Assembly: GCF_023638035.1 (NCBI RefSeq)
Contig: NZ_JAKRVX010000001.1
Location: forward strand, 372,001-436,000
DNA length: 64,000 nt
DNA from: Natronocalculus amylovorans
GTDB taxonomy: Archaea; Halobacteriota; Halobacteria; Halobacteriales; Haloferacaceae
Direction of reading: 5' to 3'
Part shown: piece after piece, positions 1 through 64,000 of the stretch
Layout: each line of letters begins with the position of its first letter
How positions within the stretch are numbered: the stretch's first letter is position 1
Program-made: the position numbers and the translations under genes
The notes under the pieces: generated by a model
Told to the model about the DNA's origin: nothing
What the model saw: the letters and a program-made list of their open reading frames with translations, nothing else
Databases searched by the model: none

Positions 1-532
1 AATAATCACCAGAGAGGACGTTTTGGACCTCGTAGTAGGTTGTTGGCTTCTCGTGTTTGATGTCTGCCTGTGGCTCTCCACAGTGTGGACAGGTTGAGGA
101 TTTTCGTGCTTGTCGAACGGCCGCTTTCAGCACATCATTCGGATCTTCATTGAGTTCTTTTGCACGAACAAGCCGATCGCGGAATTCCTCTTTTTGCTCG
201 TCATTGAGTGCGAGTCGGCCACACTGACGGCATGTCGATCGAAGCAGCCGTCGAATAAGTTTCGTAAACCCGACGTGGATAACAGGTGCTGCCAGTTCGA
301 TGTGACCGAAGTGGCCATTACACGAACCGGAGTGTCGTCCACACGTTCGGCACTCGAGTCCCGGGTCGATGACACCGAGACGTGGGTCCATAAGACCCAT
401 GTCGATCGGATAGCCGTCGTCGTCATACGTGTCCGCAGTGATGACTTTTGTTGCGGACATATCTCGATACGTCTCTGGGTCCATCAGCCCGAAGCTGATG
501 CCGCCAATCTCTTTTGGTGATTGAATTGACAT
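1..532 (-). CDS. rpoA1: DNA-directed RNA polymerase subunit A' (N-terminal part, cut by window edge)
   Basis: This is the start of the largest catalytic subunit of archaeal RNA polymerase. The ATG is at 532 and the frame stays open to base 1, so about 177 residues are visible. The protein opens with MSIQSPKEIGGISFGLMDPE and carries the clamp zinc-binding cysteines (CRTCGRHSG, then CRQCG and CPHCG further on), as expected for the N-terminus of A'. It lies 18 bases downstream of rpoB1 in the same direction, which is the conserved archaeal order H-B''-B'-A'. The catalytic aspartate motif lies outside the window. Confidence 0.97.
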   Translation of the reverse strand, partial: MSIQSPKEIGGISFGLMDPETYRDMSATKVITADTYDDDGYPIDMGLMDPRLGVIDPGLECRTCGRHSGSCNGHFGHIELAAPVIHVGFTKLIRRLLRSTCRQCGRLALNDEQKEEFRDRLVRAKELNEDPNDVLKAAVRQARKSSTCPHCGEPQADIKHEKPTTYYEVQNVLSGDY

Positions 533-550
533 GTAGTGAGTTCCTCCAGT

Positions 551-2377
551 TTAGACCGCGTCCACGAGTTCGAGCGTTGGTCGAATACCGAGTGCTTTCA
601 TCTCGTCAAGGAGGAGTTTGAACGCGTAGCTAACCTCGATCTTGTGAATGTTGTCTTCGTTGCCAGTGATCGGATCATAGATCCGTCGCTGTTCTCGATC
701 CTCAACTGCGACCATTCCGGTATCTGCGGAGATATACACCTCTTCACGATCCGATGAGTCAAGCAGTCGTTCTTTCAGCGCCATTGCAGCGCCGTGTCCA
801 ATAAGCACCTCACGCTCCATCTCACCAACACGCAGTCCACCCTCACGGGCTCGACCTTCTGTTGGCTGTCGTGTCAGCACTTGCACTGGTCCACGCGATC
901 GTGCGTGGAGTTTGTTTGAGACCATATGGTAGAGTTTGTGGTAGAAGATAATGCCCACAAAGATCTCAGCCTCAATCTTCTCGCCAGTGACACCCGAATA
1001 CATGACCTCTTTACCGGAGGATTTGTATCCATGTTCTTCGAGTGCGCTCCGAAGTTCGTGTTCGCTCTCGCCTTGGAATGGCGTTCCGTCAACACGACGA
1101 CCTTCAAGTGCGCCCACCTTGCCGCCGAGCATCTCTAACACGTGCCCGACTGTCATCCGTGATGGGAGTGCGTGTGGATTAAGCACGAGGTCAGGAACAA
1201 CACCGTCTGCGGTGAATGGCATATCTTCTTGTGGTGCCAAGTGCCCCACAACCCCTTTTTGTCCGTGTCGGGATGCGAACTTGTCTCCAAGCTCTGGAAT
1301 TCGCTCATCCCGAACTTTGACCTTCGAGAGCTTCGAGCCATCTTCACCCTCCATCAGTGTAACCGTATCAACAACACCATCTTCGCCCGATCGCATTGTG
1401 ACAGACGTTTCACGGCGTTTCTGTGGGGAGAGTCCACCCATATCGTCCGGCTCTTCTAAGAACCGCGGCGGGCTTGTCTTGCCAAGCAGAACCGAGTTCT
1501 CATCAACAACGGTTTCGGGATTGACAAGCCCGTCTTCGTCAAGATGTGTGTACGCATCTTCCCCGCGTGCACCGCGGACATCTTGGTCTGGAATCTCGAA
1601 TCGGTCTTCCTGTCCACCAGGATACCGTCGTTCCTCACCTTCGTAGGTACGGAAGAAGTGCGATCGTGCAAGTGCTCGCTCCACAGATCCTTTGTTCATG
1701 ACGAGCGCATCCTCAATGTTGAACCCTTCATACGACATGACAGCAACCGTGAAGTTCTGTGCTGCAGGCCGCTCGTCGAAGTTAATCTGCTCTGTGGTCT
1801 GGGTTTTTACCATCGCTAGCTGCGGATAGTGCATCAGATGTTGACGCGTATCCGGACGAATTCGGTAGTTCGCCGATGGAATACCGAGCGACTGTTTCAT
1901 CATCCCGGATCCCATGGTAATACGCGGTGACGCGTTGTGTTCCGGGTACGGAATCATTCCTGCACCAATTCCGAAGATCAGTTGTGGATCGATCTCAAGA
2001 TGTGTGTGGTCGTCCGTTACCTCATCTTCGTCCACGGCAACGTAGATGTCCTCTTCCTCTTCTGCATCGATGAACTCGATGTAGCCCCGTTCCACGAGGT
2101 CCTCAAATTCGAGTTCATTGGCTTCTACTGCAGCAATCTCTTGATCGCCGAGGAGTGGTTCGCCGTTCTCAACAACAATGAGTGGACGGCGTGCTCGGCC
2201 GGCATCTGCATTGATGATGACCTCCTTTGTGCGCCCCTTTACCGAGACGTTGACCATCTCGGATACATCGCCACGTCGGCGTGCTTCTCGGATCTGTTTT
2301 GCGAGCTGTTCTGGGTCAGGATGGGTCCCGACCAAACTACCGTTGACGTATACTTTCGCCTCTCGTGCTTGCGCCAT
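551..2377 (-). CDS. rpoB1: DNA-directed RNA polymerase subunit B'
   Basis: C-terminal half of the split second-largest polymerase subunit, 608 residues, a normal length for haloarchaeal B'. Recognisable stretches include [18 protein letters not shown], the conserved [13 protein letters not shown] block near the active centre, and RDRE-type and CxxD-containing C-terminal anchor sequences. The ATG at 2377 lies two bases after the rpoB2 stop, so the genes are cotranscribed and probably translationally coupled. B' packs with B'' and A' to form the active-site wall and hybrid-binding region. Splitting of B into B' and B'' is typical of haloarchaea and several methanogens. Confidence 0.97.
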
Positions 2378-2379
2378 GA

Positions 2380-3939
2380 TTAGTCGTCCGCTGGGGTTGT
2401 TCGGTTCACGCCTGGAATGCCCTCTACACCCATCGACGCGAGCTCTCGTTTGAGCGACTGTTCGTCCTCGATATTCTGACTCAGCTCCATTGCTTGTGCG
2501 AAGTTCTTCACAAGCCCACAGTTTGGTCCCTCAGGAGTCTCTGACGGACAGATACGACCCCACTGGGTCGCGTGAAGGTCCCGTGCCTCGAAGTGCGGCT
2601 GCGATCGCGACAGTGGCGATCGGAGCCGACGAAGGTGACTGAGAACACCCATGTAGTCCGTTCGATCAACCAGCTGTGACACACCGGACCGACCACCGAC
2701 CCAGTTTCCGGTCGCAATTGGATGCTCAAGTCGCTCGGTCAACACGTCCGATCGAACCACCGTATTTACGGTAAGGTTCCGGTTACGCATGTTTGCACGT
2801 TCGAGCTGGTACTTCACGTCCCGGGCGAGCTTGTTGAGTGCCGTTCTGAACAGATCCTTCATTAGATCGCCAGACACTTTCAGTCGTTTGTTTGCGTAGT
2901 GATCCTTGTCGTCGGACTCACGGCGTTTGAGTGCAAGCTCGAAGCATGCTTCTGCCATTCGGCAGAGATAGAACGCTTTGTTGATCCGCACATCCTCCTC
3001 TTCAACACCATCTTCGTGAAGGTGTGGAAGGAGATATCGATCTATCACGTAGTTTGCCCGCTTGAGCTGGTAGTTTTTACCCTGCCCAGAGGCAACGCGT
3101 TTTCCGAGTTTTTCGATCGCCTCCTCTTGGGTCTGGACGTCTGCTTCCTCCAGATTCTCGAGCATGAACTTCACAATCTCCGGATCGTCGGAGACACGGT
3201 GAACAATCTCCTCGTCGGACTCGAGTCCGAGCGCACGAACGAGCGTAATGAAGTCCACACTTCCCGAAACGGACGGGAACGAAACTTCAAGCAGTCCGCT
3301 ACGGTTTCGTTCACAGAGAACGAGTGCGCGGTATCCACGTCGCTGGCTGAATGTTTTTGCAACTTGGATCTCGTCGCCATACTTCGTGTCGTACTCTGCA
3401 AGGATCTTGTTTGGCGCAAGATCCTCGCTTGTCATTAGGACGCGCTCGGATCCGTTGACAATGAAGTATCCACCCGGATCGACTGGATCTTCACCGATTT
3501 CGATGAGCTCTTGATCGTTGAATCCGGTGATGTTACATTTCTCTGAGCCAACCATGATCGGCATTCGACCGACTTTGGTCTCCGTTGAGTCAACAACGGT
3601 TTCAGGCTCTTCTTCACCACCACGGATGATCGACATCTCCATGAACACTGGTGCGGCGTAGGTAATGTTCCGAAGACGAGCTTCTTGCGGGTATAGAAGC
3701 TCTTCAGACCCATCTGCCTCACGCACACGCGGTGTGAGGATACGGATGTCGCCGAGTTCGACATACACTGGCTCTTGGCCTTCTTTATCGCCGATGTCGG
3801 TGTCGATCGTTGCTTTCTCGTCAACGACTTCTTGCATACCGCGCATGAGGAAGTTGTTGAACGATCGGAAGTGGTGCTCTGCAAGACGGTCATCCGAGAA
3901 GTATTCCCGAGAGATGACGCGGCGATCGGATCGGTTCAT
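2380..3939 (-). CDS. rpoB2: DNA-directed RNA polymerase subunit B''
   Basis: N-terminal half of the split B subunit, 519 residues. It contains the typical archaeal B'' sequences [19 protein letters not shown] and, near the end, a [20 protein letters not shown] block followed by [16 protein letters not shown]. Its start overlaps the rpoH stop by four bases (ATGA), which points to coupled translation. It ends two bases before rpoB1. The protein is strongly acidic, as expected for a high-salt cytoplasm. Confidence 0.97.
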
Positions 3940-4166
3940 TGAATCACCAGCCGATAGACAATCGCTTTGTCGGTCGTTCGGGAGTCCCGGATGATTTTGA
4001 TGACGTCACCGGGCGCAGCCTCATCAGGAAGCGCTGGATCGGTTCGTTTGATCTTTGGGAGATCCGTCTTTTTGATGTTATACTCCTCGAGAACCTCCTC
4101 GACTTCCGAATCATCGTCGAGCAGGATGTGTTCTGGAACAAGTTCGTGTTGGCTTACGTCTACCAT
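3936..4166 (-). CDS. rpoH: DNA-directed RNA polymerase subunit H
   Basis: Small archaeal polymerase subunit, homologous to the C-terminal domain of eukaryotic Rpb5; 76 residues, the usual length. It shows the [15 protein letters not shown] start and the conserved C-terminal [13 protein letters not shown]...YRLV block that assembles on A'. It is the first gene of the rpoH-rpoB2-rpoB1-rpoA1 operon. The 5' region at 4167-4400 also lies upstream of the divergent tRNA genes. No single convincing TATA box for rpoH stood out there. Confidence 0.96.
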
Positions 4167-4417
4167 GGGTTCTGACTAGGGGAAGAAACTGCTGTCACGA
4201 GATACTACAGCGGTCTATACGATGCATCCATTTAACAGTTGTTAAGCGTGTCCGACGGCCGGGGCTCCGGATGGGATTTGCTTGCGTGACATCTATTGAC
4301 AGGTACCGAGAGGATATATGAGTTATGAACCGGTGTGACGGTATCACAGCACACACCGGTGTCGGATGGTAAGTCTTATTTGTATAACCCGGATACGATA
4401 GAATGCAGCAAGAGCGC

Positions 4418-4490
4418 GCCCGAGTGGTGTAGTGGCCCATCATACGACCCTGTCACGGTCGTGACCCGGGTTCAAATCCCGGCTCGGGCG
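4418..4490 (+). tRNA. tRNA-Asp (anticodon GTC), copy 1
   Basis: A 73-nt cloverleaf. The acceptor stem pairs 4418-4424 with 4483-4489 and G4490 is the discriminator. The anticodon stem CGACC/GGTCG encloses the loop CTGTCAC with anticodon GTC at 4452-4454. The T stem CCGGG/CCCGG with loop TTCAAAT is fully paired. No intron and no encoded CCA. An AT-rich element (cttatttgtataac, about 4375-4388) lies at the position expected for its promoter. Confidence 0.97.
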
Positions 4491-4529
4491 CTTTTCAATC
4501 TACCACAGATTGACTGCTGCCATGTGCTT

Positions 4530-4602
4530 GCCCGAGTGGTGTAGTGGCCCATCATACGACCCTGTCACGGTCGTGACCCGTGTTCAAATCCCGGCTCGGG
4601 CG
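4530..4602 (+). tRNA. tRNA-Asp (anticodon GTC), copy 2 with a T-stem mismatch
   Basis: Second tRNA-Asp gene, 39 bases after the first and nearly identical. Acceptor 4530-4536 pairs with 4595-4601, and the discriminator is G4602. It differs in the T arm: the 5' strand reads CCGTG instead of CCGGG while the 3' strand is still CCCGG, leaving a T-C mismatch (T4581 against C4591). A run of T residues follows at 4604-4609 and may serve as terminator. Confidence 0.93.
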
Positions 4603-4756
4603 TTTTTTCTTCGAACAAACAACGACTCTTAGCAGTGTGGTTACATATTAAATTCAATAGAGGGGCGTGCTGTATGAACTGCACCGATCGACTATATAGC
4701 TCACAGTATTCGTATGATAGCTGACATTATATAGCTACGATGGATAGTCGCGCGTA

Positions 4757-5449
4757 ATGGAGATCATCGGCCATCGTGGCTGTCCGGTGTATGGACCTGA
4801 GAATACCATCACTGCATTCAAAACAGCGAGCGAGTACGTCGATATGATTGAGCTAGACGTGCAGCGCTGTCAGACGGGAGAGCTTGTTGTATTTCATGAT
4901 ACAGCACTGAGCCGACTGACACGGCTGGATGGAGCAGTGCCAGCGGTCCCATGGCACAAACTATCTTCAGTCACCATTGGGGACTCAACCGCAACGATTC
5001 CACGTCTCTCCGACGTTCTCTCGATACTTCCATCGGAAGTTGGGATTAATATTGAAGTGAAACACGGCGGGATGGCTGAAGAAATAGAATCACTCGTCGA
5101 GACCATCTCAAATCGGATCATCGTCTCATCATTCATTCCACACGCGCTGACGGAGTTTACGACTGACACGATCGAGTGTGGCTATTTATTCGACTCCGAA
5201 TGGGAGAGCCAGATTGAAATTGCACAATCCCTTGGCTGTGACGCGGTTCATCCAGCGTATGAGCTGGTCACACCTGAACGAATCGAAAAAGCACATGCAT
5301 CTGGGCTACAAGTCAATGCCTGGACGGTCCCAGATACCAAGACCGCACGTGTGCTCCAACAGTATGGTGTTGATGGAGCGATCGTTGATGATTGGACCGT
5401 GGTTGAGACGCCACACCCGATGCACGTTGAGACACAAACGATCGCATAG
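4757..5449 (+). CDS. glycerophosphodiester phosphodiesterase
   Basis: GDPD-family enzyme of 230 residues that hydrolyses glycerophosphodiesters to glycerol-3-phosphate and an alcohol. It is a TIM-barrel with the N-terminal catalytic signature (IIGHRG at 3-8, PENT at 15-18, IELDVQ, VVFHD with the second catalytic histidine) and the C-terminal VNAWTV strand. No signal peptide is seen, so it is probably cytoplasmic. A TATA-like box (attatatag, about 4726-4734) lies about 26 bases before the ATG, suggesting a nearly leaderless transcript. A similar AT-rich box lies about 36 bases further upstream. Confidence 0.92.
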   Translation: MEIIGHRGCPVYGPENTITAFKTASEYVDMIELDVQRCQTGELVVFHDTALSRLTRLDGAVPAVPWHKLSSVTIGDSTATIPRLSDVLSILPSEVGINIEVKHGGMAEEIESLVETISNRIIVSSFIPHALTEFTTDTIECGYLFDSEWESQIEIAQSLGCDAVHPAYELVTPERIEKAHASGLQVNAWTVPDTKTARVLQQYGVDGAIVDDWTVVETPHPMHVETQTIA

Positions 5450-5452
5450 TCA

Positions 5453-5833
5453 TCACGATTCGTTTGTACCGATATCCGTATCTGTGGCAGATTGTTGCGG
5501 GGTGAACTGGGCTCGAATGGAGAGTAAATACCCAACAACAACCATCCCAACAATAGCGCTGAGAACCTGGTCGGTCTCGCCATCTGCAACCGCGGTCAAC
5601 GTCCAAAGCGTCCCAGCCCCGTACAACGCAAGCGTAAAAAAGAACCCAACTGGATGGTGCAGCCACAATCCCACAGCAACAAGCACCACTGCAATACCAA
5701 CGAATGGGCCAAACGAACCAATAACGGATTGGCTGTGAGAAGCCAGCCCAGCAACAATCCACGTGAGTCCATACAACAACGTCACGATACTGATAATTGC
5801 AGTTCCAAGACGGCGACCCTGTGTGGCAGCCAT
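5453..5833 (-). CDS. small membrane protein, four predicted transmembrane segments
   Basis: Unrecognised membrane protein. I take the internal ATG (MAATQGRRLG) as start, giving 126 residues; a longer form beginning at 5851 is possible. Hydrophobic stretches fall around residues 12-32, 39-57, 61-80 and 89-104, followed by a polar, acidic tail (QSATDTDIGTNES). The gene converges on the GDPD gene, with only three bases between the stops. The four-helix compact shape resembles SPW-repeat-like proteins, but I see no decisive motif and assign no function. Confidence 0.65.
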   Translation of the reverse strand: MAATQGRRLGTAIISIVTLLYGLTWIVAGLASHSQSVIGSFGPFVGIAVVLVAVGLWLHHPVGFFFTLALYGAGTLWTLTAVADGETDQVLSAIVGMVVVGYLLSIRAQFTPQQSATDTDIGTNES

Positions 5834-5888
5834 ATACCATCTTCTCCACAAGAATCAATAAAAGTACACGGAGATTTCGATCGACAAA

Positions 5889-6083
5889 TTAGAGGACAAA
5901 GTACGCAATATACATCAAGAACGTAATAAAGAAGGTAAACGCGATAAGCAGTAAAATGATGAGTAGCAGTCCAACTGCAGGGCGTTGAAACGTTGCAATA
6001 ACAATCCGCTCTTTGATCGACAGCTCTTGGAGATCGATCGACTCCGGTTCAGGCTGTTTCCCAGCAGACTCGCGTTCAGACAC
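5889..6083 (-). CDS. small single-span membrane protein
   Basis: Probable 64-residue protein starting at a GTG (VSERESAGKQPEP...). It has an acidic polar N-terminus and one long hydrophobic segment at the C-terminus (about residues 35-62, VGLLLIILLLIAFTFFITFL). The frame extends upstream to 6143, but that extension contains cysteine-rich, non-acidic sequence unlike a haloarchaeal N-terminus. It lies directly downstream of the isoaspartate methyltransferase gene. A haloarchaeal short membrane protein of unknown role. Confidence 0.6.
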   Translation of the reverse strand: MSERESAGKQPEPESIDLQELSIKERIVIATFQRPAVGLLLIILLLIAFTFFITFLMYIAYFVL

Positions 6084-6143
6084 GCAGAATACTACGCGTT
6101 GAATACATCTAATAACACCGGTTCCGATCGGTTTTAAGTACAA

Positions 6144-6893
6144 CTACAGATGGCTATCCCAGTCGATCCACTCTTGTTCCCATCCGTGTTTGGCAAAGTA
6201 GCCTTGGGTTGCAAACTCTGCATCTTCTCTGTGCATGCGGTTTCGTTCCGGGCCACGAGTAGACTCACCTGCGACAAGCAGCGGGCGGAACTGTGCAGTG
6301 CCAAATGTGTCCAGCTGCTCGAAATTACGTGTGAATCGATCTGCTGCGACGATCGACTGCTCTGGGTGTCCAGGATTATCTGGATAAACGATCCGGCCGT
6401 GTTCCGACAGCTGTGATAAAAGCGCTTGTGGTGGTTTGAGGACGGCAGCTTCGATAACAATTCGGTCGTATGGTGCATACTGTGGGAGTCCGTTTGCCCC
6501 ATCTACACAGTCGACAAGCACACCATCGTATCCGGCACGCGAGAGATTATCTCGTGCCGCGTAGACAAGTGTTCGATCGATATCGATCGCATGGACGTTG
6601 GTTTCGCCAACAATCTCTGCAATCATTGCTGCAGTGTATCCCACACCTGAACCGACGATGAGCGTGGAGTCTCCCGCAGAAAGATCTAGTGCCTCAAGAA
6701 GTTGCACGACTGTTTGTGGCGCAAGTACACGAGTTCCCTCAAACTCGCTCGCCCGGTTATGATACGGAGTGTCAGGAACAAACTCATCTCGGGGAACCGA
6801 TCGGAGGGCAGAGAGCACTGAAGCCGAAAGCGGACGCGAGAGCGTGTGCTCAAGACTGTCGATCATATCGGCCCGGAGTGTTGATCGATCCAT
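6144..6893 (-). CDS. protein-L-isoaspartate O-methyltransferase family protein
   Basis: SAM-dependent methyltransferase, 249 residues. PCMT features are visible: the early RDEFVP motif, LAPQTVVQLLEALDL, the glycine-rich SAM loop LIVGSGVGYTAAMIAE, and the acidic end of strand 2 (HAIDIDRTL). The classical enzyme repairs L-isoaspartyl residues in damaged proteins. This version has a shorter, divergent C-terminal region, so repair activity is inferred from the family. It sits next to a second methyltransferase in the same direction, with 13 bases between the genes. Confidence 0.85.
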   Translation of the reverse strand: MDRSTLRADMIDSLEHTLSRPLSASVLSALRSVPRDEFVPDTPYHNRASEFEGTRVLAPQTVVQLLEALDLSAGDSTLIVGSGVGYTAAMIAEIVGETNVHAIDIDRTLVYAARDNLSRAGYDGVLVDCVDGANGLPQYAPYDRIVIEAAVLKPPQALLSQLSEHGRIVYPDNPGHPEQSIVAADRFTRNFEQLDTFGTAQFRPLLVAGESTRGPERNRMHREDAEFATQGYFAKHGWEQEWIDWDSHL

Positions 6894-6906
6894 TAGCTAG
6901 ACTCCG

Positions 6907-7848
6907 TTATCGAGCGGTATTAACCGCACGCTCACGCCCAACAAGCGAAAACTGATCGGTTCCAGGGACTGGGTTTGTTGTTTCGTACACAAATCCAGCA
7001 TCCGCAAAACAGCTCCTGAACGCAGCTTCGGTGTATACACCGCCTGTCGTTGCGAGCGTACGGAGCGTCTGGTGAGTGGGGTTCGGAGATCGATCAGCGA
7101 GCGTCTCGACGAGTACAACAAGCCCATCATCAGCAAGCACTCGACGGCATGCGCTGAGTTCCGTGGTGAGTTGGTCGACAGTACACTGTGCTGACAAGCC
7201 AATTCCGACAACAATGTCAACAGAATAAGACTGAATCCCAGACAAATCATCCGTACAGAGTGTGATGTCACTGTGAGAGAGCTGTGGCTTGACAAACTCA
7301 AGGATATCCTCCGTAGCAGTCATTGTAACCGCAACTCCACGAGCAGCAAACTCGGTCGCATATGTGCCGGATTCGCCGTGTAAGACAAGCACAGATTCCG
7401 CGGTGGGGTATTCTCGGAGTGCAGCAGTGACGGTTGCTCGAACGGTTGTCTCCGGTGTTGCCGCATGCGCACCAACACGGTTCTCCGTCCAGTACGGTGG
7501 AAACGTCGGTTCGTCTCCAGACACGAGCCGATCGGGAAGTTCCACGTACAGATCAAGGAGATCAAGTTCGTGTGACAGCGGCCCGATCGATCGCGGATCA
7601 CGCTTTGCCAGGAATCCAAGCGCACGATTTGTAATCTCATACTCGCCGGCGACATCTTTGACAAATCCCATTCTCTCAAGCGACCCAATGAGCGTGTCTG
7701 CTGCAGCAGTTTCAATCCCTGTTTCAGCAGCAACAGCTTCGGCGGTGCCGGCGCTAGTTGTCAATGCATCAATCACACCACATCGGCGACAGACAGAGAG
7801 CAATAACAGCTGATCGTGAGAAAAGCCGGTTCGATCGTCAGTTGGCAT
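6907..7848 (-). CDS. SAM-dependent methyltransferase with N-terminal winged-helix domain
   Basis: 313 residues. The first about 80 residues look like the dimerisation/winged-helix domain of O-methyltransferases (LLLLSVCRRCGVIDALTTS...AAADTLIGSLERMGFV). The second half is a class I methyltransferase fold with a degenerate SAM loop (VLVLHGESGTYATEFAARG) and DDLSGIQSYSVDIVVGI in place of a typical motif. The substrate is unknown. It lies between the PCMT and zinc-finger genes on the same strand, a neighbourhood that I recall is shared by other haloarchaea near the gap/pgk genes. Confidence 0.8.
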   Translation of the reverse strand: MPTDDRTGFSHDQLLLLSVCRRCGVIDALTTSAGTAEAVAAETGIETAAADTLIGSLERMGFVKDVAGEYEITNRALGFLAKRDPRSIGPLSHELDLLDLYVELPDRLVSGDEPTFPPYWTENRVGAHAATPETTVRATVTAALREYPTAESVLVLHGESGTYATEFAARGVAVTMTATEDILEFVKPQLSHSDITLCTDDLSGIQSYSVDIVVGIGLSAQCTVDQLTTELSACRRVLADDGLVVLVETLADRSPNPTHQTLRTLATTGGVYTEAAFRSCFADAGFVYETTNPVPGTDQFSLVGRERAVNTAR

Positions 7849-7857
7849 GATATCGTG

Positions 7858-8514
7858 TTACCACGCAGACCAAGCAGTGGTCGTTTCGTCGCGTGCGTAG
7901 ATTCGTTTCAGATCTTTGGCAAACACCATATCGCCCTCGTGGTCGAACTTATCGAAGTTGTATCCGGATGCATCGCCACGAACGTAGAGCCCCTCAATAG
8001 TGAACTCATCATCACCGAATGATTCTGTGTCACCAACACGGAACTCGTAGTCGCCAGGCACCTGCACGGAGATACTTCGTGTATCGTCGCGGCTGCCATC
8101 TTTTGGATGAAGTGTCACATTGACACTCACGTTGTCAACAACGCGTGTCCACACTGCTCGGACCTCATCCATCTGTGCGTGTTCGGTTCGTCGGTCCTGA
8201 CCAAGTTCGATCGAAGTAACACGAACTTGGTGGATTGCTTCCTCAGTGTCGACGATGAACTCGTCACCGGTCTCGACAGTTTCGTTTGGATCCGCTTCGA
8301 GCCGTGTGCGGAACGAATCATCATCGTGCGAGACAATAACTGAGATTTCGATGTCCTGTGCGACATCGATCTGTGCTTTGTGGACATGGTGACACTCAGT
8401 GCAGCGGACTGTCGTGTGCCCGCCTGGCTTGAGTACCTCATGGACCGCTTCGTCGTATGGCGAACAGGATGGGCAGACAAGTGCGACCCGATCGCCGGCG
8501 TGAATATCGCTCAT
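7858..8514 (-). CDS. HVO_0476-family zinc-finger protein
   Basis: 218 residues. The N-terminus carries two CxxC pairs (CPSC at about 14-17 and CTEC at about 38-41, then HHVH), making a zinc ribbon. The remainder is a beta-rich, acidic domain with repeated phrases such as ETGDEFIVDTEE and RVGDTESFGDDEFTIEGL. The family is conserved in haloarchaea and has no assigned biochemical activity that I know of. A zinc ribbon on a beta-rich body could bind nucleic acid or protein, but this is only inference. The gene lies nine bases before the methyltransferase gene. Confidence 0.85.
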   Translation of the reverse strand: MSDIHAGDRVALVCPSCSPYDEAVHEVLKPGGHTTVRCTECHHVHKAQIDVAQDIEISVIVSHDDDSFRTRLEADPNETVETGDEFIVDTEEAIHQVRVTSIELGQDRRTEHAQMDEVRAVWTRVVDNVSVNVTLHPKDGSRDDTRSISVQVPGDYEFRVGDTESFGDDEFTIEGLYVRGDASGYNFDKFDHEGDMVFAKDLKRIYARDETTTAWSAW

Positions 8515-8586
8515 ACTAAGCGCGTAGCCGGCCCGCGTGTAAAAAAGCGCGCTTGTCGTCGTTGCACTGTTGCTCGTTACGATGGC

Positions 8587-9543
8587 TCACGGCTGCGGCA
8601 GATCGATCGCTTCACCATCAACATAGACGGTTGGCTCGGTGAGGATTCCATCGAGGTGCAGCGGAGCGTCCGTATCGCCACCAATTCCGGCATCGTCTCC
8701 GATCGCAATATGAACCGTGCCAGCAGCCTTCTCGTCCAAGAGAACAGAGCCAACGAGTTCGGAAACACCGACATTAGTTCCAATGCCAAGTTCTGCAAGA
8801 TTGTAGGCGTCCTGCCCCACCGACGCTGCTCCGTTTTCGACCTGTGCCCGTACGTCGTCATCAGAGATCGATGTTACGTAACCATCTTCAACCTCAAAGA
8901 CGAGTTCCTGACCATCATCAAGAAGGCCATATGGCATCATGGTCCCATCAACAACGTATCGCCCGTTGACGTTCTCTGGGCTGACAAACACCTCGCCAGC
9001 AGGAAGGTTTGAGAACTGTCCTGGCTCATGAACCATTCCTGTGTCGGAGAACCATTCTCTACTGCCTGGCTCAAAGGTAATGTCGGTCCCTTGTGGAGAG
9101 GTCACTCGTATTTCGGTTGCGTCTTTGACCTGCGCGAGCATTGCGGCGGAGTGCTCTGCAATCGATTCATAATCCGCATCAAGACCAGTTACAAATACGT
9201 CCTCCGTAATCCCTGGAAGCGTTGCACCACGTGCACCCGCATCATTTGCAGAACCACGCGCACGAGTGTGACTCAGGCTCTTCGTCGTTGGTGCAAGAAA
9301 CACATCAGCAGCGGCCATTGCTGTCGCCACGGGCTCTGCGGGCTCCTCTCCGTGTTGTTCACTTGGAGGGTACCGAATAATTGAGGCATCAGGTGTAATC
9401 TCACAAGCAACGTCATACAATGCCTCACCGATCGGCTGTCGTTTGTCATCAGTGACAATGAGACAGGACTCATCTGCGCTGAGGTTCATACACTGAGAGA
9501 TTGCCGTTTGGGCTGCGAGTCGTAGCGGCGACTGGTCCGTCAT
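8587..9543 (-). CDS. aminopeptidase (M29-like family)
   Basis: 318 residues, related to the leucyl aminopeptidase / M29 group found near gap genes in haloarchaea. Visible family features are SHTRARGSANDAGARGATLPG, a beta-rich central part with GSREWFSDTGMVHEPGQFSNLPAGEVF, and a C-terminal AELGIGTNVG...DEKAAGTVHIAIGDD...HLDGIL region supplying histidine and acidic metal ligands. It probably cleaves N-terminal residues from peptides in the cytoplasm. It is divergent from gapB, with a 168-base shared upstream region. Confidence 0.85.
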   Translation of the reverse strand: MTDQSPLRLAAQTAISQCMNLSADESCLIVTDDKRQPIGEALYDVACEITPDASIIRYPPSEQHGEEPAEPVATAMAAADVFLAPTTKSLSHTRARGSANDAGARGATLPGITEDVFVTGLDADYESIAEHSAAMLAQVKDATEIRVTSPQGTDITFEPGSREWFSDTGMVHEPGQFSNLPAGEVFVSPENVNGRYVVDGTMMPYGLLDDGQELVFEVEDGYVTSISDDDVRAQVENGAASVGQDAYNLAELGIGTNVGVSELVGSVLLDEKAAGTVHIAIGDDAGIGGDTDAPLHLDGILTEPTVYVDGEAIDLPQP

Positions 9544-9681
9544 ACACTGCTGTTGTCAACCCCCGAAGATAGGGGTTTCTTCTCGAAGAAGCTGCCAGTG
9601 GTAAACACGAACATATACAGAAAATATGTGACAATACGTTACTCGTCGGAGAGTTAATTTCTGGTAAAAAAGCTCGAAAAG

Positions 9682-9688
9682 ATTATAT
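9682..9688 (+). promoter_or_regulatory. TATA box of the type II GAPDH gene
   Basis: The box attatat is preceded by a purine-rich BRE-like stretch (cgaaaag). Its centre is 27 bases upstream of the ATG at 9712, so transcription should begin at or just before the start codon. This spacing supports 9712 over the upstream ATG at 9697. Confidence 0.7.
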
Positions 9689-9711
9689 CCAGTGGTATGG
9701 GAGAAGTATAT

Positions 9712-10779
9712 ATGATACGCGTCGGCGTCAACGGCTACGGAACCATCGGGAAACGCGTGGCTGATGCGATCCGTGCCCAGCCCGACATGAAACTCACCGG
9801 TGTCGCGAAGACCCGTCCGAACTACGAAGCAGAGGCCGCAGTGCGGAAAGGCTACCCGTTGTATGCTGCGATTCCTGAACGATCGGACCAGTTCACCGAT
9901 GCTGGAATTGACCTTGCGGGAGAAGTAGAAGACCTCATTATTGCAAGCGATGTCATCGTCGACGCAACACCATCAGGAGTTGGTGAAGCAAACTGCGAGT
10001 TGTACGAAACGTACGACACACCGGCAATTCTACAGGGTGGCGAAAGCGCCGACGCGGTGGATACAAGTTTTGTTGCTCGTGCGAACTATGATAAGGCGGA
10101 GGGTGCAGACATCGTTCGTGTTGTCTCCTGTAACACGACCGGTCTTTCTCGGCTGCTTGCGCCGCTTCAAGAGGAGTACGGTGTCGAGAAAGCCCGCGTG
10201 ACACTCATCCGACGTGGCGGTGATCCAGGACAGGTCGATCGTGGCCCGATCAATGACATCCTTCCGGATCCGGTTACCGTTCCATCTCACCACGGACCGG
10301 ATGTGAAGACGATCTACCCGGATGTAGATATTGATACAGTTGGGGTGAAAGTACCAGCAACGCTGATGCACCTTCACAGCGTGAACGTGACACTTGCGTC
10401 ACAGCCAACGGTTGCGGAGGTTCGGCAGCTGCTTTCGGATGAATCGCGACTGTTTCTGGTCCCCGAAGTAGCCGGCATTGATGGCACTGGAAAGCTCAAA
10501 GAGTTTGCGATGGACACTGGCCGCCCACGCGGAGATCTGTGGGAGAACTGTATCTGGGATGAGTCGATCGCCGTTGAAGGGAACGATCTGTATCTCTTCC
10601 AATCAATCCATCAGGAAGCGGATGTGGTACCGGAGAACATTGACGCAATTCGTGCGCTCACTGGCCGAGAGACGCAAGAAGATAGCATGGCAATTACGGA
10701 CGATCGGCTCGGTGTTGGGCTTGAAAGCCTCTTCGATGGGCCACGCCGCCGCGTTGTGCCACACTCTGCAGACGACTGA
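9712..10779 (+). CDS. gapB: type II glyceraldehyde-3-phosphate dehydrogenase
   Basis: Archaeal-type phosphorylating GAPDH, 355 residues from [10 protein letters not shown]. It has the Rossmann motif [12 protein letters not shown] and the archaeal catalytic loop SCNTTGLSR, in which the cysteine is residue 140, matching the position known from archaeal type II enzymes. It interconverts glyceraldehyde-3-phosphate and 1,3-bisphosphoglycerate. In haloarchaea that carry two GAPDHs, the type II enzyme is generally assigned to gluconeogenesis and type I to sugar catabolism; that assignment is inferred here. The gene is convergent with the metallophosphoesterase gene. Confidence 0.96.
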
Positions 10780-10784
10780 GTGCC

Positions 10785-11288
10785 TTACCCTATTTGATAA
10801 TGCTTCACGGCGTCTGTGCCTGATTGTTCCGTCTCGACGATCGCAATATGGAATGCATCATCGGCAAAATCAAGCGGAATCCCACCAGGGTTGACACGAA
10901 CAGTCTCCCCACATCTTTCTATGGCATGCTCATGGCTATGTCCATGAAAAACATAGTCGTATTTTCCACAGTCAACAAGTGCGTTTGTTAACACGGCGTT
11001 CGTCCCGTGATACACTGCGATCGAAACGCCATCAAACGTCCGTTCACCGCAGTGACCCATATAGGTGCCAAACTGGTCGATCGTTGACCAGAGTGCCCAC
11101 TCTCCGTCGTTGTTTCCACGAACGGCATAAAAATCAAAGCTGTCAGTGTTGAACTCTTCAACAGTGAATGGAGCGATGAAATCCCCACAGTGGATAACAG
11201 CACTGACGCCCTCATTTTCAAAACGTGCTACCGCTTGTTTCGTGAGCGACAGATCGTCATGTGTATCTGAGATAATTCCAAGTTTCAT
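10785..11288 (-). CDS. metallophosphoesterase (YfcE / MJ0936 type)
   Basis: 167 residues from MKLGIISDTHD. The binuclear metal-site motifs are intact: SDTHD, CGDF, GNND, YHGT and the C-terminal HGHSH. This small calcineurin-like group cleaves phosphodiester model substrates; the physiological substrate is unknown. The longer frame from 11312 adds MHVSIAIA, which lacks family support. It ends five bases from the convergent gapB stop. Confidence 0.9.
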   Translation of the reverse strand: MKLGIISDTHDDLSLTKQAVARFENEGVSAVIHCGDFIAPFTVEEFNTDSFDFYAVRGNNDGEWALWSTIDQFGTYMGHCGERTFDGVSIAVYHGTNAVLTNALVDCGKYDYVFHGHSHEHAIERCGETVRVNPGGIPLDFADDAFHIAIVETEQSGTDAVKHYQIG

Positions 11289-11352
11289 AGCGATGGCTAT
11301 CGATACGTGCACAAATTACATCAAGCCAATGGCAAAATAACGGACTGTTCGA

Positions 11353-12570
11353 CTAGTTTGCAGCGTCGATGAGCAGTTCGACAGCAGGCAGTGGGTCGCC
11401 AGTGAGTGCGCGGATGTATGCACCGCCGGCGATCGACACATGCGAAAAGTCGTCCTCACTCATGCCGTAGAGTTCGATCGCACGTGAGGTGTCACCACCA
11501 CCAACAACCGAGAAACAGTCCGTCTCTGCGATCGCTTCGAGGACCCCGCTTGTCCCAACGGCAAACCGCTCATCCTCGAAGACGCCAAGTGCACCTTTGA
11601 CAAACACTGCTTCGGAGTCTCGAATGATCGGATCATACTGGGCAACGCTTGTCGAGCCAATGTCGAGATATGACTTGTCTTTCTCTTCGATCGCGGCCAC
11701 CTCCACCTCTGCGCGCTCATCGTTTCCGTCCGCGTAGGCAAGGTCAACAGCGAGTTCGATCTGGTCACCGCGTTCTTCAAGCAATGATTCGATCGTTGCT
11801 TTGTTGTTCTCCCATTGGGTGTCGTAGAGATCGTTGTCGTCGATGTCGTAGCCAACGTTGTGTCCAGCAGCACGAAGGAACAGCTCTCCGGCAATGCCAC
11901 CCATACAGAAGGTGTCGATCTTGTCCCCAATTGCGTTCATGACTCCGATGACGTCGGTTGCTTTGGTGCCACCGATAACCATCGTTACCCGGCCGTCAAA
12001 CTCGCGTTCTGCTATTGCGGTGTTTGCTTCGTACTCCGACTGCATGACACGGCCAGCGTAGCTGGGAAGGACGAGCGGGAAGCCGACAAGTGACGCATGG
12101 TTTCGGTGCGCTGCAGAGTACGCATCGTTGATGTATGCGTCAAATTCAGCGGCAAGCGTCTCGACAAAGTCAGTTGCTGCTTTGACTTCCGGGTCTTCCT
12201 CCGGAAGCTCTTCTTCGACCATTCGCGTATTTTCAAGGAGGAGTACCTCGCCGTTTTCGAGCGATCGGATTGCCTCGATCGCATCCGCTCCATAGGTATC
12301 TGCAACAAACTGTACATCGCGATCGATGTGACTCGAAAGAATATCTGCGTGGCTTTTCAATGAAATGAACGAGTCGTTTCCGGGGCGACCCTGGTGAGCC
12401 ATACAGACAACACGGTGCCCCGCGTCTGCAAGCTCACGGACTGTTTCTGCATGGCGATCGAATCGTCGATTATCTCGTGCGGAACCGTCCGAAACTGGAG
12501 AGTTAAGATCAAGACGGATAAGCACGCGCTGGTTGCTGTCGAGGTCGTCGAGTGTATTGAATGTGGACAT
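11353..12570 (-). CDS. pgk: phosphoglycerate kinase
   Basis: 405 residues, full length. Family signatures include RLDLNSPV with the substrate-binding region, VVCMAHQGRPG, LLENTRM, NDAYSAAHRNHASLVGFP (the usual F is Y), VIGGTKATDVIGVM, and the nucleotide-binding VVGGGDTSRAIE near the end. It transfers phosphate between 1,3-bisphosphoglycerate and ADP. It lies between the two GAPDH genes, 61 bases downstream of gapA-side intergenic sequence, so the whole reversible C3 segment of glycolysis is encoded in 4 kb. Confidence 0.97.
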   Translation of the reverse strand: MSTFNTLDDLDSNQRVLIRLDLNSPVSDGSARDNRRFDRHAETVRELADAGHRVVCMAHQGRPGNDSFISLKSHADILSSHIDRDVQFVADTYGADAIEAIRSLENGEVLLLENTRMVEEELPEEDPEVKAATDFVETLAAEFDAYINDAYSAAHRNHASLVGFPLVLPSYAGRVMQSEYEANTAIAEREFDGRVTMVIGGTKATDVIGVMNAIGDKIDTFCMGGIAGELFLRAAGHNVGYDIDDNDLYDTQWENNKATIESLLEERGDQIELAVDLAYADGNDERAEVEVAAIEEKDKSYLDIGSTSVAQYDPIIRDSEAVFVKGALGVFEDERFAVGTSGVLEAIAETDCFSVVGGGDTSRAIELYGMSEDDFSHVSIAGGAYIRALTGDPLPAVELLIDAAN

Positions 12571-12631
12571 AGGTGTCAGTCAATCTATTTTCGTGTGAGT
12601 GTGTGAAAAAACGGTGCGACAGTGGCGAAAC

Positions 12632-13690
12632 TTATGCTTCGTTTGTGACGTAGTTTGCCATGTCGAGCATTCGGTTCGAGAAGCCGTACTCGTTGTCGTA
12701 CCAGGTGAGGATTTTCACAAGGCCGTCACCGTCGTCGCCGACAACGTCTGTTGAGTTGAGATCGGCGTATGATGAGAATGGCAGTCCAACGATATCTGAA
12801 GAGACAACCTCATCGTCCGTATAGCCAAGCACACCCGCAAGTGGACCCGAGTCTGCAGCTGCGCGGAATGCATCGTTTACATCTTCAACAGTAACGCTCG
12901 CTTCAAGATCAACGACGAGCTCGGTGAGCGACCCGTTTGGAATTGGAACGCGAATTGCCATGCCGTCGAGCTTGCCATCAAGCTGTGGGAGAATCTCGGT
13001 TGCAGCCTGTGCCGCACCAGTCGTTGTTGGGACAATATTCTCTGCGGCAGCGCGGCCACGGCGCTGCTTTGCTTTCGGGCTGTCAATGAGGTTCTGTGAA
13101 CCAGTGTATGCGTGAACCGTTGTGAGCGTTCCCGATCGGATTCCGAACTCCTCGTCCAGAACCTTCGCGACTGGCGTTACGCTGTTTGTCGTACACGACG
13201 CATTTGAAATGATCTCTTCGCCTTCGTACTCATCGTGATTTACACCGTAAACAAGCTGTTTTACAGGCGTTTCGCCTTTTGGCGGTGCGGAGATAATAAC
13301 GTTGTTCGCACCCGCTTCGAGATGGGCACTTGCGTCATCCTTTGTTCGGAAGATACCGGTGCACTCAAGCGCGACGTCCACGTCAAGATCGTCCCATGGG
13401 AGCTCTGCTGGGCTCTGAATGTTAAAAAGCGGTACGGAGGTGTCACCAATTGAAAGCGTGTTGTCTTCGAGTTCAACACCATCGAGTCGACCCATAACGG
13501 TATCGTACTTTGCAAGATACCGCATATCTTCTGGGTCCATGACGTCGTTGATTCCAGCAAGCTCAACGTGAGGGTTTTCTAAAACCGCTCGGAAGATGTT
13601 TCGTCCAATGCGGCCGAAGCCGTTCAAACCGACTCGGACCACCTCATCTTCGGCTACGTCCTCGCCTGCAGCTAGGTAGGATTTACTCAT
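12632..13690 (-). CDS. gapA: type I glyceraldehyde-3-phosphate dehydrogenase
   Basis: Bacterial/eukaryal-type GAPDH, 352 residues from MSKSYLAAGED. It has the NAD-binding motif VRVGLNGFGRIGRNIFR and the catalytic ASCTTNS loop (cysteine about residue 166), plus the TVHAYTGSQNL and WYDNEYGFSNR signatures. There is an N-terminal extension of about 17 residues before the Rossmann strand. Start choice: a TATA-like box (13712-13721) lies 27 bases upstream of this ATG. In Haloferax the type I enzyme is reported to be required for glycolytic growth; that role is inferred here. Confidence 0.96.
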   Translation of the reverse strand: MSKSYLAAGEDVAEDEVVRVGLNGFGRIGRNIFRAVLENPHVELAGINDVMDPEDMRYLAKYDTVMGRLDGVELEDNTLSIGDTSVPLFNIQSPAELPWDDLDVDVALECTGIFRTKDDASAHLEAGANNVIISAPPKGETPVKQLVYGVNHDEYEGEEIISNASCTTNSVTPVAKVLDEEFGIRSGTLTTVHAYTGSQNLIDSPKAKQRRGRAAAENIVPTTTGAAQAATEILPQLDGKLDGMAIRVPIPNGSLTELVVDLEASVTVEDVNDAFRAAADSGPLAGVLGYTDDEVVSSDIVGLPFSSYADLNSTDVVGDDGDGLVKILTWYDNEYGFSNRMLDMANYVTNEA

Positions 13691-13711
13691 ATCTGAAAAA
13701 GAGTGGCCCAG

Positions 13712-13721
13712 ATACTTAAAA
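13712..13721 (-). promoter_or_regulatory. TATA box of gapA
   Basis: On the minus strand the box reads ttttaagtat, centred 27 bases before the ATG at 13690. This implies a leaderless transcript and supports the inner start over the upstream in-frame ATG at 13732. Confidence 0.7.
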
Positions 13722-13755
13722 TCGGCCGTCACGTTCTGAATAGTTTATAATGTCG

Positions 13756-13768
13756 GTTTCAACGAAAC
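13756..13768. promoter_or_regulatory. inverted repeat upstream of hsp20, candidate operator
   Basis: GTTTC-AAC-GAAAC is a perfect 5-3-5 inverted repeat ending about 16 bases before a TATA-like box (ccttttgatg, about 13784-13793) of the small heat-shock gene. The position, just upstream of BRE/TATA, fits a regulator or activator site. Its role is inference. Confidence 0.4.
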
Positions 13769-13814
13769 TGGCTGGGACAGAAACCTTTTGATGGACAGAA
13801 CCGTACAGGTTGAC

Positions 13815-14186
13815 ATGGATAGAGACGACCGCGACGATCCATTCGGTGACATTTTCGACGAGATCGAGCGGATGATGCACGGAATGGCTGGCGGCTTTGA
13901 GGACCGCTCTGGATTTGCTTCCGAAACACACGTCGATGTGTACGAAGAAGAGGGCCATATCCGACTTGTTGCAGACCTTCCGGGCATCGAGAAAGACGAA
14001 CTCAACCTCCAGTGTGACGGTGAAACGCTCACAATTAGTGCCGCAAGCAATCGACGTGAATACGATGAGCGAGTCCACCTTCCGGTTCGAGTTGATGAGC
14101 ACTCTGCAAAAGCAACATTCAACAACGGTGTGCTTGAAGTAACATTCGAGAAGGCAGACGATTCGGCGTCGATCGACGTCCGATAG
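13815..14186 (+). CDS. small heat-shock protein (Hsp20 / alpha-crystallin family)
   Basis: 123 residues from MDRDDRDDPFG. It has an alpha-crystallin domain with the DLPGIEKDELNLQ and ATFNNGVLEVTFEK (GVL) motifs. The C-terminal I-x-I anchor is represented by the short SASIDVR end. As an ATP-independent chaperone it should hold unfolding proteins. The start was chosen because a TATA-like box centred at about 13788 lies 27 bases upstream; the ATG at 13788 would overlap that box. It is one of three Hsp20 genes in this window. Confidence 0.93.
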   Translation: MDRDDRDDPFGDIFDEIERMMHGMAGGFEDRSGFASETHVDVYEEEGHIRLVADLPGIEKDELNLQCDGETLTISAASNRREYDERVHLPVRVDEHSAKATFNNGVLEVTFEKADDSASIDVR

Positions 14187-14192
14187 AAACTC

Positions 14193-15065
14193 CTATTTTT
14201 GATTGGCAGTCCGCTCAATGAGCGACGCCAAGCGATCGTAAAAGCCGGGGTCATACTTTGTTGCCGTATCGATCGTCGGCCGAGCATTCGTTTCACCAAC
14301 AACAACTCTGTCCTCCGTCACAAGCAGATCGACACCAAGATATGGGATCGAAAGGTGTTCTGCGACCTGCTCTGCGATCTGGCGATGTGACGGCGGAAGA
14401 TCAACACCGCTGGCATCCGCACCACGGTGGACATTGTGTTTCCAGCGGCCATCCCTACGCTTTGATTCAGGGAGTTGTCGCTCAACAGCACCAGCATACT
14501 CGCCATCGAGAATCATAACTCTGTAGTCTTTCGCATCGGGGAGATACTCCTGGAGGAGAAAGCTCTTGTCACCGGTTGCATTGAAATCGTGAAGCAGGTT
14601 CAGATAGTCGATCACACCAAACAGCGAATCTTCATCCTCGAGTTTTGCAATCCCAATCCCTTGTGTTGTGGAGTTTGGCTTGATAACGATCGGATACGAA
14701 AGCGTGCTTTCAGCAATTGTCTCTCGAATCGCTGCTGGAGACGTCGGATTTGAGACGATGAGGGTGTCCGGGACACTGATCCCTGCCGCATTGAGGGCAG
14801 CAATGACGCCTGCTTTGTTCCGTGAGGTGAGAACAGCTGCTCGATCGTTCACCCATGGAATCTCATACTGCGCGTCAATGACGGCACCCTCAAAAATTCG
14901 GGATGGGTAGACAAATCCGACGTCGAACTGTTGGGTTGGCGGTGTTGTCAGATCAAACGTCCGTCCCTTCGCCGGGAGATGCTCGGCTGCGATATTTCGA
15001 TCAGTCAGCGGCCTGCGCATTCGATCGAACGTTTCAGCGTTTGTCGTAACCGCGAGCCGAAGCAT
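14193..15065 (-). CDS. RimK-family ATP-grasp ligase
   Basis: 290 residues. ATP-grasp features are TLSYPIVIKPNSTTQGIGI (first nucleotide-binding strand and lysine), SFLLQEYLP, KDYRVMILDGEYAGAVER, and the C-terminal LGVDLLVTED...VGETNARPTIDTA with the Mg-binding Glu and Asn. RimK relatives attach amino acids such as glutamate to ribosomal proteins, lysine-biosynthesis carriers or cofactors. The acceptor here is unknown. The adjacent L10e gene is upstream on the same strand (57 bases), which may hint at a ribosomal link, but that is only context. Confidence 0.85.
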   Translation of the reverse strand: MLRLAVTTNAETFDRMRRPLTDRNIAAEHLPAKGRTFDLTTPPTQQFDVGFVYPSRIFEGAVIDAQYEIPWVNDRAAVLTSRNKAGVIAALNAAGISVPDTLIVSNPTSPAAIRETIAESTLSYPIVIKPNSTTQGIGIAKLEDEDSLFGVIDYLNLLHDFNATGDKSFLLQEYLPDAKDYRVMILDGEYAGAVERQLPESKRRDGRWKHNVHRGADASGVDLPPSHRQIAEQVAEHLSIPYLGVDLLVTEDRVVVGETNARPTIDTATKYDPGFYDRLASLIERTANQK

Positions 15066-15122
15066 ACACTCTCTGTTGGTGTAGCCAATAAAAAGAAAGC
15101 CGGTTTACCGGCCAATGGTGTC

Positions 15123-15653
15123 TTATGCGACGAGAAGCTCTTCACCGCGATCGACGACGATCCGGCATGGTGGAGACATCTTGTTGTATGCGCGGCGGAA
15201 CGCTTCTTTGACGACAGGCGCTTGGTCAACATCACAGTATGCGGTGAAGATTGGGTCGCCTTTCGGGACACGTGCTGCAGTGCCAACGATCTTTCCGAAT
15301 GATTGTCGCATTCCGTCGGAAACACGGTCTGCACCGGCACCGGTTGCCTGTTTGTTCTCACGAAGGACCTGGTGTGGGAACTTCCGAAGAATCATTTTGT
15401 ACTGTCCCTCACCAAGCGTTTTGAGGAGGTGACGGTTTGCCGATAGACGCGCAGATTCAAGCGATCCGTGTCGGAGCTGAACGGCTTCTTCAACAACAAG
15501 GCTAATTTGGACAGGGTAGTCCTCTGGGTCCGCTTGTAGGTCGCCCATGTTGTGCTGTGCAATTTTTGATCCTGGAATACCGGTGATATACTCACGTCGC
15601 GTGTACGACGGTTTGTCGATCTGCCGGTACATAGAGGCCGGTTTGTCTGACAT
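15123..15653 (-). CDS. rpl10e: 50S ribosomal protein L10e (uL16 family)
   Basis: 176 residues from [20 protein letters not shown], the standard archaeal L10e/L16 start. It includes [16 protein letters not shown] and [15 protein letters not shown], which form the loop close to the peptidyl transferase centre. The upstream frame extension to 15863 is out-of-frame shadow of the nucS end and is not used. A TATA-like tttattca lies at about 15687-15694. Probably leads a unit with the ATP-grasp ligase. Confidence 0.97.
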
Positions 15654-15732
15654 AGTTACTTGTGAAGGCAAATGCTCGTGTGTTGAATAAAGCCTTCGAT
15701 GCCGCCCGGCGATTTTGTTGGGTGTGAGCGAC

Positions 15733-16488
15733 TCACACGCCAGAATCTGCTGTTGAGTTGGAACGATCGGGATCTGTTGGGTCAAGCGCAACAAACGAAC
15801 ATCCCTCCGCTTCGAGCAGTGCTGCGGTTCGATCGGTGATCGAGGGTGCAACGAGGATCCCACGAACAGCTACCGCCTCGCCAACTTCCTCGCGGATTGC
15901 GGTGAGGTATCGTGCGAGCTGTCCGGCAGCACTCGGACCGACACGGCGGCGTTTCAGCTCAACAACAACTGGCGTCCCATCTCGATCGTACCCAAAGATG
16001 TCGATCGGTCCAGCCGAACTCTGTCGTTCGGTTTCAGTTGGCTCAAAACCAGGCTCAATTCGATCGGGATTCTCGAGTAGAAACTGTTTGAGGTCCTCTT
16101 CGCTTCCAAGCAGGTCAACCGATCGACCACCAGTAACACTGTACGCAGAGAGCTGACTGATCCGAGAGAAGTGAATAGCAAGGGTCTCATCCGGAGCTGT
16201 GCGTGTGCTTCGAATTCGAAGCTGTCCATTTCGGACCGCAGCATGGTGTGTGCAGCCCGGTGGCTGCCAATTAACCGGTTTTTGATTTTCGTCGGTGTGA
16301 ACAAGCGCACTCCCATCCGGTTTGAGAATCACGAGTCGATCGCCCTCACCAAGTTCCGATGAAGCCCGTCCGTCGTATGTGACGGTGCAAGAGCCAAACA
16401 GCGTGATCAGATCGCCACGATCGAAGGCTGCTTCAAGTTCCCACAACGCTTCTCGGTGGGTTGGTTGGTGGCTTGTCGTTGCGGACAC
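15733..16488 (-). CDS. nucS: endonuclease NucS (mismatch-specific EndoMS)
   Basis: 251 residues when started at the GTG at 16488, matching the usual length of about 250. It has the N-terminal DNA-binding domain ([21 protein letters not shown]...[27 protein letters not shown]) and a C-terminal RecB-like nuclease domain ([21 protein letters not shown], then QLARYL). NucS cleaves both strands at mismatches and stands in for MutS/MutL repair in many archaea and actinobacteria. The frame continues upstream to 16668, inside the opposite-strand tRNA-Phe, but the extra 60 residues are basic and unlike family members. A TATA box sits 24 bases before the GTG. Confidence 0.93.
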
Positions 16489-16507
16489 AGCACAGGTTTG
16501 TTCTGGA

Positions 16508-16516
16508 GATAAAAAA
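16508..16516 (-). promoter_or_regulatory. TATA box of nucS
   Basis: Minus-strand ttttttatc is centred 24 bases upstream of the GTG at 16488. It supports a leaderless start at that GTG instead of the more upstream ATGs at 16620 or 16668. Confidence 0.65.
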
Positions 16517-16640
16517 CGATGTCCGTCGTCATTCAAACAGTACGTGTGCGCATGTGAAGCGTCAGGCAATCGGAACCCTCCAACCCGACCGCCGTGTTTC
16601 GAAATCCTTTTGTTCTTCATCGGCTTTCGTTCGAATGCGA

Positions 16641-16714
16641 GCCGCCTTAGCTCAGACTGGGAGAGCACTCGACTGAAGATCGAGCTGTCCCCGGTTCAAA
16701 TCCGGGAGGCGGCA
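16641..16714 (+). tRNA. tRNA-Phe (anticodon GAA)
   Basis: A 74-nt cloverleaf. Acceptor GCCGCCT (16641-16647) pairs with AGGCGGC (16707-16713) and the discriminator is A16714. The anticodon stem CTCGA/TCGAG encloses CTGAAGA (anticodon GAA). The T arm is CCCGG-TTCAAAT-CCGGG. No encoded CCA and no intron. The 3' part of this gene is repeated 139 bases downstream, an att-like arrangement. Confidence 0.97.
16693..16714 (+). repeat. att-like direct repeat, copy inside tRNA-Phe
   Basis: The last 22 bases of tRNA-Phe (T loop to discriminator, ggttcaaatccgggaggcgg plus CA) recur exactly at 16832-16853. Integrases of archaeal mobile elements commonly use such tRNA 3' ends as attachment sites. Confidence 0.75.
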
Positions 16715-16831
16715 TATTTCTGCGGCCGACATCACGAATGAGCGGAGCGAGTGAGCTTTCGGCCGCGAATCTGGTTCGTGAGCGTATTTGAATCAAGGAG
16801 TGCAGTGAGCGACAGCGAACGGAATGACTGA
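16715..16831. other. 117-bp segment between the tRNA-Phe repeats, probable integration scar
   Basis: This segment lies between the two tRNA 3'-end copies. It has no coding capacity that I can support. It contains the kind of quasi-repetitive gagcggagcgagtgagc and gtgagcgacagcgaac sequence often seen next to haloarchaeal tRNA genes and integrated elements. The sequence just after each repeat copy is also similar (atatttctgcg against attttcctgcg). Confidence 0.55.
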
Positions 16832-16853
16832 GGTTCAAATCCGGGAGGCGGCA
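16832..16853 (+). repeat. att-like direct repeat, downstream copy of tRNA-Phe 3' end
   Basis: Exact 22-base copy of 16693-16714 with no upstream tRNA body. It would correspond to the second att site left when an element entered the tRNA gene and was later lost or shrank to 117 bp. Confidence 0.75.
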
Positions 16854-17043
16854 TTTTCCTGCGAACAACGTGAATAGTGGAAGTACTCGCTATGTTTGAA
16901 TACTGACAGTAGAAAGGCGAGCAACAGCGATCGGTTCGGAATCACGAGCCGATCGTCATCAGTTGTTCTTCACCTTCCGAAACGCGACGCCATGATCAGC
17001 AGCCAGTGCGTACTTGACTCTCTAAACCCTATATTAAGTCACT
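16854..17043. promoter_or_regulatory. intergenic region upstream of the methyltransferase gene
   Basis: No gene supported. Contains two CGATCG sites and, near its end, an AT-rich box cctatattaag (about 17027-17037), only about ten bases before the GTG used below, which is closer than the usual 25-base spacing. Confidence 0.35.
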
Positions 17044-17658
17044 GTGCCGAGAGTTTTATCAGACGTCGATCGGAAAAAAATCGACACCGATGACGACGGA
17101 CAGTTTTACGAGTTACCCCGGTTTGTCACTCACGCAGACGATGGCTTCACGTCTCGGCTAACAACAGTATACGAATCAAAGCTCACGCCAGGTGATCGTG
17201 TATTCGATGCAATGAGTAGCTGGATCTCGTTTCTCCCGGATGTTCAACTGGAGTACGTTGTTGGCCAAGGGCTCAACAAGGCCGAGCTCGAAGCGAACGA
17301 CCGTTTAGACGAGTATTTTGTGCAGGATTTCAATAACGACCAAACACTTCCACTTAGCGAGAACTCGTTCGACATCGTCTGTTGTGCCCTGTCAGTGCAG
17401 TATCTGCAGTACCCTGGTGACCTGTTCAGCGAGTTTGGGCGTATCTTGACGCCGAACGGCTCTGCGATCGTGAGTTTCACCAATCGTATGTTTCCGACAA
17501 AAGCGATCCGTGCTTGGCGAACCCGATCGATGGACGAACGAGCGGCACTCGTCGAGGCGTACTATACCGCCGGAGGGTTCAGCGAAACGGAGCGAATCGT
17601 CGCCCAGCCGCAGACAGATCCCTTTTATGCGGTTATTGGTCGACAGCCGCCGGAGTAA
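17044..17658 (+). CDS. class I SAM-dependent methyltransferase
   Basis: 204 residues starting at a GTG. The sequence FYELPRFVTHADDGFTSRLT, DRVFDAMSSWISFLPD (in place of the glycine-rich SAM loop), LSENSFDIVCCALSVQYL and a C-terminal GGFSETERIV block match a haloarchaeal type-11-like methyltransferase group in which the DLMSSWVS-type motif replaces DxGxGxG. The substrate is unknown. The exact start is uncertain because the only nearby TATA-like box is very close to the GTG; no downstream in-frame ATG would keep the N-terminal motif. Confidence 0.8.
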   Translation: MPRVLSDVDRKKIDTDDDGQFYELPRFVTHADDGFTSRLTTVYESKLTPGDRVFDAMSSWISFLPDVQLEYVVGQGLNKAELEANDRLDEYFVQDFNNDQTLPLSENSFDIVCCALSVQYLQYPGDLFSEFGRILTPNGSAIVSFTNRMFPTKAIRAWRTRSMDERAALVEAYYTAGGFSETERIVAQPQTDPFYAVIGRQPPE

Positions 17659-17897
17659 GCGAACAGGCTCGGTGCTCGATCGTATTTCCAACCAGTGGGA
17701 ATATATTGCGAGCGACTGCCACCAGGATACAAACAGGAGTGCAGTAACTGCTAGTCGGTTCTTTCTCAGGGCAGTGTTTCCCGAAGCAGTACTGGAGAAA
17801 CGACTAGCCGCTCGGCAGATGATTATTAGGCTGAGTGACCGTCCCAATGCACCCCGCGTGCGACACCGACTTGAACAAACACCACTAATCGACTACT
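17659..17897. other. 239-bp stretch without a supported gene
   Basis: Frames here are open for moderate lengths, including one from 17510 to 17935, but the encoded peptides are basic and arginine-rich with no recognisable motif, unlike the acidic proteins around them. It may be the remnant of a decayed gene; I see no definite structure. Confidence 0.3.
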
Positions 17898-18047
17898 GTG
17901 TTAGGACTCCGGTATTTCGTCTGTGGCGGATGTGAGACGGTGTATGCAGACGTCGAGATGCCACCATGGTGCGCCAACTGTGATGACGACCCGATCGTCG
18001 AAATAGGACCCGAGAATCAGGCGCTTAACTACTTTACCGGACGGTAA
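17898..18047 (+). CDS. very small zinc-ribbon protein
   Basis: 49 residues from a GTG (MLGLRYFVCGGCETVYADVE then PPWCANC). Two CxxC pairs (residues about 9-12 and 25-28) separated by 12 residues form a single compact zinc ribbon, followed by an acidic tail DDDPIVEIGPENQ. Haloarchaea encode many such mini zinc-finger proteins, mostly of unknown function. An in-frame TAA lies four codons upstream, so the GTG is the only plausible start. No clear TATA box was seen. Confidence 0.6.
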   Translation: MLGLRYFVCGGCETVYADVEMPPWCANCDDDPIVEIGPENQALNYFTGR

Positions 18048-18254
18048 TCAAAAATCGGCTTGCAACCGTCCAGTGGAATACGTGAATGCTCCACGAACCA
18101 TCGCAGCGGTGTGTCCGTTTTTATACGATGTTAAAAATACACCTCCACATCGACTGGGCTGCTGTGTTCGTCGAGGGAAACTGCCAGACAGACTAAAGCA
18201 GACAATCGGATTATTACAGAAACAACACAGACAAAACGAACGGAGGTAGTCGAT
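18048..18254. other. intergenic stretch with doubtful short frames
   Basis: A TATA-like gtttttatacg lies near 18118-18129. A GTG-started frame at 18082-18249 encodes 55 residues, including VCPFLYDVKNTPPHRLGCC, but the peptide is basic and has no known motif, so I do not call it a gene. Nothing else is supported. Confidence 0.3.
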
Positions 18255-18473
18255 CTATTCTCGGTCTCTCGGGCGGTAGCTGGCGATCAAAGCCTTGTGA
18301 GCAAAGATAGACTCCATCCACCAAAAAGGTAGTACGACCAACAGGTCGAACGGGGTATCCACCGTTCCAGCAGCCGTTCTCAACGAATAGCCCAGCAGAT
18401 GGTGGATAGTGAGACAGACAACCGCTTTATGAATCCAATCCAATTGGTACAGCAGAGATGACAGAGACCACAA
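18255..18473 (-). CDS. possible small membrane protein
   Basis: Up to 72 residues from a TTG, or shorter from inner alternatives. The composition suggests membrane insertion: WIHKAVVCLTIHHLLGY and DLLVVLPFWWMESIFAHKA are two hydrophobic segments, and the tail is polar (SYRPRDRE). Against it, the 5' end overlaps the start of the divergent gene at 18458 and the start codon is weak. No family recognised. Confidence 0.35.
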   Translation of the reverse strand: MWSLSSLLYQLDWIHKAVVCLTIHHLLGYSLRTAAGTVDTPFDLLVVLPFWWMESIFAHKALIASYRPRDRE

Positions 18474-18805
18474 CGAGCGGGCTCACGCGACTGCGTGGAT
18501 CCGGCTATGGGGCGATTATTGCAGGTGTGTTTCTTGCAGTCCTCTCGCTCCTATTGCCATTCGTATACGCTGCTGCCGGAATACTGCTCATCGGGCTATT
18601 CGGTTGGATTACTGCTCGTCAAAAAAATGTGCCAACGACAGTTGCGATCGGTGTTATCGCGATCGGTGCGATCGGCGTTGTTGAAGCGCTCCCCGGAGTT
18701 GGTCTTGGGCTGTCTCCGCTTGTTTTGGCAGGCGTTGCCATCGCATTTGGGGTGTTTGATATTATTGCAGGCACCCTTCTCGATCGACTGCCTGGAAGGG
18801 CATGA
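18458..18805 (+). CDS. membrane protein of unknown function
   Basis: 115 residues: a polar start (MTETTTSGLTRLRGSGYG), then about four hydrophobic segments (residues 18-36, 38-51, 58-77 and 85-105) and a short basic end (DRLPGRA). It resembles small HdeD/DUF-type haloarchaeal membrane proteins in shape only. It converges with the DUF3006 gene (one base between stops). Confidence 0.7.
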   Translation: MTETTTSGLTRLRGSGYGAIIAGVFLAVLSLLLPFVYAAAGILLIGLFGWITARQKNVPTTVAIGVIAIGAIGVVEALPGVGLGLSPLVLAGVAIAFGVFDIIAGTLLDRLPGRA

Positions 18806-18806
18806 A

Positions 18807-19109
18807 CTACTGAGACTCAGTTGATTCAGCATCGTCATCTGACTCACCCAATCGTTTCGAGAGCCCATCAAGTCGGTCTTGTGCCGCTTGCTTCCGATCG
18901 ACCTCCGTCTCAGGGAGATACTCCATCGATTCGATTGCAAACCGAACCGTGATTTCAAACACCGCCCCCTCATGTTGTCCATCTGTGGGCAGTGTCTCTT
19001 TTGGCACGTCGAGTTGTTCGATCGTCGTGCCATTTCGCTCAAGAAGGATCACCGCCGTTGTATCGTCAACGATGCGGTCAACGACACCTGTGTATACATG
19101 TGTGGTCAT
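18807..19109 (-). CDS. DUF3006-family protein
   Basis: 100 residues. The family pattern is a beta-barrel-like start, YTGVVDRIVDDTTAVILLE, followed by VPKETLPTDGQHEGAVFEI; the C-terminal half is acidic and likely disordered. DUF3006 genes frequently accompany ComEC/Rec2-like metallo-beta-lactamase proteins, as here: the start overlaps the stop of the adjoining MBL lipoprotein gene by four bases, so the two are translationally coupled. Biochemical role unknown. Confidence 0.8.
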   Translation of the reverse strand: MTTHVYTGVVDRIVDDTTAVILLERNGTTIEQLDVPKETLPTDGQHEGAVFEITVRFAIESMEYLPETEVDRKQAAQDRLDGLSKRLGESDDDAESTESQ

Positions 19110-20170
19110 GGGTATGCAAGGGCTGGGGTTGAGATATCGAAGTGGTGGCCGATCGCACCAATCCGTTCGCTGTCATCATCGCGAGGTTTGAGCTCAAGAA
19201 TCTCCGCAGGGTCGGTTGTCGCATCATCAGTCGAAGTGACGTCGATCGAGGTACCATCCGTGGTGAAGACAATATCACCGTGAATACCAGTCCAGTATGT
19301 CTCAATATCCATCTCCGCAAAGAGCTCAAGTACTTCGTCATGTGGATGTCCGTACTGGCTCTCAAAACCGCTTGAAATAATTGCAAAATCCGGCTGGACA
19401 GCGTTCATAAATGGTTCACTCGAGGATGTAGAAGAGCCGTGGTGCCCTGCGTGGTAGATATCGGCTTCAATCTCGTCACCCCACTCAGAGACCATTCGAT
19501 CCTCGGCGTCGGCTTCTGTGTCACCAGTTGTGAGATATGTGATCTCTCCAACCGAAATTGCAAGTGCAATACTGTTGTAGTGTAGATCGGTTCCAGAATC
19601 ACCCGCTGGTGGGTTGTGTACTGTGGCAATTACACCATCGTCTTCGATTGGTAGTTGATCGCCTTCTTCAGTGATAAACAGTTCAACATCGTATGCTTCA
19701 ACGGCATCGAGATAGTTCTCGTATGTTTGTGAGGTGTGCGCAACGCCGGAGTCATAGACTGCACCAATACCATCCAGTTCGTCCTCAAAATGTGCAATAA
19801 CAGCGGCGTGACCACCAATGTGATCCGCATGTGGATGTGTCCCAACGAGATGGTCAATGCGATCGATGTCGTGTGACTCCATGTACGAAATTACATGCTG
19901 TCCATCCTGTCGCCAATCGCCAGTGTCAATAAGAATTGTTTCGCCAGATGGAGTCACGATGAGTGTTGCATCCCCCTGTCCGACATCAATATGATGGAAC
20001 TGCACCTCACCATCAACTGCTCCGGCAACCGACTCATCGGCTGGTGTTGGTTCAGTGGATTGATTGTCATCCTCGACACCAGATTCACCTCCCATGGATA
20101 TCTCACCGCCAAGACATCCACCAGTAACGAGTATGCCAACAACAGCGAGTATCAGTATCTTACGGTTCAT
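19106..20170 (-). CDS. secreted MBL-fold lipoprotein (ComEC/Rec2-like hydrolase domain)
   Basis: 354 residues from MNRKILILAVVG. A lipobox (VTGGCLGG, cysteine about residue 19) predicts lipid anchoring outside the cell. An acidic linker is followed by a metallo-beta-lactamase domain with IDVGQGDATLI, the metal ligands THPHADHIGG, and a later YHAGHHGSS histidine set. This is the stand-alone form of the ComEC C-terminal domain, lacking the competence channel. Such domains hydrolyse phosphodiesters, perhaps extracellular nucleic acid; the substrate here is unknown. A second DUF3006-like gene lies just upstream. Confidence 0.88.
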   Translation of the reverse strand: MNRKILILAVVGILVTGGCLGGEISMGGESGVEDDNQSTEPTPADESVAGAVDGEVQFHHIDVGQGDATLIVTPSGETILIDTGDWRQDGQHVISYMESHDIDRIDHLVGTHPHADHIGGHAAVIAHFEDELDGIGAVYDSGVAHTSQTYENYLDAVEAYDVELFITEEGDQLPIEDDGVIATVHNPPAGDSGTDLHYNSIALAISVGEITYLTTGDTEADAEDRMVSEWGDEIEADIYHAGHHGSSTSSSEPFMNAVQPDFAIISSGFESQYGHPHDEVLELFAEMDIETYWTGIHGDIVFTTDGTSIDVTSTDDATTDPAEILELKPRDDDSERIGAIGHHFDISTPALAYP

Positions 20171-20225
20171 GTGGTAGACACTCGCGAACCGTCTACTTGT
20201 ACATACTGAACTATCACAGAGTGGT

Positions 20226-20435
20226 TTAGTCAAATATGGTACGTATTTGTGGATTGATTCTAATCAGTACGAGTGAGTCGGATTTGCCAACAACAAACAC
20301 CCGATCGCCTTCCTGAACTGTTGGAAGTTCACTGCGTGGCACAGCATACTGTGCAATGGTCTCCTGCTCCAGTTCCACTAACAGAACAACGTGTGTCTCA
20401 TCAACAATTCTGTCAACTGTTGCTCGATAGCACAT
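20226..20435 (-). CDS. short DUF3006-like protein
   Basis: 69 residues from MCYRATVDRIVDETHVVLLV. The match to the protein at 18807-19109 is clear in order and wording (TVDRIVD..VVLLVE, then VPRSELPTVQEGDRVFVV). The long frame reaching 20633 adds a cysteine-rich, non-acidic extension and is not used. It sits 55 bases upstream of the MBL lipoprotein gene, so the lipoprotein has a DUF3006-type partner on both sides. Confidence 0.7.
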   Translation of the reverse strand: MCYRATVDRIVDETHVVLLVELEQETIAQYAVPRSELPTVQEGDRVFVVGKSDSLVLIRINPQIRTIFD

Positions 20436-20633
20436 ACCGACGTGCTTTGGATCGACCGAGGAATGTGGGGAAACCGTTTTGATCGCATCCTGTTGAATGG
20501 AGCACAGCGCGATCGAACAGAGCGCCAGACAGTGGCGAATCAACGACCGTCGCGAAAAGCACGTAGCAGAGAGTGGAGTCATCGGGTTCTGTGGGCCCAC
20601 AATCGAACATAAAGCTGAGGGAAGAGACGACAA
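20436..20633. other. 198-bp intergenic region upstream of the DUF3006-like gene
   Basis: No gene supported. The frames across it are cysteine-rich shadows. It presumably carries the promoter of the gene at 20226-20435, but I see no strong TATA box. Confidence 0.3.
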
Positions 20634-21143
20634 TCAGTACCGATATACTGCATCGACGATACCAGCGGTCTGTCCAATGAGAACTGCTCCGACACCACCA
20701 ATGGTGGCGGTACTACCAACAGTAGTAAACACGACATTGAGTGAGTACAGACAGAGGCCAACAACTGATAGTGCCGCTCCACCGAAGTAGATCCACTTTC
20801 CCTCACTGACAGCAGTGCCGGTGAATAGGTAGCCAACAGTTGGTAAGAGCATCCATCCGTACAGCGATAGAATCTGTAGCAGTTGTGATTCAGTGTAGAG
20901 ACCGATCGCACCGGTGGTCGTAATAACAAATCCAACAGTGATGATGAGCCACCACACACGGAGTGTACCAGTTTTCATTTCTGTTCGTCCAGTGACTGAA
21001 AACAGCCCCAACAAGATTGCCATCACAACATGACCAACAAACACAGCGTGCGTGCTTAGCGTCCCAAGAAGTCCAAAGAGTGCGAACAACCATGCAAGTG
21101 GGACCAACAATACCGGACCAAACTCACGAAAGCGTCGGAGCAT
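20634..21143 (-). CDS. multi-span membrane protein
   Basis: 169 residues with about six hydrophobic segments, starting MLRRFREFGPVLLVPLAW. Segments fall near residues 10-27, 32-50, 63-83, 90-110, 118-137 and 143-165. No catalytic or transport motif is seen. Same strand as the DUF2062 gene behind it (41 bases). Confidence 0.75.
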   Translation of the reverse strand: MLRRFREFGPVLLVPLAWLFALFGLLGTLSTHAVFVGHVVMAILLGLFSVTGRTEMKTGTLRVWWLIITVGFVITTTGAIGLYTESQLLQILSLYGWMLLPTVGYLFTGTAVSEGKWIYFGGAALSVVGLCLYSLNVVFTTVGSTATIGGVGAVLIGQTAGIVDAVYRY

Positions 21144-21184
21144 ACCGACCGTAGAAGCCGGAGAAATATCAACCTAAACGTAAA

Positions 21185-21679
21185 TTATCGCTCTTCGGTA
21201 CGCGGTTCCTCAAGAACGACCTCGATAATTTCAATGTCTCGGTCCCGATACTCAATTGTTAACCGGCGGACAACAAAGTAACCGCCAACTGCAAGCGCGA
21301 ACGCAATGATCAAATTTCCAATCAACAATCGGCGCATGATATTGATTGCGGCATCGATGAGTGTGATGTCGAACAAAATGACCGGCTCCGGTGAAAAAAG
21401 AACGGAGCCAATTCGATAGCTCGCAAGGTAGACGAGTGGTTTTACGATCGGATTGAGTACAACAACAGAGCTAAACAGGGCGACTTTATTGATCCACGAA
21501 AACGCGTACGCGAGAAGCACAAATACCCCAAGTCCGGTTCCGAGTGTTGGCAGCGCCGTGATGAAAATACCGATCGCAAAGCTGAGACCGATCTGATGCG
21601 GCGTGTGTGACTCCTGAAACGCAGCAATGAGGGCCGATCGAACACGTTCACGATAGGCACCAAGCCGCTGACGTATCAT
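21185..21679 (-). CDS. DUF2062-family membrane protein
   Basis: 164 residues from MIRQRLGAYRERVRSALIAA. The DUF2062 pattern is seen in TPHQIGLSFAIGIFITALPTLG and the following NKVALFSSVVVLNPIVKPLVY, with hydrophobic segments before an acidic C-terminal tail. Its function is unknown. The longer frame to 21811 lacks family similarity upstream of this ATG. Confidence 0.85.
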   Translation of the reverse strand: MIRQRLGAYRERVRSALIAAFQESHTPHQIGLSFAIGIFITALPTLGTGLGVFVLLAYAFSWINKVALFSSVVVLNPIVKPLVYLASYRIGSVLFSPEPVILFDITLIDAAINIMRRLLIGNLIIAFALAVGGYFVVRRLTIEYRDRDIEIIEVVLEEPRTEER

Positions 21680-21890
21680 ACAAGACCTACTGGTTGCTAC
21701 GATTGTGCCAACTAATAGTTGCTGGTCACTCGTGATGGGCAAAAACCGATTTGGAGACCGCGTATCGGCTTTTACATGGTTTGCTTGCCATTGACATGTT
21801 AATTCTTTCAATTACGATTTAATTAATTATTTTAAGTATCATAAACATTCGAATAATTTCATATCAAATCCGCGTTATTAGTAAATTGTA
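21680..21890. promoter_or_regulatory. AT-rich intergenic region between divergent genes
   Basis: From about 21796 the sequence becomes very AT-rich (attctttcaattacg, taattaattattttaagtat, ataatttcatatc). Several TATA-like elements are present, and one near 21860 is at promoter distance from the small gene at 21891. The composition contrasts with the flanking genes on the left. Confidence 0.45.
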
Positions 21891-22025
21891 ATGTCTGAAT
21901 CAACGATGAAATCGTACTTGGCGGACCACCCACGAATGATCGGCGCAGTGTTTATGATGCTGTTGCTACTGACACAAGCAGGGAATGCAGCAGCGGGACC
22001 GATCACCATTATTTCTGGACCGTAA
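21891..22025 (+). CDS. 44-residue single-span peptide (DUF7503-like)
   Basis: The frame encodes MSESTMKSYLADHPRMIGAV followed by a leucine/methionine-rich hydrophobic segment (about residues 17-34) and a short tail ending in ISGP. I recall haloarchaeal DUF7503 peptides of similar length, with a YLA-x-HPR-M start, one hydrophobic span and a GP end; not verified. The hydrophobic span could be a membrane anchor or a signal-peptide-like segment. Its 3' end overlaps the convergent CHAT gene by 17 bases. No function is established. Confidence 0.72.
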   Translation: MSESTMKSYLADHPRMIGAVFMMLLLLTQAGNAAAGPITIISGP

Positions 22026-24162
22026 GATCCTGAATAGAATTAATATCGTTGCTCCAATATAGTTGATGATTGAACAAAATAGGGATCTCGTTTGTGGATA
22101 ACAGAGAATCAATTGTTGGTGTGTCAAGCTGATATTTACAACCGGTAGTTGAGCTTAAATAGTGTTTTTTATTATTTTTAATACCTGGAGACATGAGTGT
22201 CCCCATTCCCTCAGTGTGGGTTGTATAAGATTCAAAGCTTACATCTAAACAAGACTCTGTTTCAATTATATTAAAAATGATAGGTATACCACTAACAGGC
22301 TGTGCAATGGTTAAACCGCCATCTCCAATAACAATATAGTCAGTCCCACTCACACTATCTATTCTTGCGATATCAAGCGCTGGACGAAATGGAAAACCAC
22401 TATTGAGTAGTTTTGCAATTGTGGAACCAATTTGTACTGCGCCACTATTTATGACGTCAGTGAGTGTTGCGATACCTGCAATGGCGCCCGCATCAAGTAA
22501 GGCCATTCCTTGGTCGTATGACTGGCAGGCATTAAGAAAGAATGAATCAATACCGGTCGTAGAGAGTGATCGTACATCAAATAGACCATCAGTGCATCTG
22601 AACCCATCTGTTTCAATATGTCCAATATAATGTAGAAAATCTGAATCTTCAACCAACACATCACGGAGTCCATCGCAAGTGAGGTTTTGATACAAAGAAA
22701 TTTCGAATGGGAGATCTGCACGTGATCCGTATACAGCATCAACAATGGCATGTTCCTGTACCATCTGTGGATCATTGCAGACGACGGTGATTGAGATATC
22801 GCCGTCCATCACTGCCCGATCAAGTCGGTTTTGGTACGCTGCAAGCGTTGGTTTACTCGCACCGATCGGTGTTTCCTCCCCGATCCAGGCCTGTTCAAGT
22901 GAATCTGTTGTCTCTGGTTGAACAAATGAGTTTGAAAGGTGACTTGCAGAAGAGCTCCCACTGTGCCGCGTGAACTCTCCTGCGTCTAGTGGTTTATCTC
23001 GAAGAAAGTCTGCGACGATTTCGGAATCAGTTGGCTTGCTTGACACGGGTGTTGTCGTAGTTGGTGTCCGAAGAATTGCAAGATCATTCACCAAGAATGG
23101 GAGCATCTCCATACTATCCGGAACAGGATCAATATGTGTAGTAAGTTTCCATGCAGGAACGTATGGTTCTACCACAGTATATGGTATGGAGAGATACTGT
23201 TCTAAACGGGACGCAATTGACTCATCGTAGAGCGTTTGGAAATCAAGATTGACAACGGATTCAATCGCTGATCGCTCATGCAACGTAACGGGATACAATC
23301 CTTCAGTTCGGGTGACACAGTCAAGTAAAAAGGTCTGTTTGAGGAGTTCTTCAATAGTCTGTTCAAATGCAAGGCCGTCCCCTAATTCGTACTCAAATCC
23401 CGTTTCTGTAACTATGCGTGGTGTATCTGCGGGTCTAACGGTTGCACCAAGGTAGTATACAAGCGGTGCGATAGGGTACAGATACTTGAAATCAGGAGGT
23501 ATTTCGATTGTAATTCCGGTATTGGGTGGTTGAAGACCGCTTGGAATAAGAAGCTCATCTCCACGTTTGATCGTTGGCGGGTGTCCTCTGAGCGTTGGGT
23601 ATGATCGCTCAGGGGACGTTGTTTTAAGCGCAGACCCAAAGGTAGACATTACAGCCATCAAATCATGTGGGTCGCTTGTTGTAGTGATCGTTGCTGCAGG
23701 CCGTTCATGCTTCGATCGCGCACCGATTACAACAGGTGTTGCTGATCCAAACGAAACCGTGGTTTCTGCACACGTTGAAGAAATGGTCACAGGAGCAGTG
23801 ACACGAAGGTATAGTTTGATTGGAGTGCAAAGTTCTATACTGTACGTATCCGCGGGCAACTCCTCAGAAGCGAAATGGCCGGTTTGAGCAACCATTTGGC
23901 CGGTGTCATCACGGACACAAATACTCACGACTGTTGAAAGGTTAATTGAGCGAATCTGCGTAGCAACAGCATTGTCAACGGGGAATTGGAATCTAGTAAT
24001 ATCTGCAGTCGTAAGTGATACCGTAGGAACCGCAGTAAAATGATACTGTCTTCGCTCGATGCGATCAGAGACTTGTATTGTTTCGTTACCAATAGTATCG
24101 AACCTGACGCTATCACTCCCGTCTAGTTGCTCAGCGACGACGCCAGGATCATTCTGTGACAT
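22009..24162 (-). CDS. CHAT-domain (caspase-like) protein
   Basis: 717 residues. The C-terminal third carries a CHAT-type peptidase core: HYIGH (histidine 515 the likely catalytic residue) and FFLNACQSYDQG (cysteine 546), followed by AGAIAGIATLTDV, the usual post-cysteine helix. The N-terminal about 480 residues are beta-rich, without TPR repeats or a signal peptide, and I recognise no domain. CHAT proteases act in cell-death and defence pathways in other prokaryotes; the role here is unknown. The gene is AT-richer than its neighbours (many ata/tat codons), suggesting horizontal transfer or relaxed selection. It lies next to a HalX regulator gene on the same strand. Confidence 0.82.
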   Translation of the reverse strand: MSQNDPGVVAEQLDGSDSVRFDTIGNETIQVSDRIERRQYHFTAVPTVSLTTADITRFQFPVDNAVATQIRSINLSTVVSICVRDDTGQMVAQTGHFASEELPADTYSIELCTPIKLYLRVTAPVTISSTCAETTVSFGSATPVVIGARSKHERPAATITTTSDPHDLMAVMSTFGSALKTTSPERSYPTLRGHPPTIKRGDELLIPSGLQPPNTGITIEIPPDFKYLYPIAPLVYYLGATVRPADTPRIVTETGFEYELGDGLAFEQTIEELLKQTFLLDCVTRTEGLYPVTLHERSAIESVVNLDFQTLYDESIASRLEQYLSIPYTVVEPYVPAWKLTTHIDPVPDSMEMLPFLVNDLAILRTPTTTTPVSSKPTDSEIVADFLRDKPLDAGEFTRHSGSSSASHLSNSFVQPETTDSLEQAWIGEETPIGASKPTLAAYQNRLDRAVMDGDISITVVCNDPQMVQEHAIVDAVYGSRADLPFEISLYQNLTCDGLRDVLVEDSDFLHYIGHIETDGFRCTDGLFDVRSLSTTGIDSFFLNACQSYDQGMALLDAGAIAGIATLTDVINSGAVQIGSTIAKLLNSGFPFRPALDIARIDSVSGTDYIVIGDGGLTIAQPVSGIPIIFNIIETESCLDVSFESYTTHTEGMGTLMSPGIKNNKKHYLSSTTGCKYQLDTPTIDSLLSTNEIPILFNHQLYWSNDINSIQDLTVQK

Positions 24163-24218
24163 TCAGCTATCCATGAAATTACGTACCAAGAGCAAAAAGA
24201 TACCGGCGAACCGCTCAG

Positions 24219-24800
24219 TTATCGTGTAAACTCATGTAATAGTGCCGAGATTTCTGGAGACGGATCGTCAGCATCATCGATCAACTCGCTAACGTGAGCC
24301 GAAAGTGATGCAACACGATCTTTTGCCTCCTGATATGTTGGATCATTCTCATGGGGGCGTGGACCACATTCTTGTTCAATTGCCTGTAATTTCATTGAGA
24401 GGGCAAAATACTCTCGGACGCAGGAATTGAATGTACGAAGTGCCAACAACCGATCGACAGCGATCGACACAGTCTCGCTGGTTACTGGCTTACATAAGTA
24501 TGCATCGAGAGGGCCTGAAAGAATATCTGTTGTGGGAACATCGGCACTAATCATTGCGATCGGGCACGGAGACTGTGCTCTGATCTCTGTTGCGACGTCT
24601 GTGCCGTCCACATGAGGCATCCGTTTATCTAGTAGAACCGCGGAAATGTCCGAATCAAACTTTTTGATGGCTTCTTCACCATCGCTTGCAAGCCGTACAT
24701 TCCATTTGTTGCCGAGCCAGATTCGATACAGCTCTCTGAGCCCTGGCTCATCTTCTGCAACAAGTATTGTCCCACTTGGTGGGGTGCTATCGGCTAACAT
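24219..24800 (-). CDS. response regulator with HalX domain
   Basis: 193 residues. An N-terminal receiver domain is complete: acidic pocket VAEDEPG (about 15-20), phospho-acceptor Asp58 in AVLLDKRMPHVDG, the S/T switch in ISADVP, and lysine in LCKPV. The C-terminal 70 residues form the helical HalX domain of haloarchaeal regulators (FALSMKLQAIEQE...YQEAKDRVASLSAHV). No DNA-binding domain is seen, so output is probably by protein contact. The start is 56 bases upstream of the CHAT gene on the same strand; its kinase is not in this window. Confidence 0.92.
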   Translation of the reverse strand: MLADSTPPSGTILVAEDEPGLRELYRIWLGNKWNVRLASDGEEAIKKFDSDISAVLLDKRMPHVDGTDVATEIRAQSPCPIAMISADVPTTDILSGPLDAYLCKPVTSETVSIAVDRLLALRTFNSCVREYFALSMKLQAIEQECGPRPHENDPTYQEAKDRVASLSAHVSELIDDADDPSPEISALLHEFTR

Positions 24801-24922
24801 ATAACTGCGGCCTGTCTGCTGAATATGTTATCACAAGAGGTTATGTATCTTACTCTCGTCCGACTACCGGTGACCGTCAGCACAACCTTTATCAACATAT
24901 CACGTGATTCACAAATGAAACG

Positions 24923-25642
24923 ATGCGACCAGACGGCTCGGACCGTCAATCTGCAGAGTCCCGAGCGGTAGGTCTCATCACCGAGTTAGACAACCTGAAG
25001 CGAACAGGCTCTAATCTACTTATTGTTGGTAAAAGTCGTCATACTGCACATCCAAAGGCATGTACGTCACTGCTTGGATCAGATGACGCGGGGCCACGAC
25101 ACCGTCTGTTTGTTACCATAGACCCGACAACAATAGTTGAAAACCGTCTCAAATATACCGCATCTGAACGAGTTGACAGTAGTCTGGGGGTGATCAAATA
25201 TACACAGCTAGCACGTGGCAGTGCAGTCACATCAGCACAAGAACAATCCCTTACACGCCCATCAAAACGAGAGGCCTATGCTGAAGATATTGGCGCAGTT
25301 GGTATTGAACTCTCAGAACAGATTGCTCAGATAGAAGCCGCACACGGGAGACTTGCACCCGCAGCCCTTCGCGTGTGTATTGACTCTGTCATCCCGCTCT
25401 TCGAGTCGTATGATCAAGAGATTGTGTTCCGATTCCTCAGGCTTGTTACCGATCGAATCAGAAGTGTACACGGGATGGGACATGTCCACATTCAGACTGA
25501 TCGAGATGCTCGATATGTAAAACTGATCGAGCCACTGTTTGACGCAGTTATCGAGCTTAAACAAGAAAATGGGTCTGTCTACCAGCAGTGGGACCTCAGA
25601 GAGAGTGGTCTCTCAACAGACTGGCTCGAAGTCTCCGAGTAG
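24923..25642 (+). CDS. DUF7504-like protein (RecA-superfamily-like, degenerate P-loop)
   Basis: 239 residues. The N-terminus reads LITELDNLKRTGSNLLIVGK, then SRHTAHPKACTSLLG, which resembles a KaiC/RecA-type strand-loop-helix in which the Walker A GxxGxGKT is not preserved. Later strands LRVCIDSVIPLFE and HVHIQTDRD, and the DAVIELKQENGS...WDLRESG end, fit the haloarchaeal DUF7504 pattern as I remember it. In haloarchaea this family often lies beside HalX regulators. It is divergent from the HalX gene (122-base shared upstream region). Function unknown; a regulatory role is inference. Confidence 0.75.
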   Translation: MRPDGSDRQSAESRAVGLITELDNLKRTGSNLLIVGKSRHTAHPKACTSLLGSDDAGPRHRLFVTIDPTTIVENRLKYTASERVDSSLGVIKYTQLARGSAVTSAQEQSLTRPSKREAYAEDIGAVGIELSEQIAQIEAAHGRLAPAALRVCIDSVIPLFESYDQEIVFRFLRLVTDRIRSVHGMGHVHIQTDRDARYVKLIEPLFDAVIELKQENGSVYQQWDLRESGLSTDWLEVSE

Positions 25643-25685
25643 CAACTGCATGCTATCGGCAAGAGTTAACTAACTGACCAGATAT

Positions 25686-26765
25686 ATGTGTGACGTGCAG
25701 ACAGATCACCGCGTATTTGTGGGTGATTCTCGTTCGTTATCGGCAGTGCCAACCAGTTCTGTTGAGCTTGTCATCACCTCACCTCCGTACCCCATGGTTG
25801 AATTATGGGACGACTTATTTACAGAGCTGTCACCAAGCGTCGGTGATGCGTTATCAGCAGGCAACGGCCAAGTAGCATGTGAGCAGATGCACGCCGAACT
25901 CGATCGTGTGTGGGACGAGGTATCTCGGATCTTGGTTGATGGCGGTATTGCGTGTATCAATATTGGTGATGCAACACGATCGATCGACAACTCCTTCCAA
26001 CTATTTGCAAATCACGCACGAATTATCCAAGCCTTTAAATCGCGTGATTTCACTGTCCTCCCTGATATCCTTTGGCGAAAGCCGACAAACAGGGGAACAA
26101 AATTCATGGGCTCAGGAATGGTCCCACCAAACGCATACGTGTCTCACGAACACGAATATATACTCATTTTCCGAAACGGTCGTGTCACCAGATCGTTCGA
26201 GCCAAATGCATCCGATCGGTATCAGGCAGCGTATTTTTGGGAAGAACGTAATCGTTGGTTTTCAGATGTTTGGACGGATATTCGAGGGGCGACACAGGTA
26301 GGAGACGACGCTGATGCACGGGAACGGACAGGTGCGTACCCGTTTGAGATTCCGTATCGACTCATCCACATGTATTCCATATACGGTGATACCGTAGTAG
26401 ATCCGTTCTGGGGAACAGGGACAACAACGCTTGCAGCGATGGTATCGGGACGAAATTCGATCGGTTCGGAGCTGCGTGAATCCTATGTCGATCGCTTCTC
26501 AGACCGCATCGAGTCTGTTGTGGAATTGTCGGAAACCGTGGCACGCGATCGCCTCGTCGCTCATAAAGAGTTTGTCGCACAACAGCGAGCAGAGAGCGAG
26601 ACCCCTGCATACGAGGCAGAAAATTATGAGACGCAGGTTGTGACAAAGCAAGAACGTGGAATGCAACTATACACCATCTCGGATGTAGCTGAAACAGCGG
26701 ATGGATATACAGTTGATCATAAGCCTGTTCGATCAATTAAAACGCAAGATCAAAGCAGTGTTTAG
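25686..26765 (+). CDS. site-specific DNA methyltransferase (probably N4-cytosine, CTAG-type)
   Basis: 359 residues. The catalytic motif TSPPY (residues 31-35) comes before the SAM-binding motif DPFWGTGTTTLAA (about 238-250), giving beta-class order; an SPPY motif is typical of N4-cytosine enzymes. No restriction gene is adjacent, so it looks solitary. Haloarchaea widely carry an orphan CTAG methylase (Zim), and length and sequence fit that group, but specificity cannot be read from sequence alone. Its 3' end overlaps the convergent M32 peptidase gene by four bases. An alternative is an N6-adenine enzyme of the same class. Confidence 0.85.
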   Translation: MCDVQTDHRVFVGDSRSLSAVPTSSVELVITSPPYPMVELWDDLFTELSPSVGDALSAGNGQVACEQMHAELDRVWDEVSRILVDGGIACINIGDATRSIDNSFQLFANHARIIQAFKSRDFTVLPDILWRKPTNRGTKFMGSGMVPPNAYVSHEHEYILIFRNGRVTRSFEPNASDRYQAAYFWEERNRWFSDVWTDIRGATQVGDDADARERTGAYPFEIPYRLIHMYSIYGDTVVDPFWGTGTTTLAAMVSGRNSIGSELRESYVDRFSDRIESVVELSETVARDRLVAHKEFVAQQRAESETPAYEAENYETQVVTKQERGMQLYTISDVAETADGYTVDHKPVRSIKTQDQSSV

Positions 26766-28279
26766 AGCTCGTACAAGGTACCGTATTTTTCAGTGACGTA
26801 GTCAAGGAAGTATTCCGCGGTGAAGTCTTCGCCAGTTGCTTCGACAACAAGCTCGTTCGTTTTGTACAGCTGACCGTGCTGGTGGATGTTTTCACGAAGC
26901 CACAGTGTAAGCGCGTCAAATTCGCCGGCGCGGAACTGCTCATCAAGATTCCCAAGTTCGTCTTCAGCCGCAGCAAACAGCTGTGCAGCCATGACACTCC
27001 CGAGCGAGTAGGTTGGGAAGTAGCCAAAGCTTCCATGGCTCCAGTGGATATCTTGGAGACAGCCAACGGTATCAGTCTCCGGTCGGATGCCAAGGTACTC
27101 TTCGTAGAGATCGTTCCATCGCTCTGGGACATCGTCAACATCAAGATCGCCAGAAATGAGCTCCTGCTCGATCTCAAACCTGATGATGATGTGCATGTGG
27201 TATGTAAGCTCGTCCGACTCAACGCGGATGAAATTATCCTCATACACCTGGTTTGCGGATTCGTAGGCCGCTGCCGCGGTAAGATCGTCAGTGCCATCGA
27301 AGTGTTCTTTGACTGTTGGGAGGATGTGCTCCCAGAACGGTTGCGATCGGCCAACATGGTTCTCCCAGAGCCGCGACTGTGATTCATGCACGGAGAGATT
27401 ACGTGATTCGCCAAGCGGCGTCCCGAAGTGATCCTGTGGGAGTCCAAGGTTGTACCACGCGTGCCCGAATTCGTGAATTGTTGCGGTAAGTGCACCTAAC
27501 GGATCCGCTTCATCGAATCGAGTTGTGACACGGCAGTCAAACTGGTTGCCAGAGGTGAATGGGTGTGATGAGACATCCAGACGACCGCGATCCCAGTCGT
27601 AGTTAAGGATACTCAAAACATCACGCGAGAGATCTTCCTGAACAGACTCAGGATACGTTCCGGAGAATGCATTTGTTGTTACGTCTGCGTCAGAGTTTCT
27701 GATCTCCTCGATGAGCGGAACAAGCGTCTCTCGGAGCTCTTCGAGGATAGATTCGGCTTGCGAAAGCGGTAGCCATGGTTCGTAGTCCGCAAAGAGCACT
27801 GCATATGGGTCTGCATCGGGGTCGATGTATGCAGCGTACTCGCGCTTCAGTTCAACAAGCGTCTCCAAGTGTGGCGCAAACTGCTCGAAATCATCGTTCG
27901 CTTTTGCAGACTCCCATGCATTGAGCGCCTCGCTTGTCGTTTCCGAAATTTTTGAAACCAGTTCGGTTGGAACACGGTTTGCACGATCGTACTGTCGCCG
28001 AACCTCGCGGACGACTGCCGCCTGTTCATCCGACAGTTCCGTTGCTTCCAACTCGTCAAGGAGCGACCCGACATCACCATCGACAAGCAGTTCATGCGAA
28101 AGCGACGAAAGTGTGGAGAGCTGTTTCGATCGTGCAGGCGTCCCACCCGACGGCATCATAACCTGCTGATCCCATGAAAGAACACCTGAGGCACTCTGGA
28201 CCGCACTAATCTGTTGAATCTCAGCACAGAGCTGATCATACGCGTCGATCTGTGCGTCTGTGGAGGCGTTTGTTGCCAT
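26762..28279 (-). CDS. carboxypeptidase, M32 family (Taq type)
   Basis: 505 residues from MATNASTDAQIDAYDQLCAE, the usual length. It has the zinc motif ATIHEFGHAWYN, with the downstream glutamate ligand region (SVHESQSRLWENHVG), and the characteristic GVLSWDQQVMMP, DPLGALTA and IHWSHGSFGYFPTYSLG stretches. It is a metal-dependent carboxypeptidase removing C-terminal residues from peptides, cytoplasmic. The ATG at 28315 would add 12 residues without family support. Confidence 0.95.
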   Translation of the reverse strand: MATNASTDAQIDAYDQLCAEIQQISAVQSASGVLSWDQQVMMPSGGTPARSKQLSTLSSLSHELLVDGDVGSLLDELEATELSDEQAAVVREVRRQYDRANRVPTELVSKISETTSEALNAWESAKANDDFEQFAPHLETLVELKREYAAYIDPDADPYAVLFADYEPWLPLSQAESILEELRETLVPLIEEIRNSDADVTTNAFSGTYPESVQEDLSRDVLSILNYDWDRGRLDVSSHPFTSGNQFDCRVTTRFDEADPLGALTATIHEFGHAWYNLGLPQDHFGTPLGESRNLSVHESQSRLWENHVGRSQPFWEHILPTVKEHFDGTDDLTAAAAYESANQVYEDNFIRVESDELTYHMHIIIRFEIEQELISGDLDVDDVPERWNDLYEEYLGIRPETDTVGCLQDIHWSHGSFGYFPTYSLGSVMAAQLFAAAEDELGNLDEQFRAGEFDALTLWLRENIHQHGQLYKTNELVVEATGEDFTAEYFLDYVTEKYGTLYEL

Positions 28280-28340
28280 TGTTGGTTCTTGTGCGCGGAA
28301 AGCGTAAGAATCCAAGGTATCCGGAGAAGGACGAAGAGCG

Positions 28341-29423
28341 TTAGAAGCGCTCAGCGCTTGTTTTATAAATTCGGTAGCAGCGTTCGACTACCTCGATCGA
28401 CGCGCTCTCATTTTTTGTATGTGCTTGCCCAGGCTCAGATGCACCGCAAACCAGACACGTCGTTCCGTTCTGTGCAAGCCAGCCAGCATCCGTTGCATGC
28501 GGTTTCGTGACAAGTTGTGGTGAACCCTCTTGGGCATCCTGTGCTGCGGAGAGAACGAGCTCCGCAAACGCTTCATCATCACAGGCCATCGGCGGTAGAT
28601 CCTGTTCAACGTCCCACTCAACGCCATCGATCGACTCAGTCTGTGCCAACTCAGCATAGCCACCGGGAACCGTTCGCTCGTCGATCGTGACGGTGCAGGT
28701 ATCCGGAATGACGTTCCACGCGGAGCCACCTTCAATTTCGGTAACAACAACACTCCCATCAATTTCATGGCCGAGAACCGTTGCAGTTGGGACCGATAGC
28801 CCACGAACAGTGTCGACTGCATCACAGGCACGATAGATCGCATTGGTGCCGGCTTCAGGCTCGCTTGCATGCGCTGCGGCACCACGTGCAACAAGCGTCG
28901 AAGCCCGTCGCCCACGGTGTGCAACAACAACATCAGTGACCCCAGGTCCGGAGTAGTTTGTCGAGCCCTCCGCAACGATCGCATACTCCGGACAGAACCC
29001 ATCGTCGATCGCCGCACGCGCACCAGTTCCACCGATCTCTTCACCAACAAAGCTTGCGAATACAAGTTCAGTTGCGTCCGAGAGCGCTGCATCCCGGAAG
29101 GCAAGCATTGCAGCTGCGACCGCGCCCTTCATATCGGCGGTCCCGCGGCCGTAAATCCGGCCATCTCGGGTTTCGACAACGTATCCGTCGTCGTCAAACT
29201 GTTCAGGAGCGGGTGGGACGACATCATGGTGACCAATCAAGGCAAGAGACTGTGTCGGATTGTCAGGCGATCGACGTGCAATGACGTTTCCGGCTGTATC
29301 ACGAGTAACCGCGGCATCAGTCTCTGCCTGAAGCCATGACTCGATGTAATCCCCTGCAGCAGACGCATCCTCGTGGCTTGGAATCGATACAAGATCGACA
29401 GTTAGCTCGGTTAGTTCGCTCAC
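28341..29423 (-). CDS. M20-family metallopeptidase / deacylase
   Basis: 360 residues from a GTG (VSELTELTVDLVSIPS). Motifs: ALIGHHDVVPPA (metal histidine and catalytic aspartate), YGRGTADMKG, FVGEEIGGTG (catalytic Glu-Glu), a lid dimerisation domain in the middle, and a C-terminal KPHATDAGW...EPGQAHTKNE histidine. The family includes ArgE/DapE-type deacylases and carboxypeptidase G2; the substrate cannot be assigned. The start is supported by a TATA box 23 bases upstream (29441-29450). The frame above it, to 29660, overlaps the divergent gene. Confidence 0.92.
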   Translation of the reverse strand: MSELTELTVDLVSIPSHEDASAAGDYIESWLQAETDAAVTRDTAGNVIARRSPDNPTQSLALIGHHDVVPPAPEQFDDDGYVVETRDGRIYGRGTADMKGAVAAAMLAFRDAALSDATELVFASFVGEEIGGTGARAAIDDGFCPEYAIVAEGSTNYSGPGVTDVVVAHRGRRASTLVARGAAAHASEPEAGTNAIYRACDAVDTVRGLSVPTATVLGHEIDGSVVVTEIEGGSAWNVIPDTCTVTIDERTVPGGYAELAQTESIDGVEWDVEQDLPPMACDDEAFAELVLSAAQDAQEGSPQLVTKPHATDAGWLAQNGTTCLVCGASEPGQAHTKNESASIEVVERCYRIYKTSAERF

Positions 29424-29440
29424 GTCTGAGCATCCCAGCC

Positions 29441-29450
29441 AGTATATAAA
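29441..29450 (-). promoter_or_regulatory. TATA box of the M20 peptidase gene
   Basis: Minus-strand tttatatact is centred 23 bases before the GTG at 29423, giving a leaderless transcript. It is one of the clearest promoter elements in the window. Confidence 0.7.
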
Positions 29451-29534
29451 AGCTTCAGTGGCAACGAACCAACGTGTCTGGTGGTGAACAGACTGGTTGA
29501 ACACCCTTATGCGTTTGCCGGATAAAAAAGGCGT

Positions 29535-31391
29535 ATGAATATAGTCCCGGACACGAGCGCGGTTATTGATGGCCGCGTGTCTGAGCGAATCGATGACGGG
29601 CGCTACGATGGGGCGACAATTTTGGTCCCCGAAGCAGTCATCGGTGAACTCGAAGCACAAGCAAACGCGGGGTATGACAGCGGGTGGGATGGGTTATCCG
29701 AGCTGCAAAAGCTCACCGACGCTGTTGACGCCGGCACGATCGAAATTAAATACATCGGCCGGCGCCCACGAGCAGATGAACAGCAGGGTGCAGGTGAAGG
29801 CGATATTGACGCACTGATCCGCGACCTCGCAGAAGACCACAATGCAACCTTGCTTACAAGCGATGTTGTTCAATCGGAGGTTGGGAAAGCGAAAGGCCTC
29901 AGTGTCGAATACGTTGAGCCACGAATCCGCGGCGATGAGGAGCTACCGATTTCGGAATACTTCACCGAGGAAACGATGTCTGTGCACCTGAAAGCAGGGA
30001 CCAAGCCAAAGGCAAAGCGTGGTGCACTCAGCGGGATGAGCTATGAGACGATCGGAGACACGGCCTCAACGGACGAACAGATGGAAGAGTGGGCAGATGC
30101 GATCGAAACGCTTGCCCGAAAAAGCAGAGAGGGGTTCATTGAACTCTCCGAGCCCGGAATGAACATCGTCCAGTACAAAAACTACCGAATCGCGATCGCA
30201 CGACCGCCGTTTTCGGATGGGATTGAGATCACCGCGGTTCGACCGATCGCAAAAACAACCTTGGACGATTATGAGTTCGCAGATGAGCTCCGCGATCGGT
30301 TCCTCGAACGCCAACGTGGTGTTCTCATCGCCGGGTCTCCGGGTGCAGGGAAATCGACATTCGCACAGGCAGTTGCAGAGTTCCTCAACGAAAACGACTA
30401 TGCGGTCAAAACGATGGAGAAGCCGCGTGACCTCCAAGTTGGTCCGGAAATCACCCAATACACTGCATTGGCCGGCGATATGGAGAAGACAGCGGACTCG
30501 CTCTTGCTTGTTCGCCCGGACTACACGATCTACGATGAGGTCAGAAAAACCAAGGACTTCGGTGTGTTTGCGGATATGCGCCTTGCTGGTGTCGGAATGG
30601 TTGGGGTTGTCCACGCAACGCGGGCGATCGACGCACTCCAGCGGCTCATTGGTCGCGTCGAACTGGGGATGATTCCACAGGTCGTCGATACCGTTGTGTA
30701 CATCGAAGAGGGACAAGTTCACACCGTCTACAACGTCAAGACTGAGGTGAAGGTTCCTGCAGGGCTCACAGCGGAGGACCTTGCACGGCCAGTGATTCAG
30801 GTTACTGACTTTGAGACCGGCCGCCCAGAGTACGAAATTTACACGTTTAACCGACAGGTTGTCACCGTCCCACTCAACGAAGACGAGACGGATGATACCG
30901 GTGTCGATCGGATTGCAAAGAAAGAGATCGAACGTGAGATTCGATCGGCTGCACGCGGGCACGTAGAAGTCGAACTCAAAGGCCAAAACACGGCAGTCGT
31001 CTATGTTGACGAAAATGACATCTCATATGTAATCGGGAAAGGCGGGGGCCGCATCTCTGATATTGAGGATCGACTCGGAATTAGCATCGATGTTCGAACC
31101 CACAGCGAGAAGCCGAAAAGCGCTGGTGGGGTTGCAGGTTCTGGACCGAAAACACAGTCAATGGAGCCACAGGGAGACGTTGTCCAACCGGAGATCACCT
31201 CACGCCATGTTGTAATTCGGATGGATGAACACGTCGGCGAGACCGTTGAAGTTCGTGCAGATGGGGAGTATCTCTTTACAGCGACCGTTGGCCGTGGCGG
31301 CGACATTCAAGTATCGCGTGGCTCTGCAATCGCAGAAGAGTTGGAAGATGCGATCGATCGGAAGCGACAGATCACTGTCGTGGCGACATAG
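29535..31391 (+). CDS. PIN-domain ATPase with KH domain (PINA family)
   Basis: 618 residues in three parts. Residues 1-140 are a PIN nuclease-like domain (PDTSAVIDG, VIGELEAQAN, DIDALIRDLA, LLTSDVVQ, all with the acidic residues). Residues about 230-460 are a PilT/VirB11-type ATPase (Walker A GSPGAGKST, Walker-B-like LLLVRPDYTIYDEV). Residues about 485-525 hold a KH-like RNA/DNA-binding motif (DISYVIGKGGGRISDIED). The architecture matches the archaeal PINA protein, described in Sulfolobus as a Holliday-junction migration ATPase; that function is inferred here. Confidence 0.93.
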   Translation: MNIVPDTSAVIDGRVSERIDDGRYDGATILVPEAVIGELEAQANAGYDSGWDGLSELQKLTDAVDAGTIEIKYIGRRPRADEQQGAGEGDIDALIRDLAEDHNATLLTSDVVQSEVGKAKGLSVEYVEPRIRGDEELPISEYFTEETMSVHLKAGTKPKAKRGALSGMSYETIGDTASTDEQMEEWADAIETLARKSREGFIELSEPGMNIVQYKNYRIAIARPPFSDGIEITAVRPIAKTTLDDYEFADELRDRFLERQRGVLIAGSPGAGKSTFAQAVAEFLNENDYAVKTMEKPRDLQVGPEITQYTALAGDMEKTADSLLLVRPDYTIYDEVRKTKDFGVFADMRLAGVGMVGVVHATRAIDALQRLIGRVELGMIPQVVDTVVYIEEGQVHTVYNVKTEVKVPAGLTAEDLARPVIQVTDFETGRPEYEIYTFNRQVVTVPLNEDETDDTGVDRIAKKEIEREIRSAARGHVEVELKGQNTAVVYVDENDISYVIGKGGGRISDIEDRLGISIDVRTHSEKPKSAGGVAGSGPKTQSMEPQGDVVQPEITSRHVVIRMDEHVGETVEVRADGEYLFTATVGRGGDIQVSRGSAIAEELEDAIDRKRQITVVAT

Positions 31392-31403
31392 ATACAATAG
31401 GTA

Positions 31404-32579
31404 CTACCACAGCGAAAGACGCCGTCCGGGTGTTGTTCTAAAGCCATAAAACCGACTACTAGCCCGTGTGATAAGTGTCTCACCACAGAGATATAGTGCA
31501 CCAATACGCGAAAAATCATCACCAAGGTACGTATCCCAGCGGTGTTCACCACCTGGTGAAAGAGCCAGCAACCGGGGGTTCGGTCGGCCATCAATTTGGG
31601 CAAACAAATAGACTCCCCTCCGATCGGCAACAACAGATGATTGACGCCGGTAGGTTGCGTCGAGATCCCAACGATGTTCTCCATGAGTGAATCCATACGT
31701 AATGAGCCCGCGTCGAACGGGGACGTAAACGTGCTCGCTAGTTACGATTGGCGCAGCGCCGATCGCTTGTGGCATCGGCTCTATTGACCACCGTACAGAG
31801 CCGTCTGTACTGTTTATTGCAAGAATAGTATCTGTCTCGGTGTCCGGGTTGTGCAATGAGATAATAAGTGTGTCATCATGTACAGCCACGTCAATAAGCT
31901 CATGATGTGAATCAGCTGCTGGCTGCAGATACTGTGCAGTCCACTGTTCATCTCCATCCATAATCGAAGCAATGTGAACCGTATTGTCATCGACAGTTAC
32001 AAAAAGCACCTGTTCACCGATTGCAACACAGTTTAGCTCTGATCGGCTGTTAACACGTGTTTGCCAGCGTTCGTTGCCACTGGTAGGGTCAAGTGCGAGT
32101 AGTTGTTCGTCTGCGGTGTAACACGCAACGATCGATTCAGTAGCGACAAGCGTATGTATGTCTTGATCAGTTTGATATCGCCATGTAACATCGCCGAACT
32201 CAGACTCAGTGCTGTTGACAGCAACAACTTCACCAGTGGAGCCCCCGATGAACACATATGAATCTGTTACAACTGGTGGTATTGCATACTGCGGCTCAAA
32301 GCGTGCAAAAGAGCCGTCGTATCCGTGTGGATCATATTTTGTGAGGACTGTCTCTTCGGCATCATACCACTGTTCTCGGTCCCAATCGAATTGGCGACCA
32401 CTATACTGTCTAGCTCCAAATAAGGCCGTTTCACCAGCAACAATGGTAGTTGTGTGCGCAATCTGTTGACGGGACTCCCACACGCGCTCACCACCAGCAG
32501 CTTGATATCCACATCCAGCAAGGGATGCGATCGCACCGACACCAATGCTTGAGAGGAGGTCTCTTCGTGTGAGGTTCAT
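31404..32579 (-). CDS. Tat-exported lipoprotein with PQQ-like beta-propeller repeats
   Basis: 391 residues. The N-terminus MNLTRRDLLSSIGVGAIA has the twin arginine, and SLAGCGY is the lipobox (cysteine about residue 23). The body contains repeated propeller phrases (ALDPTSGNERWQTR, AINSTDGSVRWSIE, THGEHRWDLDA, SPGGEHRWDTY), about seven blades. PQQ-like propellers of this kind often act as scaffold or periplasmic assembly factors (BamB-like); no catalytic residues are seen. Its start overlaps the upstream htpX stop by four bases. Confidence 0.9.
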   Translation of the reverse strand: MNLTRRDLLSSIGVGAIASLAGCGYQAAGGERVWESRQQIAHTTTIVAGETALFGARQYSGRQFDWDREQWYDAEETVLTKYDPHGYDGSFARFEPQYAIPPVVTDSYVFIGGSTGEVVAVNSTESEFGDVTWRYQTDQDIHTLVATESIVACYTADEQLLALDPTSGNERWQTRVNSRSELNCVAIGEQVLFVTVDDNTVHIASIMDGDEQWTAQYLQPAADSHHELIDVAVHDDTLIISLHNPDTETDTILAINSTDGSVRWSIEPMPQAIGAAPIVTSEHVYVPVRRGLITYGFTHGEHRWDLDATYRRQSSVVADRRGVYLFAQIDGRPNPRLLALSPGGEHRWDTYLGDDFSRIGALYLCGETLITRASSRFYGFRTTPGRRLSLW

Positions 32580-33604
32580 GTGACCTCCCCTGCGAGCGAT
32601 CGAAGGTTTTGAATCCGTGACCGCGTTTTCGGATGCGTATCTGGGAAGATATCTGTGCTGACAAGCTCTGCGGAATCAAACGTTCGCGCTTCCAGTGGTG
32701 CAAAATACAGCGCCTCTGTGCCACCATCAAGTGCGCGAAGATCAGCATCTGGAATTTCACTCATTGTTCCATCAATCGTCTCAAGTGCGGAGGCAAGTGC
32801 AAGCGGGTCACCAGTGAGTGATACTGCAGCACGATCGGCAGCATACTCTCGGTAGCGGGAAATGACACGGTGCATGAGTACGCTTGCAGCCCAAAACAGT
32901 GCAGAGATCGCAAGCGTCACCAGTGCGGAAATAATGATTGCGCCGATCGCAACCACAATTGCGCGGCCATCACCACTACCGCGGCTGCGAACTCCTCCAC
33001 TGCCAAAAATACGTGCAAGCCCATACAGAACATAGCCTGCGGCCAACGCAAGGTAGTAGGTAATCGTTGGAAGGATCCACGCAACAGTCATCACTGTTGC
33101 ATCTCGGTTTGCGAGATGTGCGATTTCGTGCGCTAAGACGCTATCAAGCTGCTCATCAGTCAGTGTCTCAAGCAGGCCAGTCGTAACAACGACTGTTCCG
33201 GGACCTCGAACAGATCCAACTGCAAACGCATTTGGTGTGCTATTTCTGGCGACTGCGACGGTTGGTGCCGGAATACCAGCTTGCCACGCAAGTCGTGTTA
33301 CACGTGCATGAAGCGACGGATATGTATTCGCATCAACAACACGGGCGTTGAGTGAAGAGAGCATTCGGTTTGAGCCGTACCGGAGCTGGATACCGATTCC
33401 ACCAACAACAAGAATCGAAAGGAACACTGGATCAATATAAAATTCACCGGGCCATGGCCGCTCAGTCAGCGCTTCCAGTAGCACGATGCCGATCGTATTC
33501 ATTGCAAACACAAATGTGTAGACGAACGCGAATGGAAGGAGTGCAATCAAGACAACTGCAGTGATGATGCGAAGCTGAAGCTGGCGGTTCGGTTCCCAGT
33601 GCAT
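32576..33604 (-). CDS. htpX: M48-family zinc metalloprotease (HtpX-like)
   Basis: 342 residues from MHWEPNRQLQ. Two N-terminal membrane segments (about 15-40 and 55-72), then the zinc-binding LAHEIAHLANRD motif, two further hydrophobic hairpins, and the third ligand region YREYAADRAAV. It is an inner-membrane protease for damaged membrane proteins. It forms an overlapping pair with the PQQ lipoprotein gene downstream. The frame to 33613 adds only three codons. Confidence 0.93.
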   Translation of the reverse strand: MHWEPNRQLQLRIITAVVLIALLPFAFVYTFVFAMNTIGIVLLEALTERPWPGEFYIDPVFLSILVVGGIGIQLRYGSNRMLSSLNARVVDANTYPSLHARVTRLAWQAGIPAPTVAVARNSTPNAFAVGSVRGPGTVVVTTGLLETLTDEQLDSVLAHEIAHLANRDATVMTVAWILPTITYYLALAAGYVLYGLARIFGSGGVRSRGSGDGRAIVVAIGAIIISALVTLAISALFWAASVLMHRVISRYREYAADRAAVSLTGDPLALASALETIDGTMSEIPDADLRALDGGTEALYFAPLEARTFDSAELVSTDIFPDTHPKTRSRIQNLRSLAGEVT

Positions 33605-33762
33605 CAGAACCACTGACGGGGAGAATCAACCAGATGGACCGCGTGGAAGGCAATCATATTATGTTGATTTTTTGTTGTAATATAAATACTTGTGGGGCCT
33701 TTTGCGAGCCATCAGAATCAGGTGCGCAAATTGGTAACATACATTGTTCCTAAACAATAACG

Positions 33763-33770
33763 CTTTTTTG
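33763..33770 (+). promoter_or_regulatory. TATA-like box of citrate synthase gene
   Basis: cttttttg is centred 27 bases before the ATG at 33794. It supports the ATG over the TTG six bases earlier. Confidence 0.55.
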
Positions 33771-33793
33771 AACCCCGCAGGAATCTTTTGTAT

Positions 33794-34930
33794 ATGACAG
33801 ACGAGCTGAAACGGGGCTTGGAAGGCGTGCTTGTCGCGGAATCTGATCTGAGCTACATTGACGGGGATGTGGGTAAACTCGTATATCGGGGCTATGCGAT
33901 CGAAGATCTCGCCGCAGATGCGAGCTACGAAGAGACGCTGTATCTCCTGTGGCATGACGAACTACCGACGCGCGCACAGCTCAATGAGTTCTCCGCGGCA
34001 ATGGCTGCCGAGCGTGAACTTAACGATGGCGTGCGTTCGGTTATTCGTGAGTTAGCTGAGGCAGATGAGGACCCAATGGCCGCAGTTCGAACGATCGTCT
34101 CCTCGTTTTCAGCGTTCGATGATGATGCAGATGCGGATGTGACAGACCACGAAGCAAACATCCGAAAAAGCCGCCGAATCACCGCAAAAACAGCAACAGC
34201 GGTTGCAGCATACGATCGACTTCGGAACGGCAACGAGCCAGTTGAACCACGAGAAGACCTCAGCCATGCTGCGAACTTCCTCTACATGCTCAATAACGAG
34301 GAACCGGACGATGTGCTTGCCGAAACGTTTGATATGGCACTGGTTCTTCATGCGGATCACGGGCTCAACGCATCGACATTCTCTGCGATGGTTACCGCTT
34401 CAACGCTTGCGGATCTACATGCATCAGTGACGTCGGCGGTCGGCACGCTCTCAGGTGGACTTCACGGCGGTGCTAACGCAAATGTGATGCGGATGCTCAA
34501 AGAGATCGACGAGAGCGACAAAGATCCAATTACATGGGTTGAGGATGCACTTGATGATGGCCGTCGGGTTGCAGGGTTCGGACACCGTGTCTACAGTGTA
34601 AAAGATCCACGAGCAACGATCCTCGGCGCAAAAAGTGAGGAGCTTGGAGAGGCAGCAGGCGAGACAAAATGGTACGATATGTCTGTTGAAATTGAAGAGT
34701 ATATTGTTGAAGAAAAAGGCATTGCGCCGAATGTTGATTTCTACTCTGCTTCGATGTACTACGTCATGGGTATCCCGATCGATCTATACACTCCAATCTT
34801 CGCAGTCAGTCGTGTTGGTGGCTGGATCGCACACATACTCGAGCAGTGGGAAGATAACCGATTAATTCGGCCACGTGCACGGTACGTTGGTGAGATGGAC
34901 GCAGCGTTCGTTCCGATTGACGAGCGGTAG
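33794..34930 (+). CDS. citZ: citrate synthase
   Basis: 378 residues from MTDELKRGLEGVLVAESDLS. It has the catalytic triad motifs HGGANANVMRML, FGHRVYSVKDPRA (histidine) and DFYSASMYYVMG (aspartate), and RYVGEMDAAFVPIDER at the end, which are the archaeal/Gram-positive type II-short class. It condenses acetyl-CoA with oxaloacetate as entry to the TCA cycle. A related 2-methylcitrate synthase function cannot be excluded from sequence alone. Confidence 0.95.
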   Translation: MTDELKRGLEGVLVAESDLSYIDGDVGKLVYRGYAIEDLAADASYEETLYLLWHDELPTRAQLNEFSAAMAAERELNDGVRSVIRELAEADEDPMAAVRTIVSSFSAFDDDADADVTDHEANIRKSRRITAKTATAVAAYDRLRNGNEPVEPREDLSHAANFLYMLNNEEPDDVLAETFDMALVLHADHGLNASTFSAMVTASTLADLHASVTSAVGTLSGGLHGGANANVMRMLKEIDESDKDPITWVEDALDDGRRVAGFGHRVYSVKDPRATILGAKSEELGEAAGETKWYDMSVEIEEYIVEEKGIAPNVDFYSASMYYVMGIPIDLYTPIFAVSRVGGWIAHILEQWEDNRLIRPRARYVGEMDAAFVPIDER

Positions 34931-35118
34931 TCAGCAGACCAGTCGCTCACAATACTTGTTGTTACGAATTCACAGGTGGTGACGACACAGCATTTCAATC
35001 ATTCGTCAGAGAGCACACAGTGTTGTACAAACATCCTCAAATTCTCGAAGTTATTCAGTCGCGACATCGCACAGAGGATGGAAAATTAGACGTATTGGAA
35101 TAAAAAAGAACGTAGTGT
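34931..35118. other. 188-bp intergenic region between citZ and MATE gene
   Basis: No gene supported. One frame (ending at the TAA before the MATE stop) encodes a short run including FQSFVREHTVLYKHPQILEV but has no ATG and no recognisable family; it may be a gene fragment. An A-rich stretch (ggaataaaaaagaac) lies near 35098-35112. Confidence 0.3.
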
Positions 35119-36495
35119 TTAGTCATCGCTTGCAACGCTACCGCGATCGCGCATCATCCGTGTCGCTCTATCTGCCCACCCACTGTACTGGAATGCGATG
35201 ACCACAAACGCGGCCATCCACAGATATGCAAGGAAGATGCCAACGTAGGCACCAACAATACCCCACTCAAGCACGACCACTGCAAGGTATGAAAATCCGA
35301 CAAAGAATCCAAACATACCTGTGAGCCGGGCAATAAATGGAATGCGCGTCTCACTTGCACCCTGCAGCGATCCTGACACACCGACAAAGAGCGCAAGAAC
35401 AGGGCCAGACAAGCCGTAGACAACGGCGAACTGTGTTGCATAGAACAGTTCTTCGCCATCTCCGCTGCCAAGGAGTTGTACCACCGGTTCTGCCTGCCAC
35501 GCAAGGAGCAAGCCGATTGCACCAACAGTGAGGACGCTCAGCGATGCAACCGCCCATCCGTTAAATCGAGCAGTTGCTGGGTCACCATCGCCGAGCGCTT
35601 GTCCAACAACGATGCTTGCAGCGACATTATATCCACGGGCAAGCGGCCCGGTCACTTGCTGATAGACACGTCTCCCGATTTGGAACCCGGCATTGACCGA
35701 ATCACCGAACCCAAGCAACAACGCATTAAATGGAAACTCTGCAACCTCCGCGACAAATCCTTCCGCCATTCGTGGGGTTGCAATCACAACCAGTTGCTTT
35801 GCGATCGTCCAATCACGTGGGCGAACGAGGTTGATTGACGATGCAGGTCGATAGATGACAACCAACAGTAGTACAGCGGTCACAACGTTTGCAACCGACG
35901 TTGCGATCCCAACCCCAACAACACCAAGCGTGGGCGCGCCAAACAATCCTAACCCGAGCAGGACGGAGCCGCCAATATTCAACGAGTTAGCAAACACGTT
36001 AACGTACATCGGCGTTTTGGTGTCACCAGTTCCCTGCAGCGCACGAGCGCCAATAAGTGCGATATGCCTGAATGGGGCAGTTGCAAAAATAATTGCAAGG
36101 TAGATTGCACCAAGCTGAACCGCTTCCTCACTCGCCGGAAATAGCCCAATTGCAAACTCACCCAAGAGAAATCCGAACACAACAAATGGAATCCCTGCAA
36201 GCGTCCCGATCAAAAGCGCTTGGGTTATCGCTTCACTCCGGTTTTTTTGTGCGCCGCTACCAGTATCTTGGCTCGACAGTGCGATCGCACCACCACCCAT
36301 TCCGAGTCCAATTCGAAGGGGAAAGCGAGCATAAAGATCAGCTAACCCGATCGCAACAACCGCTGCAGGCGAAATTAGGGCAGCAATAATGATGTCAACC
36401 GTCCGCATCAACGTCCGAAACGTCTGCTCTGCCATCACTGGCCAAGCAAGCCCGAATATCCGCTTCCAGACGGCCTTCAGTCGCGCCCACTGCAT
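35119..36495 (-). CDS. MATE-family efflux transporter
   Basis: 458 residues with 12 predicted membrane segments in two homologous halves. Landmarks are FGLAWPVMAEQTFRTLMRTVD, LGMGGGAIALSSQ, ARALQGTGDTKTPMYVNV, and in the second half QIGRRVYQQVTGPLARGYNVA and GSLQGASETRIPFIARL. MATE proteins export cationic compounds using Na+ or H+ gradients; in a halophile Na+ coupling is plausible, but substrate and ion are not readable. Divergent from the small cyclotransferase gene. Confidence 0.93.
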   Translation of the reverse strand: MQWARLKAVWKRIFGLAWPVMAEQTFRTLMRTVDIIIAALISPAAVVAIGLADLYARFPLRIGLGMGGGAIALSSQDTGSGAQKNRSEAITQALLIGTLAGIPFVVFGFLLGEFAIGLFPASEEAVQLGAIYLAIIFATAPFRHIALIGARALQGTGDTKTPMYVNVFANSLNIGGSVLLGLGLFGAPTLGVVGVGIATSVANVVTAVLLLVVIYRPASSINLVRPRDWTIAKQLVVIATPRMAEGFVAEVAEFPFNALLLGFGDSVNAGFQIGRRVYQQVTGPLARGYNVAASIVVGQALGDGDPATARFNGWAVASLSVLTVGAIGLLLAWQAEPVVQLLGSGDGEELFYATQFAVVYGLSGPVLALFVGVSGSLQGASETRIPFIARLTGMFGFFVGFSYLAVVVLEWGIVGAYVGIFLAYLWMAAFVVIAFQYSGWADRATRMMRDRGSVASDD

Positions 36496-36582
36496 GAGGG
36501 TACTTTGAGGAGTAGTTGTTTGATGCTATCGAATCCAGAGAGAAGCGATACACCCATTGTGATCATCTGTAAAACAGCACAG

Positions 36583-36969
36583 GTGGACATATTTGTCTAT
36601 GGAACACTGACCGAAGCCTCGACTGTTGAACAAGTACTTGATGACGAACCATTCTCGTTCGACGGTCAAGCAGTTCTCAAAGGAGTACATCGTGTTGAGT
36701 GTGAGTATCCAACACTAATGCCCGGGGGCGAAACCCATGGTCGAATACTACAGACAGATGCGGTCGGTCTCCTGGATCAATATGAAGGTGTTACTGATGA
36801 ATTGTATACTCGACAGTCGGTTCCAGTCGCAGACCGCCCCGCGACAGCGGACGTGTACATTGGTGATCCTAATCGGCTCAATTGTGAGGAGAACAGCTGG
36901 CCGCACGCGCAAACATTTGTTGACTCTGTAACAACATATCTAACTGAACAAAATGTTGTAATAATATAA
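36583..36969 (+). CDS. gamma-glutamylcyclotransferase-like protein
   Basis: 128 residues from a GTG (VDIFVYGTLTEASTVEQVL). YGTL is the AIG2/GGCT substrate-loop motif, and DQYEGVTDELYTRQSVPV supplies the conserved glutamate expected to be the acid/base. The fold is a small beta-barrel acting on gamma-glutamyl amines, but haloarchaeal members are uncharacterised. The longer frame to 36505 has no family support and overlaps the MATE promoter region. Confidence 0.8.
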   Translation: MDIFVYGTLTEASTVEQVLDDEPFSFDGQAVLKGVHRVECEYPTLMPGGETHGRILQTDAVGLLDQYEGVTDELYTRQSVPVADRPATADVYIGDPNRLNCEENSWPHAQTFVDSVTTYLTEQNVVII

Positions 36970-37032
36970 AATGTATGTGAATAGCAACCGCAGACAGGTG
37001 GCTGACAAGCGTCATACAACTGGTTTACAACG

Positions 37033-37051
37033 CCGCAGTCTTGCGGTTTTT
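37033..37051 (+). terminator. hairpin plus T-run terminator
   Basis: CCGCA-GTCT-TGCGG stem-loop (37033-37046) followed directly by TTTTT. It lies 64 bases after the gamma-glutamylcyclotransferase gene and before the ilvA promoter. Confidence 0.55.
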
Positions 37052-37073
37052 ACTTTCACTCTGCGTGCCACAT

Positions 37074-37122
37074 CTTTATATAGGTCTAAGCCCATCGGAT
37101 AGTTGCACGTCACACGCGTGCA
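37074..37122 (+). promoter_or_regulatory. strong TATA box followed by a 5'-end hairpin, ilvA leader
   Basis: ctttatatag (37074-37083) predicts a start site at about 37104. That start falls exactly at a stem-loop TGCACG/CGTGCA (37104-37109 with 37117-37122, 7-base loop). A C-rich tract (ttccccctttccccctc) follows. The ilvA ATG is about 120 bases downstream, so this RNA either has an unusually long structured leader for a haloarchaeon or ends early as a small RNA. Confidence 0.45.
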
Positions 37123-37225
37123 TTCCCCCTTTCCCCCTCAATTGACTTCCCCGAGCGATCGGACTACTCTGCTTGCATGAATTACTCATCGAAAACCATT
37201 AGCAATTGCTCAAAAGAGAACCGGT

Positions 37226-38437
37226 ATGCTCTCTCTATCGGATATTGAAGCGGCCCAAGGGCGAATCAAATCAGTTGCTCGGAAGACACCGCTTGAACAG
37301 TCATACACGTTCTCAGACAAAACTGGAGCAGACGTACATCTCAAATTGGAGAACTTCCAGCGGACGGGTTCGTTCAAGATACGGGGTGCAATGAATCGGA
37401 TCGTGACGCTCAGTGAGGCTGAGAAGGCTGCAGGAGTTGTTACTGCAAGTGCTGGCAACCATGCACAGGGTGTTGCCCTTGCAGCAACTCGCGCAGGGGT
37501 TGATTCGACAATCGTCATGCCCAAACACGCGCCGATCTCGAAAGTCAAAGCAACAAAACGGTACGGTGGACGAGTAGTCTTACACGGCGAGGACTACAAC
37601 GATGCGCAATCGAAAGCTCACGAGATCGAAGCCAATGAGGACCGAACCTATGTTCACGCCTTTGATGATCCGTACGTAATGGCGGGACAGGGGACGATCG
37701 GACTCGAAATTCTCGAACAGTGTCCGACCGTTGAGACCGTTATCATTCCGATCGGTGGCGGTGGACTCATTTCCGGTATTGCAACAGCAATCAAAGCCAA
37801 GAAACCAGATGTTCGCGTTGTTGGCGTACAGGCAGAAGGTGCCTCAAGTGTTGCGACATCGCTGCAGAAAGGGGCTGTATATGAGATTGATGAGGTGGAT
37901 ACAATTGCCGATGGGATTGCCACACGTGCAGTTGGTCAACAACCATTTTCAGTCATTGAAAAACACGTTGATGAGGTGGTCACAGTAACTGATGAGGAGA
38001 TTGCGCTTGCACTCACGCTCCTGTTAGAGCGTGGAAAAACCCTCGTTGAAGGTGCAGGTGCGGTCGCGCTTGCCGCGCTGCTCTCGGGTGCCGTGTCATA
38101 TGAAGAGGATGAGACGATCGTTCCAGCACTGTGTGGAGGGAATATCGATATGAACGTTCTCACCACAGTCATTGTCAGAGGGCTTGTCCAAATGGGCCGG
38201 TATCTAAAGATTCGAACCGTGCTCAAAGACCGTCCGGGGTCACTCCACGGGCTTATTGACATCATTGCTGAACAACAGGCGAATATTTATGCGATCCATC
38301 ACGATCGAACCTCTCGCCGAATTGGAATGAGCGACACCGAGGTAGAGATTGAACTTGAGACACGTGGAGAAGAGCACGTCGCAGAGCTACTGGCAACGTT
38401 GGAAGCAAATGGCTATACAGTTGAAGTACTGGAGTAG
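37226..38437 (+). CDS. ilvA: threonine ammonia-lyase (threonine deaminase)
   Basis: 403 residues. PLP fold type II: the lysine in ENFQRTGSFKIRGAMN, the SAGNHAQGVA loop, the glycine-rich phosphate loop PIGGGGLISG, and a C-terminal ACT regulatory domain (RTVLKDRPGSLHGLIDIIAEQ). It converts threonine to 2-oxobutanoate and ammonia for isoleucine synthesis. One ACT domain, as in the shorter catabolic/biodegradative-like enzymes. A RidA gene lies 285 bases downstream, consistent with handling of its reactive enamine product. Confidence 0.95.
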   Translation: MLSLSDIEAAQGRIKSVARKTPLEQSYTFSDKTGADVHLKLENFQRTGSFKIRGAMNRIVTLSEAEKAAGVVTASAGNHAQGVALAATRAGVDSTIVMPKHAPISKVKATKRYGGRVVLHGEDYNDAQSKAHEIEANEDRTYVHAFDDPYVMAGQGTIGLEILEQCPTVETVIIPIGGGGLISGIATAIKAKKPDVRVVGVQAEGASSVATSLQKGAVYEIDEVDTIADGIATRAVGQQPFSVIEKHVDEVVTVTDEEIALALTLLLERGKTLVEGAGAVALAALLSGAVSYEEDETIVPALCGGNIDMNVLTTVIVRGLVQMGRYLKIRTVLKDRPGSLHGLIDIIAEQQANIYAIHHDRTSRRIGMSDTEVEIELETRGEEHVAELLATLEANGYTVEVLE

Positions 38438-38443
38438 CTATCG

Positions 38444-38608
38444 CTAGCGTCCAGTAAGCACGTCAGTACTCCCACAGTCAGGACACTGGGTAATTCCGGT
38501 AAACGGTGGGGAATCGATACGGTTCCAACTGTCGCTGCCTGATTCTGCTTCGTACCCGCAGCGTCGACATCGAGAGATAGCGACCTGATCAGTGTTATGT
38601 GCTGCCAT
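38444..38608 (-). CDS. small zinc-ribbon protein
   Basis: 54 residues from MAAHNTDQVAISRCRRCGYE. Cysteine pairs CRRC (14-17) and CPDC (42-45) with aromatic and acidic spacers (WNRIDSPPFTGIT) make a rubredoxin/zinc-ribbon-like knuckle. It lies antisense between ilvA (stop 38437) and ridA, seven bases from the ilvA stop. A haloarchaeal mini zinc finger of unknown function; no family named. Confidence 0.65.
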   Translation of the reverse strand: MAAHNTDQVAISRCRRCGYEAESGSDSWNRIDSPPFTGITQCPDCGSTDVLTGR

Positions 38609-38722
38609 ATGTGCAGATTCCAATTCCCCATGAATAGTTGTAGTGGCACGATACTATCCAACTACTGAAACGTGTGGGATACATTCGGAAGCAATTAAGA
38701 AACCCCCACGAGGAGATAGAGT

Positions 38723-39103
38723 ATGAAACGAATTATCAGCACAGACGATGCACCAGGTGCAGTTGGCGCATACAGCCAAGCAACAACAAATGGATCACTC
38801 CTATTCACTGCAGGGCAAATACCACTGACGCCGGATGGAGAACTGCTCGATGATGCAGATATCGGGACCCAAACTGCGCAGTCGCTCGATAATATTATGG
38901 CGATCCTAGGGGCGGAGGGGCTCGACTCGAGTGCAATTCTAAAAATGACGGTGTTTCTCAACGATATCGAAGACTTCGAGGAGATGAACGAAACATACGC
39001 GACCTACTTCGATGATGAACCACCAGCACGGAGCGCGCTTGAGGTTGGTGCCCTTCCAAAAGGTGCCGGCGTCGAAATTGAAGCGATCGCAACATTCGAA
39101 TAG
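38723..39103 (+). CDS. ridA: RidA-family reactive intermediate deaminase
   Basis: 126 residues. RidA/YjgF motifs: PGAVGAYSQATTNGSLLFTAGQ, QTAQSLDNIMAILGAEG, and the C-terminal PPARSALEVGALPKGAGVEIE including the conserved Arg and Glu. It hydrolyses enamine/imine intermediates (2-aminocrotonate, 2-aminoacrylate) released by PLP enzymes. Proximity to ilvA supports that partnership. Confidence 0.95.
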   Translation: MKRIISTDDAPGAVGAYSQATTNGSLLFTAGQIPLTPDGELLDDADIGTQTAQSLDNIMAILGAEGLDSSAILKMTVFLNDIEDFEEMNETYATYFDDEPPARSALEVGALPKGAGVEIEAIATFE

Positions 39104-39116
39104 CAACGTACTAGCC

Positions 39117-39323
39117 GTGGATCCACGCACAAAATCCAGCCTGTTGTGGGGTATTATTGGTGGAATGAGTTTCGGTGTTCTCGCACAGGCCTACATGATT
39201 ATTGCAGAACCGCTTCCGATCGGCATCTGGGGAGTACTCTTTGGAGGAGTCACTGTTGGCACGATAACTACTGTCGTGACATATGCCACCGAATATCGCC
39301 TGATGCAGAAAGGAAGGACTTAA
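39117..39323 (+). CDS. small two-span membrane protein
   Basis: 68 residues from a GTG (VDPRTKSSLLWGIIGGMSFG). Two hydrophobic segments (about 8-29 and 35-56), separated by LPIG, and a short polar end (TEYRLMQKGRT). It starts 13 bases after ridA, so may be cotranscribed. Not recognised. Confidence 0.6.
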   Translation: MDPRTKSSLLWGIIGGMSFGVLAQAYMIIAEPLPIGIWGVLFGGVTVGTITTVVTYATEYRLMQKGRT

Positions 39324-39352
39324 AATACGCAAGGCGGTATCTTTTGTTGGGA

Positions 39353-39433
39353 GCCAGGATGGCCGAGTGGTAAGGCGCACGCCTGGAAAGCGTGTTCCCT
39401 TTGGGATCCAGGGTTCAAATCCCTGTCCTGGCG
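39353..39433 (+). tRNA. tRNA-Ser (anticodon GGA)
   Basis: 81 nt with a long variable arm. Acceptor GCCAGGA (39353-39359) pairs with TCCTGGC (39426-39432), discriminator G. The anticodon arm CACGC-CTGGAAA-GCGTG gives anticodon GGA. The variable arm (ttccctttgggatc) is followed by T arm CAGGG-TTCAAAT-CCCTG. A T6 run follows at 39434-39439. Confidence 0.95.
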
Positions 39434-39439
39434 TTTTTT

Positions 39440-39633
39440 GACAACCTACAAACTACGTAGTTGCCTCTCTACTCAGGTGTGGTACAGGAACTACAATAAA
39501 ATAGATATTATCAGGACCCCTTCGAAAACAAATGCTGACACACCTGTCTTGTTTGTTAATATAGACTAGCGACTGCGTTTCGATAGTTGGACCAGATTAG
39601 TAATGAACGAGGCAGTCATATAACGAAGAGAAA
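39440..39633. other. 194-bp region between tRNA-Ser and the histidine-rich gene
   Basis: It contains a 12-base perfect palindrome, aactacgtagtt (39451-39462), and AT-rich stretches (aataaaatagatattatc, ttaatatagac). A TATA element for the downstream gene is not certain. No gene supported. Confidence 0.4.
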
Positions 39634-40206
39634 ATGTTTGAAGACCAACCAAAGGGACTCCTATACGTTGCACTCAGCTTGCTGGGTGTAACAGTTCTTA
39701 TTCATTTCATCGGTGGGCTCTCTGAGTTGTATCAGGTGTTAACAAGCGACGGTATTGCTGGATACACTGTACTGATGCTTCTAGGCGGTGCACTACCCCT
39801 CATTGTATTGTCGGCAATGCTTAGTGGTATGCTACAGCCATCTGTAACATATCTGATTCTCTCAATGATGATGGTGCTGTACATTGCGACATATGCTGAT
39901 GTACACGTATTTGGTATGCTTGAATCTACGATAGGAGTGGATCTACATACACATGATCACAGTGAACATAGTCATGATAGTAGCACACATAATGGAGATG
40001 ATCACGGCCACGACCACAATGGACATGACGATGATCATGCTCATGATCACAACGATCATGATAGTGGTCACCGACATGGCCATGATGATGATGGAATCGG
40101 TTCTGTAATTAGCCACCTCCAGGATGATTTTGTTGCACTCGCTGCAAAAGTGAGTGAGGGTGGTGCAGCAGTCGTGTTTGCAATCCTTGCAATCAAAACT
40201 CGATAA
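39634..40206 (+). CDS. histidine-rich membrane protein
   Basis: 190 residues. The first 100 hold about three hydrophobic segments (11-27, 43-63 and 69-95). Then about 55 residues (roughly 105-160) consist mostly of His, Asp, Gly and Asn, with repeated HDH, HGHDHN and HDDDHAHDHN units. A C-terminal hydrophobic helix follows (AAKVSEGGAAVVFAILAIKT). The His/Asp cluster suggests binding of divalent metals such as Zn, Ni, Co or Cu, as in the loops of ZIP/CDF or nickel carriers. No transporter signature is present. Function unknown. Confidence 0.75.
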   Translation: MFEDQPKGLLYVALSLLGVTVLIHFIGGLSELYQVLTSDGIAGYTVLMLLGGALPLIVLSAMLSGMLQPSVTYLILSMMMVLYIATYADVHVFGMLESTIGVDLHTHDHSEHSHDSSTHNGDDHGHDHNGHDDDHAHDHNDHDSGHRHGHDDDGIGSVISHLQDDFVALAAKVSEGGAAVVFAILAIKTR

Positions 40207-40302
40207 AGGTGTTTGAATGATACTTCAGCGCGTGTACGACGGCACAATAAATACAGTTCGTGGAAAAGTTAATTACCATGGGTGGTGTTACCACAAGTGA
40301 CG

Positions 40303-40479
40303 ATGCCAGACACAAAATCCGGCCGGGAGCGGAAAGGGCGCAACAAGCGTGCACAGTTGGAAAGCCGGCTCAACAAACAAGAGTTGAAGACGCTTGGGGC
40401 AGACGATGAGCCACCAGAGCCGGAGGCAGACGATCTCGGTTCGGAGTTTCTTACAGATCCAGACGAATTAGATGATTAA
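40303..40479 (+). CDS. small conserved acidic protein
   Basis: 58 residues: a basic start (MPDTKSGRERKGRNKRAQLE), then an acidic end (DDEPPEPEADDLGSEFLTD). The bipolar charge suggests a binding or intrinsically disordered protein. A TATA-like aagttaattacc (about 40266-40277) lies about 30 bases upstream. I recall comparable short frames upstream of thermosome genes in haloarchaea. No function known. Confidence 0.7.
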   Translation: MPDTKSGRERKGRNKRAQLESRLNKQELKTLGADDEPPEPEADDLGSEFLTDPDELDD

Positions 40480-40612
40480 CGAAGTCATCCGTTAGAGGCT
40501 ATCTAAACCCTATTTTATACGTGTTAAAATGCCTAGCCATGGCTTTGAACAGAAGCATGACGTGACGTACTGCCGAAAAGCTCTCGAGTATTTCTCTTAG
40601 TCAGTAATAGAG

Positions 40613-40620
40613 TATATAAA
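40613..40620 (+). promoter_or_regulatory. strong TATA box without an adjacent gene
   Basis: tatataaa after gag (tagagtatataaaagcg). Transcription would begin near 40640, 140 bases before the thermosome start. Confidence 0.5.
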
Positions 40621-40750
40621 AGCGTGCTCTGTGAAATAAAAGTGCATTGTTAACACCTAACATAAAATACGACTAATCGTTAGACTGCGTACGATTTTTT
40701 CGGTTGAAGGTCGTGTAGGACCCACCAGTCTAACTACGCATATACGATAC

Positions 40751-40760
40751 TTTTTTATAG
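40751..40760 (+). promoter_or_regulatory. TATA box of the thermosome gene
   Basis: ttttttatag is centred 25 bases upstream of the ATG at 40781, so the transcript is nearly leaderless. This chose the ATG at 40781 over the GTG at 40778. Confidence 0.7.
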
Positions 40761-40780
40761 AATCACAAACAATCATTGTG

Positions 40781-42451
40781 ATGACTATGAGCCAGCGAAT
40801 GCAAGGACAACCGATGATCATTCTCGGAGAGGATTCTCAGCGCGTCAAAGACCGTGACGCCCAAGAGTACAACATCTCAGCAGCGCGCGCAGTTGCTGAT
40901 GCGGTTCGATCGACACTCGGCCCAAAAGGGATGGACAAGATGCTTGTCGACTCGATGGGCGATGTCACCATCACGAACGATGGTGTGACCATCCTCACCG
41001 AGATGGACATCGACAATCCAACCGCAGAGATGATTATCGAGGTCGCAGAGACACAGGAGGACGAAGCAGGCGACGGTACAACAACCGCTGTTGCGATCGC
41101 TGGTGAACTCCTGAAAAACGCAGAGGACCTCCTTGAGCAGGATATTCACCCAACAGCAGTCATTAAAGGCTACCACATGGCAAGCGAGAAGGCTCGCGAA
41201 GAGATCGACAATATCGCAGACCGCGTCGACTCTGACGACACCGAGCTCCTCAAGAAGGTTGCAGAAACTTCGATGACTGGCAAGAGCGCAGACCTCGATC
41301 GCGAGGTTCTTGCAGAGCTCATCGTTGAAGCAGTTCAGCAGATCACTGTTGATGCAGACGACGGTTCCTCGGTTGTCGACCTCGAAAATCTCAAGATCGA
41401 AACCCAAACAGGACGCTCCGCACGTGAGTCCGACCTTCTCAAAGGCGCAGTCATCAACAAAGACCCGGTCCACGATGACATGCCGCTGAACTTTGAGGAC
41501 GCGGACATCCTCCTTCTCAACGAGCCAGTTGAGGTTGAAGAAGCAGATGTTGATACGCAGGTCTCGATCGAAAGCCCAGACCAGCTCCAGAAGTTCCTTG
41601 ACCAGGAGGAAACGCAGCTCAAACAGAAAGTTCAACAGATCGTTGACTCAGGCGCTGACGTCGTCTTCTGTCAGAAAGGAATCGATGACCTCGCACAGCA
41701 CTACCTCGCAAAAGAGGGTATTCTTGCAGTTCGCCGAACAAAGAAATCCGACCTCAAATTCCTCAAAAACGTTGTTGGCGGAAAAATCGTCTCCGATCTC
41801 GACAGTCTCACTGCAGATGACCTTGGAAACGGCTCAGTCACCCGCGACGACGAGGACGAACTCTTCTACGTCGAAGGTGAAGGCGATGAGATCCACGGTG
41901 TGACACTACTCATTCGTGGCTCAACCGACCATGTTGTCGAGGAGCTTGAACGCGGTATGCAGGATGCGATCGACGTTGTCGCAACAACCGTCTCTGACGG
42001 GCGCGTCCTCGCTGGGGGTGGCGCAATCGAAGTCGAGCTTGCATCACGACTCCGTGACTACGCAGACTCCGTCTCCGGCCGCGAGCAGCTCGCTGTCGAA
42101 GCATTTGCAGACTCGCTTGAGCTTGTTCCACGCGTCCTTGCAGAGAACGCAGGCCTTGATGCGATCGATCTGCTCGTTGATCTTCGTGCAGAACACCAAG
42201 CAGGCAACAAACGTGCAGGCCTAAATGCCTTCTCCGGTGATGTCGAAGATACCTTCGAGGCAGGCATTGTCGAGCCAGCACACGCCAAAGAGCAGGCAGT
42301 AGCATCCGCAGCAGAAGCCGCAAACCTCGTCCTCAAGATTGACGACATCATCGCCGCAGGCGACCTCTCCACAAAAGGAGACGGCGACGATGACCCAGCC
42401 GGCGGCATGGGTGGAATGGGTGGTATGGGCGGCATGGGCGGTGCAATGTAA
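40781..42451 (+). CDS. thermosome subunit (group II chaperonin)
   Basis: 556 residues. Group II chaperonin: [13 protein letters not shown] and [12 protein letters not shown] near the N-terminus, the [15 protein letters not shown] nucleotide motif, the apical domain with its helical protrusion region, and [16 protein letters not shown]...[13 protein letters not shown] in the equatorial domain. The tail is a GGM repeat ([16 protein letters not shown]), as in many chaperonins. ATP-dependent folding in a double ring. Codons here are more C/G-ending than in neighbouring genes, which fits high expression. Haloarchaea usually have two or three subunit types; which one this is was not determined. Confidence 0.96.
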
Positions 42452-42597
42452 CCACGAAAGGGGCACTGCACATTCGTTGCGCTGTACTGCTATCGATCAC
42501 ATATTTTTTGAGTGTTGCTGTTAGAGCCAGAGGCATCATTGGTGATCGCTCCATAGAATCTACAGGAATTAAATATCAACCGGCAAATAGTGCGCAC

Positions 42598-43590
42598 ATG
42601 GAGACGCTGCTGCTCAACAGTGCGGATGTCAACGAAAACGCAAAAATGGCCGATCTGATTCCGGCGATCGAAGACGCATTTGCGGCCTACGAACGTGGCG
42701 ATGCACAGATGCCGCCAAAATCGTACATCGATCTGCCACAGTACAACGGTGATTTCCGATCGATGCCCGCATATCTCGATGCTGGTGAGTGGGACGCCGC
42801 AGGGATCAAATGGGTAAATGTTCACACCGACAATAACGACAAATATGATCTTCCAACAGTGCTTGGAACGATGATATATTCGGATCCGAAAAATGCGTTC
42901 CCACTGGCGATCATGGATGGGACAGAGTTGACAATGCTTCGAACTGGTGCCGCAGCAGCAGTTGCAACGGATCATCTAGCAGTGGAGGACGCAACCTCAA
43001 TGGGTATCATCGGTGCCGGTGTCCAATCATATACACAACTACAGGCGATTTCGACGATTCGGCCAATCGACGAAGTTGTTATTTCCGATCTTGATGAAGA
43101 ACGGGTTGCCGCGTTTATTGATGCATTTGACGATACCTTCGATGTTCGTGCAGGCACAATTAGTGAGGCAGCGTCCTGTGATGTGCTCTCGACAGTGACC
43201 CCAGTCGAGTCACCGATCGTTTCAAAATCGGATGTTGGCGAGCACACACATATCAACGCAATGGGTGCTGATGCAGAAGGAAAACACGAGCTTGCAGACC
43301 AAATTCTTCTCGATGCAAAACTCGTTATCGACGACTACGAGCAGACGACACACTCCGGTGAAATCAATGTCCCGTGGAGCGAGGGTATTCTCTCGGATGA
43401 GGATATCTACGGAGAGATTGGGGAGATCGTTGTTGGCGAGAAGGATGGACGGATCGGATCCGATGGCGTCACTGTCTTTGACTCAACAGGACTCGCAATT
43501 CAGGATGTTGCGGCCGCTCACGTCGTCTACGAGCATGCGGCTGAAAACGAGAACGGCTATCCGTTCGATCTGATTGGGCTCAATCAGTAG
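42598..43590 (+). CDS. alanine dehydrogenase / ornithine cyclodeaminase family enzyme
   Basis: 330 residues from METLLLNSADVNENAKM. The mu-crystallin family is shown by MPPKSYIDLPQYNGDFRSMPAYL, GIKWVNVHTDNN, the ALAIMDG-like FPLAIMDGTELTMLRTGAAAAVA block, and the NAD-binding GIIGAGVQSYTQL motif. Relatives are the archaeal alanine dehydrogenase and bacterial ornithine cyclodeaminase; the sequence alone does not separate these. A TATA-like aattaaatatc lies about 25 bases upstream and sets the start. The frame before it is not conserved in style. Confidence 0.88.
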   Translation: METLLLNSADVNENAKMADLIPAIEDAFAAYERGDAQMPPKSYIDLPQYNGDFRSMPAYLDAGEWDAAGIKWVNVHTDNNDKYDLPTVLGTMIYSDPKNAFPLAIMDGTELTMLRTGAAAAVATDHLAVEDATSMGIIGAGVQSYTQLQAISTIRPIDEVVISDLDEERVAAFIDAFDDTFDVRAGTISEAASCDVLSTVTPVESPIVSKSDVGEHTHINAMGADAEGKHELADQILLDAKLVIDDYEQTTHSGEINVPWSEGILSDEDIYGEIGEIVVGEKDGRIGSDGVTVFDSTGLAIQDVAAAHVVYEHAAENENGYPFDLIGLNQ

Positions 43591-43618
43591 AACCCGACTT
43601 TTTCGAAGAAGTGTATTT

Positions 43619-43843
43619 TCAACGTACTTGTCGAGCAACGAACTCGGTCAGTTTTGAGAGTCCCCAGAAGACTGCAAGAACCGGAAGCAGTGGGAGCACA
43701 AATATCGCTAAGATAGCGATCATCAACCAGCCGACAATATCCATCTCCATATTAGGCAGATCGCCTTGGGGCTTCGTCACGGTACGATATAGTGGTACAT
43801 CTGGAAGCTCTTCACGGACTGCAGTGGTTATATCAAGCGCCAT
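43619..43843 (-). CDS. small membrane protein (DUF7535-like)
   Basis: 74 residues from MALDITTAVREELPDVPLYR. One long hydrophobic stretch, MDIVGWLMIAILAIFVLPLL and onward (residues 34-62), then KLTEFVARQVR. I recall a haloarchaeal family of this shape named DUF7535; not verified. The frame to 44113 adds a cysteine-rich, non-acidic segment with no support. Convergent with the dehydrogenase gene (28 bases). Confidence 0.65.
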   Translation of the reverse strand: MALDITTAVREELPDVPLYRTVTKPQGDLPNMEMDIVGWLMIAILAIFVLPLLPVLAVFWGLSKLTEFVARQVR

Positions 43844-43957
43844 AATAGAGTGTACGCTATCCGAGCGGTTAACCGTATTTGTGATCCATCCAAATAATGG
43901 GATGTAAGAGAGAGGTAGCCCCAGAAAAACTATACTGACACAAAAAGCACAAATAGT

Positions 43958-44440
43958 ATGGTTCTTGCCAGCGCCCTCCATACTATTTTTGCCCTCCATA
44001 GCCGGCTTGATACCACAATTCGGAGAATCATATTTGCGGATGTAATCAATAGACGCGAGTGGTATCTCTCGGTTGCTAATGAGTGTAAAGCAGTGATCAC
44101 AACATGGGAACAATCAGCAGCACAACCATACGAATATACGGACTGCCGATATGTCAGAGGTCAGTGTTTCGAGTTTGTGAGGCAGCTTGAAAGAAAGCTC
44201 AATCAACATCCAGAGACCGTTGATACCGATATTGCACAGACTGCCAAACAGCTTCAATGGGATGTGATACAACGGGCAAGTGTTGGCCGGCTCCACCAAG
44301 CACCACAAGCTGCGATCGAACCGATCGTACTGGATGCAAAGGCCCTTGAAACACGATGTCGGCTGCGAGCAGCAGGATTGGAAGACGGTCATTCAACCAG
44401 CGCCTCGTTTGGAAATAACGTTGTCGAAGCCGATCTGTAG
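43958..44440 (+). CDS. hypothetical protein, predicted helical
   Basis: 160 residues from MVLASALHTIFALHSRLDTT. Rich in charged and helical stretches (RRIIFADVINRREWYLSVAN, QLERKLNQHPETVDTDIAQT), with no membrane segment or metal motif. A TATA-like aaaaactatac (about 43924-43934) lies about 27 bases upstream, supporting expression. No family recognised. Confidence 0.55.
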   Translation: MVLASALHTIFALHSRLDTTIRRIIFADVINRREWYLSVANECKAVITTWEQSAAQPYEYTDCRYVRGQCFEFVRQLERKLNQHPETVDTDIAQTAKQLQWDVIQRASVGRLHQAPQAAIEPIVLDAKALETRCRLRAAGLEDGHSTSASFGNNVVEADL

Positions 44441-44542
44441 GTGAATGACACTGGTTTCGTTGGAAAGGAAGAATTACGATAGCATCCGGATACCAAACTG
44501 TCTGAAAATATAAATGCTAAACGAGCACACCCACATAATGTA

Positions 44543-45067
44543 ATGTTAAATAGTGATGTACCACAGTTGGAGGTAGAGATCCCCGAAATAACACAGATCG
44601 CCTTCGTCGTTGAGGATCTGGAGGATGGGATGGATCGGTTCGGCGGCCTGCTTGGCGTCGAACCATGGGAGATCTACCGGTTTGAACCACCAAAACTCAC
44701 TGATCGAACGTATCACGGTGAGTCCCACGAATACTCGATGGCGCTGGCGCTGACAGAGGTGGCGGATACAATGGTAGAGCTAATCGAGCCGCTGGAGGGT
44801 GAGAGCATCTATACCGAACATCTCGATGAACACGGCGAGGGACTTCACCACGTCGGCTGTTTCGCCTTCGATGATGTTGATTCCGTAATCGACGAATTCG
44901 AAAGTGCAGGAATGGGCGTCATCCAGAGCGGAACATTTGGGCCCGAAGACACTGATGCAGGGGTCGAGTTTTTTTATTTTGATACCGCAGCGGAACTGAA
45001 CGGAGTCATTTTTGAGACTGCGCGGTATCTCGACGAACTTCCAGACCCCGATCGAACATATCCGTAA
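44543..45067 (+). CDS. VOC-family (glyoxalase-like) protein
   Basis: 174 residues. Two beta-alpha-beta-beta-beta modules: ITQIAFVVEDLEDGMDRFGG with LLGVEPWEIY, and GLHHVGCFAFDDVDSVIDEFE, ending FFYFDTAAELNGVIFETA. Glu and His residues at the usual metal-binding positions (H in GLHHVG, E in FETA). Vicinal oxygen chelate enzymes include epimerases, glyoxalases and dioxygenases; the substrate is unknown. A TATA-like gaaaatataaatg lies about 32 bases upstream. Confidence 0.85.
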   Translation: MLNSDVPQLEVEIPEITQIAFVVEDLEDGMDRFGGLLGVEPWEIYRFEPPKLTDRTYHGESHEYSMALALTEVADTMVELIEPLEGESIYTEHLDEHGEGLHHVGCFAFDDVDSVIDEFESAGMGVIQSGTFGPEDTDAGVEFFYFDTAAELNGVIFETARYLDELPDPDRTYP

Positions 45068-45246
45068 AAACTGTTGGGTAACACGACTGGCTTGCTGTTA
45101 TATTTTATACCGAGTGTCGCATTCACACACTTGCCGTGCAGCGATCGGTTTGAGGGCACTCCAACTTCGATCGTGATTTTTATGACCGTGACTGAAGTTC
45201 GATGGAAAGGTATAGAACGGAAACGGCACGACGTATATATAAATCA

Positions 45247-47880
45247 ATGAACCAAGACGGCTACGACCACCAATCGGTCGAACAGCGCTGGCAGGCGGCG
45301 TGGGATGACGATCGCGTCTATCGGACACCAGATTCGGTGTCGGATCCGACGTATGTCCTCGGAATGTACCCGTACCCGTCTGGAAAACTCCATATGGGCC
45401 ATGTCCGGAACTATACAATAACGGATGCATATGCCCGATTCCGCAGAATGCAAGGGGATAATGTGCTGCATCCGATGGGGTGGGATGCATTCGGGCTTCC
45501 TGCGGAGAACGCAGCCAAAGAGCGAGATACCAATCCACGCGATTGGACGTTCGACTGCATCGACACAATGCGTGGACAGATGGAGTCGATGGGCTTCGGC
45601 TATGACTGGGAGCGCGAGATTACGACGTGCACGCCTGAGTATTATAAATGGAATCAGTGGCTCTTCCGACGGCTCTACGAAGAAGGGTTGGTCGAACAAC
45701 GGGATGCAGAGGTCAACTGGTGTCCTGACTGTGAGACTGTTCTCGCAGATGAACAGGTCGAGGGTGAAGCTGAACTCTGTTGGCGCTGTGACAATCCAGT
45801 CGAACAGCGGGAGTTAGAACAGTGGTTCCTGAAAATCACCGAGTACGCAGATGAGTTGCTCGATGATCTCGAAGCGTTGGACGGCTGGCCGGAATCAGTC
45901 CGTCAGATGCAGCGCAATTGGATCGGCCGCCAATACGGAACTGAACTCACATTCGATGTAGAAGGCCATGGACCAGTTGAGGCATTTACAACGCGTGTCG
46001 ACACGATTTACGGCGCGACGTTCTTTGCGCTTGCACCGGACCACCCGATTAGCCAGACGTTGGCTGCAGAAGATGATGAGATACATCATTTCGTTCACCA
46101 TGAGGCAGATCCAGATGGGGATGAGCCAAACGGTATCAAAACATCACTGACTGCGACAAACCCGGTAACCGGTCAGGAGATTCCGGTCTTCGTCGCGGAC
46201 TTTGTTCTCTCAGATGTCGGAACTGGTGCACTGATGGGCGTACCAGGTCACGATACACGCGACCACGCATTCGCCTCAAAGATGGGCGTAGAGATTATCC
46301 CCGTCATTGCACCAAGCGAAGATGCGGTTCCCGATGTGAGCGAGGGGGCCTACACCGATGATGGTGTTCTTGTTAATTCTGACTCGTACAATGGGCTAGA
46401 CAGTGAAACGGCACGAGATGAGATCACAGCAGACACGGACGTTGCTGAGAAGACGACACAGTACCGACTTCGCGATTGGGGAATCTCCAGACAACGCTAC
46501 TGGGGAACACCAATCCCAGTTGTTCGCTGTAATGATTGTGGTCCGGTGTTAGTGCCGGAGTCAGAGCTCCCTGTAGAGCTACCGGCATTCATCAATACAA
46601 CGGGGAATCCACTCGACGCAGCGGATGAGTGGAAACATACCGCCTGCCCTGAGTGTGGTGGCGACGCAGTTCGAGAGACAGATACGATGGATACGTTCGT
46701 GGATTCCTCGTGGTACTTCCTACGGTACGTCTCTCCTGACCGTTCGGATGTTCCATTCGATCTCGATCGATCGAACGATTGGATGCCGGTCGATCAGTAC
46801 GTCGGCGGCATTGAGCATGCGGTCATGCACCTCTTATACAGCCGATTTATCACCAAAGTGCTCTCGGATACAGAAGGGCTTGAACACAGAGAGCCATTCA
46901 GCAATCTGTTAGCACAAGGGATGGTCCAGTTGGACGGTTCAAAGATGTCCAAATCAAAAGGGAACGTTGTCTCTCCACAGCGGATTATCGAAGAGTACGG
47001 TGCAGACACTGCCCGACTCTTCATCATGCAAGCAGCCCAACCGGAGCGTGCATTTGATTGGACTGAAGAGGGCGTTCGATCGACGTACGTATTCTTAACA
47101 CGACTCTGGAACCTGGTCAACTCGTTCGATCCTGCAACCGCAGCCGGTGACGATGATTCGGTTGCTGCGTATGTTCGAGCGGAGATTGATGCAACGATTG
47201 CGGTCGCAACTGAAGAGTACGATTCGCTGACGTTCAACATCGCGCTGCGTGAAGCGCAAGGGTTAGTCCGAACCCTCCGGCAGTATGCGGAGTACACAGA
47301 TCCACATGCGGAGACGTTCGAGTATGGACTTAACACGGTCGTCCAACTGCTTGCGCCGGTTGCACCACACATTGCGGAGTCACTGCACGAGACGTTGGGT
47401 GGTGACGGCTACATTGTGGACGTTGCGTGGCCAACAAGCGATGCCGATCGATCGTTCGCCGAAAAGCGGCGGCGGTTGGTCCAAAACACTCGTGAAGACG
47501 TTCGACAGATTATCGATGTTGCGGGGATCGACAATCCAAAACAGATTGATGTTGTGGTCGCACCGGAGTGGAAGTACCAAGCGCTTGAAATCGCAGTCGA
47601 GAGCGATGCGCCAAATGTGATCTCCGAGATTATGCAAATACCTGAAATCCGATCACAGGGCGATGCAGCGGCATCCTATGGGCAAGATCTCCAAGCGGAA
47701 CGAGAAGCACTCTCTGTCGGTCTTGCACGGACAGACGAGTACGATGCACTTGAAGCCGCAGCGTGGCTCATCGAGCGTGAGTTTGAAGCACCAGTTACAG
47801 TCATTGAGGCAGCAGCAGCGGAACAGTCAGTTAGTAAAAAGGCCACGCCGGGTCGGCCGGCGATCGACATCCAAGAGTGA
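45247..47880 (+). CDS. leuS: leucyl-tRNA synthetase (bacterial type)
   Basis: 877 residues from MNQDGYDHQSVEQRWQAAWD. Class I signatures: GKLHMGHVRNYTITDAY (HIGH) and KMSKSKGNVVSPQRI (KMSKS); zinc-ribbon cysteines CPDCETVLADEQVEGEAELC, WRCDNPVEQRE; and the CP1 editing region (ALMGVPGHDTRDH). GWDAFGLPAENAAKERDTNP is the bacterial LeuRS wording, unlike the typical archaeal/eukaryal one. An in-frame ATG at 45202, with a TATA-like tttttatga about 22 bases ahead, would add 15 basic residues; the inner start aligns with family members. Confidence 0.94.
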   Translation: MNQDGYDHQSVEQRWQAAWDDDRVYRTPDSVSDPTYVLGMYPYPSGKLHMGHVRNYTITDAYARFRRMQGDNVLHPMGWDAFGLPAENAAKERDTNPRDWTFDCIDTMRGQMESMGFGYDWEREITTCTPEYYKWNQWLFRRLYEEGLVEQRDAEVNWCPDCETVLADEQVEGEAELCWRCDNPVEQRELEQWFLKITEYADELLDDLEALDGWPESVRQMQRNWIGRQYGTELTFDVEGHGPVEAFTTRVDTIYGATFFALAPDHPISQTLAAEDDEIHHFVHHEADPDGDEPNGIKTSLTATNPVTGQEIPVFVADFVLSDVGTGALMGVPGHDTRDHAFASKMGVEIIPVIAPSEDAVPDVSEGAYTDDGVLVNSDSYNGLDSETARDEITADTDVAEKTTQYRLRDWGISRQRYWGTPIPVVRCNDCGPVLVPESELPVELPAFINTTGNPLDAADEWKHTACPECGGDAVRETDTMDTFVDSSWYFLRYVSPDRSDVPFDLDRSNDWMPVDQYVGGIEHAVMHLLYSRFITKVLSDTEGLEHREPFSNLLAQGMVQLDGSKMSKSKGNVVSPQRIIEEYGADTARLFIMQAAQPERAFDWTEEGVRSTYVFLTRLWNLVNSFDPATAAGDDDSVAAYVRAEIDATIAVATEEYDSLTFNIALREAQGLVRTLRQYAEYTDPHAETFEYGLNTVVQLLAPVAPHIAESLHETLGGDGYIVDVAWPTSDADRSFAEKRRRLVQNTREDVRQIIDVAGIDNPKQIDVVVAPEWKYQALEIAVESDAPNVISEIMQIPEIRSQGDAAASYGQDLQAEREALSVGLARTDEYDALEAAAWLIEREFEAPVTVIEAAAAEQSVSKKATPGRPAIDIQE

Positions 47881-47916
47881 AACAGTCGTACGGACTGAGC
47901 AGTTCGTCAACAGCGA

Positions 47917-48357
47917 TTAGCTGATGTCGATGCGGTGACCGCTATCTTCGTCTTCTTCGACAGCGAGTTTTGGGATCGTCACTGTGAGCACGCCGTTTGT
48001 GTAGTTTGCAGTTGTCGTCTCGGCGTCGATCGGCTCAGGGAGACGGATACGGCGGTTGAGCGTCTCAGCGTGACGCTCACGCTGGAGGTAGAGGCCAGTT
48101 TCGCTGTGGCCCTCGGATTCATCAGTATGGTCTCGCGTTGCACGGATGGTGAGCATGTCATCATCAAGGCGAAGATCGATGTGCTCACGGTCAAAACCAG
48201 GGACATCCGCCATCACAACATACTCTGTGTCGTAATCGGCGATATCGATATCGATGGTGTTCCAACTTGTAGGGGAGACACCCATCTGCTCGAAGTTTCT
48301 GCTCATGCGTTCGAAGAACTGTTCAATCTCATCAAACGGTGCTGAGCGTCGCATCAT
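47917..48357 (-). CDS. small heat-shock protein (Hsp20 family)
   Basis: 146 residues. Alpha-crystallin domain with DIDIADYDTEYVVMADVPGF, DREHIDLRLDDDMLTIRATR, TANYTNGVLTVTIPK, and a short GHRIDIS C-terminus. Stress chaperone. The paralog at 48498 lies 140 bases upstream on the same strand, with low similarity outside the domain. An AT-rich promoter region sits at 48358-48420. Confidence 0.93.
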   Translation of the reverse strand: MMRRSAPFDEIEQFFERMSRNFEQMGVSPTSWNTIDIDIADYDTEYVVMADVPGFDREHIDLRLDDDMLTIRATRDHTDESEGHSETGLYLQRERHAETLNRRIRLPEPIDAETTTANYTNGVLTVTIPKLAVEEDEDSGHRIDIS

Positions 48358-48497
48358 AGGATTAATTCACCGCATATACATTCGACTGCTGAGAGCTTAA
48401 ATAGTATAGGATTGTGAATAACAATTCGCACACTAGAGAGCGTATAACGCGGTTTTATCGGCTTAAAAGATACTGAAGAGAGGGTGAATTTTGGCGA
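48358..48497. promoter_or_regulatory. intergenic region between the two Hsp20 genes
   Basis: AT-rich with minus-strand TATA-like elements (actatttaagc near 48394-48404 and gtatatgcg near 48373-48381). The first gene downstream therefore probably has its own promoter. No coding frame. Confidence 0.4.
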
Positions 48498-48938
48498 TTA
48501 CTCAATATCGATACGTTTTCCGCTTGCCGCTTCAGGTGCCTGCTTTGGAAGCGTAACAGTCAGAACGCCGTTGTTATATGCGGCTGCAGTATCCTCGCCA
48601 ACAACCTCTGTTGGAAGTCCAAGTCGACGGCTCACAGATCGCTGTTGTCGTTCACGCCGGTGGTACGTGATACCGTCATCTTCTTCTTCACTCTCATCGC
48701 TAACTTCCGACACCGCATCAATTACGAGCGTTCCATTATCAAGTCGAACTTCAATATCGTCGCGATCAAACCCTGGAAGGTCCGCAGTCACAACAATATC
48801 TTCGCCGTGATCTGCAACATCGACACGGATATCCGATCGGATGCCGGTGTCGAACGATCGTCCGATACCACCGAACTGTTCGTTCATTCGTTCAAGGAAC
48901 TCATCGAGTTCACGGAATGGATCACGTTTGTCTGGCAT
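48498..48938 (-). CDS. small heat-shock protein (Hsp20 family)
   Basis: 146 residues from MPDKRDPFRELDEFLERMNE. Core: DIVVTADLPGFDRDDIEVRL, then DTAAAYNNGVLTVTLPK, and the end SGKRIDIE (I-D-I anchor). It has a strongly acidic linker, VSEVSDESEEEDDG. Downstream of pheA (71 bases) on the same strand. Confidence 0.93.
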   Translation of the reverse strand: MPDKRDPFRELDEFLERMNEQFGGIGRSFDTGIRSDIRVDVADHGEDIVVTADLPGFDRDDIEVRLDNGTLVIDAVSEVSDESEEEDDGITYHRRERQQRSVSRRLGLPTEVVGEDTAAAYNNGVLTVTLPKQAPEAASGKRIDIE

Positions 48939-49009
48939 ACAGATTACAGTTTGGTCGGCAGACTATTCAATCTTGTCGCCACAAAGAGAACAGTATTCAA
49001 TAACAGCAC

Positions 49010-49822
49010 TCAGTAGAGTACATGGCGAGTGTCGTATGAACCGAGCACACGAACCCATCCTTCATCTGCAATATCTTCGATTTCTGCGATCGCCTCTTGG
49101 GTGCGGCCTTCATAGAGACCACCTTCCGCGTCAAGATGGAACAGGTAGTCACCAAGCCGCTCACCGCTTGGACGCGACTCGATACGTGACAGGTTGATAT
49201 TTCTGTTCGCAAATGCCTCAAGCAGTTCGAGGAGAAGTCCTGGGTAGTTCACGTTTGGATACACAATAATTGTCGTTTTACCACCAGCGTCCGATCGCTC
49301 CGATGCAGGGGCAACGACCAAAAATCGAGTAACGTTTGAGCTTTGATCTTGGATGTCTTCCGCAATCACTTGGAGCGCTTTCCCATTTGTAGCGTTGTCG
49401 GGGTGTCCAATGCCAGCGACCGTTGGATCGTTTCGTGCCCGCTCGACACCACGAGCGGTGCTTGCAACAGCCTCTTGGCGAATCGTTGGATACTCCGCCT
49501 CAAGATAGCTTCGACACTGTGCAAGCGCTTGTGAGTGGCTGGCGATCGTCTCGAAGTTGCCAGACTGTGCAAGCAGTGCGTGACGGATCGGAGTCACAAT
49601 CTCGGAGACAACGCTTACGTCATACTCCGAGAGTGCGTCGAGGCTCTCAGTAACGCTTCCTTCGATCGAGTTCTCGATCGGCACAACACCGCGTTCAAAT
49701 GAGCCATCAGCAACCGCTTGCACGATCGCAGTGACGGACTCTCTGAACGATACGTTATCAGCAACAGCACTGGCCGCACGGTGGGAATAGGTTCCAGCAG
49801 GGCCAAGAGTTACGGCATCCAT
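49010..49822 (-). CDS. pheA: prephenate dehydratase
   Basis: 270 residues. MDAVTLGPAGTYSHRAA is the enzyme's opening; VVPIENSIEGSVTESLDAL follows, then SHSQALAQCRSYL, the catalytic NVTRFLVV motif, and a C-terminal ACT domain with PGLLLELLEAFANRNINLSR and the phenylalanine-binding ESRP. It converts prephenate to phenylpyruvate; no chorismate mutase domain is fused. Feedback by phenylalanine through ESRP is inferred from the family. Confidence 0.95.
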   Translation of the reverse strand: MDAVTLGPAGTYSHRAASAVADNVSFRESVTAIVQAVADGSFERGVVPIENSIEGSVTESLDALSEYDVSVVSEIVTPIRHALLAQSGNFETIASHSQALAQCRSYLEAEYPTIRQEAVASTARGVERARNDPTVAGIGHPDNATNGKALQVIAEDIQDQSSNVTRFLVVAPASERSDAGGKTTIIVYPNVNYPGLLLELLEAFANRNINLSRIESRPSGERLGDYLFHLDAEGGLYEGRTQEAIAEIEDIADEGWVRVLGSYDTRHVLY

Positions 49823-49891
49823 TGCCGCGATATTGATCCGTCGGCGTGAAAAACGCGTCGCCCCTAACAGGTTTCGCTCACGAATATCAGT

Positions 49892-50200
49892 TCAACCGAA
49901 CCGAGATGCAAGCTCTTCACGCAGATCATCGACGTCGAGGTCTTTCATCGATAGCAAGACAAGGAGATGGTAGAGAAGATCTGCGGCCTCATACTGCAGT
50001 TCCTCTCTGTCGTCATCTTTGGCAGCCAGAATGAGCTCCGTTGTTTCCTCGCCAAGCTTTTCAAGAACGTAGTTTTCGCCTTTCTCATGGGTGAATAGTT
50101 TCGTCGTGTACGAACCTTCAGGGAGTTCGGATTTCCGTGATTCGATCGTTGCAAACAGCTCATCCAGAACCTCCTGTTGCGTATCTCCGTTGTTGGTCAT
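49892..50200 (-). CDS. hisE: phosphoribosyl-ATP diphosphatase
   Basis: 102 residues. All-alpha MazG/HisE fold: VLDELFATIESRK, SYTTKLFTHEKGENYVLEKL and the metal-binding GEETTELILAAKDDDREELQ with YEAADLLYHLLVLL. It is the second step of histidine synthesis, stand-alone (not fused to HisI). Its start overlaps the pdxT stop by four bases, joining histidine and PLP pathway genes in one transcript. Confidence 0.94.
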   Translation of the reverse strand: MTNNGDTQQEVLDELFATIESRKSELPEGSYTTKLFTHEKGENYVLEKLGEETTELILAAKDDDREELQYEAADLLYHLLVLLSMKDLDVDDLREELASRFG

Positions 50201-50862
50201 ACGTCTGTTTCCGGATGCACTGGCGAATCAGTTATGATTTCCTCAGCAAAGAATGCAAGCCGGTGCAGTCGATCATCTGGTGTCAACTCAGGATGAAACG
50301 AGGTTGCAAGCACAGGCCCCTGTCGGACAGCAACAGGATTTTCGTCCCACCATGCAAGCACCGAAACATCATCTCCGATAGCGTCGATAAGTGGTGCACG
50401 GATGAAGACCGCAGGAAACGGCGTCTCCGGATCATCAATACCGTCGATCGACAGCGGTGCCTCAAAGCTATCTTTCTGTCTACCGAATGCGTTTCGATCG
50501 ACGGTCACATCAAGAATATCAAGCGTTGTAACGCGATCGTCTTTTGCGTCACTCGAGGAAACAATCAATCCAGCACACGTTGCAAGGATTGGCTTACCAG
50601 CAGCAACATGCTGTTTAATCTCTGCATCGATGCCCTCACGCTTGAGAAGTCGCGAGATCGTTGTTGACTCACCACCAGGTAGCAGTAGCAGATCGCAGTT
50701 CGGAACAACCCCAGCCTGTCGAATCTGCTCGACGATCACTGAGAAGCCGTTTTCAAAGGCGGCGCGTTTGATTGCGGCGGCGTGTTCGCTAACATTTCCT
50801 TGGACAGCAATAACACCAGCACGAAGGTCGGCATCTGTCCCGCTCGAAGTTTCAGCCGTCAT
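50197..50862 (-). CDS. pdxT: glutaminase subunit of pyridoxal 5'-phosphate synthase
   Basis: 221 residues from MTAETSSGTDADLRAGVIAV. Class I glutamine amidotransferase: LLLLPGGESTTISRLL, the nucleophile in ILATCAGLIV, and the C-terminal ATSFHPELTPD with the His-Glu dyad. It releases ammonia for PdxS, whose gene is not in the window. It ends within the hisE start. The longer frame from 50904 lacks family support. Confidence 0.94.
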   Translation of the reverse strand: MTAETSSGTDADLRAGVIAVQGNVSEHAAAIKRAAFENGFSVIVEQIRQAGVVPNCDLLLLPGGESTTISRLLKREGIDAEIKQHVAAGKPILATCAGLIVSSSDAKDDRVTTLDILDVTVDRNAFGRQKDSFEAPLSIDGIDDPETPFPAVFIRAPLIDAIGDDVSVLAWWDENPVAVRQGPVLATSFHPELTPDDRLHRLAFFAEEIITDSPVHPETDV

Positions 50863-50967
50863 TACCGATACTGAGTGGTAGACGTGGAAAAAGGCCGCGT
50901 TCACCAGCAGCTATCGCTTCTGGAATGGGCAGGGTATAACGAATATGGACGGCGGATGAAACGGATG

Positions 50968-51132
50968 TTATGCGATCGTCAAGCTCAAAAGCTGGATAAA
51001 GACGCCAAAGAGAACACAGAACGCCATCACCGTTTTTGGATTAATCGCGATTGCGTTTCGGTCCTCGGCATCGAAGTATCGAACCAGCCCTGCGCTGGAC
51101 ATCAGCCCGCCGGAGTTTTGTCCACTGCTCAT
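50968..51132 (-). CDS. secG: preprotein translocase subunit Sec61-beta (SecG)
   Basis: 54 residues. Start [20 protein letters not shown], then [15 protein letters not shown] and a C-terminal membrane segment (residues 36-53). This is the archaeal Sec61-beta signature (glycine/serine start, L-RY-x-E, I-NP) and length. It assembles with SecY and SecE in the plasma membrane. It lies 105 bases downstream of the divergent-facing pdxT start region on the same strand. Confidence 0.93.
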
Positions 51133-51259
51133 ATTGTCTCCTCTGTTCGTGGGGAATCTAAACGTTTCGGCTTAGGTATTTGATACTGAACATGAACAAC
51201 ACGATTAGCTGGTGAAGAAATCCTTATGAACAACGCTCAGTAATCCACTGTACAGACTC

Positions 51260-51526
51260 ATGACTGTTCGACTCAAAGATTTCTACGCCGACTGGTGTGG
51301 CCCGTGTAAAACGCAAGACCCAATTCTCGAAGAGCTTGAAGCGGATTACGAAGACGTCGAATTCGAGAAGGTAGACGTCGATCAAGAACAAGACATTGCA
51401 AACCAGTATCAGGTTCGATCGCTCCCAACGCTCGTCATCGAGAACGATGATGGCGTTGTCGATCGATTCGTTGGTGTGACACAGCGCGAAGATATCGAAG
51501 AAGCACTGCAAGCCGCTGGCGCATAA
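51260..51526 (+). CDS. thioredoxin family protein
   Basis: 88 residues, short thioredoxin fold. Active site ADWCGPCKTQDP, the cis-proline loop RSLPTLVIEND, and GVTQREDIEEAL. It lacks the N-terminal strand-helix of full-length thioredoxin, as in archaeal short redoxins. General dithiol-disulfide exchange. TATA not evident. Confidence 0.9.
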   Translation: MTVRLKDFYADWCGPCKTQDPILEELEADYEDVEFEKVDVDQEQDIANQYQVRSLPTLVIENDDGVVDRFVGVTQREDIEEALQAAGA

Positions 51527-51588
51527 GTACGCAACTCTACTGAGCAGTTCTCGCAAGCGTTATACGGAAACCCCCGATAGTAGCGTGT

Positions 51589-51738
51589 ATGCCGAGTAAC
51601 AAGCACGCTGAAAAACGGACACTCGATCGACAGATCTGTATGCGCTGTAACGCACGCAATGCACCGCGCGCAAAAAGCTGCCGCAAGTGTGGCTACGCAC
51701 GCCTTCGACCAAAAGCAAAAGAACGCCGCGCGGTCTAA
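51589..51738 (+). CDS. rpl40e: 50S ribosomal protein L40e
   Basis: 49 residues, [20 protein letters not shown], then [20 protein letters not shown]. Zinc-ribbon C4 (CMRC and CRKC), basic, standard archaeal L40e sequence and length. Below the size of most gene-calling thresholds. Convergent with the MBL hydrolase gene. Confidence 0.95.
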
Positions 51739-51787
51739 ACACCCACTCCGATTTTTATTTGACAGCAGCCCGCACGAGAGACCTCTC

Positions 51788-52414
51788 TCACTCGTTCGGG
51801 TACTTTGGCTCTCGGCGCTCTGCACGTCCGAGCGCTCGCTCAACAACATCTCGAACAGAGTCACCGTCAGGGTCTGTGTGGAACACGTCACCGTGACCTG
51901 CGCAGAGCGTTGTAATAGACGCCGGGAGGCGGTCAAGAAGAATTCGAAGGCTCTCGATCAATCGCTCGCGCGATTGTCCCGACATATCGGTACGCCCAAA
52001 ACTGCCATCCTCGAAGGCACCGTCATTATAAACAACAACATCGCCGCTGAACAGCACCGTTTCACCGACGAACGAGACATGATCTGTCGCATGTCCCGGT
52101 GTATAGACAACCTCAAACGTCTCATCGCCCAGTTCGATCGTATCTCCATCTTCAATCCCGTGTGTCTGGAGTGGGTGTGAGTCATACGAATAAACTGCAG
52201 GATCGAATGCATCAACAACAGCATCAATCTCGCCAACGTGGTCGGTGTGCTGATGGGTCAGTGCAAGCACGTCCACGGCGTCGACATGCTCTTTGATGGC
52301 ATCAACAACGCCATCCATTGAGCCAGCGTCAATTAGTGCAGTTACCTCGCCGTCAAGGAGATATGCATTGCACGTAAACGATGGGGCATCTGCGGTGACA
52401 TTGATCGGTTCCAT
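51788..52414 (-). CDS. MBL-fold metallohydrolase (glyoxalase II-like)
   Basis: 208 residues. Motifs: NAYLLDGEVTALIDAGS, the binuclear metal site LTHQHTDHVG, YTPGHATDHVSF, VLFSGDVVVYN and LCAGHGDVF. Beta-lactamase-fold hydrolase; the GHATDH and GHGD pattern is that of glyoxalase II/persulfide-dioxygenase-like proteins, but the substrate is not assigned. Confidence 0.88.
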   Translation of the reverse strand: MEPINVTADAPSFTCNAYLLDGEVTALIDAGSMDGVVDAIKEHVDAVDVLALTHQHTDHVGEIDAVVDAFDPAVYSYDSHPLQTHGIEDGDTIELGDETFEVVYTPGHATDHVSFVGETVLFSGDVVVYNDGAFEDGSFGRTDMSGQSRERLIESLRILLDRLPASITTLCAGHGDVFHTDPDGDSVRDVVERALGRAERREPKYPNE

Positions 52415-52532
52415 ATCTACCCTTTAGATTCTCATGGCAAAAGCATACGGTGGGCGGCAAAAGAAACTGAACCATTCATATAAACATATCACACACTGGA
52501 TTTTTCACGTCCAGCATGTTATTATATACTGT

Positions 52533-52706
52533 ATGGGGTTCGGAAGTTACGACGAGTCCGAACAGGAGAATCAGGAGTTCAATACCGATTTTGAAGACGA
52601 AGAAGGGGTGGAAACTGGCGAGAGCGTCCACGAAGGAGATATGGACTTCGAGATGGGTGCCTCGAACGACGAACTGTTGGATCGACTGAAAGAAATGAAA
52701 GACTGA
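52533..52706 (+). CDS. small acidic protein (DUF5786-like)
   Basis: 57 residues from MGFGSYDESEQENQEFNTDF. Highly acidic (DEEGVETGESVHEGDMDFEM), ending LLDRLKEMKD. This matches my memory of haloarchaeal DUF5786. A TATA-like ttcatataaac at 52476-52486 precedes. It is followed after one base by the DUF99 gene, so the two are coupled. The longer frame from 52434 is not supported. Confidence 0.75.
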   Translation: MGFGSYDESEQENQEFNTDFEDEEGVETGESVHEGDMDFEMGASNDELLDRLKEMKD

Positions 52707-52707
52707 G

Positions 52708-53274
52708 GTGGCTGTGACGCAGATTAAGTCGGGGAGTCGTGCGCTTGGGATTGCTGCCTCTGATGGCCCCAAGCGAAGCTATCTGTGTGGTGTTGTTGTC
52801 CGTGCTGATCGAGTCGTCGATGGCGCTATTTTTGAAACCTGTACGGTCGGTGGTACAGACGCAACAGCCGCCGTTGTCCGGTTGGTTACGCAGCTAGCAC
52901 GACCAGATGTACGATGGATACTCCTCTCTGGGATCGCGCCCGCGTGGTTCAATATTATCGATATCGAACACGTTTCAACAGTGACCAAGACACCAACGAT
53001 TTCGGTGTCGTTCGAAGAGAGTGATGGTCTTACAGCCGCGATCGATCGTGAGTTCGATGGTATCGAGAAGCAACAGCGACTCGATCAGTATCGGAAGCTA
53101 CCCGATCGGATTGAAAGGACAATTGGTGACGAAACACTGTTTCTTCGATTTGCGGGTATCAACATGGAGACCGCAACGCAGGTTAGCAGGCGGTTTGCGC
53201 CTACAGGTGGGAGACCGGAGCCGATCCGAGTCGCACGGATGATGGCTCGTGCACATCGACGGGCGATCGAATAA
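52708..53274 (+). CDS. DUF99-family protein
   Basis: 188 residues from a GTG. Family pattern: GIAASDGPK...YLCGVVVRADRVVDGA, a central WILLSGIAPAWFNIIDIEHV, and LPDRIERTIGDE, then REPVRVARMMA-like PIRVARMMARA at the end. DUF99 (endonuclease dU-like) proteins have an RNase-H-like fold; archaeal roles are not settled. Directly after the DUF5786-like gene. Confidence 0.88.
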   Translation: MAVTQIKSGSRALGIAASDGPKRSYLCGVVVRADRVVDGAIFETCTVGGTDATAAVVRLVTQLARPDVRWILLSGIAPAWFNIIDIEHVSTVTKTPTISVSFEESDGLTAAIDREFDGIEKQQRLDQYRKLPDRIERTIGDETLFLRFAGINMETATQVSRRFAPTGGRPEPIRVARMMARAHRRAIE

Positions 53275-53323
53275 TCCAACGCACAACCACGGTACTTTAT
53301 CGCCGGCTCACATCACTAGAGAT

Positions 53324-53929
53324 ATGAGTACGTTCGATGGGATTTGTGTCACAGACTGCGAGCGGTGCCCTGCGCTTGTCGACTCTCGAACACAGATCGT
53401 AAACGGTGTTGGGCCGGAGGATGCAGACATCCTTTTTATTGGCGAAGGCCCGGGCGCAAATGAGGATGCACAGGGAGAACCCTTCGTTGGTCGATCGGGA
53501 ACCGTACTTACGGATGCGCTCATCGATGCAGGGGTACTTCGTGATGAGGTTCGGATTACCAACTGCGTGCGCTGTCGGCCGCCGGAGAACCGTGACCCAC
53601 AAACCGAAGAGCTCTCAAACTGCCGTGAGTATCTCGACGGAGAGATCCAGACGGTCGATCCCGAACTCATTGTGACGCTTGGGAAAGTTCCAAGCCAGCA
53701 TGTACTCGGTCGATCGGTTGCGGTGACAAAAGAAGCAGGCTCGTTCGTCGATGTCCGGATTGGCGAGCAAACGTATCCACTGTTAATTTCGGTGCATCCC
53801 GCAGCAACATTGTACGATCGAAGCCAACGTAAAACATTCACAGAGACTATTACGAAAGCAGTAGAAATCGCACAATCGACAACGTCAGAACAGACCGGAA
53901 ACGGACAATCCCGACTTGGTGAGTTCTAA
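53324..53929 (+). CDS. uracil-DNA glycosylase, family 4/5 type
   Basis: 201 residues from MSTFDGICVTDCERCPALVD. It has four iron-sulfur cysteines (CERC, then the second pair in NCVRCRPPENRDP and C of LSNCREYL). Motif 1 is LFIGEGPGANEDAQGEPFVG; motif 2 is the LISVHPAATL. It removes uracil from DNA. GEGPG, in place of GEAPG, fits archaeal thermostable-type family members. A TATA-like ctttatcg is 26 bases upstream, setting the start. Confidence 0.92.
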   Translation: MSTFDGICVTDCERCPALVDSRTQIVNGVGPEDADILFIGEGPGANEDAQGEPFVGRSGTVLTDALIDAGVLRDEVRITNCVRCRPPENRDPQTEELSNCREYLDGEIQTVDPELIVTLGKVPSQHVLGRSVAVTKEAGSFVDVRIGEQTYPLLISVHPAATLYDRSQRKTFTETITKAVEIAQSTTSEQTGNGQSRLGEF

Positions 53930-54119
53930 AGAGTTTATTAAAAATCTATGCTATCGTAGAGAATGCTACTAGTTTACACTATCCAGAACAATCAAAACCA
54001 GCCATCTCAAGCCAATTAAACGGGTAACAGCGAAGAGATGGTTTATTATATATAGTTTTGTATTTCTATATAGTACGATTACGAAACATTATTCACTATG
54101 GCTTCAGAGTCCTAAACGA
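53930..54119. promoter_or_regulatory. AT-rich promoter region of the phn operon
   Basis: 190 bases, strongly AT-rich. TATA-like elements at about 54042-54053 (tttattatatat) and 54073-54084 (tctatatagtac); the second would leave a 5' leader of about 15 bases. The richer AT content suggests a regulated promoter, but no repeat or operator was identified. Confidence 0.5.
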
Positions 54120-55202
54120 ATGACGGACAAACGTGCCACATTCGGACACTCAAGACGTAACTTTTTGACCGCAGCGGGGGCAGGTGCAACACTCGCACTT
54201 GCAGGTTGTATGGGCTCTTCAGACGACGATGAGACCACAATCACGTGGGTTATGAACCCAGCAGAAGAGGCAGTCGATATCGCGACCCAGTACCGACCGC
54301 TCTTCAACTACTTGGAGGCAGAGACTGGAGTGACGATCGAAGGACAGGAAACCGCAGACTACGCGGCAACCGTCCAAGCGCTCCAGCGTGCGGATGAAAA
54401 CGATCGAATGTTTGCAGACACCTCCCCGGGTGCTGTTGCACAGATTCCGGACGATATCGATGTTGTCGGAATGCGACTGGCGTTTGGATCCGAACTGTAC
54501 TACTCGCTAATCACAACGACAGTTGACAGCGGAATCGACAGTTTGGAAGAGCTCGAAGGTGAGACGATTGCAACCGCGGGTGCAACTTCCGTTTCAGGGA
54601 CGCTTGCACCAATGCTTATGCTCAGCCAAGCAGGACTCGATGTTGGCGGTGCACCAGACGGAAGTCCAAACGACTTCGACTGGCGTCCATCAGATCACGA
54701 CACCGCTCGTGAGCAGTTGGTCCAGGATCCGGACATTATGGCAGCAGGAACCGGTGCATTCTCAACTGCACCGCACGTCCCACAAGAGCAGTTCGATGAG
54801 CTTTCCGAAGACTTCGCAGATATCTCCGCGGAGTACGATGGTGCTGGCTCACGAGATCCAGAACTCAAACTGCTCGCCGTATCTGACCCGATCCCGCGTG
54901 CACCGATCGTCGTCAACGCCGATTGGGATGAGGACCTTCGATACGAACTTGAGGACCTCATGCACGAGGCAGAGTCAGACGCATTCCAGCACGATCCAGT
55001 TGCGCTCGCAGAAGATCTCAGTATGGATCCAGAGATCCTCGACAAAGATGAAGATGAACTAACCGAAGAAGAACAAGAACAACTATCGACATTTGCAGAT
55101 CACGAGCTATGGTTCGACGGGATTGAGCCAGCAGACCACAGTGATTACGCACCAATCAGCGACCTCGCAAACGAGCTCGGTCTCGATTTCGAGGAACTCT
55201 AA
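54120..55202 (+). CDS. phnD: phosphonate/phosphate-type ABC substrate-binding lipoprotein
   Basis: 360 residues. Tat signal (SRRNFLTAAGAGATLALAGC) with lipobox at the cysteine (about 30). PhnD/TauA-like binding domain: TQYRPLFNYLEAETGVTIEG, IDSLEELEGETIATAGATSV, SGTLAPMLML and the hinge-forming AGTGAFSTAPHV...DPIPRAPIVVNADWD. It binds phosphonates, phosphite or phosphate; specificity cannot be told. First gene of phnD-phnC-phnE. Confidence 0.92.
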   Translation: MTDKRATFGHSRRNFLTAAGAGATLALAGCMGSSDDDETTITWVMNPAEEAVDIATQYRPLFNYLEAETGVTIEGQETADYAATVQALQRADENDRMFADTSPGAVAQIPDDIDVVGMRLAFGSELYYSLITTTVDSGIDSLEELEGETIATAGATSVSGTLAPMLMLSQAGLDVGGAPDGSPNDFDWRPSDHDTAREQLVQDPDIMAAGTGAFSTAPHVPQEQFDELSEDFADISAEYDGAGSRDPELKLLAVSDPIPRAPIVVNADWDEDLRYELEDLMHEAESDAFQHDPVALAEDLSMDPEILDKDEDELTEEEQEQLSTFADHELWFDGIEPADHSDYAPISDLANELGLDFEEL

Positions 55203-55241
55203 TAACAGCACCATCCACGTCTATTTGTAGAACTCTATATT

Positions 55242-56030
55242 ATGAGCAGGATTGAAATTGATGGGCTCACGAAGCGTTTCGGCGACACCGTTGCCCTTGA
55301 TGACGTTTCGTTTGAAGTTCCGGCAGGAGAGTTCGTCATAATTCTTGGCGTCTCCGGGTCGGGTAAATCAACGCTCCTCCGATGTATGAGCGGGCTTACA
55401 ACACCGACAGAAGGTGAGGTACGTATTGATGGACGACCGATGACTGCCCCGCGGCCAGAGGTTGCCATGATCTTCCAACAGCACAACATTGTTGGAGATA
55501 TGACTGCATATTCAAACGCCCTCTCAGGCGGTATTAACAGGTCGGGTTTCCTCGAAAGTGTGCTTCAGCTGCAAGACAAATCCGAAAAGCAACAAGCACT
55601 TGAGGCGCTTGATACCGTTGGATTGCTTGAAGAAGCACAGCAGAAAGCACGCAGAATGAGCGGTGGGCAGCAACAGCGCGTGGGGATTGCACGGGCACTT
55701 GTCCAAGAGCCGAACGTACTTCTTGCGGACGAGCCGGTAGCAAGCCTGGATCCTGGCAGTGCGCAGGATGTAATGCAATATCTTAAAACTGCTTCAAAAG
55801 ATAAGGGATTGTCGACATTTATCAGCCTCCATCAAGTGAACATTGCACGAAAGTTTGGTGAACGGTTCATCGGGCTTCAAAATGGAAAGAAAGTGTTCGA
55901 CGGCTATCTTGATGAACTCACAATCGATGCGATCGACGAGATTTACGGCGATATCGACACTGAAGGTATGTTCATCACACAAGATACCGATCGTACAGTG
56001 GCTGATTCCGATCAGGAGGCGACACCGTGA
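55242..56030 (+). CDS. phnC: phosphonate/phosphate-type ABC ATP-binding protein
   Basis: 262 residues. ABC ATPase: Walker A GVSGSGKSTLLR, Q-loop (FQQHN), ABC signature MSGGQQQRVGIARAL, Walker B VLLADEPVASLDP and switch H in ISLHQVN. PhnC-type pattern. 39 bases after phnD; it overlaps phnE by four bases. Confidence 0.94.
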   Translation: MSRIEIDGLTKRFGDTVALDDVSFEVPAGEFVIILGVSGSGKSTLLRCMSGLTTPTEGEVRIDGRPMTAPRPEVAMIFQQHNIVGDMTAYSNALSGGINRSGFLESVLQLQDKSEKQQALEALDTVGLLEEAQQKARRMSGGQQQRVGIARALVQEPNVLLADEPVASLDPGSAQDVMQYLKTASKDKGLSTFISLHQVNIARKFGERFIGLQNGKKVFDGYLDELTIDAIDEIYGDIDTEGMFITQDTDRTVADSDQEATP

Positions 56031-57100
56031 GCCGAGACGAGCGGGTGGAAACCGACGGTGGGACAGAGTCACCAACTCGATTGGAAAACGCAAGTGCAGA
56101 GGTAAACCGTCAGTTTGAGAAAATTCGGGAGACGAGACGAAGACGGGCGATTGGCTGGGCAGGATTGCTTGGATTTATTCTATTTGTACTGATCCAGGGA
56201 ATGTCTGCCACAGAGTTACTCGGTGGCGATGTACGTATCGCATACTTTGTTGGATCGCTTCGGGAGTTCTTCCCGATTACGTTTGTCTTTGGGTTTATTC
56301 CATTCCTCGACGTTGGGCAGTACCTTGCATTCATCCGTCGAGAAGAACTACTGTACAATCCAGAGATTGGTGGCCTACTGTTTAATTGGCCTCCACAGCT
56401 GTACACGTTCTTCTTCCAAGAGCTTGGCATCTTCTCGATCTTTGGAGAGGCTGGAATCACGCTCGCAATGGGTGTCGTGGGAACCATTCTGGGGTTCCCG
56501 ATCGCACTCATGTTCGGCGTGCTTGGTTCCGAGCGTGTGACGCCGTTCCCATTCAATTTTATTTTCCGTGGAACGATGTCGTTCATCCGCGCAATTCCAG
56601 CGATTGTTTGGACGCTGATCTTCATTCCGTTCGCTGGGCTTGGGCCGACTTCAGCAACGCTTGCAATTGCGTTCGATACGATCGGTAATCTTGGTCGTCT
56701 CTTTGTGGATGAGCTTGAAGAGATCGAAGAAGGCTCCATTGAGGCAATGCAGACAACAGGTGCAAACCAGCCACAGATTGTCTTTTTCGGGATGTTAAGC
56801 CAAGTGAAGACTTCGTTCATTGCGTGGACATTGTATATCCTCGAGATCAACGTCCGGATCGCAGTAACCGTCGGTGTTGTCGGTGCTGGTGGACTTGGCC
56901 TTGTTGTGGAGTCCCAACGAGGGCTTTTGAACTTCACAAACATGATGGCAACGCTGTTCTGTATCTTCATCCTGATTATCAGCGTTGAGCTGTTCAGTCA
57001 ACGGCTCCGATCACGACTTCGATCGGACGAAGAAGTTCGAAGCTGGCGGGAGCTCATCTTTGGATTCCCGAACCGGATGGCGAACTCGATGTTAAAATAA
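56027..57100 (+). CDS. phnE: phosphonate/phosphate-type ABC permease
   Basis: 357 residues from a GTG. An acidic, polar N-terminus of about 40 residues is followed by six membrane segments (about 44-63, 78-95, 118-136, 145-163, 195-220 and 285-310). The EAA loop is IEAMQTTGANQPQIVFFG. It forms a homodimeric channel for PhnD. Overlap with phnC (GTGA) implies coupling. No C-P lyase or phosphite gene is nearby. Confidence 0.93.
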   Translation: MSRDERVETDGGTESPTRLENASAEVNRQFEKIRETRRRRAIGWAGLLGFILFVLIQGMSATELLGGDVRIAYFVGSLREFFPITFVFGFIPFLDVGQYLAFIRREELLYNPEIGGLLFNWPPQLYTFFFQELGIFSIFGEAGITLAMGVVGTILGFPIALMFGVLGSERVTPFPFNFIFRGTMSFIRAIPAIVWTLIFIPFAGLGPTSATLAIAFDTIGNLGRLFVDELEEIEEGSIEAMQTTGANQPQIVFFGMLSQVKTSFIAWTLYILEINVRIAVTVGVVGAGGLGLVVESQRGLLNFTNMMATLFCIFILIISVELFSQRLRSRLRSDEEVRSWRELIFGFPNRMANSMLK

Positions 57101-57188
57101 CAACGCAACTCGCGGTCCTCTTCTTACGACCGATCGGAAAACCGCCGAAACAGCAAGCGACTTGACGCCGCTGCACATAACTACAGAT

Positions 57189-57857
57189 ATGAGTCACCAG
57201 TCTACGACAGCAGAGGCTACTGAAACCGCAGGGGCGGATATTGTGGTTGTTGATTATGGGCTTGGAAACCTCCGAAGCGTTACCCGTGGTCTCGAACGGG
57301 TCGGCGCAACGGTGACAATCACGGATGATCCAGCCGTATTCGAAGCTGCGGATGGGATTGTCCTCCCTGGTGTCGGGGCCTTCCGCGAAGGGATGGATAA
57401 TGCAGGACCATACCGTGACGCACTCGAAGCAGCAGTCGATCGCGGCCAGCCAGTGTTTGGGATCTGTCTTGGCATGCAGATGCTGCTTGGGTCAAGCGAA
57501 GAGGCAGCTCACGCGGGCGAAGGTGACGTAGAGGGGTTGAATTTCATCCCAGGGACAAACGTCAGATTCAGTGGCGATCTAAAGGTACCACACATGGGGT
57601 GGAACAACCTGACGGTCACCAGCGACCATCCGATCGCAGACGGTATTGACGGTGAATATGCATACTTTGTCCACTCATACTACGCAGTCCCTGACTCCGA
57701 GGATGCAGTTGTCGCCACAAGCGAGTATGAGTCGACGTTCCCGGCGATCGTTGCAAACGAAGCGGGCAACGTGTTTGGGACACAGTTCCACCCGGAAAAA
57801 AGCGGAGAGACAGGATTACAGATTCTACAGAACTTCGTTACGATCTGTATGGAATAA
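57189..57857 (+). CDS. hisH: imidazole glycerol phosphate synthase, glutaminase subunit
   Basis: 222 residues from MSHQSTTAEATETAGADIVV. Class I amidotransferase: VVDYGLGNLRSV, ILPGVGAF-type IVLPGVGAFREGMDN, nucleophile in FGICLGMQMLLGSSEEA, and the C-terminal TQFHPEKSG. It feeds ammonia to HisF, which is not in the window. A haloarchaeal N-terminal extension of about 20 residues precedes the core. It lies 88 bases after phnE with its own start region. Confidence 0.94.
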   Translation: MSHQSTTAEATETAGADIVVVDYGLGNLRSVTRGLERVGATVTITDDPAVFEAADGIVLPGVGAFREGMDNAGPYRDALEAAVDRGQPVFGICLGMQMLLGSSEEAAHAGEGDVEGLNFIPGTNVRFSGDLKVPHMGWNNLTVTSDHPIADGIDGEYAYFVHSYYAVPDSEDAVVATSEYESTFPAIVANEAGNVFGTQFHPEKSGETGLQILQNFVTICME

Positions 57858-58037
57858 ATAGAATAGGGGCCGTTGCCAATCGATATTGTCTTGATCTGTA
57901 TTTATTAGAGTATTTTAGTAGGTCGGGATGAGAAGCGATCTAAGAGATGTGAAAAACATGTAAAATGTATTTCAAGCCAATCCTGAACTGTTTCACGTGG
58001 CTCAATACCATTAGGACAGAGGGCAAGATATGATTTG
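57858..58037. other. 180-bp intergenic region between hisH and the exported protein gene
   Basis: AT-rich with no gene supported. An A/T-rich stretch at 57899-57912 (tatttattagagta) could be part of the promoter or a terminator. Confidence 0.3.
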
Positions 58038-58616
58038 ATGACCAGTAGACGTAAGCTATTAGTTGGCTTTGGAGCCCTTGTTGCAGGCACAACCGCTGCA
58101 ACTGGAACAGGTGCATTTTCTACGGTGCAAGCAGAACGTTCGGTTACCGTCGAAGTTGCAGGTGATAAATCAGCATACCTCGCATTTGCCCCAAACGAAG
58201 ATTATGAGGGCGATGTAAACGAGTATGTTAGCATTACTGATGATGGTGAGGGAATGATTGAGCTCACGTTCGATCGTCTCAATCAAAATGCATTCACGCA
58301 GTTCAAAGACTTATTTAAAATTACCAATAATGGGACGCAAGATATAACGTTATTTGTCAATGCAGACCACAATGGTGAGATTCTTGCCAATGCTGACGCT
58401 TATGAGGGCCGAGATATGATCGGTGGAGGGTCACTTGACGGTCCACTCATTTTACGCAACGAATCAGAGGATGGAATCGTTGGTGGGAACAAACACCAAA
58501 CAGAGTCAGGCGGAGTCTCCCTTGGAACGGGAGAGACGCACTTGATTACAGTCGAATTTGATACCCGGATCAACGAATTCAACGGAGAAGCAACGATACA
58601 ATTTGTTGCAGAGTAA
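58038..58616 (+). CDS. Tat/Sec-exported protein of unknown function (DUF1102-like)
   Basis: 192 residues from MTSRRKLLVGFGALVAGTTA. The paired arginines followed by LLVGFGALVAGTTAATGTGA predict a Tat signal, cleaved near FSTVQAER. The mature part starts SVTVEVAGDKSAYLAFA and is beta-rich with Asn/Asp-rich loops; it ends ATIQFVAE. The resemblance is to haloarchaeal surface proteins with a DUF1102-like domain. No attachment motif or LPXTG-like tail. Function unknown. Confidence 0.8.
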   Translation: MTSRRKLLVGFGALVAGTTAATGTGAFSTVQAERSVTVEVAGDKSAYLAFAPNEDYEGDVNEYVSITDDGEGMIELTFDRLNQNAFTQFKDLFKITNNGTQDITLFVNADHNGEILANADAYEGRDMIGGGSLDGPLILRNESEDGIVGGNKHQTESGGVSLGTGETHLITVEFDTRINEFNGEATIQFVAE

Positions 58617-58653
58617 TAAAATTGTACTAAATCACGTATAATTATAGAATAAA

Positions 58654-59322
58654 TTATTTAAATTCGATCCCGAGATCGTGGAGGCCGGGATTGTTCATTG
58701 CAACATTGATGAGAAGCGGCGTTACAGACTCCACTTCGGCAGCGTTTGCGATCGATCCTGCATCAACGGCTCGGAGCCCATCGATTCCTTCAGCCAGATC
58801 AGAGACAATCTCTTTTGCATCGTCATCGTCACCAACAACCAACGTGTCAATCCCAAGGTCTGCATCTAAATTTGCAAGCCGGCCTGCTGCTAAGTTGTGG
58901 AACGCCCCGATTACAGAGACGCCATCCGGGGCTGCATCAACTGCAAGCTGTGTAACGCTTCCAGCACCTGGACGGTGGTAGTGGAATCCGTCCTCGTCTC
59001 GTTTCATACCGGTTGCTGGTGAGACAAGAATATCACCGTCAGAGAGCACATCAGCGATCGATGAGACGGTATCTGCAACGTGGTATGGTGGGACCGCAAG
59101 AACGATCACTTTGGCTCGATCAGCAGCCATCTCGTTTGCGAACCCTTTAATTTTCACATCAACACCACGGCTGTCGAGTTCAGTCTCATACTCGCCAGCT
59201 TTTGTTCGCGCTTTTTCGACATCACGAGAGCCGATTAGGACTTCATGATTTGTGTGATACGCCCACCGAAGCGCAAGTCCTTCACCAATATCTCCAGTAC
59301 CGCCAAGTAGTGCAATTCGCAT
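58654..59322 (-). CDS. npdG: F420-dependent NADP reductase
   Basis: 222 residues. Rossmann start MRIALLGGTGDIGEGLALRW with the NADP-binding GSRDVEKARTKA; GVDVKIKGFANEMAADRAKV, VLAVPPYHVADTV, and the GAFHNLAAGRL and INVAMNNPGLHDLGIEFK end fit the NPDG family. It transfers hydride between reduced F420 and NADP. Present in several haloarchaea; F420-synthesis genes are not in this window. Confidence 0.93.
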   Translation of the reverse strand: MRIALLGGTGDIGEGLALRWAYHTNHEVLIGSRDVEKARTKAGEYETELDSRGVDVKIKGFANEMAADRAKVIVLAVPPYHVADTVSSIADVLSDGDILVSPATGMKRDEDGFHYHRPGAGSVTQLAVDAAPDGVSVIGAFHNLAAGRLANLDADLGIDTLVVGDDDDAKEIVSDLAEGIDGLRAVDAGSIANAAEVESVTPLLINVAMNNPGLHDLGIEFK

Positions 59323-59389
59323 ACAGATACTCTGTGTGGTTGCCCCCTAAGCCTTGCGCGAGCGGCGAAGGACCCCGGTATCGAGGCCC

Positions 59390-59584
59390 CTATTTTCCGA
59401 ATGCGCTCATGAGTGCGTCAGGCTCGGTTCCGTACACAACATAGAATGAGATAAGCGGTGAAACAAGAAGCGTCCCCCCAACGATGTAGAGTCGAATTGA
59501 CGGATCCGGTATGCCTGCAGCAATAATAAAGCCGACAAGGTCGATCCCCAGCATGAGCAGAAGGAATTTGAGAAACGGACTCAT
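59390..59584 (-). CDS. small membrane protein
   Basis: 64 residues, [20 protein letters not shown] and a second span ([20 protein letters not shown]), ending [12 protein letters not shown]. Its start overlaps the HAD phosphatase stop by four bases, so it is cotranscribed. Not recognised. Confidence 0.7.
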
Positions 59585-60447
59585 GGTGACTCAAGCTCCG
59601 AAGGGAGATTGTTTACGGAGTCCAGTACTGCTCTCGCGCCCGCGTCAATGAAGGCGGCAGTTCCCTCTTCACCAGTTAGTCCACCAGTGAGGACGCCAAC
59701 ACCAGCATAGCTTCGATCAGGATCGGCGTTGGCAGCATTCACTGCCGTTTCAATATCATCAAGCGTATCGCCAACAAAAACGACCTCTTCGCTGCCGAAG
59801 CGATCGGCGACCGTTGTAAGCGCATGTGGATGTGGTTTTCCATGCTCCCAATCATCCATCGTAAATCGGTACATCGAGTCAACTGCGAGGCCAACCCGTT
59901 CAAGTGCGATCAGTGCTTCCGATCGCGGGCGGCCTGTGACAACACCAATGTTATATGTTTCTGTCAGCGTCTCTCGGGTCTCAGCAGAGAGAATAACAGG
60001 CTCGTCGTGAATGAATCCCGCAGTCTCGATTGGTGGCTCACCACCCTCCAGTTCTGTGTAGAGTTCAGCGCCGAGGTACAGTGCTTGGAACACAGCTCTG
60101 AGTTGCTCTGGATCCCAGCGATCGAAAATTGCAGCAGTGTCTGCATCAAGTGTATCTGTTACAGATTCTGCGGCAGTGAGTCCACCTCCGGCAGTGTGTA
60201 TCGAATCGGTGAATGCTGCAATCGACACAGATGCGCCTTCATCAACAGCAAGGACATACAGTGCAGCCGCGTACGTCAGCTCCCAGTCGTTGTTAAAGCC
60301 ACCTGCATTTTTAAACAACTGAATCTCGTCTTTGTTGATTGTTTCGCCATACACGTTATCGATCGAGTCAACGATCGCCTGACGATATGAGTCAGCAACA
60401 TCTACAAGGACGCCATCAATATCTAAGACAACAGTGTCCGCACGCAT
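59581..60447 (-). CDS. HAD-superfamily phosphatase (TIGR01548-type)
   Basis: 288 residues. Motif [20 protein letters not shown], motif [10 protein letters not shown], motif III KPHPHAL with the lysine, and motif [18 protein letters not shown]. The sequence [18 protein letters not shown] and a long insert match the haloarchaeal/cyanobacterial TIGR01548 group. Substrate unknown. Next gene on the same strand is the 64-residue membrane protein. Confidence 0.9.
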
Positions 60448-60528
60448 TGGTCGACTCTCTGTCGTGTACCCTCAAAACGGTTGCTCTCCGGCATCATAAT
60501 ACTGGAACAATGACTGTCGAAAGGACAC

Positions 60529-60936
60529 TCATCGCACAACAACGTAGAGTGGACTCCGATATGCTGGAAGTGTTATCTGCTCGGTATTTACTTCTGGCGG
60601 CTCAAATCCAAGTGTCGTAAAGTAACACCGTACATCGAGTCGGTCGGCAAGTACCAAGAACGGACGGTGTAGTTCACCAGGAAGATTCAGTGCATACAAA
60701 ACATCGACATCGTAGTATGTGGGAATTTCAGATGCGGTACTTCGTTCAACAAGGTCATCGTGATGAAATTCGATCGGGGAGGGGACCTCAAAATCATAGA
60801 TATCAGTGGCGACGACAGTACATCCTGCCTCGATGAGGCCCTCTGCGACGTCTGTGCGTCGGCCGATCCCAACCTCCAAGAGCCGATTATACTGTGACAG
60901 ATATTCGACAATCGCACGACGTGAATGGATTCCCAC
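60529..60936 (-). CDS. UPF0146-family protein
   Basis: 135 residues from a GTG (VGIHSRRAIVEYLSQYNRLL). Rossmann-like: LLEVGIGRRTDVAEGLIEAG, then VVATDIYDF and DDLVERS, matching the archaeal UPF0146 length and pattern, which looks like a small methyltransferase-type fold. No function. The frame above (to 61086) overlaps the divergent archaemetzincin gene and is rejected. Confidence 0.88.
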   Translation of the reverse strand: MGIHSRRAIVEYLSQYNRLLEVGIGRRTDVAEGLIEAGCTVVATDIYDFEVPSPIEFHHDDLVERSTASEIPTYYDVDVLYALNLPGELHRPFLVLADRLDVRCYFTTLGFEPPEVNTEQITLPAYRSPLYVVVR

Positions 60937-60975
60937 GGCGGGAAACTTAAGAGTCGGCCGTTCATATTCGTTTGC

Positions 60976-61497
60976 ATGCTCGTCGATATCGTGCCGATCG
61001 GGGATGTACCCGCCCAAGTCAAGCGGGAGTCGTCTGCGGCACTCCGATCCGTGTACGACGTGGACGTAACGGTCCACGATACCCAATCAATCCCTGACGG
61101 TGCGTTCGACAGAAGTCGAAACCAGTACCGTGCAGAGGAGTTTATTGACCTTGTCAGTCGTATCGGATCAGGTGATAAAAATATTGGAATCACCGTTCAA
61201 GACCTCTACTACCGAAGACGAAACTACGTATTTGGGCTTGCGTATCTGAACGGAAATGGATCTGTCATTTCGACATATCGGCTACAAACCTCCTCCGATG
61301 GTGGCATCACATCGAAGCCAGCGGCAGATGTTTTCGCCGATCGAGTTCGAAAAGAGGTTGTTCACGAGATTGGTCATACGTTCGGACTCGAACACTGTGA
61401 CAACTCAAAATGTGTCATGTCGTTCTCGCCAACTGTTCGGGAAGTCGACGTAAAAGAGGAGAACCTTTGCGGCAGTTGTAGCCGGCTTATCCGGTAA
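60976..61497 (+). CDS. amzA: archaemetzincin (zinc metalloprotease)
   Basis: 173 residues from MLVDIVPIGDVPAQVKRESS. The signature VHEIGHTFGLEHCDNSKCVM contains the zinc site HExxHxxGxxH, the additional cysteines and the Met-turn. A GITVQDLYYRRRNYVFGLAY stretch precedes. Archaemetzincins occur in archaea and animals; substrates are not known. A palindromic cttaag (60946-60951) lies about 26 bases upstream and may be the TATA element. Confidence 0.95.
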   Translation: MLVDIVPIGDVPAQVKRESSAALRSVYDVDVTVHDTQSIPDGAFDRSRNQYRAEEFIDLVSRIGSGDKNIGITVQDLYYRRRNYVFGLAYLNGNGSVISTYRLQTSSDGGITSKPAADVFADRVRKEVVHEIGHTFGLEHCDNSKCVMSFSPTVREVDVKEENLCGSCSRLIR

Positions 61498-61671
61498 CAA
61501 GACGCTGTTTTATAAAATGATTGTGTGAATTACACAGGTCTCTAGCGTTTGCTGGTTGTCAGTGGTCTCGGAGCGTAATTCAAACGGCAGTGTCAACGAG
61601 ATGCTCCTGAATAGATGAGCGAGCATCCTGCACACAAACTATATGTGAGTAATGGATAACTGGTAACTACG
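61498..61671. other. 174-bp intergenic region
   Basis: No gene supported; starts with agtttt-type AT-rich sequence (ctgttttataaaatga, 61505-61520) that could be a terminator or promoter. Nothing else stands out. Confidence 0.3.
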
Positions 61672-62325
61672 ATGGATGCTATTTCGATCGCACTGATACT
61701 CGGTGGGTTAGTGCTACTATTCGTTGGGGCGGCGCTCTCTAACTACGGCGTTGCAGTGACGGGGATGGCGGTCGGTGGCGGAACTGGTTATCTTGTTGCT
61801 CCAACAGTTGGTGCGGCGGCAGGGTTAGGTTCACCAGTTGCGATCGTCGTCGCAGTCCTTGGTGGAATTGTGGCGGGAGTTTTGCTCACTCGCCTGCTGT
61901 TCTCGTTCGCAGTGGGTGGTATCTCTCTCCTTGTTGGGTTGTTTGTTGGATTAACAGTCGTTGTACCGCTATTTGTCACCGGAGCATGGTATGTTGAGAT
62001 CGGTGTCGCGGTTGCTGTTGCAATGTTTTCAGCACTGCTTGGATTGGTTCTCACGAAGACAATGATGGTCGTCATCACAGCATTTGTGGGATCTCTTTTG
62101 GCGTCGCAGTCAATCACTGCAGAGCAGCTGTTGGCCGCACAAGCGAATGTAACAATGGAGCCGTTATTTTTCGAGCCAACCGCACCGGTGTTTGTCGGAC
62201 TCTTTGTCCTTGGGGTGCTCACTCAGTTCGGGTTATTCAAATTTGGATACGTCGCAAAGCTCCTCAAAATTCTTCCAGGTGGACGTGCACTACGGAATCG
62301 CGGTGAAAAAGAAGCAAGCGACTAA
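61672..62325 (+). CDS. multi-span membrane protein (DUF4203/TM198-like)
   Basis: 217 residues, glycine/valine-rich, with about seven hydrophobic segments from residue 5 to 185 and a basic C-terminal tail (KLLKILPGGRALRNRGEKEA). Small-residue packing (VAVTGMAVGGGTGYLVAPTV) resembles DUF4203/TM198-type proteins. Function unknown. Convergent with the rli1 gene (9 bases). Confidence 0.75.
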   Translation: MDAISIALILGGLVLLFVGAALSNYGVAVTGMAVGGGTGYLVAPTVGAAAGLGSPVAIVVAVLGGIVAGVLLTRLLFSFAVGGISLLVGLFVGLTVVVPLFVTGAWYVEIGVAVAVAMFSALLGLVLTKTMMVVITAFVGSLLASQSITAEQLLAAQANVTMEPLFFEPTAPVFVGLFVLGVLTQFGLFKFGYVAKLLKILPGGRALRNRGEKEASD

Positions 62326-62334
62326 ACACAGCAG

Positions 62335-64000
62335 CTATACTGAGTAGTAATATTCGCCCGATCGCTTCTGTGACTGATCTTTCTGACTCTCCGGTTTGTT
62401 GATCCGTGGACGCCCTGTTCGTTCATCACGGCGGAAGGTAATATCAAGATCTGCAAGGAACTCATTCATTCCATCACGCATCCCTTGTGGTGGGGTTGCA
62501 TGACCGTGGTGGGCAGGCTCGCCATCGAAGACCATGAGTCGATCGGCCAACAGATCGATCATATAGATATCGTGGTCAATGACCATGACTGTCGCATCGT
62601 GGTTTTCCGCGTAGCGTCGGATCGCGGTTGTCGCTTGGACACGCTGTTCAACGTCAAGGTGTGCGGATGGCTCATCAAGCAGGTAAAGGTCCGCATCCTG
62701 TGAGAGACACGCTGCGATCGCAACACGCTGGCGCTCACCGCCGGAGAGGTCCGTGAGGTTCTGCTCCATGATTCGGTTGAGCTGGAGTGGGTTTGCAACC
62801 TCGGTGTTCCAATACGAGGAGCCAAACTCGTCGGTGATTGTTGACAAGAACGCATCGACACGCATCGGCTGGTCGATTTCAATGTACTGTGGCTTGTATG
62901 AGATGTCTAGTTCAAAATCGACAGACCCCTCATCAGGTTCTAAGGCACCGGTAAAGAGCTTTGCAAGGGTCGATTTACCGATTCCGTTTGGACCGACAAT
63001 GCCGAGAACTTCGCTTTCATAAATAAGGCCGCCCTCGACGTCAAGAGAGAACTCACCCTCGCCGTAGGATTTCGATAGTGATGGATACTCGACGAGCGGT
63101 TGGCCAGTGAAGGATTCACGTGGGGCGTGCTCCTCAAATGTGATTGCCTCTTGGCGGATCCGCATATTCTCATTCGTTAAGTAGCCTTTTAGATACTCGT
63201 TGATCCCGTTACGGACGGATTTTGGCGGCGTGATAACACCGAATGCACCCGGTTCACCATATGCCACGTGTAGGGTGTCCGCAAGTAGGTCTAAGATAGC
63301 AAGGTCGTGCTCAACGACAAGCATCGATCGATCCGACTCCTCATCTGCGGCCAGTTCTTGAATAAGCCGCGCAGCAGTCATTCGCTGTCCGATATCGAGA
63401 TACGGTGTAATCTCATCAAGGAAATAGAAATCAGCATCTCGGGCCAAACATGCTGCAATCGCAACCCGCTGGAGTTCTCCTCCGGAGATTGAGTCAATGT
63501 CTTGGTCCATTACTGGACGGATATTGAGCCGATCGATAAGTTCGTCCAACACACCACGTTCATCTGTGTGCTCAAGAAGTTCTCGTGTATTACCGCTGAA
63601 TTGTTTTGGAATCTGATCAACGTATTGTGGCTTTCGGGCAACCGTGATGTCGTCTGCAATCAGCTTGTTGATGTAGTTTTGTAGCTCCGTTCCACGGAAC
63701 CGATCGAGCACTGCGTCCCAGTTCGGATCTTCGTCATAGATACCAAGATTTGGTGTGATCTCTCCAGCAAGCGCTTTCACTGCGGTGGATTTACCGATCC
63801 CGTTCGGGCCAAGAATACCTGTAACCTTCCCGGGTTCTGGAACTGGAAGTCCATACAGTGCAAACGCATTATCACCGTAGCGGTGAACAGGATCCTCGTT
63901 CAGCTCTTGCGGCAGGTTGATAATCTCGATCGCATCGAACGGACATTTTTCAACGCAGATACCACATGTCTCACCGAGACAGATATCTTCCGAGATACGG
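62335..64000 (-). CDS. ribosome-recycling ATPase ABCE1 (Rli1), cut by window end
   Basis: The frame stays open to base 64000, so the true start lies outside; about 555 residues are visible. N-terminal iron-sulfur domain (EDICLGETCGICVEKCPFDA, partial), then two ABC domains: first with GILGPNGIGKST and ISGGELQRVAIAACL, second with GIVGPNGIGKST and LSGGERQRVAIAACL, each followed by a D-loop, with a hinge at the end. It splits 70S ribosomes after termination. Internal methionine at 63780 is not the start. Confidence 0.95.
   Translation of the reverse strand, partial: RISEDICLGETCGICVEKCPFDAIEIINLPQELNEDPVHRYGDNAFALYGLPVPEPGKVTGILGPNGIGKSTAVKALAGEITPNLGIYDEDPNWDAVLDRFRGTELQNYINKLIADDITVARKPQYVDQIPKQFSGNTRELLEHTDERGVLDELIDRLNIRPVMDQDIDSISGGELQRVAIAACLARDADFYFLDEITPYLDIGQRMTAARLIQELAADEESDRSMLVVEHDLAILDLLADTLHVAYGEPGAFGVITPPKSVRNGINEYLKGYLTNENMRIRQEAITFEEHAPRESFTGQPLVEYPSLSKSYGEGEFSLDVEGGLIYESEVLGIVGPNGIGKSTLAKLFTGALEPDEGSVDFELDISYKPQYIEIDQPMRVDAFLSTITDEFGSSYWNTEVANPLQLNRIMEQNLTDLSGGERQRVAIAACLSQDADLYLLDEPSAHLDVEQRVQATTAIRRYAENHDATVMVIDHDIYMIDLLADRLMVFDGEPAHHGHATPPQGMRDGMNEFLADLDITFRRDERTGRPRINKPESQKDQSQKRSGEYYYSV

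Follow-up and report, generated by a model that had tools for sequence, protein, structure and literature searches.

A caspase-like protease and a convergently encoded short peptide form a conserved gene pair in haloarchaea: a candidate protease and peptide ligand module

In the haloarchaeon Natronocalculus amylovorans, the gene of a predicted CHAT-type protease meets that of a 44-residue protein tail to tail, and comparison with other haloarchaeal genomes indicates that this near-obligate convergent pair is the conserved unit of the locus. We propose, with a probability of about one half, that the two genes make up a module of a CHAT protease and its cognate short peptide ligand, comparable to a pheromone-receptor pair. 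The locus occupies positions 21891-25642 of the window, the whole stretch of 64,000 nucleotides that was analysed. A preliminary description had placed four frames here, and re-checking of the ORF coordinates found all of them in place, along with a tail-to-tail overlap of 17 nt (22009-22025) between the peptide and CHAT genes that was absent from that description. Judging by the genomes compared, the convergent arrangement is a conserved feature of the locus. The features are as follows.

21891..22025, + strand: DUF7503 small precursor gene, 44 aa (PF24335, single start, alignment of 81 relatives)
21996..22022, + strand: variable C-terminal tail GPITIISGP with conserved Gly-Pro end (identity and pN/pS)
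22009..24162, - strand: predicted CHAT protease gene, 717 aa (profile, structure and class-wide convergence)
22012..22302, - strand: CHAT C-terminal domain, residues 621-717 (its counterpart in genus g2 is hypervariable and covaries with the tail)
22303..22797, - strand: caspase-like (CHAT) catalytic domain, residues 456-620 (secondary structure of the model and PDB folds)
22525..22527, - strand: codon of catalytic Cys546 (kept by all 85 relatives that have a residue at this site)
22618..22620, - strand: codon of catalytic His515 (likewise kept by all 85 relatives that have a residue at this site)
23068..24108, - strand: CHAT N-terminal beta domain (19-149) and alpha/beta domain (158-365) (AlphaFold2 secondary structure)
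24219..24800, - strand: receiver-HalX gene, an optional neighbour that lies upstream of CHAT and shares its strand (Response_reg PF00072 and HalX PF08663, both above the Pfam cut-off)
24923..25642, + strand: DUF7504 gene, optional neighbour, divergent here (PF24336, 1.6e-49; KaiC fold; P-loop alignment)

Taken alone, the 717-residue protein had no match in Pfam, NCBIfam or PADLOC; among 39 relatives, 11 weakly matched the Pfam CHAT family (PF12770, best E 0.0048) and none matched another family. Profiles of CHAT and DUF7504, run against the sequences of solved structures, brought no useful match, and the folds had to be compared instead. The model made by AlphaFold2 (mean pLDDT 86, pTM 0.88) found its best PDB match in SAVED-CHAT 8tl0 (4.8e-8), together with separase 5fby (9e-8), gingipain 4ief/1cvr and procaspase-3. 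The alignment of close relatives retains His515 and Cys546 in 85 of the 85 that have residues there, which, with the structural matches, upholds the earlier CHAT assignment and its catalytic pair. The protein is thus a predicted CHAT-type protease, placed by fold and motifs. With the CHAT proteases of clan CD (PF12770; SAVED-CHAT, Csx29 of Craspase) it shares the caspase-like fold, the order of His then Cys, and the HYIGH and LNAC-S motifs. It differs from them by the lack of a TPR or SAVED match, by an N-terminal beta domain and a variable C-terminal domain of its own, by a dedicated convergent small gene and by its class-wide spread. No TPR domain was matched in Pfam by the window protein or its relatives, and the model consists of a beta domain and a caspase-like fold. 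Long alignments with gingipain and separase suggest that the alpha/beta domain (158-365) may be a pseudo-protease domain. At the putative S1-pocket position, clade A carries Asn572 and clade B an Asp.

The pairing of the two genes was counted by whole-genome searches, an initial scan of genome contigs having given three loci only. CHAT relatives and DUF7503 occur together in 120 of 145 genomes, DUF7503 alone in 0 and neither in 14 (Fisher p 4e-13, for genomes that are not independent). Among the located DUF7503-CHAT pairs, 132 of 133 are 3' and convergent, and the remaining 17 DUF7503 genes all have a convergent CHAT within 261 nt, so that 149 of 150 DUF7503 genes in total are convergent with and adjacent to a CHAT gene. 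Seen from the protease, 145 of the best 150 CHAT matches have DUF7503 and two more a tandem-repeat Gly-Pro gene, while a convergent peptide gene stands at about 80 of 87 CHAT loci. Chance adjacency is ruled out by the convergence in 149/150 and by the Fisher test.

The preliminary description had joined all four genes into one system. Its link between peptide and CHAT proved tight: the two families co-occur beyond chance, the catalytic residues are present and the short frame is conserved as protein. The family names that it gave were also correct, by Pfam for DUF7503, receiver-HalX and DUF7504, and by fold and His/Cys for CHAT. The four-gene system itself is ruled out, HalX and DUF7504 being optional: DUF7504 lies just upstream on the same strand in 33/87 CHAT loci, a HalX gene is found near about 17/87 in varying positions, and neither was detected within 1.5 kb of the 27 clade-B CHAT genes. 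Where present, these neighbours could provide signal input. The DUF7504 protein had been described as RecA-like with a degenerate P-loop; in the alignment the Walker A pattern GxxxxGK[ST] is indeed broken in the window protein and in related ones, and its model matches the KaiC CI domain (4.9e-9, TM about 0.55). The literature on archaeal signalling includes inactivated KaiC-like (iKaiC) domains (PMC5847659), which DUF7504 resembles in its KaiC fold and degenerate P-loop; the comparison is one of fold and P-loop sequence, and DUF7504 differs in being an optional CHAT neighbour.

A role in defence had also been put forward. Defence genes are usually patchy in spread, and the CHAT family is present in 131/145 genomes; a PADLOC scan of five window proteins returned no defence match for the four proteins, and the viral contigs searched held no CHAT relative. 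Within these searches, neither a defence system nor a viral origin is supported.

The short frame belongs to DUF7503 (PF24335, E 6e-21, 74.1 bits against a curated cut-off of 27) and has one start only, preceded by an in-frame stop. Residues 1-35 form a leader with an HPR motif, a hydrophobic segment and an AxA, followed by the nine-residue tail GPITIISGP. Across 81 relatives, pairwise identity is 59% in the leader core, 17% in the tail and 92% in the last two residues, and within genus g2 the leader has a pN/pS of 0.135 and the tail one of 0.56, with 0.05 over the final three codons. Gly-Pro-stop is the usual end of DUF7503; thirteen members, most of them from a single part of the tree, end without Gly-Pro, and the two kinds of tail follow the CHAT tree with 4 changes. 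Synonymous sites vary freely at these codons (pS 0.69, 0.54), which rules out a Gly-Pro kept for reasons of DNA; by these codon comparisons, the Gly-Pro end is under selection at the protein level. Hypervariability of the tail is not universal, DUF7503 tails being conserved in genus g22; it is strong in one genus, and even there the pN/pS of the variable tail remains below 1.

Two departures from the DUF7503 pattern indicate which part of the small protein matters. Clade B of the CHAT family pairs with a small gene unrelated to DUF7503 that ends in KRVSTYGGP. Within one family, 70 of 121 genomes contain the motif R-V-S/T-S/T-Y-G/S-G-P-stop, the reversed pattern had no match in the same search, and a convergent clade-B CHAT accompanies 28 of the 30 motif loci examined. 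All 29 genomes of genus g22 carry exactly one such gene, which has no hydrophobic segment and is conserved at its two ends only, mostly in the last nine residues (pN/pS 0.028 in the last 9 codons versus 0.875 just upstream). In genus g13, three of twelve species keep a DUF7503 ending in SGP, and nine have lost the hydrophobic segment; at the same locus, facing the same convergent CHAT, these nine encode an MSE(R/S)DSGTV-like start followed by 2-14 tandem Gly-Pro units such as TADGNGGGISGP. Since g13 lost the span and the clade-B partner has none while its ends are conserved, the comparison points to the tail, not the membrane span, as the retained part of the small protein. The earlier proposal of a membrane effector is disfavoured by the loss of the span with amplification of the tail in g13 and by the spanless clade-B partner of g22.

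A Gly-Pro directly before the stop, with a hydrophobic segment upstream and last codons constrained at the protein level, would also suit a nascent regulatory peptide that stalls the ribosome and reports membrane insertion or secretion; SecM, for instance, ends in Gly-Pro. We regard this as very improbable, the linked CHAT gene being convergent rather than downstream and the internal tandem Gly-Pro units and loss of the span fitting it poorly.

The small gene follows the active protease. Convergent frames ending in Gly-Pro adjoin 86 of 121 catalytic CHAT genes versus 0 of 35 non-catalytic ones, and 20 of 37 versus 1 of 33 in the set fetched for lack of a listed DUF7503. The dead paralogs form two separate clades in the tree, the main ones with real substitutions at the active site; some entries counted as non-catalytic (second copies in L091, L095, L200 and L221) have just gaps there. 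As CHAT is a protease, a substrate or an inhibitor would be equally natural roles for the peptide. As a dedicated substrate, in the manner of Craspase or gasdermin, it would be cut into a product acting at the membrane or elsewhere, for example at a conserved R/K (HP[RK]M in DUF7503, KR-VSTYGGP in clade B). Clan CD proteases often cleave after basic residues, and such a residue precedes the hydrophobic segment in 78 of 81 DUF7503 proteins, as an R, conserved in g22, stands in the clade-B motif; the restriction of the small gene to catalytic CHATs fits as well. However, the span is absent in clade B of g22 and lost in 9/12 g13 species that keep the CHAT, which makes a membrane product unnecessary, and strong selection acts at the tail end and not just at the possible cut site. 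We consider a substrate role rather unlikely.

Securin occupies the active-site region of separase, and separase is among the nearest folds. As in separase-securin, a protease of clan CD has a protein partner of its own, a likeness of genes and folds in which the partner here differs by its size of about 44 aa and its tail-to-tail coding. An inhibitor or antitoxin-like protein whose Gly-Pro tail fills the active-site region, and whose loss frees the protease, would agree with the promoter-like region that the small gene has of its own in the families examined and with its place beside catalytic, not dead, paralogs. Against it, several catalytic CHATs lack a recognisable partner (no clear partner gene was found for about half of those without DUF7503), and amplification in tandem or variation in the manner of a cassette would be less usual for an inhibitor of its own protease. 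Inhibition is improbable.

The ligand reading draws further on variation at the junction of the two genes. In g2, the leader has a nucleotide diversity of about 0.1 and the catalytic part one of 0.05-0.2; across the tail and CHAT C-terminus it is 0.37-0.62. Tail distance correlates with that of the CHAT C-terminus (r 0.49), compared with 0.11 for the CHAT body and 0.10 for its own leader (partial Mantel p 0.0005 for tail and C-terminus, also without the tightest clade); class-wide the partial r is 0.17 (p 0.001), and -0.005 for the leader. By these distances, tail and CHAT C-terminus in g2 are one hypervariable DNA block that covaries apart from the rest of the genes. Synonymous divergence at the CHAT end rises too, from about 0.3 to 0.8, which makes relaxed constraint alone unlikely and is as expected for old alleles brought by recombination. 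Since the tail and the C-terminus are neighbours in the DNA, recombination of the two together would by itself make them covary. The shared variable block suggests why the tail-to-tail order may be kept: both specificity ends could be exchanged in one recombination event.

In the proposed mechanism, the active part of the precursor would be the short C-terminal tail, mostly ending in Gly-Pro, and the hydrophobic leader and AxA, where present, would be a delivery device for membrane insertion or secretion rather than an effector. The CHAT protein would recognise the tail, probably through its C-terminal domain, and the tail would control the protease as a ligand, the receptor being a protease instead of a transcription factor. 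We infer the physical recognition, export and uptake and the protease output, as we infer a ligand rather than a substrate or inhibitor. By inspection, the hydrophobic stretch and AxA-like motif of DUF7503 are absent from the tandem-repeat and clade-B precursors, which, having no evident secretion signal, speak against one common route of export. A peptide-uptake system could not be linked to the pair.

A close likeness is with RRNPP peptide signalling systems, whose propeptides measure 21-50 aa, with intergenic distances from -50 to 191 bp and frequent intragenic duplications (PMC10075063), and above all with group III Rgg-SHP, where SHP genes are convergent with rgg and overlap its end (PMC13361665). 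Both have two adjacent genes, a small propeptide and a functional peptide, putative here, at its C-terminus. A small propeptide gene adjoins the receptor gene in RRNPP systems (PMC10075063), and a small gene adjoins CHAT in 149/150 cases of DUF7503; the Pfam search matched no TPR peptide-binding domain in the CHAT protein. The likeness is drawn from genes, and the present pair differs in being archaeal, in a tail that usually ends in Gly-Pro and in a receptor candidate that is a caspase-like protease, no TPR or HTH having been found.

More tentatively, the pair might serve peptide communication or kin recognition across the haloarchaeal class, a doubtful but possible extension in which mostly Gly-Pro-ended peptides would control caspase-like proteases, the tail and protease C-terminus would be swapped as a specificity cassette (pherotype) and peptides would be amplified in tandem. 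The tail may be a type of chemical signal that the open-access literature has not described for Archaea, an absence that is weak evidence.

In Haloferax volcanii, a caspase-like activity was reported without gene homologues and measured on Asp-ended caspase substrates (PMC3615174). A database search found DUF7503 and DUF7504 encoded in this species, and its activity may be a parallel to that predicted for the CHAT proteins. Cell-cell signalling in haloarchaea is described as a field still largely unexplored (PMC10223598). For both subjects the pair provides concrete candidates: two families whose function is unknown, together with a CHAT family not yet characterised, all found in most of 145 haloarchaeal genomes, become one testable module, which includes small genes without homology to DUF7503 that were found solely by their conserved last residues. 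If the ligand and cassette reading is true, it would represent archaeal peptide signalling with a protease as the receptor.

All four genes of the preliminary description were recovered in the window, and a DNA methyltransferase gene adjoins the last of them:

21891-22025, plus strand: 44-residue small protein, family DUF7503
22009-24162, minus strand: 717-residue CHAT protein
24219-24800, minus strand: regulator with receiver and HalX domains
24923-25642, plus strand: DUF7504, a KaiC fold with degenerate P-loop
25686-26765, plus strand: N4/N6-type DNA methyltransferase (PF01555, 5.9e-36; PADLOC MTase_II model, 8.7e-161)

The short frame proved to be a real family member, the suggested name DUF7504 was correct, and the HalX and RecA-like assignments held. 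Taken alone, the 717-residue protein matched no family in family searches. It is recognizable as the proposed CHAT protease, from homology and modelling, once 39 relatives are included: Pfam CHAT was the single family matched among them (weakly, in 11 members), and the AlphaFold2 model resembles SAVED-CHAT, separase, gingipain and procaspase-3. The suggested catalytic pair, His515 and Cys546, is unchanged in all 85 relatives having residues at those positions.

The conserved unit is smaller than the locus-wide system of four genes that had been envisaged, and consists of CHAT and a convergent small gene. Across 145 genomes from the class, 131 encode CHAT relatives and 120 encode DUF7503, in no case without CHAT, which bears out the anticipated co-occurrence of these two. 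The small gene lies at the CHAT 3' end on the opposite strand in 132 of 133 placed cases, usually within 120 nt, as do 17 of 17 leftover DUF7503 genes whose loci were fetched. DUF7504 is found directly upstream of CHAT on the same strand at 33 of 87 CHAT loci and HalX, in varying positions, near about 17, so both are optional; the window's order, with HalX between CHAT and a divergent DUF7504, is unusual. Three loci (L091, L095, L221) carry second tandem CHAT copies, lacking the catalytic segment in the alignment, beside an intact CHAT and one DUF7503.

DUF7503 proteins (n=81) share a leader, HP[RK]M..LFT..LLLSQAG, followed by an AxA-like motif and a short variable tail usually closed by Gly-Pro (GP). 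Pairwise identity falls from 59% in the leader core to 17% in the tail, and reaches 92% at the last two residues. For the last three codons, pN/pS within genus g2 is 0.05 with free synonymous change, so this end is conserved as protein. Upstream regions resemble, by inspection, leaderless haloarchaeal promoters. Thirteen members (e.g. L092, L094, L100, L134) end in NGG-x-x-x, not Gly-Pro; they mostly track one part of the CHAT tree, often with a longer DUF7504 (405-461 aa). Many g2 leader codons (loci L145-L174; cf. window 21891-22025) show no synonymous change (leader pS 0.29, against a tail value of 0.78); selection there may act on more than the protein, though pS of the CHAT body is similarly low.

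The CHAT relatives fall into clade A, which is linked to DUF7503, clade B, which is catalytic, and groups that are catalytically dead; the dead genes occupy two separate clades of the tree. Many clade-B genes face a convergent, GP-ended short frame with no DUF7503 match. One such type ends in KRVSTYGGP, a motif present in 70 of 121 genomes of one family, where the reversed-pattern control gave no match; 28 of 30 examined loci have a convergent CHAT. The gene has a TATA-like box, and its protein is conserved at both ends with a nearly unconstrained middle (pN/pS 0.028 in the last nine codons vs 0.875 before them). Genes ending RVSTYGGP or RVSSYGGP at L280 (genome G118) and L272 (G043) had no CHAT detected within 1.5 kb. 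At G115:C4:178411-178965 and G253:C1:161024-161575, two RV(S/T)TYSGP motifs are separated by about 500 nt and point in opposite directions; the G115 pair adjoins a single clade-B CHAT, an arrangement suggestive of duplication and inversion of the small gene. At G117:C2:154866-157082, CHAT was matched as two separate pieces beside an intact RVSTYGGP motif. GP-ended convergent frames accompany 86 of 121 catalytic CHATs vs 0 of 35 dead paralogs, and 20 of 37 vs 1 of 33 among loci retrieved because no DUF7503 was listed for them. These counts are phylogenetically non-independent and include, in the larger set, some loci chosen for having DUF7503. The window's own genome encodes a second CHAT-family protein (703-704 aa) outside the window (L251, G000:C2:549514-556605), with its catalytic Cys region replaced and no such frame.

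Within g2, nucleotide diversity is about 0.1 in the leader and 0.05-0.2 in the CHAT catalytic part, and reaches 0.37-0.62 across a block of some 270 nt that comprises the tail and the last ~80 CHAT codons, a putative specificity cassette at whose edges synonymous and non-synonymous divergence both jump. Tail distances track the CHAT C-terminus (r 0.49, p 0.002; p 0.0005 with the CHAT body controlled, persisting without the closest clade) and follow neither the CHAT body nor the peptide's own leader. Class-wide covariation has the same sign and is weaker (partial r 0.17, p 0.001; absent for the leader); genus g22 shows conserved tails and a less distinct block. We infer that the CHAT C-terminus may recognize the tail; recombination and linkage would suffice for the covariation, since both adjoin in DNA.

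The most direct evidence for what is retained comes from genus g13, where all 12 CHAT genes have a GP-ended convergent frame whose stop overlaps theirs by 4 nt. DUF7503 is retained in three species (for example ...GTVAASNGGGISGP). The frames of the other nine start with similar residues (MSE[RS]DSGTV and variants); they lack a hydrophobic segment and contain 2 to 14 tandem units, TADGNGGGISGP being one example (part of array L376 is masked). These sequences argue that the retained function is the tail rather than the membrane span; the peptide's proposed role as membrane partner fits poorly with the nine species in which the segment is missing and tail units are kept and amplified.

The components are already known as families or folds. 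We found no open-access paper on DUF7503, or on the CHAT domain and haloarchaea, and there appears to be no earlier description in that literature of the module, its GP-ended partners or the cassette behaviour. The convergent, overlapping layout recalls group III Rgg-SHP, in which SHP genes are convergent with and overlap the receptor gene (PMC13361665), and also RRNPP propeptides, which show intragenic duplications (PMC10075063). The module nevertheless lies outside the RRNPP family, because CHAT, the candidate receptor, is a protease in which no TPR was found. Leader and hydrophobic segment would deliver the small protein, and its tail would be the ligand of the CHAT protease; the small protein may instead be a CHAT substrate or inhibitor. 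A single export route is disfavoured mainly because clade-B and tandem-repeat precursors have no evident secretion signal, and intercellular signalling by the module is possible, if less likely than not. A protease with its cognate short peptide is the simplest account of the module.
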